Shown piece after piece: positions 1 through 33,274 of a DNA stretch of 33,274 nucleotides. The DNA comes from an uncultured beta proteobacterium (GTDB lineage Bacteria > Pseudomonadota > Gammaproteobacteria > Burkholderiales > Burkholderiaceae_C): NCBI GenBank assembly GCA_903896425.1, contig CAITXW010000395.1:1-33274 (forward strand). The letters run 5' to 3'. Each line of letters starts with the position of its first letter. The first letter of the stretch is position 1. The translations under genes and the position numbers were made by a program. The notes under the pieces are model-generated. The model was given only the letters and a program-made list of their open reading frames with translations. It was not told the DNA's origin and searched no databases.

Positions 1-511
1 CACGGCGGTGGCGATCTTCATGTGCATTTACTACGTGCTGTTTGGCATGATCTCCAGCATCTCGCTGGCGGTCAACCTGCTGCTGCTGGTGGCGGTACTG
101 TCCATGCTGCAAGCGACGCTGACCCTGCCCGGCATGGCCGCCATGGCGCTGGTGCTGGGCATGGCGATTGACTCCAACGTACTGATCAATGAGCGTGTGC
201 GCGAGGAACTGCGCAGTGGCGCCTCGGCACAGGCTGCGATTCACGCTGGCTACGACCGTGCCTGGGCCACGATTCTGGACTCCAACGTGACGACGCTGAT
301 TGCGGGCCTGGCACTGCTGGCCTTTGGCTCGGGACCGGTCAAGGGCTTTGCCGTTGTGCACTGCCTGGGCATCATGACCAGCATGTTCTCCGGCGTCTTC
401 TTCTCGCGCGGCCTGGTCAACCTGTGGTATGGCCGGCAGAACAAGCTCAAGAGTCTGTCCATCGGAACTGTCTGGCGGCCCGAGACCGAGACACAGGTCA
501 AACCAGGTTAA
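1..511 (+). CDS. secD: SecD, protein translocase subunit (C-terminal part)
   Basis: Only the last ~169 residues are in the window; the reading frame is open to the left edge, so the listed GTG at position 8 is internal. SecD works with SecF and SecYEG in the inner membrane and uses the proton gradient to help pull secreted proteins across. The visible part is the C-terminal membrane domain: hydrophobic helices, the conserved stretch around AIDSNVLINERVREEL, then SNVTTLIAG and a final helix ending in VNLWYG. The usual family motif has DAN where this protein has DSN, a conservative change. The stop codon lies 14 bases before secF, so the two are almost certainly co-transcribed, as in most bacteria. 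Identification is by family motif and by the adjoining secF. Confidence 0.95.
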   Translation, partial: TAVAIFMCIYYVLFGMISSISLAVNLLLLVAVLSMLQATLTLPGMAAMALVLGMAIDSNVLINERVREELRSGASAQAAIHAGYDRAWATILDSNVTTLIAGLALLAFGSGPVKGFAVVHCLGIMTSMFSGVFFSRGLVNLWYGRQNKLKSLSIGTVWRPETETQVKPG

Positions 512-525
512 GAGGACGCACGATC

Positions 526-1482
526 ATGGAATTTTTCAAAATCCGCCGCGATATCCCGTTCATGCGGCATGCGTTGGTCTTTAATCTGGTGTCGCTGATC
601 ACGTTTCTGGCGGCGGTGTTTTTCCTGGTCTCGCGTGGTTTGCACCTGTCGGTCGAATTCACCGGCGGCACGCTGATGGAAGTCAGTTATTCGCAGTCGG
701 CTGACCTGGGCGCGGTGCGCGGTGCGGTCGAGAAACTGGGCTTTAACGATGTGCTGGTGCAGAACTTCGGCACCGCACGCGACGTGCTGATCCGCCTGCC
801 GGTGCAAAAAGGTGTGAGTTCAGCGCAGCAAAGCGAGCACGTGATGACGGCGCTGAAGGCGGCTGATGCGTCGGCAGTCATGCGACGCACCGAGTTTGTG
901 GGACCGCAGGTCGGCGATGAACTGGCCACCGACGGCCTGAAGGCGCTGGCCTCGGTCGTGATCGGCATCATGCTGTACCTCGCGATTCGCTTTGAGTGGA
1001 AGTTTGCGGTGGCGGCCATCATTGCCAACCTGCACGACGTCATCATCATTCTGGGCTTCTTCGCGTTCTTCCAGTGGGAGTTTTCGCTGCCGGTGCTGGC
1101 CGCCGTGCTGGCGGTGCTGGGCTATTCGGTCAATGAATCGGTCGTCATCTTTGACCGGATCCGCGAAAATTTCCGGCGCTACCGCAAGATGAACACGGTG
1201 CAGATCATCGACAGCTCGATCACCTCCACCATGAGCCGCACCATCATCACGCTCGGCTGCACGCAGTTGATGGTGCTGTCCATGCTGCTGTTCGGTGGCG
1301 CCACGCTGCACTACTTTGCGCTGGCGCTGACGATCGGCATTTTGTTTGGCATCTACTCCTCGGTCTTTGTTGCCGCCGCTATCGCCATGTGGCTTGGCAT
1401 TCAGCGCGAAGACCTGATCAAGGGCGGCGGCGCCAAGAAGGAAGGTGATCCGAATGACCCCAACGCAGGCGCCACCGTCTAG
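526..1482 (+). CDS. secF: SecF, protein translocase subunit
   Basis: 318 residues, the usual SecF size. I chose the ATG at 526 rather than the longer ORF start at 424 because the protein then begins MEFFKIRRDIPFM, like other betaproteobacterial SecF proteins, and an AGAGG lies upstream; the longer ORF would overlap secD. Helix 1 spans about residues 15-36, followed by a periplasmic domain with VEFTGGT (43-49) and GPQVGDEL (126-133). Five more helices follow (about 140-290), including GYSVNESVVIFDRIRENF (199-216), the family signature. It partners with SecD in the proton-driven step of Sec export. A charged, Gly/Lys-rich tail ends the protein. Nothing looks damaged. Confidence 0.97.
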   Translation: MEFFKIRRDIPFMRHALVFNLVSLITFLAAVFFLVSRGLHLSVEFTGGTLMEVSYSQSADLGAVRGAVEKLGFNDVLVQNFGTARDVLIRLPVQKGVSSAQQSEHVMTALKAADASAVMRRTEFVGPQVGDELATDGLKALASVVIGIMLYLAIRFEWKFAVAAIIANLHDVIIILGFFAFFQWEFSLPVLAAVLAVLGYSVNESVVIFDRIRENFRRYRKMNTVQIIDSSITSTMSRTIITLGCTQLMVLSMLLFGGATLHYFALALTIGILFGIYSSVFVAAAIAMWLGIQREDLIKGGGAKKEGDPNDPNAGATV

Positions 1483-1496
1483 GCGGTAGTTCAGGC

Positions 1497-3812
1497 ATGG
1501 CCACGGCGCCCCCCCCTGAGTTGCAGCCAGTCGTTCTCGCGAGAGAGGTACGCAGCCGCCTGGTGAGTGAGGCTACACGCGCCATGACGGCGCTGGCCGA
1601 AGCGATCGAGGTCCGGCTCTGTGAACTGCGCGATGAGGCTGCGCCCTCGCGTGAAATGACCAAACGACGCGATGCCTGGGTGCTGTACCAGAAGCAGCGC
1701 GCGACGTGGCTTGATGGCACGGTCAAGGCCTGGCAGTCGGCGCTCAATCCGGTGGTGCCCAAACGCACAGAAGAAAAGACGGAAGTGAGCTTTGAACTGC
1801 TGGGCACCGAGGTAGTGGAAGACAGCATTCTGGCCTCGCGCCTGGCCTTGGGCCTGATGGGTGGCATGGGTACCGAATTCAATGATCTGACCTTGCGCCT
1901 GCGCTCGCTGCAGGACATGCGCGAACTCGACGCCCGCGACATCATCCGCCCAGAGGTGCTGTTCCTGGCCATGATTCAAAGCTGGTCCGCCACCGGTCTG
2001 CAGCGCCAGACCTGGTTGGTGGTCAGCGAGGTGGCGCAGAAACTGCTGAACGAGCGACTGCAGACTGCTTACATGGGCTGCAATGTCTTTTTGATCAGCA
2101 AAGGTGTGTTGCCGACCATTGCACTGGAGGACCGGGTCAAGCGCTTGCCTTCCATTGAACCCCGTTTCGTATCGTCGCGTCCGGCGCCATCGGTCAGCGC
2201 CGCACCTCTGGCGGAACCAGCGCCAACCAGCGACCCCAGGCAGGCGTCGAGGCGACGCCGAGAATCAGATTACGACAGCGCTGACCAGGAAACGCGCATG
2301 ATGACCCAGGGTGTACCGATGACCCGCGCCTACAGCCAGGCAGCCGGTGTGGTCGGTCAGGTCAAGCGTTTGTTGGTGGATGCAGGGGGCACCCACTTTG
2401 ACAGCGCTGCGCCGCGCACGCCGTCACCGGGATTGGCTGCCGCTATGGCACAGCGCGGCGCGCCATCTGGCACCGGTTCGCAGGATGCGACGTTGATGGC
2501 GGATGTCGGCCCCGGCGGTGTCAACCGCGCTGCCAGTGACTTGCGGCGCCAGACCAAGGACCTCAAGCGCCAAGCCGAGACGCCCAATGAAAAAGCAGTG
2601 ATCGAGGTCGTGGCGCTGATGTTTCAGGCGATCCTGCAGGAAGACCGTATTCCTTCGACTGTGCGGCTGTGGGTGGCCCGCCTGCAGATGCCGGTATTGC
2701 GGGTGGCGCTGGCCGAACCTGATTTCTTCAGCACGCTGGATCATCCGGCGCGCTTGTTGATCGATCGCATGGGCTCCTGTGTCATGGGCTTTGATGCCAG
2801 CGGGATTGCCGGCAGCGCGCTGGAGACCGAAGTCAAGCGCGTGGTGCAAGTGATCGAACAGTACCCGGAGACCGGCAGGCGTGTTTACCAGCTCGTGTAT
2901 GAGGAGTTTCAGACCTTTCTGGCGCAATTCCTGACCGGCAAGCCTTCGACCCAGAAAGCGGTGGGTGTGGCCCAGCAGGTCGAGCAAAAAGAGACCCTGA
3001 CGATCCAGTACACGATCGAGATGCGCAACATGCTCAAGGACATGCCGGTGAGCGATGCGATCCGCCAGTTCCTGTTCAAGGTCTGGGCCGAGGTGCTGGC
3101 CGTGGCGACCGTGCGGGACGGCGCGCAGCACGCCGACACACTGGCGTTGAAAAAAGTAACGTCTGATCTGGTCTGGTGTGCCAGCGCCAAGCCCAGCCGA
3201 AGTGACCGGGCCCGTGTCATTGCCGATTTGCCCCAGCTGGTGCAGAAACTGCGCGCCGGCATGCGACTGCTCAGTGTTCCGGCTGCCGAGCAGGATGCCC
3301 ATATCAAGCTCGTCAATGAAACGCTGGCCGATGCCTTCGTCTCCAAGTCCCAGGCGATTCCAGCTGAGCAGATCGCGGCGCTGGCCGAGCGCCTGGTGAA
3401 CCTGGAGGACTTTGTTGATGAAGACAGCACCGAGGACCTGCCACTGGACGCCCAGAGCATCGAAATGATGTTGGGCATCGACGCCTCGAACATCGAGGTC
3501 GTGACCAATGGTGGCTCCAGCCCGAACGCCGCCATGAAGGCGTGGGCGCTGGAACTGCAGATCGGCTCCTGGTTTACGCTGGACCACAATGCGCGCGTGG
3601 TACAGGTGCAATTTGTTTGGCGCAGCGCACGCAAGCACTTGAGCCTGTTTGCCTGCACCGATGGCCGCAGCTACCTGATTCAGGGTGGCCGACTGGCGGC
3701 TTACCTGCAGGCCGGCCTCTTGATTCCCGAAGAGCAGGAAGCGCTCACCGTGCGCGCCACCCGTGATGCCCTGGGCAAGCTCGCCGCCAATCCGGAGCGG
3801 CTGCTGAGCTGA
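1497..3812 (+). CDS. DUF1631 family protein
   Basis: 771-residue protein of the DUF1631 family, found mainly in beta- and gammaproteobacteria; its function is not established. It has no signal peptide or membrane helix, so it is probably cytoplasmic. The N-terminal ~200 residues are helical. A low-complexity linker rich in Pro, Ala, Ser and Arg (about 220-275) follows, then a long helical middle. A compact C-terminal domain (about 680-750, with GSWFTL...VQFVWRSARKHLSLF...DGRSYL) reads like a PilZ-type beta barrel; PilZ domains often bind cyclic di-GMP, but I do not see a clear RxxxR motif. It starts 14 bases after secF with only a weak ribosome site, so it may be the last gene of the secDF transcript. 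It ends convergently with the response regulator. The family call rests on overall pattern recognition. Confidence 0.8.
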   Translation: MATAPPPELQPVVLAREVRSRLVSEATRAMTALAEAIEVRLCELRDEAAPSREMTKRRDAWVLYQKQRATWLDGTVKAWQSALNPVVPKRTEEKTEVSFELLGTEVVEDSILASRLALGLMGGMGTEFNDLTLRLRSLQDMRELDARDIIRPEVLFLAMIQSWSATGLQRQTWLVVSEVAQKLLNERLQTAYMGCNVFLISKGVLPTIALEDRVKRLPSIEPRFVSSRPAPSVSAAPLAEPAPTSDPRQASRRRRESDYDSADQETRMMTQGVPMTRAYSQAAGVVGQVKRLLVDAGGTHFDSAAPRTPSPGLAAAMAQRGAPSGTGSQDATLMADVGPGGVNRAASDLRRQTKDLKRQAETPNEKAVIEVVALMFQAILQEDRIPSTVRLWVARLQMPVLRVALAEPDFFSTLDHPARLLIDRMGSCVMGFDASGIAGSALETEVKRVVQVIEQYPETGRRVYQLVYEEFQTFLAQFLTGKPSTQKAVGVAQQVEQKETLTIQYTIEMRNMLKDMPVSDAIRQFLFKVWAEVLAVATVRDGAQHADTLALKKVTSDLVWCASAKPSRSDRARVIADLPQLVQKLRAGMRLLSVPAAEQDAHIKLVNETLADAFVSKSQAIPAEQIAALAERLVNLEDFVDEDSTEDLPLDAQSIEMMLGIDASNIEVVTNGGSSPNAAMKAWALELQIGSWFTLDHNARVVQVQFVWRSARKHLSLFACTDGRSYLIQGGRLAAYLQAGLLIPEEQEALTVRATRDALGKLAANPERLLS

Positions 3813-3831
3813 AGCTTGCCAAGGCCTGTGA

Positions 3832-4494
3832 TCAATGGCCTTCGTCGCTTGTCTTCATCGCAAAGCGCAACAATGCCGCACTGCTGTCCAAACCAAAGCG
3901 CTGGCGGATGTTGGCGCGGTGCGCGTCGACCGTGCGTGGGTCGATTCCTAGCTTGCGCGCAATTTCCTTGCTCGTTAGCCCCTGTGCGATGAGGGACAAG
4001 ACTTCGGTTTCGCGGCCGGTCAGTGCCGGCTGTTGGCGGCGGCGTTCCAGCGCGCGGCCAAGCGTCGCGGGGTAATGTGTCGAGCCGTCCATCACCGCCT
4101 CAATGGCTTTGAACACTTCGCCTTCTTGCGCTTCCTTGACGACAAAGCCAGCGGCGCCGGCGTCAAAGGCCTGCAGCATGTGTTCTTCCTGCGTCAGGGC
4201 GGTGAACACGACAAAGCGCAGCGCTGGCTGACGCTGGCGCAGTTGGGCTATCAGTTCGATCCCGCTGGTGGGTTTCATCTGCAGGTCCGTCAGCACCACG
4301 TCGGGATGGGTCAGATGCGCCAGCGCCAGCGCTTCTTGCGCGTTCGATGCGTCAGCCACGACCTGGAATCGGGGGCCATAAGCCGTCAGCAGGCTGATGA
4401 GGCTGTGCCGCACGATCGGATGATCATCGACGATCAGCAAGCGAATTGGCGCGCGCTCATCACAGCGCGCTGCGTATGCGGGCGTAGAAATCAT
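3832..4494 (-). CDS. NarL/FixJ-type response regulator
   Basis: 220 residues. A receiver domain (about 17-132) has the acidic pair D23/D24, phospho-acceptor D70 in VVLTDLQM, a switch Thr at 98 (VVFTA) and the conserved Lys 120 (FVVK). A LuxR-type helix-turn-helix (about 158-213) contains LTGRETEVLSLIAQGLTSKEIA. This is a standard DNA-binding output regulator. Its ATG overlaps the stop of the upstream kinase gene by four bases (ATGA), so the two are translationally coupled and are surely cognate partners. Target genes cannot be read directly; the divergent cstA-ybdD operon is the obvious candidate. Confidence 0.93.
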   Translation of the reverse strand: MISTPAYAARCDERAPIRLLIVDDHPIVRHSLISLLTAYGPRFQVVADASNAQEALALAHLTHPDVVLTDLQMKPTSGIELIAQLRQRQPALRFVVFTALTQEEHMLQAFDAGAAGFVVKEAQEGEVFKAIEAVMDGSTHYPATLGRALERRRQQPALTGRETEVLSLIAQGLTSKEIARKLGIDPRTVDAHRANIRQRFGLDSSAALLRFAMKTSDEGH

Positions 4495-5846
4495 GATTTG
4501 AGCGCCGCTGGCGGCAGCGCTGCGTTCAGAACGGTTGCGCCTGGCGCTGATTGAAGTTCGAACTGACCGCCCAGCGTTTCGATCCGTTCGCGCATATTGG
4601 TTAGACCCAAGCCTTCGCGCGCCTGGCGCAGTTTTTCGGTAACGTCGAAACCCTGGCCGTCATCGCGCAACTGCAGCTCCAGACCGGCATTGCTGTAACG
4701 CAGGCCAATCCAGACATTTTTCGCATCGGCGTGTTTGGCCACATTGCTCAGGGCTTCCTGCGTGACGCGAAACATCGCAGTCGCTGCTGCCTCCTGAATC
4801 GGGGGTATCGGTTCAACGGCGGTATGGATGGCAATGGCGGTTCGTTCGCCAAACTCGCGCGCCATTTGTTCGATCGCGCTGCTCAGTCCCAAATCGTCCA
4901 GCACGGTCGGGCGCAAGTCGTGCGAGATGCGGCGTACATCGCGCATCACGCCGCGCATTTGATCCAGACCCTTGCGCAGCGTGGCGCGAACGTCGCCGCT
5001 ACCGTTTTCGACATTCACCAGCGCCGTTTCAAGAACGAATTTGACAGACGAAAGCCACTGACTGACGCCGTCATGCAATTCACGGGCGACGCGTGAACGT
5101 TCCGTTTCCTGCGATAGCACGACCTTTTGCGCCATCGCCCGCAGCTTGCCGTCGGCAGCGCGTATTTCGTACAGGTTGAGCGCAAGCCCCCCGGCAGCGA
5201 CCATCAGCAATGCCGCTGATGCGACGATCAGGATCAAGTCCAGCGTCTTGGTTACCGTGGCCGCCGTTGAATTGGTGATCACTGTTTGCGTTTCCTGCAA
5301 GTGATCAAGGTACAGGCCAGTGCCGATCATCCAACCCCATTGCGGTATCAGTTCAACGTAACCGAGCTTGCGTTCCTCGCGTCCGGTGGAAGGCCGGTGC
5401 CACATGAAGTCCACGAAGCCACCGCCCGTGCGCGCCTGTTGGATCAGTTGTTGAATAACGGGTCGGCCGCCACCGTCGCGCAATTCCCATTGACTGTGCC
5501 CCTCAAGATGGGCAAGGCGCGGATGCATCAGACTTTTGCCATTGAGGTCGTAGACATAAAAGTAGTGGTCTTCGCCAAAATCCATGCGTCGCAGCAACTC
5601 GAGCGCTTCGCGTTGCAGGCCCGGGTCGTTACCGGCGTTCTTGTACATCCGTGAAATGGCACTGCGCCCGACCTGGACAAAGTGCTTGAGTTCATCCTGG
5701 CGCGCCTGCAGCAGAATGGCCTGCACGGACGCAATCTGCGCCAGGGCTAGCTGGTTGGTTTGCTGTCGCACGATCCAGACCACGGCGGCGATCGCCAGCA
5801 CCAACGGTACTGCCGCCAATAGCATCACTACCGACCGTAATCGCAT
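4491..5846 (-). CDS. Cache-domain sensor histidine kinase, NarX/DegS type
   Basis: 451 residues. Helix 1 (about 6-26) is followed by an extracytoplasmic single-Cache-like domain (about 35-185) with the typical HYFYVYDLNGKSLMHP and GWMIGTGLYLDHL segments, then helix 2 (about 202-224). The cytoplasmic part has a HISKA_3 dimerisation domain with phospho-acceptor H258 in RVARELHDG. The ATPase domain has an N-box (QEALSNVAKHA), a G1 box (DDGQGF) and a G2 box (GLGLTNMRERI). Single-Cache domains in other sensors bind small carboxylates such as pyruvate, lactate or acetate; which ligand applies here is inference. A good AGAAGGGAG ribosome site precedes the ATG. The gene is transcribed divergently from cstA, a transporter family that other bacteria put under pyruvate-responsive kinases of a different type. 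Confidence 0.92.
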   Translation of the reverse strand: MRLRSVVMLLAAVPLVLAIAAVVWIVRQQTNQLALAQIASVQAILLQARQDELKHFVQVGRSAISRMYKNAGNDPGLQREALELLRRMDFGEDHYFYVYDLNGKSLMHPRLAHLEGHSQWELRDGGGRPVIQQLIQQARTGGGFVDFMWHRPSTGREERKLGYVELIPQWGWMIGTGLYLDHLQETQTVITNSTAATVTKTLDLILIVASAALLMVAAGGLALNLYEIRAADGKLRAMAQKVVLSQETERSRVARELHDGVSQWLSSVKFVLETALVNVENGSGDVRATLRKGLDQMRGVMRDVRRISHDLRPTVLDDLGLSSAIEQMAREFGERTAIAIHTAVEPIPPIQEAAATAMFRVTQEALSNVAKHADAKNVWIGLRYSNAGLELQLRDDGQGFDVTEKLRQAREGLGLTNMRERIETLGGQFELQSAPGATVLNAALPPAALKS

Positions 5847-5903
5847 GCGGACTCCCTTCTGCCCTTTTGGCAGCGATTGTAGTGAGCCGGCAAATTTGAA
5901 CGC

Positions 5904-5918
5904 CCCGAAAAGTTCGGG
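5904..5918. repeat. Inverted repeat CCCGAA-AAG-TTCGGG, possible operator
   Basis: Perfect 6-base arms around a 3-base centre, 58 bases upstream of the kinase start and 242 bases upstream of cstA. No T-run follows on either strand, so it is not an obvious terminator. A dimeric helix-turn-helix regulator such as the adjacent NarL-type protein could bind a dyad of this size; that link is inference only. Confidence 0.4.
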
Positions 5919-6017
5919 AAATGTGCGGGTAAACCATTACGTATTCACACAGGAGCGGACTCTGTAAAGACACAGATGCAGCCTCAAGGGATGCCTTTCA
6001 TACTCCATTGGTTCAAG

Positions 6018-6115
6018 GTCCAAGCGCAGTGCAGCCGGATAAGGCTGGCGTAAAGGACCACGAAGTTGGGCCAACGCGCGACGTGTCGCAGGCAGGTTTT
6101 CCTGTCCGCTTGGAC
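6018..6115. repeat. Distant inverted repeat in the cstA leader
   Basis: GTCCAAGCG at 6018-6026 is the exact reverse complement of CGCTTGGAC at 6107-6115. The arms are 80 bases apart and the second arm ends 44 bases before the cstA ATG. In RNA this could close a long stem enclosing smaller hairpins (for example the GCGAC/GTCGC dyad). Nine-base matches at this distance can occur by chance in GC-rich DNA, so a structured leader is only a possibility. Confidence 0.3.
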
Positions 6116-6159
6116 GCTGCGCGGTGTGCTCTGTCAGCCCTTATCAATCAGAGGAGATC

Positions 6160-8256
6160 ATGAATACCCTGCAACAAAAAAATGGCTTTGGTCGTCACAT
6201 TCTTTGGATGCTGATCGCCCTGATCGGAGCCGGCGCGCTGGCGAACATCGCACTGCATCGTGGCGAAACCGTCAATGCGCTGTGGATCGTTGTTGCGGCC
6301 ATCGCGGTATACGTTATCGCTTTCCGTTACTACAGTCTGTTCATCGCCAACCGCGTCTTGTCCCTTGATCCGGAACGAAAGACTCCGGCAGTACGCCACA
6401 ACGATGGTCTGGACTACGTGCCGACCAACAAGTACGTTCTGTTCGGCCATCACTTCGCCGCCATTGCAGGTGCCGGCCCGCTCGTCGGTCCGGTGCTGGC
6501 CGCGCAGATGGGTTACCTGCCGGGCATGTTGTGGATTCTGGCGGGCGTGGTGTTTGCCGGTGCGGTGCAGGACTTCATGGTCCTGTTCATATCGACGCGG
6601 CGTGATGGCCGCTCGCTGGGTGACCTGATCAAGACCGAGCTTGGTGCGGTGCCCGGCGTGATTGCGTTGTTTGGCACCTTCATGATCATGGTCATCATCC
6701 TGGCGGTGCTGGCGCTGATCGTGGTCAAGGCGCTGGCTGACAGCCCCTGGGGTACCTTCACGGTGGCAGCGACGATTCCGCTGGCGATGTTCATGGGCAT
6801 CTACACCCGCTACATCCGTCCAGGTCGAATCGGAGAAGTTTCCATCATTGGCGTCGTGCTACTCATTGCGTCAATCGTTGTCGGTGGTCAGGTGGCGCAA
6901 AGTGCCACCCTGGCGCCGCTGTTCACATTCGACGGCAAACAACTGACATGGATACTGATTGGCTATGGCTTTATCGCCTCGGTGCTGCCGGTGTGGCTGC
7001 TGCTGGCGCCGCGCGATTATTTGTCGACCTTCCTGAAGATCGGCGCCATCGTGGCGCTGGCCGTTGGTATTGCAATGGTTGCGCCTGATCTCAAAATGCC
7101 CTCAACAACACGCTTTCTCGATGGCAGCGGGCCGGTCTGGTCAGGCAGCCTGTTTCCATTCCTGTTTATCACCATTGCCTGCGGGGCGGTCTCTGGTTTC
7201 CATTCCCTGATTTCTTCCGGCACAACACCCAAACTGATCGAGAACGAAGCCCATGCGCGCTTCATTGGCTATGGCGCCATGCTGATGGAATCCTTTGTTG
7301 CCATCATGGCGCTGGTTGCTGCGTCGATCATCGAGCCCGGCGTTTATTTCGCCATGAACAGCCCGGCCGCCCTGATCGGCACTACCGCCGAGAGTGCCGC
7401 CCAGGTGATTTCACAATGGGGCTTTGTTGTGACGCCCGACATGCTTACCGAAACGGCGCGCGACGTGGGAGAAAAAACCATTATTTCGCGCGCCGGCGGT
7501 GCGCCAACACTGGCCGTTGGCATGGCTCAGATCTTCTCGCAGATGCTCGGCGGCAAGGCCATGATGGGCTTCTGGTATCACTTTGCGATCCTGTTCGAGG
7601 CACTCTTCATTCTGACCGCCGTTGACGCCGGAACGCGCGCCGGGCGCTTCATGTTGCAAGATCTGCTTGGCACGTTTGTACCCTCGCTCAAGCGCACCGA
7701 ATCCTGGCTCAGCAACGGGCTGGCGACAACGCTTTGCGTCGCGGCGTGGGGTTACTTTCTGTACCAGGGTGTGGTGGATCCGCTCGGTGGCATCAACACC
7801 CTATGGCCACTTTTTGGCATCTCCAACCAGATGCTCGCCGGCGTTGCCCTGATTTTGGTTACCGTGGTCTTGTTCAAGATGAAACGTGAACGTTTTGCAT
7901 GGGTGTCCTTGCTGCCCACCGCCTGGTTGCTCGCTTGCACCATGACCGCAGGCTGGCAGAAAGTATTTGATGCCAGCCCGAAGATCGGCTTCCTGGCGCA
8001 CGCGGCCAAGTACAAGAGTGCAATGGACCGTGGTGAATTGCTGGCGCCCGCCAAGGTGATGGGTCAAATGCAGCAGATTGTCTTCAACGACTACGTCGAT
8101 GCGACTCTGTGTGCTTTCTTCATGGCGGTTGTGGTGAGTATCTTGGTCTACGGCATCCGTGCCTGCGTGGTGGCCCGGCGCTCGAAACTGCCGACAGCGG
8201 TTGAGGCCGAAACAGAGGCCTGGACCACTGGGCGAGAACAGCTTACTGGCGCATAA
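6160..8256 (+). CDS. cstA: CstA family carbon-starvation transporter
   Basis: 698 residues, close to the ~700 of E. coli CstA. I chose the ATG at 6160 (MNTLQQKNGFGRH) because AGAGGAG lies just upstream; the ORF start at 6124 has no such site. The protein is hydrophobic throughout, with well over a dozen membrane helices. Conserved CstA segments include DYVPTNKYVLFGHHFAAIAGAGPLVGP near the N-terminus, GAVSGFHSLISSGTTPK in the middle and LFGISNQMLAGVAL near the C-terminus. CstA-family members take up peptides and, in several cases, pyruvate when carbon runs short. The small ybdD gene follows 12 bases later, as in E. coli. The divergent Cache-kinase pair is its likely regulator. Substrate (peptide or pyruvate) cannot be told from sequence alone. 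Confidence 0.95.
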   Translation: MNTLQQKNGFGRHILWMLIALIGAGALANIALHRGETVNALWIVVAAIAVYVIAFRYYSLFIANRVLSLDPERKTPAVRHNDGLDYVPTNKYVLFGHHFAAIAGAGPLVGPVLAAQMGYLPGMLWILAGVVFAGAVQDFMVLFISTRRDGRSLGDLIKTELGAVPGVIALFGTFMIMVIILAVLALIVVKALADSPWGTFTVAATIPLAMFMGIYTRYIRPGRIGEVSIIGVVLLIASIVVGGQVAQSATLAPLFTFDGKQLTWILIGYGFIASVLPVWLLLAPRDYLSTFLKIGAIVALAVGIAMVAPDLKMPSTTRFLDGSGPVWSGSLFPFLFITIACGAVSGFHSLISSGTTPKLIENEAHARFIGYGAMLMESFVAIMALVAASIIEPGVYFAMNSPAALIGTTAESAAQVISQWGFVVTPDMLTETARDVGEKTIISRAGGAPTLAVGMAQIFSQMLGGKAMMGFWYHFAILFEALFILTAVDAGTRAGRFMLQDLLGTFVPSLKRTESWLSNGLATTLCVAAWGYFLYQGVVDPLGGINTLWPLFGISNQMLAGVALILVTVVLFKMKRERFAWVSLLPTAWLLACTMTAGWQKVFDASPKIGFLAHAAKYKSAMDRGELLAPAKVMGQMQQIVFNDYVDATLCAFFMAVVVSILVYGIRACVVARRSKLPTAVEAETEAWTTGREQLTGA

Positions 8257-8268
8257 GGCTGCGACACC

Positions 8269-8469
8269 ATGCTTCACGACCTGTCAAAGATTGGCAAGTA
8301 CCTTGGGCAGACCGCCCACCTGATGGTCGGTCTGCCCAATTACGATACCTATGCGACTCACCTTCGCAATCAACATCCGGATCGTCCAGTGATGAGTTAC
8401 GAAGAGTTTTTTCGCGAGCGCCAGCAAGCGCGCTACGGCGGCAAAGGCCGTATTGGTCGTTGCTGCTGA
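8269..8469 (+). CDS. ybdD: YbdD/YjiX family small protein (DUF466)
   Basis: 66 residues, matching the family in length and sequence: GKYLGQTAHLMVGLPNYDTY near the start, HPDRPVMSYEEFFRERQQARYGGKG in the second half, and a terminal RCC. E. coli has ybdD after cstA and yjiX after yjiY/btsT, in the same arrangement. The protein has no signal or membrane helix. It is thought to assist the neighbouring CstA-type transporter, but the mechanism is not settled. The paired C-terminal cysteines are conserved in the E. coli proteins and could be functional (inference). Confidence 0.95.
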   Translation: MLHDLSKIGKYLGQTAHLMVGLPNYDTYATHLRNQHPDRPVMSYEEFFRERQQARYGGKGRIGRCC

Positions 8470-8482
8470 GATGATCCGCAAC

Positions 8483-8509
8483 CCACGCTTCGCGTGGCAT
8501 GGGATTTTT
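8483..8509. terminator. Possible terminator between ybdD and dprA
   Basis: A tight hairpin (CCACGC-TTC-GCGTGG) at 8483-8497 lies between the convergent ends of ybdD and dprA, followed after seven bases by five T residues on the plus strand. The gap between stem and T-run is longer than ideal, so termination efficiency is uncertain. Confidence 0.35.
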
Positions 8510-9635
8510 AACGGTCCGTCATCAAGCGCTGGAACAGTCCGCCTGGCAGGCGCGCCACTTGGCCTTCGAGTTCGAGTGCCATCAATTGCGCTTGCAGATC
8601 GGCCATGTCCAGACCGCAGCGGGCTTGCAGTGCGTCGAGCCCGACCGGGTCAAATCCGAGGAAATCGAGCAGGCCCTGTGCCGGCGTTGACAGGTCATCG
8701 CGCGCAGGGGCATCGGCCGGGCTGTCGATCTTCATTTCTTCGAGCACATCCTGCACCGACTCCACCAGCTTGGCGCCCTGCTTGATCAGCGCGTGGCAGC
8801 CACGCGCCTGCGTCAAGTGGATCGAGCCGGGAATGGCAAACACATCCTTGCCTTGCTCGGTGCTCAGGCGCGCGGTGATCAGCGAGCCAGATTTCAGCGC
8901 GGCTTCGACCACCAGCGTGCCCTGCGCCAGACCCGCGATGATGCGATTGCGGCGCGGAAAGTTGGCGCTCAGCGGCGGTGTACCCAGCGGGTATTCACTC
9001 ACCAGCAGGCCGTTGCGTGCAATGCGCTGCGCCAGTTCCCGGTGCCGTCGCGGGTAAACCTGGTCCAGCCCGGTGCCGACCACGGCAACCGTTGCCAGCC
9101 GCTGCGTGTCGGGCGCAACGCTCTCAAGTGCGCCCTCGTGGGCAGCACCATCGATGCCCAGCGCCAGACCCGACACCACGGTCAGGCCGGCCTGGCCCAG
9201 CGCGCGGGCAAAGTTTCTTGCGTTGGCGACGCCCTGCGGGCTCGGGTTGCGGCTACCGACCACGGCGATGCTCTGTGTCAACTCTGCCAAAGTTGCTTGG
9301 CCCATCAGGTACAGAATCAGCGGCGGGTCATCGATGCGCAGCAGCGAAGCCGGGTAATCGGCATCGCCCAGCACCACGATGCGGCGTGCGACGCCATCGG
9401 TTTGGGCTGTCTGCAGCCAGTTCCAGGTTCGTGTCAGCAGTGGGGCCAGTTGATCGGGTTCGCTGCGCAGCGCATCAACTTGCGCCGCCGACAGCAACTG
9501 CCGCAAAGCCGCAGTCGGTTGCTGCCACAGGGTTTGTGGCAGTCCGAAGGCGGCCAGCAGTTTGCGTGCGCCTTCGTTGCCGATGCCGGGCGTCAGCGTC
9601 AGGCGCAACCAGGCGCCGAGTTCAGCGCGTTCCAT
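8508..9635 (-). CDS. dprA: DNA-processing protein DprA
   Basis: 375 residues, normal for the family. DprA binds incoming single-stranded DNA and loads RecA during natural transformation. A helical SAM/HhH-like N-terminus (about 1-60, with LTPGIGNEGARKLLAAFG) precedes a Rossmann-fold core (about 80-290). The core has GSRNPSPQG (127-135), SGLALGIDGAAHEGAL (155-170), GTGLDQVYPRRH (187-198), the SEYPLGTPP and NFPRRNRIIAGL segments, and EAALKSGSLITAR. A winged-helix DprA C-terminal domain covers about 310-370. The gene sits 22 bases after the LysM-protein gene on the same strand, a pairing I recall as common in Burkholderiales. Presence of dprA alone does not show the strain is competent. Confidence 0.96.
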   Translation of the reverse strand: MERAELGAWLRLTLTPGIGNEGARKLLAAFGLPQTLWQQPTAALRQLLSAAQVDALRSEPDQLAPLLTRTWNWLQTAQTDGVARRIVVLGDADYPASLLRIDDPPLILYLMGQATLAELTQSIAVVGSRNPSPQGVANARNFARALGQAGLTVVSGLALGIDGAAHEGALESVAPDTQRLATVAVVGTGLDQVYPRRHRELAQRIARNGLLVSEYPLGTPPLSANFPRRNRIIAGLAQGTLVVEAALKSGSLITARLSTEQGKDVFAIPGSIHLTQARGCHALIKQGAKLVESVQDVLEEMKIDSPADAPARDDLSTPAQGLLDFLGFDPVGLDALQARCGLDMADLQAQLMALELEGQVARLPGGLFQRLMTDR

Positions 9636-9657
9636 GGCTGGCTCGCCGGCGCTGTCC

Positions 9658-10908
9658 TCAGCGCGGGTTGACCAGCCGGTCGCCGACTTTGACGCCGTCT
9701 GTTATTTCGAGAATCAATCCGTAGGACAGCTTCTCGTAGGTACTAAATACCATCAGCAGGCCGTTGCGTTCCTCGGGCAGCATGATCTCGGCGCGCGCCG
9801 GGTCGGTCGGGTCGATCACGCGTTTGCCGCCTTTGAGGATGGCCAGCACGTGGCCGACTTCCATGCCGTCACGCGTGCCGCGGTTGAGGGTGACGACCTG
9901 ATTCTGTCCGGCGATCGCCACGGCATTGCCGTAGATCGAGACGATGCGGGCGTCGACCGCTTTGCCAGGCGCGCGTGGCACATAACTTTGGTAGTTGCGT
10001 GCGGGCTCGGGCAGCAGCCGGTCGCCAACGCGGACTTCTTCCTTTGCCGCCACGATATCGATGGTGGCGGGAACCAGGTCAGTCTGCGTCTTGCCGTCCT
10101 GGCTTGTTGACTGCTGGGTCGATTCGCTGCGCACCAATAGCGCCTTGCCGACATACGGTGCTTCAAAACCCAGCACCTCGCCGGTCAGCGGGTCCATCAG
10201 CGGTTTTGCATCGCGAAACAGGCGAAACGCCTTCTGCGCCTTGGTTGGCTCGTCGATGAGGGCGGCGTCACCTTGGCTGCGCGCGTAAGCGCGGTCGCCA
10301 CGGCTGAGCAGCACACGGCCGTCCTGCGTTGCGACGATGCGCGGCGCCATGCGCAGTCCATTCTCGTCAACCAGCACGGGGCCGGCAAGAAAGGGCTCCA
10401 GCATATGGGCGCTCAAGGTTGGCAAGGCGTCGCTTGGCAAACTTTCCGAGCGCACGCGGGGTGACAGTCGAACGGTACTGATTGCTGCCATGGCGGCGCT
10501 TTCAGCCGCCTCGGCGGGGGTCTGCTTGGTGCTCAGAACGGCGCGCCCGTCCTTTTTTTCGAGGTAAAGCGTTTGTCCCGGGTAAATCAGGTGCGGGTTC
10601 TTGATTTCTTCCAGATTCATGCCCCAGAGTTCGGGCCAGCGCCACGGACTCTTGAGGAACAGCCCCGAGATCGCCCACAGCGTATCGCCGCGTTGAACCG
10701 TGTGCTGGCTGGGTGCGTTGGCCGCGAGTTCGGCCAGGGGCACACCGGCCTGTGCGGTCTTGCTGGCCGTCGCTTGCTGATCCGGTGTTATGGGAAAGTT
10801 TTGGGCCCAGGCAGCGGGGGCCATTGCCAACGTGCAGCTTAAAACTGCCAGCGCAACGCCAAGCGTCCCGGGTGTTCGCTTGAATCTTTCCGTCATTGTG
10901 TTTGTCAT
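9658..10908 (-). CDS. Exported LysM-domain protein
   Basis: 416 residues from the chosen ATG at 10908; the ORF-track start at 10974 is TTG with no ribosome site, and an ATG at 10896 is also possible. A signal peptide is visible (hydrophobic core about 15-30, probable cleavage after AWA at 35). A single LysM domain follows (about 68-117, HTVQRGDTLWAISGLFL to IYPGQTLYL), which would bind peptidoglycan. The remaining ~300 residues contain no domain I recognise but resemble the conserved partner of LysM proteins encoded next to dprA and def in Burkholderiales. Its likely place is the periplasm, attached to the cell wall. The gene is divergent from def and probably co-transcribed with dprA. The exact role is unknown. 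Confidence 0.85.
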   Translation of the reverse strand: MTNTMTERFKRTPGTLGVALAVLSCTLAMAPAAWAQNFPITPDQQATASKTAQAGVPLAELAANAPSQHTVQRGDTLWAISGLFLKSPWRWPELWGMNLEEIKNPHLIYPGQTLYLEKKDGRAVLSTKQTPAEAAESAAMAAISTVRLSPRVRSESLPSDALPTLSAHMLEPFLAGPVLVDENGLRMAPRIVATQDGRVLLSRGDRAYARSQGDAALIDEPTKAQKAFRLFRDAKPLMDPLTGEVLGFEAPYVGKALLVRSESTQQSTSQDGKTQTDLVPATIDIVAAKEEVRVGDRLLPEPARNYQSYVPRAPGKAVDARIVSIYGNAVAIAGQNQVVTLNRGTRDGMEVGHVLAILKGGKRVIDPTDPARAEIMLPEERNGLLMVFSTYEKLSYGLILEITDGVKVGDRLVNPR

Positions 10909-10980
10909 GATTGGTTGCACTGAAATTGCCAATAAACAAGCCGCGATTCTGCACGCAAGCCATTGATCGGGCAACGGCTT

Positions 10981-10989
10981 TGGTATAGA
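10981..10989 (+). promoter_or_regulatory. Possible extended -10 promoter for def-fmt
   Basis: TGGTATAGA fits an extended -10 element (TG-N-TATAAT with two mismatches), about 108 bases upstream of the def ATG. A TTGATC lies 15 bases before the -10 hexamer, slightly too close for a standard -35. This is a weak sequence-only prediction. Confidence 0.3.
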
Positions 10990-11097
10990 AGCGCGGCCAG
11001 AGCGCCGAAAAGTGGCGAAAATAGCGACATCCTGAAACCTCGTGTGGCAGACTCACCCTGCACACTGTGCGTAAGCTGTTCCTTTACTGACAACCCC

Positions 11098-11607
11098 ATG
11101 GCTCTACTCCAGATTCTCCGTTACCCTGATCCCCGCTTGCACACGGTGGCCAAGCCTGTCGCTTCGGTTGACACCCGCATCCAGACGCTGATCACCGATA
11201 TGCTGCAAACCATGTACGACGCCAAGGGCATCGGGCTGGCGGCAACGCAGGTTGATGTGCACGAACGCCTTATTGTGATGGATGTATCGGAAGAGCGTGA
11301 TCAGCCGCTCATTTTGATCAATCCGCAGCTGGTCTGGACCAGCGCCGAGACCCATCTTAACGAGGAAGGCTGCCTCTCGGTGCCCGGCATCTACGACGGC
11401 GTCGAGCGCTTTGACGCGGTCACGGTCAGCGCGCTGGACGCGCAAGGCGTCTCCCGCGTTGTTGAGTCGCAGGACCTGCTGGCGGTGTGTATTCAGCATG
11501 AGATGGACCATTTGATGGGCAAGGTTTTTGTCGAATACCTCTCGCCGCTGAAACGCAACCGGATCAAGAAGAAGATGCTAAAGGCCCAGCGCGAGGAAGC
11601 GCAGTGA
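11098..11607 (+). CDS. def: Peptide deformylase
   Basis: 169 residues. It removes the formyl group from the N-terminal methionine of new proteins. All three family motifs are present: GIGLAATQV (44-52), EGCLSVP (90-96) with metal ligand C92, and QHEMDHL (133-139) with metal ligands H134 and H138 and catalytic E135. I chose the ATG at 11098, giving [14 protein letters not shown], the usual family N-terminus; the longer ORF start would add an unrelated extension. The stop overlaps the GTG of fmt by four bases (GTGA), the classic def-fmt pairing in which the two enzymes act at opposite ends of the formyl-Met cycle. Confidence 0.97.
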
Positions 11608-12575
11608 GGCTGATTTTTGCCGGGACGCCGGAATTCTCCCGCGTTGCGCTCGAGCACCTGCATGCCGCCGGGCACGAGATTGCACTGGTGTTGACACAGC
11701 CGGATCGCCCGGCCGGGCGCGGCATGAAACTGCACGCCTCTGCTGTCAAGCAGTTTGCGCTCGAAAAGGGGCTGCCGATTGCCCAGCCGCGCAGCCTGCG
11801 TCTGGACGGCAAGTTCCCGGATGACGCGGCGGCTGCGCAAGCCGCTTTGCTGGCCGCCAATGCCGAAGCGATGGTGGTGGCAGCCTACGGCCTGATCCTG
11901 CCGCAGTGGGTACTCAACGTGCCAGTTCGGGGGTGCTTCAATATCCACGCCTCGATCCTGCCGCGCTGGCGCGGTGCGGCGCCGATTCAGCGCGCGATTG
12001 AAGCGGGTGATGCCGAGACGGGCGTCACCATCATGCAGATGGACGCCGGTCTGGATACCGGCGACATGCTGCTGGCGCATACAACGGAAATTCTGGTCAG
12101 CGACACCGCTGGCAGCCTGCAGGACCGGCTGGCCGTGCTCGGTGCCCGGCTCATGCTGCTGGCGCTGGAAGTGGCTTCTGTCAATGCCCTGAAACCGATC
12201 AAGCAACAGAGCGAAGCGGTGACTTACGCGCACAAAATCGACAAGGCGCAAGCGGCGATCGATTGGACGCAGGATGCGCACCTGATTGCGCGCCGGGTGC
12301 GTGCCTTCAATCCCGCCCCCGGCGCCAGTGTTGTGTTGCAGGGCGAGACGCTCAAAGTCTGGCGTGCCCAGGCGCTGGCGGGTAAGCCTCCTGCTGATGT
12401 TGCAGGTGGAACCGTGCTGGCCGTCAGCGCCGAGGCGATTGTGGTGGCGGCACTGGACTCGATGCTGGCCATTACGGAGTTGCAGCGTCCCGGCGCCAAG
12501 CGCCTGAGCGCAGCCGACTTTCTGCGCGGCTTTGATCTGCGCGCTGGCATGGTCTTTGAAATGAGTTCGCGCTAG
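11604..12575 (+). CDS. fmt: Methionyl-tRNA formyltransferase
   Basis: 323 residues, full length. It formylates initiator Met-tRNA with 10-formyl-THF. The N-terminal catalytic domain has [12 protein letters not shown], the formyl-THF site region [20 protein letters not shown] with N113 and H115, and DTGDML with D151. The C-terminal domain (about 205-315) follows with [14 protein letters not shown] and [11 protein letters not shown]. The start is GTG, overlapping the def stop by four bases, so translation is coupled. The stop codon in turn overlaps the GTG of azlC by one base, placing azlCD in the same translated string. Confidence 0.97.
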
Positions 12576-13306
12576 TGTTTTTTCTGCGCAGCCACTACCG
12601 CCATCCAGAATTTCGGCAGGGTGCGATGGATTCGCTCACCGTGGCGCCCGGCATTGCGGCCTGGGGCCTGATGACCGGCGTGGCCATGATGAACTCTGGC
12701 ATGAGCACGGCCGAGGCGCTGCTGATGGGCCTGATCGTTTTTGCCGGCAGTTCGCAGTTGGCGGCCATTCCCCTGCTCGGTGCCGGTGCGCCGATGTGGG
12801 TGATTCTGGCCACCGGCTTTTGCGTCAATCTGCGCTTTGTGGTGTTCAGTGCGCACATGCGGCCGTATGTGATGCACCTGCCACTCTGGCAGCGGCTGCT
12901 GACGGGCTATCTCACCACCGATCTGAGCTATGTACTGTTCAGCAACCGATTCCCCCATGCTGGCAGCGATGCCGAGCAACTGCAGGCCCAGCAAGCCTAT
13001 CTGGCAGGCAATTGCGGGGTCGCTTGGGTCGCCTGGGTTGGCTGCAGTGTGATCGGTGTGGTGCTCTGCAATTTCATTCCGGCGCAATGGGGTCTGGGTT
13101 TTGCCGGCATTCTGGCCTTACTGGGCATTCTGTGTTCGCTGGCTTCGAGCCGGCTGCGCCGGGTCTCTATCGGCATTTCCGGTGCCGTGGCGGTTGCTGC
13201 ATTCGCGCTGCCGTTCAAGCTCAACATTCTGGTGGCCATCCTGGTGACGGTCCTGATCTGTCTGATGCTGGAGAACACCGTCTGGTTCAGACAGGAGCGG
13301 GCATGA
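12575..13306 (+). CDS. azlC: AzlC family branched-chain amino acid permease
   Basis: 243 residues with about six to eight membrane helices. With AzlD it forms an inner-membrane exporter of branched-chain amino acids (or analogues). Family segments are HPEFRQGAMDSLTVAPGIAAWG near the N-terminus, VFAGSSQLAAIPL and NLRFVVFSAHM. I kept the GTG start at 12575, which overlaps the last base of the fmt stop, because HPEFRQG is part of the conserved N-terminus and precedes the next ATG at 12626. A ribosome site is not obvious, consistent with coupling to fmt. The stop overlaps the azlD start (ATGA). Confidence 0.9.
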   Translation: MFFLRSHYRHPEFRQGAMDSLTVAPGIAAWGLMTGVAMMNSGMSTAEALLMGLIVFAGSSQLAAIPLLGAGAPMWVILATGFCVNLRFVVFSAHMRPYVMHLPLWQRLLTGYLTTDLSYVLFSNRFPHAGSDAEQLQAQQAYLAGNCGVAWVAWVGCSVIGVVLCNFIPAQWGLGFAGILALLGILCSLASSRLRRVSIGISGAVAVAAFALPFKLNILVAILVTVLICLMLENTVWFRQERA

Positions 13307-13653
13307 GCCTTGATGCCAATCCATGGACCATCGCAGTCATCATTGGCCTGACGCTGGTGACGGTGCTGACGCGTTCATTGTTCTTTATCTCCAGCAAGCC
13401 CTGGAAGTTGCCAATCTGGGCACAGCGCGGGCTGCAATACGCGCCGATTGCCGCGCTGGCCGGCGTTGTTGTGCCGGAAATGGTGATGACACAGGGCCAG
13501 TTGATTCATACCTTGCAGGACGCGCGGCTGTTTGCCGTGCTCGCCGGCGCCGGCTGGTTCTTCTGGCGCAAAGGCGCCGGTCAGGCGGTGCTGGGCACCA
13601 TCATTGCCGGCATGGCGGTTTATTTGCCTTTGCATCTGGGCCTGGGTTGGTAG
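13303..13653 (+). CDS. azlD: AzlD family branched-chain amino acid transport subunit
   Basis: 116 residues, the usual length. There are about three to four helices; [25 protein letters not shown] and [26 protein letters not shown] fit the family. The ATG at 13303 overlaps the azlC stop by four bases, and AGGAGCGGGC just upstream supplies a ribosome site. The longer ORF in this frame starting at 12796 is a shadow inside azlC. It is the small partner of the AzlC exporter. Confidence 0.9.
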
Positions 13654-13674
13654 CGCCGCGCTGGCTTTTACAAT
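13647..13674 (+). promoter_or_regulatory. Candidate sigma-70 promoter for pgk
   Basis: TTGGTA and TACAAT are separated by 16 bases. The -10 matches consensus at five of six positions and the -35 at four. The -35 overlaps the azlD stop and the -10 lies 33 bases before the pgk ATG, so pgk can be expressed independently of the def-fmt-azlCD string. Confidence 0.45.
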
Positions 13675-13706
13675 CCGGACAAGCATTTTTACCAACAGGG
13701 TTTCTC

Positions 13707-14900
13707 ATGAACGCCATCCGTTTTTCCGATCTCTGCGCCCAGGGCCATGTCACTGGCAAGCGCGTCTTCATCCGTGCCGATCTCAACGTGCCGCAGGACG
13801 ACGCCGGCCACATCACCGAAGACACACGTATCCGCGCCTCCATCCCCTGCATCCGCATGGCGCTCGATGCGGGCGCCGCCGTCATGGTGACTTCACATCT
13901 GGGGCGGCCGACCGAAGGCGTTTTTACCCAAGCCGATTCACTGGCGCCAGTGGCGGCGCGTCTGGCCGAGTTGCTGGGACGCCCGGTTCCGCTGCTGCAG
14001 AACTGGGTCGATGGCGTCAGCGTTACCGCCGGTGACGTGGTGCTGCTGGAGAACTGCCGCGTCAACAAGGGCGAGAAGAAGAACAACGAGGAACTGGCGA
14101 AGAAGATGGCCGCGCTGTGCGACATCTTTGTGCACGACGCTTTCGGCACGGCGCACCGCGCCGAAGCCTCGACCTACGGCATCGCACAGTTCGCCAAAGT
14201 GGCTTGCGCCGGACCGCTGCTGGCGGCCGAGATGGACGCCATCACGCTGGCGCTGGCCAATCCGAAGCGCCCCATGGTGGCGATCGTTGCCGGCTCCAAG
14301 GTCTCGACCAAGCTCACCATCCTCAAAAGCCTGGCGAGCAAGGTCGATCAACTGATCGTCGGTGGCGGGATTGCCAACACCTTCATGCTGGCCGCTGGTC
14401 TTAAGATTGGCAAGAGCCTGGCCGAGCCCGATCTGCTCTCAGATGCCAGGGACGTGATCGAAGCCATGCGCGCACGCGGCGCGGCCGTGCCGATTCCGAC
14501 CGATGTCGTGACCGCCAAGACGTTTGCGGCTGATGCGCCGGCCACGGTCAAGGCTGCCACCGATGTCGCCGACGACGACCTGATCCTGGACATCGGCCCG
14601 CAGACGGCGGCGCTGCTGGCGGCGCAACTCAAGATGGCGGGCACCATCGTCTGGAACGGGCCGGTGGGCGTTTTCGAATTCCCCGCCTTCGAGAACGGCA
14701 CGCGTGTGATTGCGCACGCGATTGCCGAGTCCAGCGCGTTCTCAATCGCTGGCGGCGGCGACACGCTGGCCGCCATTGCGAAGTACGGAATTGAAAAGCA
14801 AATTGGCTACATCTCGACCGGCGGCGGTGCTTTCCTGGAAGTGCTTGAAGGCAAGACCCTGCCCGCGTTCGAGATCCTGACGCGCCGCGCCAGCGCCTGA
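13707..14900 (+). CDS. pgk: Phosphoglycerate kinase
   Basis: 397 residues, full length. It interconverts 1,3-bisphosphoglycerate and 3-phosphoglycerate with ATP formation, in glycolysis, gluconeogenesis or the Calvin cycle. Motifs in order: RADLNVP (23-29), SHLGRPTEG, the catalytic-domain stretch [26 protein letters not shown] with the nucleotide-domain hinge, [17 protein letters not shown], and the terminal [12 protein letters not shown] and [21 protein letters not shown] chose the ATG at 13707 (CAGGG upstream); the ORF start at 13323 lies within azlD in another frame. The pyruvate kinase gene follows after 90 bases, and fba after that, forming a lower-glycolysis cluster. Confidence 0.98.
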
Positions 14901-14914
14901 AGCGGCGCGCGTCG

Positions 14915-14933
14915 CGGCGCCAGCTTGGCGCCG
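14915..14933. repeat. GC-rich hairpin between pgk and pyk
   Basis: CGGCGCCA-GCT-TGGCGCCG is an 8-base perfect stem with a 3-base loop, starting 15 bases after the pgk stop. No T-run follows, so it is not a standard terminator. It may stabilise the pgk mRNA 3' end or partly attenuate read-through into pyk (inference). Confidence 0.45.
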
Positions 14934-14990
14934 GCAGGTCGTTGCTTCCGTGTGAGAATGGCAGCTTGATTACAGACTGAGACTTCTTCC

Positions 14991-16421
14991 ATGCCCCGTC
15001 GCGCCACCAAAATCGTTGCCACTCTGGGACCCGCCTGCAGCGATCCTGTCATCCTTGAGCAGATGATTCGCGCCGGCGTCAACGTTGTGCGCCTTAATTT
15101 CAGCCATGGCACGGCACAGGACCACATCGAGCGCGCGCGCATGGTGCGCGAAGTCTCGGCGCGTGTCGGGCGCGAGGTTGCCATCATGGCCGACCTGCAA
15201 GGCCCCAAGATCCGCGTCGGGAAATTTGCGCAGGGCAAGGTGATGCTGGAACCCGGCCAGAAATTTGTGCTCGATGCGGCGCGCACCGAACTCGGCGATA
15301 TTCATGCGGTTGGTCTGGACTACAAGGCGCTGCCGCGCGAAGTCAAGGCCGGTGACGTGCTGCTGCTCAATGACGGCCTGATCGTGATCACGGTCGACGC
15401 GGTGCAGGGCGAGGCTATTCACACCACCGTCAAGCTCGGTGGCGAACTCTCCAATAACAAGGGTATCAACAAGCAAGGCGGTGGATTGACCGCGCCGGCG
15501 CTGACGGCCAAGGACATGGACGATATCCGTACCGCCATGCGCTTCCACGCCGACTACGTGGCGGTGAGCTTTCCCAAGAGTGCCACCGACATGGAGATGG
15601 CGCGCCAACTCTGCAACGTCGCGGCCGATGAGGGGCACAGGCCCGGGTTGATCGCCAAGATCGAACGCGCCGAGGCGATTCCCAAACTCGAGGAAATTCT
15701 GTTGGCCAGCGACGGCATCATGGTGGCGCGCGGCGACTTGGCGGTGGAGGTTGGCAACGCAGCGGTGCCGGCGCTGCAAAAACGCATGATCAAGCTCGCA
15801 CGCGAGCACGACAAGGTGGTGATCACGGCGACCCAGATGATGGAGTCCATGATCACGAACCCGGTGCCCACGCGCGCCGAGGTCAGTGATGTGGCCAACG
15901 CCGTGCTTGACGGCACCGATGCTGTGATGCTGTCAGCCGAGACTGCCGCCGGCAAGTACCCGCTGGAAACGGTGCAGGAGATGGCCAAGATCTGCCACGC
16001 GGCCGAGGGCGGCGAAGACTTCAAGCTCGAAGCCGACTTCACCGGCAAAACCTTTGCGCGCATCGACCAATCGATTGCCATGGGCGCGCTGTTCACCGCG
16101 CACCACCTGGGCGCCAAGGCTATCGTCGCCATGACCGACAGCGGCTCCACCGCGCTGTGGATGAGTCGGCACTTGATCCATGTGCCGATTTATGCGCTGA
16201 CCTCCAAGGTGGCAACGCAGCGCCGCATGACGCTGTACCGCAACGTGCGCCCGCTGTTCATGGACACCAGTGCCGACCGCGATACCGCGTTGGCCGAAGT
16301 TGAGAGCAATCTCAAAACCCGTGGCCTGGTGCAAACAGGGGATGTCTACGCCATCACCTGCGGCGAACCCATGGGCGCGCCGGGTGGAACCAACATGCTC
16401 AAAATTTGCCGGGTCAGTTAG
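14991..16421 (+). CDS. pyk: Pyruvate kinase
   Basis: 476 residues, in the normal range. It converts phosphoenolpyruvate and ADP to pyruvate and ATP. Motifs: TKIVATLGPAC (6-16), NVVRLNFSHG (31-40) with the substrate and potassium-site residues, MADLQGPKIRVG, the PEP/Mg site GIMVARGDLAVEVG and the active-site stretch VVITATQMMESMI. A C-terminal regulatory domain carries the usual GSTALWMSRHL region. The ATG at 14991 gives the canonical N-terminus. Whether it is allosterically activated cannot be told. It lies between pgk and fba. Confidence 0.97.
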   Translation: MPRRATKIVATLGPACSDPVILEQMIRAGVNVVRLNFSHGTAQDHIERARMVREVSARVGREVAIMADLQGPKIRVGKFAQGKVMLEPGQKFVLDAARTELGDIHAVGLDYKALPREVKAGDVLLLNDGLIVITVDAVQGEAIHTTVKLGGELSNNKGINKQGGGLTAPALTAKDMDDIRTAMRFHADYVAVSFPKSATDMEMARQLCNVAADEGHRPGLIAKIERAEAIPKLEEILLASDGIMVARGDLAVEVGNAAVPALQKRMIKLAREHDKVVITATQMMESMITNPVPTRAEVSDVANAVLDGTDAVMLSAETAAGKYPLETVQEMAKICHAAEGGEDFKLEADFTGKTFARIDQSIAMGALFTAHHLGAKAIVAMTDSGSTALWMSRHLIHVPIYALTSKVATQRRMTLYRNVRPLFMDTSADRDTALAEVESNLKTRGLVQTGDVYAITCGEPMGAPGGTNMLKICRVS

Positions 16422-16439
16422 CGCTTGTCATCGTAACGT

Positions 16440-16522
16440 GTAGCCCGTATGAAGCGCAGCGTAATACGGGGTTGCCAGCGCGGGGGTGTCCCGTATTGCG
16501 CCTTCGGCTCCATACGGGCTAC
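16440..16522. repeat. REPIN-like double palindromic repeat, copy 1
   Basis: The element has perfect 12-base outer arms (GTAGCCCGTATG at 16440 and CATACGGGCTAC at 16511). Each half also folds alone: CCCGTAT...ATACGGG at 16444-16470 and again at 16490-16517. A GTAG tetranucleotide precedes the first hairpin and its complement CTAC ends the second, the mark of REP sequences in inverted pairs (REPINs). These are non-autonomous elements thought to be moved by RAYT transposases encoded elsewhere. A second copy in this window at about 32136 has identical outer arms. It sits between pyk and fba. Confidence 0.85.
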
Positions 16523-16605
16523 AGACTGCGCGTAGTTGACTATTCCCCAGACGGTAAAATTCACCCAAGTTACCGACCGATTACCAACTTTTGAAGGATT
16601 CCATC

Positions 16606-17670
16606 ATGGCTCTTGTTTCCATGCGCGAACTGCTTGACCATGCCGCTACCAATGGCTACGGCATTCCGGCTTTCAATGTCAACAACCTGGAGCAGGTACA
16701 GGCCGTCATGGCCGCAGCCGAGGAGGTTGGCGCGCCGGTCATCCTGCAGGCCAGCGCGGGTGCCCGCAAGTATGCGGGTGAGTCCTTCATCAAGCATTTG
16801 ATTCTGGCCGCGGTCGAGGCCTATCCGCATATTCCGCTGGTCATGCACCAGGACCACGGTCAAAACCCCGACGTTTGCCAGGGCGCGATCAACCTGGGTT
16901 TCAGCTCGGTCATGATGGACGGCTCGCTGATGGCCGACGGCAAGACCATTGCCAGCTACGAGTACAACGTCGAAGTCACGCGCAAGGTGGTCGATCTGGC
17001 GCACGCCACTGGCGTTACCGTGGAAGGCGAACTCGGCTGCCTGGGCAGTCTGGAAACCATGAAGGGTGACAAGGAAGACGGACACGGCACCGATGCCACC
17101 ATGACGCGCGAACAGATGCTGACCGACCCCGAGCAAGCGGCTGATTTCGTCAAGCGCACCCAGCTTGATGCGCTGGCGATTGCCATCGGCACCAGCCACG
17201 GCGCCTACAAGTTCACGCGCAAGCCCACTGGCGACATCCTGGCGATTGACCGCGTCAAGCAGATCAACCAGCGCATTCCCAACACGCATCTGGTGATGCA
17301 TGGCTCCAGCAGCGTGCCGCAGGATCTGCTGGCCATCATCCGCGAGTTCGGTGGTGACATGAAGGAAACCTACGGCGTGCCGGTCGAGGAAATCCAGAAG
17401 GCGATCAAGTTCGGCGTGCGCAAGATCAACATCGACACCGATATCCGCCTGGCCATGACCGGCGCGGTGCGCAAGTACATGGTGCAGAACCCGGACAAGT
17501 TCGACATGCGCGATTGGCTCAAGCCTGCGCGCGAGGCTGCCAAGCAGATCTGCAAGCAGCGTTACCTGGAGTTCGGTTGCGAAGGCCAGGCCGGCAAGAT
17601 CAAAGGCTACAGTCTGTCGGTTGTGGCCGGTCAATACGCAAGAGGTGAGCTAGCGCAAGTTGTGCAGTAA
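16606..17670 (+). CDS. fba: Class II fructose-bisphosphate aldolase, Calvin-cycle subtype
   Basis: 354 residues, matching the Calvin-type class II aldolases (CbbA-like). It cleaves or forms fructose-1,6-bisphosphate; a divalent metal is required. HQDHG (81-85) provides the catalytic Asp and a zinc-binding His. [23 protein letters not shown], the HGSSSVPQ loop and [18 protein letters not shown] also match. I chose the ATG at 16606 with GAAGGA upstream; the ORF-track start 15 bases earlier overlaps that ribosome site. TTGACT and TAAAAT occur upstream but only 13 bases apart, too close for a promoter. A strong terminator follows. Confidence 0.97.
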
Positions 17671-17688
17671 GCATCGTTGCGATAATGC

Positions 17689-17726
17689 AGGCCTGCCACG
17701 GTTGAACCACCGTCGCAGGCCTTTTT
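17689..17726 (+). terminator. Rho-independent terminator after fba
   Basis: Arms AGGCCTGC (17689-17696) and GCAGGCCT (17715-17722) pair perfectly, with a further inner pairing of ACGG and CCGT, and the stem runs into TTTTT. It starts 18 bases after the fba stop and separates fba from purC. Confidence 0.9.
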
Positions 17727-17758
17727 CATTCTGTTCCCTTCACGCCTGATTGCCTGCC

Positions 17759-18667
17759 ATGACTGCTGCCCTGCACACCTCCACCCTCACTTCCCTGCCC
17801 CTGCTGGCGCGCGGCAAGGTGCGCGATAACTACGCCGTCGGTGACGACCGCATCCTGATGGTCGCCAGTGACCGCCTGAGCGCCTTCGACGTCATCATGG
17901 GCGAGCCGATTCCGGGCAAGGGCGCGCTGCTGACCAAGATGGCGCTGTTCTGGTTCGACAAGCTGGGGCCGCAGGGCCTCAACATTTGCCCTATCCATCT
18001 CACCGGCGAGGCGCCCGAGAGCGTGGTGACACCGGCTGAGGTGCCGCAGGTGGTGGGGCGCTCGATGCTGGTCAAGCGCCTCAAACCGCTGCCAGTCGAG
18101 GCGGTAGTGCGCGGTTATCTGGCCGGGAGTGGCTGGAAGGAATACCAGCAAAGCCAGTCGGTGTGCGGCGTCAAGCTGCCGGCTGGTTTGAAGAATGCCT
18201 CGAAACTGCCGGCGCCGATCTACACGCCCGCCGCCAAGGCCGCAGCCGGCGACCATGACGAGAACATCACGTTCGAGCAGACCGTCGCCACCATCGGTCT
18301 CGATCTGGCAACCCGCATGCGCGACATCAGCATTCGCCTGTACCAGGCAGCCGCCGAGATGGCTTTGAAGAAGGGCATCATCATTGCCGACACCAAGTTC
18401 GAGTTTGGACTCGATGCCGATGGCACACTGACCTTGATGGACGAAGTGCTGACGCCGGATTCCTCACGCTTCTGGCCGGCCGAGAGCTACCAGGAAGGCA
18501 TCAACCCGCCGAGCTACGACAAGCAGTTCGTACGCGACTGGCTGGAGCAGGTGCAGATCGACGGCAAACCCTGGAACAAGACGCCACCGGCGCCGCGCGT
18601 GCCCAATGAAGTCATTGCCAAAACCGCCGCGAAGTATCAGGAAGCGCTGCAGCGACTGATGGGCTGA
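17759..18667 (+). CDS. purC: SAICAR synthase (phosphoribosylaminoimidazole-succinocarboxamide synthase)
   Basis: 302 residues, of the longer SAICAR synthase form (~300) rather than the ~237-residue E. coli form. It joins CAIR with aspartate using ATP in purine synthesis. Motifs: [31 protein letters not shown] at the N-terminus, [14 protein letters not shown] in the middle, [29 protein letters not shown] towards the end. I chose the ATG at 17759 (MTAALHTS); the ORF track used a TTG nine bases upstream. The purE and purK genes for the preceding step lie 1.6 kb downstream, separated by a toxin-antitoxin pair and a thioredoxin-like gene. Confidence 0.97.
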
Positions 18668-18707
18668 TTCCGCCCGTGTCGGGATGGGCTTGAAGCGGCG
18701 CGTATTT

Positions 18708-18727
18708 TGTGTCACACTTGTGGCACA
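18708..18727. promoter_or_regulatory. Tandem palindromic operator of the toxin-antitoxin operon
   Basis: Two 9-base dyads, TGTGTCACA (18708-18716) and TGTGGCACA (18719-18727), lie side by side with centres 11 bases apart, about one helical turn. They end three bases before the AGGAG ribosome site of the antitoxin gene. Ribbon-helix-helix antitoxins bind tandem short dyads of this sort to repress their own operon. The geometry is directly visible; binding is inferred. A clear -35/-10 pair could not be assigned. Confidence 0.6.
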
Positions 18728-18741
18728 TCAGGAGCAGCACC

Positions 18742-19005
18742 ATGTCCACCACCACCCTGCGCATTGAAGAAGGCTTGCGCGAACGCATCGGCCGGCTTGC
18801 CACGGCTCTGAACCAGACGCCGCACAGTTTCATGGTCGAAGCGCTGGCGCAAAAGGCCGATGAGGCCGAGTGGCGCTTGGGCATGCAGAACGAGGCCTGG
18901 CAACGCGATGCGGCCCTGCAAGCCGGCGAGCCGGGTGTGGAGTGGCACGAAATGAAGACCTATCTTCAGTCCCGTCTTTCCAAAGCCAAGGCCAAGCGCA
19001 AATGA
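18742..19005 (+). CDS. Ribbon-helix-helix antitoxin (CopG/ParD-like)
   Basis: 87 residues from the ATG at 18742, with AGGAG eight bases upstream; the ORF-track GTG at 18709 lies within the operator. The N-terminus (TTTLRIEEGLRERIGRLATALNQTPHSFMVEAL) is a typical ribbon-helix-helix: one beta strand and two helices. The rest is charged, ending in a Lys-rich tail (KAKAKRK), the part expected to wrap the toxin. Its stop overlaps the start of the ParE-like toxin (ATGA). Role: DNA-binding autorepressor and neutraliser of the toxin. It is inserted between purC and the thioredoxin gene. Confidence 0.88.
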   Translation: MSTTTLRIEEGLRERIGRLATALNQTPHSFMVEALAQKADEAEWRLGMQNEAWQRDAALQAGEPGVEWHEMKTYLQSRLSKAKAKRK

Positions 19006-19298
19006 GCCGGATCATTCTGGCACCTGAACTGCGCGCTGACTTTGACCGGATTTTTGATTTTCTGTTCGAGCACGCGCCGGAATATGCGGCGCCGCGCATT
19101 GAAGCCATCACCGACGTCATCGACGTTCTGGCCAGCAGCCCGCTGATCGGGCGTCCGGTGGCTTTCGGTCAGCGCGAACTCATCATTTCAACTGGTGCCA
19201 GCGGTTATCTGGCGCTGTACCGCTACGACCCCGCAGCGGATACCGTCTTCATTCTGGCGCTGCGCAGCCAGCGCGAACGCGACTACAAACGGTCCTGA
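19002..19298 (+). CDS. ParE/RelE-superfamily toxin
   Basis: 98 residues, the normal size for the ParE/RelE fold. Helical N-terminal half (LRADFDRIFDFLFEHAPEYAAPRIEAITDVIDVL), then PLIGRPV and a beta-rich end RELIISTGASGYLALYRYDPAADTVFILALRSQRERDY, which matches ParE-type proteins closely. ParE toxins act on DNA gyrase, whereas RelE cuts mRNA; the terminal RSQRERDY favours the ParE branch, but the target is not proven by sequence. Its ATG overlaps the antitoxin stop by four bases. Its stop is one base from the stop of the opposing thioredoxin-like gene. Confidence 0.87.
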   Translation: MSRIILAPELRADFDRIFDFLFEHAPEYAAPRIEAITDVIDVLASSPLIGRPVAFGQRELIISTGASGYLALYRYDPAADTVFILALRSQRERDYKRS

Positions 19299-19299
19299 T

Positions 19300-20199
19300 T
19301 CAGCTCAACACCACGCTGCTCAGGCGGCGCCGGTAGGTGGCAACCGTGGGGTCGACTGGAGGAATTTGTCCATCCGCCACCTTGACCGGCGGCGGCTCGA
19401 TGATGTCGAGGATGGCGATATAGGTTTTGCGCGCCAGATCCTCTGCCCAGCTCTTGTCGCGCATCAGGATCTCCAGCAACTCGTCCATGGCGGCCGTCCA
19501 GTCTGAATGTGCCATCAGGCTCTGCGCCTTGGCAAAACGGGCGTCGAAGTCGCGTTTGTTGGCGGCGATCTTGGCATCCACCGTGGCCAGTTCGTCGCCG
19601 CGTTCAGCAGCGAAATCCAGCGCGTTCATCCAGCGCTGCAGCGAATCAAAGCGCCGCACCAGGCTGGTCTGGTTGATCACCGGCGCGAAGGCGACCTTGG
19701 CATCGTCAATTGCGCCCTCCTGTAGCAACAGTTTGACGTAGTTGAAGCGCGCGTCCTCGTCCTGGGCGTTTTGCAGCACCGCCTGGTGCAGGGCTTCGCG
19801 CCGCGCCACCGGGTCGTTCTCATCGGGCGCATCGGAGACGGTTTCGCCGGTGACTTCGGCTTCCAGCACCTCGCCTTCGGGCAAGTGCTTGTCCAGAAAT
19901 GCCTTGATCTGGCCTTCGGGTAGCGCGCCCATGAAGCCATCGACCGGTTTGCCGCCGTACATCAGCACGCAGGTCGGGATGCTGCGAATGCCGAAAGCCT
20001 GCGCCAGTTCCTTTTCCTGGTCCGAGTCAATCTTGACCAGTTTGAAGCGCCCCGCGTAATCGGCTTCGAGCTTTTCCAGCAGCGGGCCGATCACCTTGCA
20101 GGGTCCGCACCAGGGCGCCCAGAAGTCCACCAGCACTGGCGTCTGCATCGAGGCAGCAACCACCTCGACATCGAAATTCTCAACCGTTACGTTTATCAT
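19300..20199 (-). CDS. Thioredoxin-TPR protein, CnoX/YbbN family
   Basis: 299 residues from the ATG at 20199 (MINVTVENFDVEVV); the longer ORF start reaches into the purE promoter. A thioredoxin domain (1-110) has the full active site WCGPCK with C31 and C34, and cis-Pro 75 (SIPT). An acidic linker (about 115-135) and a helical TPR-like domain (about 140-285) follow, including YVKLLLQEGAIDDAKVAF and DARFAKAQSLMAHSDWTAAMDELLEILMRD. This is the layout of CnoX (YbbN), a holdase that passes clients to GroEL and DnaK. E. coli YbbN lacks the first active-site Cys; this one keeps both and may be redox active. It is divergent from purE and convergent with the toxin gene. Confidence 0.9.
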   Translation of the reverse strand: MINVTVENFDVEVVAASMQTPVLVDFWAPWCGPCKVIGPLLEKLEADYAGRFKLVKIDSDQEKELAQAFGIRSIPTCVLMYGGKPVDGFMGALPEGQIKAFLDKHLPEGEVLEAEVTGETVSDAPDENDPVARREALHQAVLQNAQDEDARFNYVKLLLQEGAIDDAKVAFAPVINQTSLVRRFDSLQRWMNALDFAAERGDELATVDAKIAANKRDFDARFAKAQSLMAHSDWTAAMDELLEILMRDKSWAEDLARKTYIAILDIIEPPPVKVADGQIPPVDPTVATYRRRLSSVVLS

Positions 20200-20201
20200 T
20201 T

Positions 20202-20229
20202 TTGGCAGATTGGGGTAGTTAAGTAAAAT
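20202..20229 (+). promoter_or_regulatory. Sigma-70 promoter for purE-purK-tsaC
   Basis: TTGGCA (20202-20207) and TAAAAT (20224-20229) each match consensus at five of six positions and are 16 bases apart. The expected start is near 20236, giving a leader of about 65 bases before the purE ATG. The -35 begins three bases from the start codon of the divergent thioredoxin-like gene, so RNA polymerase here may interfere with that gene. Confidence 0.6.
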
Positions 20230-20302
20230 TAAAGCCTGATCACTTGCGGGACAGAGCAGTATCGGCAGCGTGCAGCGCACCGCAAACTCTGGACTCACCA
20301 CT

Positions 20303-20794
20303 ATGAAAATTCAAATCGGCGTCGTCATGGGTTCCAGTTCTGACTGGGACACCATGCAACATGCAGTCCACATTCTCCAACAGTTTGGCATTGCACATGA
20401 AGCACGTGTGCTCTCGGCGCACCGCATGCCCGACGACATGTTTGCCTATGCCGAAGGGGCGCGCGTTGCTGGTCTGAAAGCGATTATCGCGGGTGCGGGT
20501 GGCGCGGCGCATCTGCCGGGCATGCTGGCGGCCAAGACCACGGTGCCGGTGCTGGGTGTACCGGTGGCCAGTCGCCATCTGTCAGGCGTTGATTCGCTGC
20601 ACAGCATCGTGCAAATGCCCAAGGGTGTGCCAGTGGCGACCTTCGCCATCGGCGCTGCCGGGGCCGCCAACGCTGCGCTGTTTGCGGTTGCCATGCTGGC
20701 CAACGACAACGCAGCGCTGCGTGCCAAGCTCGATGCATTCCGCGCCGAACAAACCGAAGTGGCGCGCAGCATGACGCTGCCGCCGGTGCTGTGA
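20303..20794 (+). CDS. purE: N5-carboxyaminoimidazole ribonucleotide mutase
   Basis: 163 residues, the class I PurE length. It moves the carboxyl group of N5-CAIR to give CAIR. The active-site motifs are [10 protein letters not shown] (9-18) and [10 protein letters not shown] (38-46; H40), followed by [17 protein letters not shown] and [16 protein letters not shown] chose the ATG at 20303 ([15 protein letters not shown]). The stop overlaps the GTG of purK by four bases, so the two consecutive enzymes are translationally coupled. Confidence 0.97.
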
Positions 20795-21963
20795 GCGGCC
20801 CTGCACTTTTGCCTGGCACGTCAGGCAGCGGCCAACAGATCACCCTGGGTGTCATGGGCGGCGGCCAGTTGGGCCGCATGTTTGTGCAGGCTGCACAGGC
20901 CATGGGCTACTTCACGGCGGTGCTGGACCCCGATGCGATCAGTCCGGCGGGGCTGGTGAGCCACTACCACATCAAGACCGCGTACCTCGACGAGCAAGGA
21001 CTGGCGCAACTGATCCAGCGCTGCGCTGCCATCACCACCGAGTTTGAAAACGTGCCGGCGCCGGCCCTGCTGACGCTGGGCGCAGCGCGTCGGGTTTCGC
21101 CCGGCGCCGAAGCGGTTGCCATTGCGCAGGATCGAATCCGGGAAAAAGCGCATTTCGTGCGCTGCGGCGTGCCCTGCGCGCCCTATGCCGTGATCGAAAC
21201 CGCGAGCCAACTCGCCGCTGTGCCTGAGGATCTGTTGCCCGGCATTCTGAAAACGGCGCGCCTGGGCTACGATGGCAAAGGCCAGCAGCGTGTCAGCAGC
21301 CGCGCTGAATTGGCGGCGGCCTGGGACGCACTCAAAGGTGTGCCTTGTGTGCTGGAGAAGATGTTGCCACTCAAAGCCGAGTGCTCGGTGATCGTGGCGC
21401 GCGGCGCCGACGGTGTCTGTGTCAATCTACCGCTGCAGCTTAACCTGCACCGCGACGGCATCCTGGCTGTGACTGAAGCCTACGAAGGCAATTTGCCAGC
21501 GCCGCTGGTGGCACAGGCCATCGCCGCAACGCGCGCCATCGCCGAGCAACTGCAGTACGTCGGCGTGCTGTGCGTGGAGTTTTTTGTGCTGCAGGACGAC
21601 TCGCTGGTCGTCAACGAGATGGCGCCGCGCCCGCACAACAGCGGCCACTACAGCCTGGACGCCTGCGACCTCTCGCAGTTTGACCTGCAGGTGCGCACGC
21701 TGGCCGGTTTGCCGCTGCTGCAGCCGCGCCAGCACAGCCCGGCCATCATGCTCAATCTGCTCGGTGACCTGTGGGTTGACGGCGCAACGCCACCCTGGGA
21801 CCAGGTGCTGGCGTTGCCCGGCGCGCACCTGCACTTGTACGGCAAGCTCACGGCCAGCAAGGGGCGCAAGATGGGGCACCTGACGCTCACGGGAGCTACG
21901 GTGGCGCAAGTGCGTGCCACTGCGCTGCAAGCGGCGGCCCTGCTGGGTATCGCGCCGTTCTGA
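20791..21963 (+). CDS. purK: N5-carboxyaminoimidazole ribonucleotide synthase
   Basis: 390 residues. It uses ATP and bicarbonate to carboxylate AIR, making the substrate of PurE. It is an ATP-grasp protein: [22 protein letters not shown] (about 19-40), TTEFENVPA, the ATP-grasp stretch [23 protein letters not shown]-like strand, and [23 protein letters not shown] near the active site. The start is GTG, overlapping the purE stop (GTGA). The first ~15 residues ([13 protein letters not shown]) are a short extension of no evident role. tsaC starts 12 bases later. Confidence 0.96.
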
Positions 21964-21975
21964 GCGCGCGCCACC

Positions 21976-23001
21976 ATGATTCTGGACGGACGCAACGAGG
22001 GCGCGATCAGCGCGGCTGCGCAGGCGCTGGCAGCGGGTGAACTGGTCGGCCTTCCGACCGAGACCGTCTATGGTCTGGCGGCCGATGCCGACAACGCCGC
22101 TGCCATCGCCAAAATATTTGCCGCCAAGGGACGCCCGGCCGATCACCCGCTGATCGTGCACGTGGCTGATGCCAACGGCGTGGCGCACTTTGCATCTGAG
22201 GTGCCTGACTTTGCCAGCGCGCTAATCAAGGCCTTCTGGCCTGGTCCACTCACGCTGATTCTGCCGCGCCAGCCAGATGTCGCAACGGCCGCCGCCGGTG
22301 GTCAGAATTCCATCGGTCTGCGCTGCCCCTCGCACCCGGTGGCGCAGGCGCTGCTGCAAGCCTGCCGGGCCCATGCCGCGAAGCCGGTGTGGGGTGTTGC
22401 CGCACCGAGCGCGAACATGTTTGGTCGCGTCAGCCCGACCACGGCGCAGCATGTGCACGATGAATTCGGCGGCGACCTGCTGGTGTTGGATGGCGGCGCC
22501 TGCAGCGTCGGCATCGAGTCCACCATCATCGACTGCACGCGCGGCGCTCCGGTGCTGTTGCGCCCCGGCGCCATCACGCGCGAACAGGTGCAGGCGGTGT
22601 GCGGCACGCAGGTCTTCTCGCAAGATGCCATGCAGGCGCTCGACAAAGCAGCGCCGCGTGCCTCGGGCACGCTCGAATCGCACTACGCACCCAAGGCCAA
22701 GGTTCGCCTGATGGATGCCAAGGCCTTGCAGACTGCGCTCGATCTGCTGGCGCGCGATGTGGACGGCAAAGTCGGCGCCCCCGTGATTGCCACCTATTCA
22801 CGTGCCGTCCTGAAGACGCCCTCTGTCACGGTGTTGCGCAAACATATGCCCGACGATGCGGCGGCCACCGCACAGCAGTTGTTTGCCGTGCTGCGCGCGT
22901 TCGATGACCAGGGCGTGAAACTGATCTGGATCGAGACGCCTCCCGCTGATCATGCGTGGGACGGCGTGCGTGATCGTCTGCAGCGGGCAGCAGCCGGCTG
23001 A
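21976..23001 (+). CDS. tsaC: L-threonylcarbamoyladenylate synthase, Sua5 type
   Basis: 341 residues: a YrdC catalytic domain (about 10-200) plus a C-terminal Sua5 domain (about 220-340), so it is the two-domain Sua5 form rather than the ~190-residue TsaC of E. coli. It makes threonylcarbamoyl-AMP for the t6A modification of tRNAs that read ANN codons. Motifs: GLPTETVYGLAADADN (25-40), KGRPADHPLIVHV, WPGPLTLIL, APSANMFGRVSPTTAQHV and GIESTIIDCT; the linker contains GTLESHYAPKAKV, the usual junction before the Sua5 domain. It follows purK by 12 bases. No clear terminator is seen after it. Confidence 0.94.
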   Translation: MILDGRNEGAISAAAQALAAGELVGLPTETVYGLAADADNAAAIAKIFAAKGRPADHPLIVHVADANGVAHFASEVPDFASALIKAFWPGPLTLILPRQPDVATAAAGGQNSIGLRCPSHPVAQALLQACRAHAAKPVWGVAAPSANMFGRVSPTTAQHVHDEFGGDLLVLDGGACSVGIESTIIDCTRGAPVLLRPGAITREQVQAVCGTQVFSQDAMQALDKAAPRASGTLESHYAPKAKVRLMDAKALQTALDLLARDVDGKVGAPVIATYSRAVLKTPSVTVLRKHMPDDAAATAQQLFAVLRAFDDQGVKLIWIETPPADHAWDGVRDRLQRAAAG

Positions 23002-23522
23002 GGGACAGCAGCAGACACGAAGGCGATGGTCGGTTTTTGGAGTTGCCACCTCCAATCCAGCCATTGAATATTTCAAGTCAAAGGTCAGGACGACGGCGAT
23101 GATTTCGTCAACGGATGGAACCGCCACCAGAAACTTGTAGCCCATATGCTTGACGTGCTTGCAGTTCCACAGTCGACTCAAACCCCAACTCTGTTCCACG
23201 GATTGCAACGGTCTTTGGTTTCGGTTGCGAATGCGTAATTACCCGCGCTCGTTATGGGGAATTGCATCAATTCCGAACACCTGCACTTAACCCGCTTGTC
23301 CCACAACGACACAACCCTAAGACCAAAAAAGCGGCCACAGAGCATGGGAATTGTTCATCAAAATGCGCTAATTATCCAATTATTGACCACGGTCATGTGG
23401 CTGCTTTCTTCACGGTCGTTTGGACATCAATCGATCCCGGCACAGTAATTGCTGAGGTCCAAGCGCCACACCATCGGGCGAGTGGCGGGCTACGTCCTAA
23501 CAACACTTTGGAGACTTTGAAG
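23002..23522. other. Gene-poor region between tsaC and the porin
   Basis: 521 bases with no gene I can support. ORFs extend through it on both strands (minus 22798-23208, plus upstream extension of the porin frame) but lack family resemblance, and the minus one overlaps the tsaC end. The right half is visibly more AT-rich than its neighbours. A dyad TGACC-AC-GGTCA occurs at 23384-23395, and TTGACC there resembles a -35 but has no good -10. The long leader suggests the porin is regulated. Confidence 0.5.
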
Positions 23523-24668
23523 ATGAAAACGAAATTCCTTGCTGCCACCTTGCTGGCCGTAACCTTCCCTGCGGTGCATGCCGTCGACATCAAGGCAGGC
23601 GACTGGACTGTCACTGTGGGCGGCAATATCAACGCCTTCTACACCAGCAGCGATTGCGGTAAAGCTGCCGGCACCGTCGGCGGACTGTCGCTTGGTGATG
23701 CAACCCTTGCGTGCGGCGGCAAGGACAAGAGCACCGTGATCGGCAATGGCCTGCTGCCTTCGACATTGAATGTCGGCGCCCGGACCAACGAGAGCGGCTA
23801 TGACATTGCCGCTCTGATCGGCATTGGCGTCGCAACCGCCACTGGCAGTGCGATTGCACAAAACAGTACAGTCGACGTGCGCACTGCCTCTTTGACCTTT
23901 GGCAACAAGGATGTCGGCACATTCAAATTGGGCCGCGACTACGGCCTGTACGGTTTGAATGCAGTGCTTAGCGACATGACGCTGCTGGGCGTTGGTGCCG
24001 CGACACGGGCAACGCAAGATGGCCGCGTATCACTCGGTCACCTTGGCTCTGGCTATACCTTTGCCGGCACTTACGGTCAACTGGCTTACACCTCGCCCAA
24101 CATGGGCGGTTTCAGTGTGGATCTTGGCATCTTCAATCCGGTTGACGTTACGCTCGGGCCGACCAATACGGCCGGCACCAGCCCCGCGTTTCAGGCGCGT
24201 GCCACGTTTGCGGGTCAAGGCTTTAAAGCCTGGATCGCCAACAAATCGCAATCATTTGACCATAGCATCCTGAGCGCAACTGACAGTTTCAGCATGAACG
24301 CGATGGAAGTTGGCGGCTCGGTCGACCTCGGCAATTTCGGCCTGATCGGAAACTACCAGAACGGTACAGGCGTCGGCATCCTGTCCGATGGCGACCAGGG
24401 CAACATGAAAGGCACAAACACCTTCGTACAAGCCACTTACAAATTGACAGACCGAGTGAAAATTGGCTTGGGAATGGGCAAGAGCGAAAACGATACGGGC
24501 ACCGGCAACGGTTTGAAGTCCAACGAAAACACCACCGCTGCGGTTTACTTCAATTTGACCAAGAGTCTGACATTGGTCGGCGAAGTAGGCCAGACCAAAT
24601 CCAAAGCGTTTAATAACGCCGAAGCCACGCAGAACAGCTACTCTTTTGGTGGCATCTTCTTCTTTTAA
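23523..24668 (+). CDS. Outer-membrane porin (Gram-negative type)
   Basis: 381 residues from the ATG at 23523, chosen because a clean signal peptide follows (MKTKFLAATLLAVTFPAVHA, cleavage before VDIKAGD); the ORF-track extension upstream is not protein-like. The mature part alternates polar and hydrophobic residues as in a beta barrel, and it ends in phenylalanine (SYSFGGIFFF), the outer-membrane assembly signal. The central stretch ASLTFGNKDVGTFKLGRDYGLYG fits the L3/pore region of betaproteobacterial general porins. Two Cys residues near the start (SSDCGK and LACGGK) could form a disulfide in the first loop. The pore selectivity cannot be judged. A strong terminator follows. Confidence 0.9.
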   Translation: MKTKFLAATLLAVTFPAVHAVDIKAGDWTVTVGGNINAFYTSSDCGKAAGTVGGLSLGDATLACGGKDKSTVIGNGLLPSTLNVGARTNESGYDIAALIGIGVATATGSAIAQNSTVDVRTASLTFGNKDVGTFKLGRDYGLYGLNAVLSDMTLLGVGAATRATQDGRVSLGHLGSGYTFAGTYGQLAYTSPNMGGFSVDLGIFNPVDVTLGPTNTAGTSPAFQARATFAGQGFKAWIANKSQSFDHSILSATDSFSMNAMEVGGSVDLGNFGLIGNYQNGTGVGILSDGDQGNMKGTNTFVQATYKLTDRVKIGLGMGKSENDTGTGNGLKSNENTTAAVYFNLTKSLTLVGEVGQTKSKAFNNAEATQNSYSFGGIFFF

Positions 24669-24693
24669 TCGATCGTAACAACACGGGTTTCTT

Positions 24694-25373
24694 CTAGGGT
24701 TTTCGATCGGCCACGTCACGGGGCCGATCGTTTTTTTCAAATTGCTTGACAAGTTCCACGTTGGCAGCGAGCAGTTCGACTTTTCTTTGTCTGTACTTTG
24801 TGATGTCATTCAGTACAAGACGCAAGTGCCCCACCTCATCCGCTTCGAGAACAACCAGGGCTTGCAGTCGCACCCACATCTGTGCGCCGTCCTGGCAGAC
24901 CAACCGCAACTCGCATTCCTGTGGCGCAAAACCCAATAAAATCATTTGACGCCAAAGGTGGAAAACACCCTGATCGTCTGCGACGATGAAAGTGCCCAAC
25001 AATTTTTTGAATAAATCGCTTCTTGCAACACCGAGCATGGCGGCGACTTCGAGGTTGGCTTGCAAAATCAATCCGGCATCGTTGGCGTGCAATAGCCTAT
25101 CGGAGCCAGTTCGTATAAGTCAAAATAACTTGCCCGCGAAGTATCGAGTTCAGCCTGCATCCGCCGCAGCTCCTCGTTTTGCATCTCCAACTGAATCTGA
25201 TGAACCTGCAGGTCATGCAGCACCCGTTGCGCTGCTGCTGGTGACAATGCAGCGAAATCTTCGGCTGGCGGGTTGGTGCGTTGCCCAAGCGCCGCTTCTG
25301 CCCGCTGGTACAGGCACTCGATGAGACTTTCCACCGAGTTGCCATCACCGGTGTGCTTGTTCTCGATGCTCAC
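24694..25373 (-). pseudogene. Frameshifted and truncated PAS-domain sensor gene
   Basis: Two overlapping ORFs join into one protein. The first (from a GTG at 25373 with a strong GGGAGG site) has the conserved N-terminal stretch ending in YFDLYELAPIGYCT, rich in coiled-coil (LQVHQIQLEMQNEELRRMQAEL). The second, one frame over, continues NDAGLILQANLEVAAMLGVARSDLF and reaches the PAS/PAC end RLVLNDITKYRQRK. Adding one base near 25085-25088 (an apparent loss of G in ACGGCC) restores a continuous GYCT-A-NDAGLIL. Homologues usually go on into further PAS, kinase or GGDEF/EAL domains; here the frame stops after a ~30-residue helical tail, with the last ~11 codons made of the porin terminator. So the 3' part appears to have been lost. 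A sequencing error could explain the frameshift but not the truncation. Confidence 0.8.
24704..24737 (+). terminator. Rho-independent terminator after the porin
   Basis: CGATCGGCC (24704-24712) and GGCCGATCG (24722-24730) form a perfect 9-base stem with a 9-base loop, followed by seven T residues. It lies 35 bases after the porin stop. The same bases encode the last residues of the truncated PAS gene on the opposite strand. Confidence 0.9.
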
Positions 25374-25960
25374 TTCGGCCTCCCTTGTCTTGAGCGATGC
25401 TGGAATCGTGATCGAACTTTGGTGATGGCCATCAGGTCATCACCGTTCAACCCTGGCGGTGGCCCGCAGACTGCAGACCTGGTTGAGAAATCAAAAACTT
25501 CCCGGTGCGACCCAGCTACTCTTCAAGTGAAACTGTAATTCGGTCTCAAGTTTTGCGTATGCAGACTCCTCTACATTTGCCAATGCGAACAAATGTATCA
25601 GAGGTTTTTCCGTCTATAGGTGGTGTTTTACCGAGCAACTGCAATCGGTGCCGAGATGTTCGACCTCTTCACGCGCAGTGCCTGTCAAGCGGAAAATTGA
25701 GATTCCCGAAAACTGCCACCGACGAGTACCCGCAAACGCTGCGCTGCCGAAATTGCCGTCGCTGCACGCAATGGCATCAACGGAACTCGTCTTGTACATG
25801 CGCCGCCATCCAGTGATCGCGTTGCTGTGAACGTCGGATCGCGCCGGCATGACACAGCTTTAGTTCATCCCCGCGTCAACGCCATCACCCGCCCAACCGT
25901 TAAAGGCCTCTACTGGCGATCCGGCGGGTCGCGCAGAGGAAATCTCTCTTAGGAAACACC
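25374..25960. other. 587-base region without a supported gene
   Basis: Several ORFs of 60-103 codons exist on both strands (for example plus 25505-25816 and minus 25614-25850), but none has a ribosome site, a recognisable domain or protein-like composition; the plus ORF is rich in Cys and Arg, as out-of-frame GC-rich DNA often is. Structure that is visible: a 12-base perfect palindrome TGATGGCCATCA at 25423 nested in a GGTGATG/CATCACC dyad, and a terminator-like hairpin at 25568-25609. The region lies upstream of the decayed PAS gene and may be remnant DNA. Confidence 0.5.
25568..25609 (+). terminator. Terminator-like hairpin inside a gene desert
   Basis: TACATTTG (25572-25579) pairs perfectly with CAAATGTA (25590-25597) across a 10-base loop; flanking CCTC and GAGG extend the stem past a 3-base bulge, and TTTTT follows at once. 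This is the shape of an intrinsic terminator for plus-strand RNA, yet no plus-strand gene lies upstream closer than the porin, which has its own terminator. A small RNA or a remnant transcript is possible. Confidence 0.5.
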
Positions 25961-26194
25961 ATGAAAAAACTGATCGCCCTCGCTTGTGTCCTGTCGGCCT
26001 TTGCCGTCTCCAGCATGGCGCAAACCGCTGCACCGGCCGCACCGGCACCCATGCAAGCACCGGCTGTTGCGCCGGCCAATAATTCGGCGACACCGGCCAA
26101 GGCTGCGGCGGCCAAACCGGCCAAGAAGACCAAAGCAGCGAAGCACGCCAAGAAGTCAAAGAAAGCGAAGAAGGCCAAGGCTAACGCCTCCTAA
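25961..26194 (+). CDS. Small exported Ala/Lys/Pro-rich protein
   Basis: 77 residues. The N-terminus is a textbook signal peptide (MKKLIALACVLSAFAVSSMA, cleavage before Q21). The mature part has an Ala/Pro-rich half (QTAAPAAPAPMQAPAVAPAN) and a strongly basic tail of repeated Lys-Lys-Ala units (about residues 45-75). AGGAAAC lies just upstream of the ATG and a terminator follows directly, so it is a real single-gene unit. It resembles small basic periplasmic proteins such as acid-shock proteins in composition only; no domain is recognisable. Low complexity makes any homology call unsafe. A role in buffering or binding acidic surface polymers is speculation. Confidence 0.75.
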   Translation: MKKLIALACVLSAFAVSSMAQTAAPAAPAPMQAPAVAPANNSATPAKAAAAKPAKKTKAAKHAKKSKKAKKAKANAS

Positions 26195-26200
26195 ACCCCT

Positions 26201-26225
26201 AAAGCGCCCCTCACCGGGCGCTTTT
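26201..26225. terminator. Terminator between the small basic protein and the outer-membrane factor gene
   Basis: AAAGCGCCC (26201-26209) and GGGCGCTTT (26216-26224) form a 9-base stem with a 6-base loop and end in TTTT on the plus strand. Because the arms begin with AAA and end with TTT, the reverse strand also ends in a short T-run, so it can serve both convergent genes. Its right arm touches the stop codon of the minus-strand gene. Confidence 0.8.
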
Positions 26226-27627
26226 AGTTTGCGGCGCTCGGCGCGCTCCAGCCGCCGCCCAGCACGCGGTACAGCGTGACCCCGTTCTGCTGGTACTGCG
26301 CCAGCAACTGCACTTGCGCCTGCTGCGCCGCGAACAGCGAGCGCTGGGCATCGAGTGCATCAAGGTAACTGGCCACGCCGTTGCGGTAACGCAGATCGGA
26401 AAGGCGATAGCGGTCCTGCTCGGCGCGCACCACGGCTTGCTGGGCGCGCAACTGCTCACCCAGCGTAGCGCGTCCGGCCAGTGCGTCAGCGACTTCCCGG
26501 AAGGCCGACTGAATGGCACGCTCATATTGCGCCAGCGCGATGTCGCGACCGACTTGCGCTACCTGCAGATTGCCCTGGTTGCGTCCGGCGTCAAAGACCG
26601 GTTGCAGCAACTGCGGCGCAAAACTCCAGCCGCCTGATCCGGCCTTGAACAGGCCGCTCAACTCATTGCTGGCGCTGCCAAGGCTACCGGTCAGCGTGAT
26701 GCGGGGGAAGAAAGCGGCGCGCGCTGCGCCGATGTTGGCATTGGCCGCGATCAGCAGTTGCTCGGCCTGGCGGATGTCGGGTCGGCGCACCAGCAGATCC
26801 GATGGCAGCCCCGTTGCCAACTCGGGCAGCGTGGCAGCGTCGGTGATCGGCACGGCGGCAGGCAACGTGGCGGGCAGTGGCTGGCCCAGCAGCAACACCA
26901 AGGCGTTCTCGTCCAGGGCACGCTGGCGTGTTACCTGGGCGAGTGCGACGCGGGCCGATTCGAGCAAGGACTCGGCCTGGCGCAGATCAATTTGCGAGGC
27001 AGCGCCGTTGTCAAAGCGCAGCTTGATCAGGCGCAGCGAAGTTTCGCGCGTGAGCAGCGTCTCGCGTGTCACGCGCAGCAGTTCCTCGTCGCCCTGCAGC
27101 GCCAGGTAGCTGGTGGCCACAGTGGCAACCAGACTGATCTGCGCCGCCTTGCGCGCTTCTTCGCTGGCCAGGTACTGCGCCAGCGCGGCGTCGCCCAGAC
27201 TGCGCACACGGCCGAAGAGATCGAGTTCGTAGGCTGTTACCAGAACGCCCGCGCTGTAAGTGCTGCTGATGCTGCCAGCGCTGTTCGGCAGGCGCGAGCC
27301 GCTCAGGCCGGCGTTGACCGTGGGCCATTGGTCGGCACGGCGGATGTCGTACTGCGCGCGGGCCTGCTCGATGTTGAGCACAGCGATGCGCAGGTCGCGG
27401 TTGTTAGCCAGCGCCAGCGTGATCAGCGCCTGCAAGCGCGCGTCGCTAAAAAACTGGCGCCACTCGATGGCGCTGGCGGCTGTTCCACCCGCATTCTCGG
27501 ATCCAAAGTTGGCAGCCACCGGTGCGACCGGACGCTGGTAGTCTGGCGCCATGGAGCCGCAGCCGGCCAGTGTCAGCGCCAGTACGGCCGCGCTTGCGCC
27601 TGTGAGTTGTTTGAAGCGCGTGCTCAT
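26224..27627 (-). CDS. RND efflux outer-membrane factor, OprM/NodT family
   Basis: 467 residues. Lipoprotein signal ends in LTLAGC (C23), then SMAPDYQRPVAPV, the typical start of mature OprM-like proteins. Two outer-membrane efflux repeats follow: ALITLALANNRDLRIAVLNIEQARAQYDIRRADQWPTVNAG in the first, LLVRRPDIRQAEQLLIAANANIGAARAAFFPRITL in the second. As a trimer it forms the outer-membrane channel of a tripartite pump. Its ATG overlaps the stop of the AcrB-like gene by four bases (ATGA), so it is the last gene of the acrA-acrB-oprM-type operon. Confidence 0.95.
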   Translation of the reverse strand: MSTRFKQLTGASAAVLALTLAGCGSMAPDYQRPVAPVAANFGSENAGGTAASAIEWRQFFSDARLQALITLALANNRDLRIAVLNIEQARAQYDIRRADQWPTVNAGLSGSRLPNSAGSISSTYSAGVLVTAYELDLFGRVRSLGDAALAQYLASEEARKAAQISLVATVATSYLALQGDEELLRVTRETLLTRETSLRLIKLRFDNGAASQIDLRQAESLLESARVALAQVTRQRALDENALVLLLGQPLPATLPAAVPITDAATLPELATGLPSDLLVRRPDIRQAEQLLIAANANIGAARAAFFPRITLTGSLGSASNELSGLFKAGSGGWSFAPQLLQPVFDAGRNQGNLQVAQVGRDIALAQYERAIQSAFREVADALAGRATLGEQLRAQQAVVRAEQDRYRLSDLRYRNGVASYLDALDAQRSLFAAQQAQVQLLAQYQQNGVTLYRVLGGGWSAPSAAN

Positions 27628-30600
27628 GGCTTGCCCTCCGTCACAGCCGGTGTGGCCGCGCTGTCGATATCGAGTTCGTGGGCGTACTTGAGGCGCTGTC
27701 GCTCACTGCCCTTGAAGATGCGGCGCACAACAACAAAGAACAGCGGCACGAAGAAGACCGACAAAGTGGTCGCGGTGATCATTCCGCCCATCACGCCAGT
27801 GCCGATGGCATGCTGGCTGGCTGAGCCGGCGCCGGAGGCTATCACCAGCGGCAGCACACCCAGGATGAAAGCCATCGAGGTCATCAGGATCGGGCGAAAG
27901 CGCAGGTGCGCGGCTTCGAGCACGGATTCAACCAACCCCTTGCCCTGCGCATGCAGGTCTTTTGCAAACTCAATGATCAGCACCGCGTTCTTGGCTGAGA
28001 GGCCAATGATGGTGATCAGGCCGACCTTGAAGTAGATGTCGTTTTCCAGCCCGCGCAGTCCGGTTGCCAGTGTCACGCCGAGCACGCCCAGTGGCACCAC
28101 CAGAATCACGGCAAAAGGAATTGACCAGCTCTCGTAGAGCGCGGCCAGGCACAGGAACACTGCCAGCAGCGAGAAGGCAAACAGGTAGATCGCGGTCGAG
28201 CCCGAGAGCTTTTCCTCGCGCGACTGCCCCGTCCATTCATAGGCAAAGCCCGGTGGCAACTGGCCGACCAGGCGCTCCATCTCGGCCATTGCGGCACCCG
28301 TGCTTTGTCCCGGTGCCGGCTCGCCGGCGATGCGAATGGTCGGGTAGCCGTTGTAGCGAATGGTCTGCATCGGACCGGTGATCCACTCGGTGCGGGCAAA
28401 GGCCGACAGCGGCACCGGTTGGCCGGCGCTGTTGGGTGCGTTGATCTTGAGCAGGTCTTCGGGCTGCATGCGCGCCCTGGCTTCAGCCTGTACCACCACG
28501 CGCTGCACACGATTGGCGTTCGGGAAGTCGTTGACGTAGGAAGAACCCAGCGCGGTCGAAAGCGAGGTATTGATGGCGCTGAAACTCACACCCAATGCGC
28601 TTGCTTTGTCGCGGTCGATGCTGAGCTGCAATTGCGCGGCATCTTCCAGACCGTCCGGACGCACGGCGGTCAGCAACTTGCTTTGCGCCGCCATGCCGAG
28701 CAACTGGTTGCGCGCCGCCACCAGCGCGTCATGGCCGTTGCCGCCGCGGTCTTGCAAGCGCAAGGCAAAGCCGTTGGCGCGCCCGAGTTCGGGAATCGGT
28801 GGTGGACTGACCGGGAAAATGAAGGCATCACGAATACTGGAGAGCCCACCAAAGGCACGACCCACCAAGCCCTGTGCCGAATGGGCAGCGCCATTGCGTT
28901 CCTTCCAGTCTTTGAGCGTGATGAAGGCCAGCCCCGTGTTCTGGCCGCTGCCGGCAAAGCTGAAGCCCAGGATGCTGACCATGCTCTCGACTTCGGGTTG
29001 CTTGAGTATGAATTCTTCGACGCGGGTCATCACGCCGCCGGTGCGGTTCGCGGTGGCACCCGGTGGCAATTGCACGTTGACCAGGATGTTGCCCTGGTCT
29101 TCGTTGGGCAGGAAGGAGGTCGGCAAGCGGTTGAGCAGCAGGATCACCACGGCGATGATGGCAGCGTACAGCACCAGGAAGCGCCCGGTCTTTTTGAGCA
29201 GCCGCGCAACCCAGCTCTCGTAGCCTTTGGCGGTGGCCGAGAAGCCGCGGTTGAACCAGCCGAAGAAACCGGTCTTGGCGTGGTGGTGCCCGGCCTGGAC
29301 CGGTTTGAGCAAAGTGGCACACAGCGCCGGTGTGAAGGACAGCGCCATGAAGGCCGAGAACAGGATCGAGCTCAGCATCACGACCGAGAACTGGCGGTAG
29401 ATGTTGCCAATCGAGCCCTTGAAAAAGGCCAGCGGCACAAAGACCGACACCAGCACCACGGTGACGCCGATGATGGCGTTGGAGATCTGGTGCATCGCCT
29501 TGCGCGTGGCCTCCAGCGGTGACAAGCCCTCGGTGCTCATGATGCGCTCGACGTTTTCGACCACGACGATGGCGTCATCGACCACGATGCCGATCACCAG
29601 CACCATGCCAAACATGGTTAGTACGTTGATCGAAAAACCAAGCGCCTGCAGCACGGCGAAGGTGCCCATCAGCGCAATCGGCACCACCAGCGTCGGGATC
29701 AGCGTGTAGCGGAAGTCCTGCAGGAACAGGTACATCACGAGGAACACCAGAATCACCGCTTCGATCAGCGTTTCGATCACCTGGCGGATCGAGATCTCCA
29801 CAAAGCGCGAACTGTCAAATGGAATCACTGCAGTCACGCCCGGTGGGAAGTAGGGCGAGAGTTCCTGCAGGCGCTGCTTGATGGCCTTGGCCGTGGCGAC
29901 TGCGTTGCCGGTGGGCGAGAGTTGGACGCCGATGCCGGTCGATGGCTTTCCGTCCAGGCGCGACTGCGTGCTGTAGGACTGCGCGCCGAGTTCGATGCGT
30001 GCCACGTCCTTCAGGCGCACGGTGGAGCCGTCGGCGTTGGCACGCACGACCACTTCACCAAACTCATCGGCCGAGACCAACTGGCCCTTAACGACGACGG
30101 TGGCGAAGATTGCCTGGCCCGGCAGATTCGGCAGGTCGCCGATGGTGCCGGACGCAACCTGCGCGTTTTGTGCGCCGATAGCGGCGATCACGTCATTTGA
30201 CGAGAGACGGTAGCCGACCAACTTGGCCGGGTCGATCCAGATGCGCATGGCGCGCTCGGTGCCGAACAACTGCGCCTGACCAACGCCCGGGATACGCTGG
30301 ATTTCAGGCAGCACGTTGCGCGAGGCGTAGTCGCCCAGCGCCACCGGGTCGATGCGGGGATCGCTCGACGACAGGATGGCAAAGAGCAGGAAGTTCGAGC
30401 GTGCCTTGTCCACCCGCACGCCCTGCTGCGTCACGGCCTGGGGCAGACGCGGTGCGGCGCGACTGAGGCGGTTCTGCACGTCAACCTGCGCCAGATCGGG
30501 GCTGGTGCCAGGCTCGAAGCTCAGCGTGATGGAGCCGGTGCCATCAGCCTGGGCCACCGATTCCATGTAGATCAAACCGGGTGAGCCGTTCATCTCGCGC

Positions 30601-30797
30601 TCGATCACGCCCAGCACACTGTCTTCCAGCGTTTGCGCCGAAGCGCCCGGATAGGCGGCCGAAACGATGATCGAGGGCGGCGCCACCGACGGGTACTGCG
30701 CCACCGGCAACTGCGTCACAGCGACCGCGCCGAACACCACGATGAAGAGGGCAATGACCCAGGCAAAGATGGGCCGGTCGATAAAGAATTGCGCCAT
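27624..30797 (-). CDS. RND multidrug efflux transporter, AcrB/HAE1 family
   Basis: 1057 residues from the ATG at 30797 (MAQFFIDRPIFAWVIAL), the standard AcrB start; the ORF-track start at 31034 adds an out-of-place extension overlapping the acrA-type gene. Twelve membrane helices and two large periplasmic loops are expected. The proton-relay Asp pair is present in GIVVDDAIVVVENVERIM in helix 4 and the Lys in LSAKNAVLIIEFAKDLHAQG in helix 10. PVAQYPSVAPP and GASAQTLEDSV mark the porter domain. It exports hydrophobic or amphiphilic compounds using the proton gradient. Substrates cannot be predicted. The ribosome site overlaps the 10-base gap after the adaptor gene. Confidence 0.96.
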   Translation of the reverse strand: MAQFFIDRPIFAWVIALFIVVFGAVAVTQLPVAQYPSVAPPSIIVSAAYPGASAQTLEDSVLGVIEREMNGSPGLIYMESVAQADGTGSITLSFEPGTSPDLAQVDVQNRLSRAAPRLPQAVTQQGVRVDKARSNFLLFAILSSSDPRIDPVALGDYASRNVLPEIQRIPGVGQAQLFGTERAMRIWIDPAKLVGYRLSSNDVIAAIGAQNAQVASGTIGDLPNLPGQAIFATVVVKGQLVSADEFGEVVVRANADGSTVRLKDVARIELGAQSYSTQSRLDGKPSTGIGVQLSPTGNAVATAKAIKQRLQELSPYFPPGVTAVIPFDSSRFVEISIRQVIETLIEAVILVFLVMYLFLQDFRYTLIPTLVVPIALMGTFAVLQALGFSINVLTMFGMVLVIGIVVDDAIVVVENVERIMSTEGLSPLEATRKAMHQISNAIIGVTVVLVSVFVPLAFFKGSIGNIYRQFSVVMLSSILFSAFMALSFTPALCATLLKPVQAGHHHAKTGFFGWFNRGFSATAKGYESWVARLLKKTGRFLVLYAAIIAVVILLLNRLPTSFLPNEDQGNILVNVQLPPGATANRTGGVMTRVEEFILKQPEVESMVSILGFSFAGSGQNTGLAFITLKDWKERNGAAHSAQGLVGRAFGGLSSIRDAFIFPVSPPPIPELGRANGFALRLQDRGGNGHDALVAARNQLLGMAAQSKLLTAVRPDGLEDAAQLQLSIDRDKASALGVSFSAINTSLSTALGSSYVNDFPNANRVQRVVVQAEARARMQPEDLLKINAPNSAGQPVPLSAFARTEWITGPMQTIRYNGYPTIRIAGEPAPGQSTGAAMAEMERLVGQLPPGFAYEWTGQSREEKLSGSTAIYLFAFSLLAVFLCLAALYESWSIPFAVILVVPLGVLGVTLATGLRGLENDIYFKVGLITIIGLSAKNAVLIIEFAKDLHAQGKGLVESVLEAAHLRFRPILMTSMAFILGVLPLVIASGAGSASQHAIGTGVMGGMITATTLSVFFVPLFFVVVRRIFKGSERQRLKYAHELDIDSAATPAVTEGKP

Positions 30798-30807
30798 GCC
30801 GCGCTCC

Positions 30808-32061
30808 TTATGACCGGGCGGCCGAAGCGGCGGCCGAGGCCGGTGCGGCCGCTGGCGCTGGTGCTGCCGCGCCGGGCGGGCTCCAGGGCACTGGCTTGGC
30901 CCGGGGCGACTTGCCTTGCAGCTTCTGGAAGCCATCGGCGACGACTTGTTCGCCTGGCTGCAAGCCTTCGAGTACCACCCACTGGTCACCCTTGGCTGTG
31001 CCGATCTTGACTGCGCGCGTGCTGACGCTGCCATCGGCTGCGACCACCTTCACACTGTCACCCTGCGCACTGCGCTGCACCGCCTGCTGCGGCAGCAGGA
31101 TGGCTGAGTTGAGGGCGGCCTGTTCCAGTCGGGCACGCACATACATGCCGGGCAGCAGGGCGCCTTTGGGATTGGGCACTTCGGCGCGCAGCGTAATCTG
31201 GCCCGAGCTCGGATCGACCGTCAGGTCGGAGAACAGCAGCTTCGCCGGCAGCGCATACACGCTGCCGTCGTCGAGCACAATGCGCACGGCGGCGGTTGCC
31301 TTGTCGCCGGCGCTCTTGAGTTTGCCGCTGGCAATCGCGGCGCGCAGGCTCAGCACGTCGGCCACCGGCTGCGTGATGTTGACAAACATGGGGTCAATTT
31401 GTTGCACCAGCGCTAGCGGTGTCGCTTCGCCCTGGCCCACCAGTGCGCCTTCGGTAACCAGGGCGCGACCGATGCGTCCGCCGATCGGCGAACTGACGGC
31501 GGCATAACCGACGTTGATCTGAGCGGTCTGCACGGCGGCCTTGCCGATGGCGACATCGGCCTGTGCCTGCTTGTGCGCGGCGACGGCGTTGACGTAATCC
31601 TGCTGGCTGATGGCGTTGGCGTCGAGCAGCGGCTTGTAGCGTTCGGCTTGCGCCTGCGCCTGCATCAGATTCGCTTCGGCGCGTGCCAGCGTTGCTTGTG
31701 CGCTGGCCAGCGTGGCGCGGTAGGGCGCGGCGTCAATCTCGAACAGGGGCTGATCGGCTTTGACTTCGGAGCCTTCGCGGAACAACTGGCGCTGCAAAAT
31801 GCCGGCCACGCGGGCCCGTACCTGGGCCACACGCGAGGCTTCGGTGCGTCCGGGCAGTTCCGTCATCAGCCCGACGCTGCCCTGCGTGACGGTGACGACG
31901 CCGACTTCAACCGGCGGTGGCGCGGCGCCAGCGCCTGCTGCCGGTGGCGCAGCACTTTGGCCGCAACCGGCCAGCATTGCCGCCAATACCGTGCTTGTCA
32001 GCACCCCACGCCGCTGCGCTGACGCACGCAGACCACTCAAGACGTCTTGTCCGATGAACAT
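30808..32061 (-). CDS. RND efflux periplasmic adaptor, AcrA/MexA family
   Basis: 417 residues from the ATG at 32061 with AAAGG upstream; the earlier ORF-track start at 32109 adds residues before a clear lipoprotein signal. The lipobox is AAMLAGC (C33), then an Ala/Pro-rich spacer. The body has the lipoyl half GRTEASRVAQVRARVAGILQRQLFREGSEV, a long coiled-coil hairpin (about 105-175), the second lipoyl half VSSPIGGRIGRALVTEGALV and a beta barrel. A Pro/Ala-rich tail ends the protein. It links the AcrB-type pump to the outer-membrane channel. No TetR- or MarR-type repressor gene lies beside the operon, unlike many acrAB loci; the upstream side instead holds a REPIN-like repeat and a riboswitch-controlled receptor gene. 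Confidence 0.95.
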   Translation of the reverse strand: MFIGQDVLSGLRASAQRRGVLTSTVLAAMLAGCGQSAAPPAAGAGAAPPPVEVGVVTVTQGSVGLMTELPGRTEASRVAQVRARVAGILQRQLFREGSEVKADQPLFEIDAAPYRATLASAQATLARAEANLMQAQAQAERYKPLLDANAISQQDYVNAVAAHKQAQADVAIGKAAVQTAQINVGYAAVSSPIGGRIGRALVTEGALVGQGEATPLALVQQIDPMFVNITQPVADVLSLRAAIASGKLKSAGDKATAAVRIVLDDGSVYALPAKLLFSDLTVDPSSGQITLRAEVPNPKGALLPGMYVRARLEQAALNSAILLPQQAVQRSAQGDSVKVVAADGSVSTRAVKIGTAKGDQWVVLEGLQPGEQVVADGFQKLQGKSPRAKPVPWSPPGAAAPAPAAAPASAAASAARS

Positions 32062-32135
32062 GCACAAACCTTTCGATGAAGCTGACCCGATGCCAAACCG
32101 GGGAAGCAATAGAGCGCACAGTGTAAGCCGTAGCC

Positions 32136-32200
32136 GTAGCCCGTATGAAGCCGTAGGCGTAATACGGGGCAGACGTTGTCCTGTATTTCATACGGGCTAC
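32136..32200. repeat. REPIN-like double palindromic repeat, copy 2
   Basis: The outer arms GTAGCCCGTATG (32136-32147) and CATACGGGCTAC (32189-32200) are identical to those of copy 1 at 16440. The left half folds as CCCGTAT...ATACGGG (32140-32168); the right half is shortened, with only a 3-base loop and one changed arm base (CCTGTAT). Just before it, short AGCCGT units repeat in tandem. It lies between the divergent efflux operon and the TPP-riboswitch transcript. Confidence 0.85.
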
Positions 32201-32216
32201 GCAGCGCGCTTAGAAT
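32187..32216 (+). promoter_or_regulatory. Candidate promoter for the TPP-riboswitch transcript
   Basis: TAGAAT (32211-32216; five of six matches) is preceded at 18 bases by TTCATA (four of six). RNA would begin near 32223, some 25 bases before the riboswitch. The -35 would lie in the right arm of the REPIN-like repeat. The prediction is by eye. Confidence 0.4.
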
Positions 32217-32247
32217 ACGCGCTCTGGCTGCTCAGGCATTCCAGTAA

Positions 32248-32333
32248 ACGCTAGGGGTGCTGGCCGTCGCGAGACGGTTGGCTGAGAAAACACCCTGGAA
32301 CTTGATCAAGGTAATTCTTGCGCAGGGAAGCGT
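32248..32333 (+). promoter_or_regulatory. TPP (thiamine pyrophosphate) riboswitch
   Basis: The aptamer is recognisable by its conserved cores. GGGGTG at 32254 (P2 5' side) pairs with CACCCT at 32291. GGCTGAGA (about 32279-32286) is the pyrimidine-sensing loop, and the GATCAAGGTAAT...GCGCAGGGAAG segment (32304-32330) forms the pyrophosphate-binding half. P1 is ACGCT (32248-32252) with AGCGT (32329-32333). An extra hairpin CCGTC-GCGA-GACGG fills the P3 arm. It ends 67 bases before the receptor ATG. No terminator with a T-run follows, so control is probably at translation (the ribosome site is AAGGAAAC), as is common in proteobacteria. The gene should be turned down when TPP is plentiful. Confidence 0.95.
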
Positions 32334-32400
32334 CGCCAGACCCGGTCCATTTCCATTGGACGTCTTTGGTACCCGCCCTGCCGTCGAACAAGGAAACTCG

Positions 32401-33274
32401 ATGGCGCTCATCCGAAAGCTCACACCGCTGGCCGCAGCATTCGCTGCCCTGGCCAGTATTTCTTCACAGGCACAGACCGTGCCGCAACGCATGGAGACGG
32501 TCACCGTTACGGCGAAAGCGGCGCCGCTGCTTGATGCCGACAACGCCGACGTCGGTGGTTTTGCCGCGCCGCTGGCCAAAACACCGCAAAGTGTTTCCGT
32601 GCTGAGTGCCGATCTGTTGGCTGCCAGTGCCGCGCAGTCTTTGTCGCAAGTGCTCAAGCTCGACGCCTCGCTATCGGACAACTACAACACCACCGGCTAC
32701 ATCGAGAGCGTTTCCGTGCGTGGCTTTCTGCTGGGCCAGAGTGGCAACTACAGCCGCAACGGCCTGGCGATCTCGAACTACGCGCCGCTGGCGCTGGAAA
32801 ACCAGGAGCGCATCGAAGTGCTCAAAGGTGTCTCGGGTCTGCAGTCCGGCGTCTCGGCACCAGGCGGCCGCGTGAACTACGTGACCAAGGTGCCGTTGAA
32901 GGACGACTACACCGCGGTCTCACTCGGCTCCGACAGCAATGGCGCGGCCAAGATTCACCTCGATGCCAGTCGCGTGCTCGGCGGCGTGGGTGTGCGCCTG
33001 AACGTGGTGGACGAACACCTGGATTCACAGTTCGACCAATCCAGCGGCTCGCGCCAGTTGCTCAGCCTGGCACTGGCCACGGCGCTGGGGCGCGACACCT
33101 CGCTCTCAGCCAATTTTGAGTATCAGCGCAAGAGCCAGCCTTCGGTGCCGGGGCTCGGGTTGCTTGACAGCAACGGCGACGGTTTCGGCGATACCTTGCC
33201 CAGCCCGATCAACCCGCGCCTGAACCTGAACAACCAGAGCTGGTCGCAGCCGTTTCAGGTCAGTGCCACAACGG
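32401..33274 (+). CDS. TonB-dependent outer-membrane receptor (5' part), TPP-regulated
   Basis: 291 codons are present; the frame is open at the right edge, which is why the ORF track omits it. The ATG at 32401 follows AAGGAAAC. A signal peptide (about 1-24, ...ASISSQAQ) leads into a probable TonB box METVTVTAK (31-39). The plug domain (about 55-165) has AKTPQSVSVLSADLL, ESVSVRGF, NQERIEVLKGVSGLQSG and APGGRVNYVTKVP, the signature of siderophore-type (FhuA/FhuE-like) receptors; barrel strands begin after that. By sequence alone it would be called an iron-siderophore receptor. The TPP riboswitch upstream argues that its cargo is thiamine, a phosphorylated form or a pyrimidine/thiazole precursor. 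Genes after the window edge would help to decide. Confidence 0.9.
   Translation, partial: MALIRKLTPLAAAFAALASISSQAQTVPQRMETVTVTAKAAPLLDADNADVGGFAAPLAKTPQSVSVLSADLLAASAAQSLSQVLKLDASLSDNYNTTGYIESVSVRGFLLGQSGNYSRNGLAISNYAPLALENQERIEVLKGVSGLQSGVSAPGGRVNYVTKVPLKDDYTAVSLGSDSNGAAKIHLDASRVLGGVGVRLNVVDEHLDSQFDQSSGSRQLLSLALATALGRDTSLSANFEYQRKSQPSVPGLGLLDSNGDGFGDTLPSPINPRLNLNNQSWSQPFQVSATT

Follow-up and report, generated by a model that had tools for sequence, protein, structure and literature searches.

A TPP riboswitch ahead of a siderophore-type TonB-dependent receptor points to a thiamine scavenging operon in an uncultured Burkholderiales bacterium

We analysed a 33,274-nucleotide stretch of DNA (the window), which spans all of contig C395 as far as the contig end, from an uncultured Burkholderiales bacterium. 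At its right-hand end a TPP riboswitch precedes the gene of a TonB-dependent receptor (TBDT). Switch and receptor appear to open an operon that continues with a PnuT-type permease and a kinase, and which together with the chromosomal ThiL would make up a thiamine (vitamin B1) scavenging unit in a thiamine-auxotrophic host. From the sequence comparisons described below we put the probability of this reading at roughly 0.86. The features in the window are:

32187–32216, plus strand: predicted sigma-70-like promoter, TTCATA and TAGAAT separated by 18 nt, from a consensus scan; about 27 nt 5' of the aptamer
32243–32345, plus strand: TPP riboswitch aptamer RF00059 (55.3 bits, E 2.2e-8)
32322–32327, plus strand: GCAGGG in the 3' strand of the aptamer, pairing inside the TPP-bound aptamer or, when TPP is absent, with 32376–32381 (putative anti-sequestor)
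32376–32387, plus strand: CCCTGCCGTCGA, containing the 5' arm of the sequestor hairpin (32380–32387) and overlapping the anti-sequestor target (32376–32381), from alignment identity
32390–32395, plus strand: Shine-Dalgarno sequence AAGGAA in the loop of the sequestor hairpin, from sequence and alignment
32398–32405, plus strand: TCGATGGC, 3' arm of the sequestor hairpin, holding the start codon (32401–32403), from pairing
32401–33274, plus strand: first 291 codons of the TBDT, cut by the contig end (PF07715, 55 bits)

RF00059 is the only Rfam family with a match above its gathering score in the window (54.3 bits for this family, cmscan), and the match covers the full model uncut. No other RF00059 match occurs in the genome (3.55 Mb, 85% complete and fragmented). 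The conserved core of the aptamer (CUGAGA, ACCC, GAUC..GGUAAU..GCGCAGGGAAG) is intact and identical in the 27 leaders that we aligned, with compensatory changes in the P3 stem and, over the whole alignment, at nine pairs (RNAalifold), so that both the core and the stems expected of RF00059 are present. A preliminary description of this DNA had recognized the aptamer cores and stems, and had staked its reading on an Infernal search with RF00059 around 32200–32400; the significant match bears it out. The distance from the switch to the receptor start is about 56–70 nt. The consensus scan gave one promoter compared to 0.1 expected, and the TTAGAATACGC block of the promoter region recurs in the orthologous locus L034.

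Downstream of the aptamer the 27 leaders are variable apart from CCCTGCCGTCGA and from TCGATGGC around the start codon. The mean column identity of CCCTGCCGTCGA is 0.96, compared to 0.51 in the 20 nt just 5' of it. Together the two segments form an 8-pair stem that includes the AUG and has the Shine-Dalgarno sequence in its loop; 95.4% of the alignment cells are paired in this register, versus 13–61% when it is slid, and RNAalifold recovered the stem independently. The alternative pairing of GCAGGG with CCCTGC is complementary in 97.5% of the cells, versus 34–68% with the partner slid. Covariation in the sequestor is slight, with one position changing from G-U to A-U in five leaders, and this line of evidence is limited because the arms are invariant. 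The minimum free energy fold of one leader shows the sequestor stem with a weak z-score (–1.2), and the argument for the sequestor therefore rests on conservation. An intrinsic terminator was also considered; the single candidate is a weak, unconserved 5-pair stem at 32345–32361, and the conserved sequestor was preferred. The anatomy of sequestor and anti-sequestor predicts that translation is OFF upon TPP binding, and the simplest reading suggested by the leader is a translational OFF switch.

Several observations concern the DNA upstream of the leader. A REP-like inverted repeat at 32138–32203 (AGCCCGTATGAA ... TTCATACGGGCT) lies between the promoter and a divergent RND-type efflux operon on the minus strand (26224–32109; membrane fusion protein, pump and outer-membrane factor, recognized by eye from the translations). 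A similar repeat is found in L034, and part of an RND-type efflux operon is also found upstream in L035. RF02836 (Bcj14 sRNA) matches the minus strand of L032 (2783–2955) and L035 (7185–7357), apparently within the efflux gene.

The receptor gene clearly belongs to the siderophore type. Its Plug domain in the window (PF07715) scores 55.0 bits against a Pfam cut-off of 23.9, the barrel (PF00593) encoded on the continuing contig scores 109.6 bits, and a full-length, 88% identical orthologue in L034 reaches 262.3 bits on TIGR01783, “TonB-dependent siderophore receptor” (cut-off 223.5). A structural model (pLDDT 77) has the corresponding fold, and by both sequence and fold the nearest solved receptors are FemA, BauA, the enantio-pyochelin receptor and FhuA. 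The siderophore-type plug signature and the risk of mis-annotation as iron uptake, both noted in the preliminary description, are thus confirmed. Its term “FhuE-like” is too specific, as the FhuE equivalog is one of several weak equivalog matches (71.6 versus a cut-off of 666) and the nearest relatives are the four receptors just named. TonB is present in the genome.

The rest of the operon was supplied by an overlapping contig and by the unbroken contigs of relatives. Contig C396 of the same genome (L069), when reversed, begins inside the receptor gene, and its first 267 bases overlap window positions 33008–33274 with some mismatches. We infer the join from this overlap; the gene order is unbroken in relatives, so it is not likely to be an artefact of assembly. 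The receptor continues at L069 15453–13888 (minus strand), to give a total of 724 residues, and is followed by two genes:

L069 13884–13261, minus strand: PnuT-like permease, 207 aa (PF04973, 164.5 bits)
L069 13264–12734, minus strand: NadR-C-like kinase, 177–179 aa (PF13521, 117.2 bits)

The permease starts 3 bases past the receptor stop, and the kinase gene overlaps the end of the permease gene. A look beyond position 33274 for thiamine salvage or transport genes, as advised in the preliminary description, thus finds a PnuC/PnuT-family permease and then a stand-alone kinase. The same order of TBDT, permease and kinase is seen on the unbroken contigs of relatives, L032–L036, L046, L047, L072, L073, L075 and L076, and the order TBDT–PnuT–kinase is conserved in 13 loci. 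At seven receptor loci (L038–L043, L078) PnuT does not follow directly. The three-gene operon is a feature of the Comamonadaceae, because in the Sphaerotilaceae the switched receptor stands alone, followed by one or two tRNA genes and without pnuT and kinase (L048–L068, about 10050–10420). In genome G053, from another family, the order is pnuT–kinase–[TPP]–TBDT, with a switch of 58 bits and with thiC, thiG and thiE absent. A distant homologous locus in G043 (L092, 5076–9172) has three consecutive genes, for the TBDT, a 403-aa APH-superfamily kinase and PnuT; no RF00059 switch was detected at this locus, and the genome has thiC. It may be a parallel thiamine operon in which an unrelated kinase has replaced the usual one; BLASTP of the L092 protein against E. 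coli ThiK gave no significant match, and we call it APH-superfamily only.

Searches of genome contigs yielded 37 receptor loci in Comamonadaceae and Sphaerotilaceae, at 38–88% identity. RF00059 lies upstream of the receptor in 35 of them, down to about 38% identity; 28 matches are above the gathering score, and seven more have E < 1e-3 directly upstream of the gene. Within the genus the switch is found at the receptor in 13/13 receptor-bearing genomes, with a weak match in G021 (36 bits). In a receptor tree, a check proposed in the preliminary description, 40 receptors spanning both families form one clade (98/95), and 38 carry the switch. The two exceptions among the 37 loci are L053, where the switch is missing, and L035, where the leader is rearranged and interrupted. 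The contig of L053 is binned as Bdellovibrio, although its receptor falls inside the Burkholderiales clade, and this assignment is likely to be a binning error. In L035, which encodes an 85%-identical orthologue, the leader (7700–7945) consists of the 5' half of the aptamer, a second promoter with an aptamer 5' half, inserted hairpin-rich DNA and a normal 3' half; the insert ends in ACGCAC, which matches GTGCGT at the first break. The switch may have decayed, two TPP leaders may have recombined, or the assembly may be chimeric at this place.

Presence of the receptor coincides with loss of thiamine biosynthesis. We compared 37 genomes of the genus, 13 with and 24 without the receptor, using Fisher tests that take no account of relatedness. 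The thiC gene is absent from all 13 receptor-bearing genomes and present in 12 of the 24 others (p 0.002), and thiG and any ThiE/TenI protein are absent from 12/13 (p 7e-4 for thiG and 1e-4 for thiE/tenI). Six of the receptor carriers are 97–99% complete. ThiL, which converts thiamine monophosphate to TPP, is retained in the host genome (309 bits) and in most other carriers. A thiamine pyrophosphokinase (TPK) domain was found in none of 61 genomes, and a thiamine kinase would therefore be needed ahead of ThiL. A cell with no ThiE could not use precursors, so that thiamine itself, or thiamine monophosphate, is the probable cargo. Of the two cargoes offered in the preliminary description, thiamine or a precursor, the former is thus favoured and the latter disfavoured by the 12/13 receptor-bearing genomes without thiC, thiG and thiE.

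The permease combines a Pnu family domain with a thiamine-linked context, the TPP-switched operon, as expected of a PnuT, and it also scores 84 bits on the PnuC equivalog (cut-off 42). In a tree without characterized PnuT references, the operon PnuT proteins lie apart from the PnuC proteins encoded beside NadR. ThiB is found in 0/9 PnuT-bearing genomes compared to 19/28 others of the genus (p 4e-4), which suggests that PnuT and ThiBPQ are alternatives. According to Jaehme 2018, as cited in PMC7749635 and PMC7221760, PnuT proteins move thiamine by facilitated diffusion.

The kinase consists of a kinase domain only (179 aa). Its Pfam matches are AAA_28 (PF13521) and a weak P-loop NTPase; APH, ThiN and TPK domains, as in ThiK, ThiN and TPK, were not found in it. 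The NadR kinase domain is its best relative both in the PDB and in NCBIfam, and an AlphaFold2 model of the protein (pLDDT 91) superimposes on that domain with a TM score of 0.84. The score on bifunctional NadR (TIGR01526) is 84 bits versus a cut-off of 341, and the pairing of NMNAT with kinase is lacking. In many other genomes of the genus, with and without thiC, relatives of the kinase lie downstream of serS or close by, and a TPP switch and thiBPQ come next, either immediately or a few genes later, in the order serS–kinase–[TPP]–thiBPQ (among them L079, L080, L082 and L085; ThiB 313.8 bits, cut-off 93.4). The operon kinases, the thiBPQ-linked kinases and the G053 kinase form one clade (98/84), outside which lie the full-length bifunctional NadR proteins (343–352 aa) encoded beside PnuC in L099, L100, L101 and L107. 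A sister clade to the thiamine-linked kinases comprises stand-alone NadR-C-like kinases that lie beside a probable eno in further genomes of the genus (L090, L091, L103, L104, L105). The kinase is a candidate thiamine kinase because its relatives adjoin thiBPQ and none of the 61 genomes has a TPK. We think it reasonably probable that it represents a family of thiamine kinases that has gone unrecognized and is not related to ThiK, ThiN or TPK, and which would complete salvage together with ThiL in Comamonadaceae, with the outer-membrane receptor, PnuT and ThiBPQ as interchangeable modules around it.

In the proposed pathway, the receptor would bring thiamine across the outer membrane, powered by TonB, and facilitated diffusion through the PnuT-type permease would take it over the inner membrane. 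It would then be trapped as thiamine monophosphate by the stand-alone NadR-C-like P-loop kinase, and from this product the chromosomal ThiL would make TPP. Binding of TPP to the leader aptamer would keep GCAGGG from CCCTGC, upon which the GCCGTCGA/TCGATGGC hairpin would close over the Shine-Dalgarno sequence and the AUG and translation would stop; without TPP, GCAGGG would take CCCTGC and the start site would open. Computation gave us the switch, the order of the genes, the conserved sequestor with its alternative pairing, the co-occurrence with loss of biosynthesis and the retention of ThiL; the cargo, the substrate of the kinase, the direction of regulation and the mechanism of transport are inferred.

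Two annotations tell against a thiamine operon: by profile score the receptor is a siderophore receptor and the permease a PnuC. An iron-siderophore receptor with an incidental or decayed TPP switch would account for the TIGR01783 score of 262 bits, above cut-off, and for the closest folds, those of FemA, BauA and pyochelin-type receptors. We nevertheless consider it very unlikely, as the switch and its expression platform are conserved across the whole clade, no Fur box was found in the window, and the neighbouring genes encode a PnuT-type permease and a kinase, with no siderophore genes among them, so that neither the regulation nor the neighbours of a TIGR01783 iron receptor are seen. Homologues without the switch and with Fur boxes or siderophore neighbours were the finding that the preliminary description had said would overturn it, and with 35/37 homologues switched they are not the rule. 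Uptake of nicotinamide riboside (NR) by PnuC and a NadR-like kinase, placed behind a TPP switch by chance, would suit the PnuC equivalog score and the match of the kinase in fold and sequence to NadR. This explanation is hardly credible: where pnuC is genuine and the order is the same, the neighbour is a full-length bifunctional NadR, the operon kinase lacks the NMNAT domain, and PnuT and kinase each fall into their own clades. NR would also leave unexplained why almost all homologues carry the switch, why thiamine synthesis is lost, why ThiBPQ is excluded and why the kinase is found beside thiBPQ.

The operon could instead take up a thiamine precursor (HMP or thiazole) that the kinase phosphorylates. 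Transporters of HMP and thiazole are also among the targets of TPP switches (PMC3766115), and in G022, which retains ThiG and ThiE and is missing thiC alone, HMP would suffice. This genome, however, is without PnuT and has thiBPQ; in the 12/13 receptor-bearing genomes without ThiE (PF02581), HMP and thiazole could not be joined; and the relatives of the kinase adjoin thiBPQ, a thiamine transporter. We therefore regard precursor uptake as distinctly unlikely and retain thiamine scavenging as the preferred reading. If this is true, three genes that would be annotated automatically as iron uptake and nicotinamide riboside uptake make up a full pathway of vitamin B1 salvage in bacteria unable to make the vitamin, and the predicted diet of many uncultured Burkholderiales, and their dependence on neighbours, would shift. 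It would also point to a missing thiamine kinase, and the riboswitch class over a receptor would provide a clean rule for re-annotating siderophore-type receptors.

Systems with a TPP switch, TBDT and PnuT are already known, both from prediction and from experiments in Bacteroides. Bacteroides thetaiotaomicron has TPP-switched OMthi (BT2390), PnuT (BT2396) and Tnr3 (BT2397), and mutants without the two transporters grow very poorly when thiamine is low (PMC5613172). The operon described here likewise unites a TPP switch, a TonB-dependent receptor, PnuT and a phosphorylating enzyme, but most of its carriers lack thiC, thiG and thiE, and its kinase is a NadR-C-like P-loop protein and not Tnr3/TPK, which is why ThiL would be needed here. 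The preliminary description was right that thiamine-regulated TonB receptors are known from Bacteroidetes, but they are not confined to that group. Siderophore-cluster TBDTs beside PnuT have been predicted to carry thiamine (Mirus 2009, PMC2771747, after Rodionov 2002), as has the TBDT omr1 of SAR86, which occurs with a TPP switch (PMC10881298). These share with our receptor the siderophore type and a thiamine cargo predicted from PnuT linkage or a TPP switch; in the parts of these two papers available to us, a NadR-C-like kinase does not figure in the descriptions. A Variovorax operon with a TBDT-like protein and a TPP switch (PMC10409787) is likewise from Burkholderiales and has a TBDT predicted for thiamine, but there the TBDT lies with biosynthesis genes in a prototroph. 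For Burkholderia and Ralstonia, no transporters under TPP control are listed in the RegPrecise survey (PMC3766115). As regards the kinase, ThiK, ThiM and ThiN are named as signature B1 salvage enzymes (PMC6593275), and in a limited literature search no paper connected a NadR-like kinase with thiamine, which is no proof of novelty. PnuC–NadR salvage has the same succession of a Pnu permease and a NadR-type kinase domain, and our operon differs from it in the absent NMNAT domain, the separate clades, the TPP switch and the thiamine context. The kinase–[TPP]–thiBPQ loci are similar in that a TPP switch and a kinase from this clade lie by a thiamine importer, but the importer of the inner membrane is of the ABC type there, and a TBDT is absent. 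What sets the present operon apart from these systems is the siderophore-type receptor clade of Comamonadaceae and Sphaerotilaceae, the substitution of the NadR-C-like kinase for Tnr3, and the exchange of PnuT and ThiBPQ; of these, the kinase and the exchange appear to be new.
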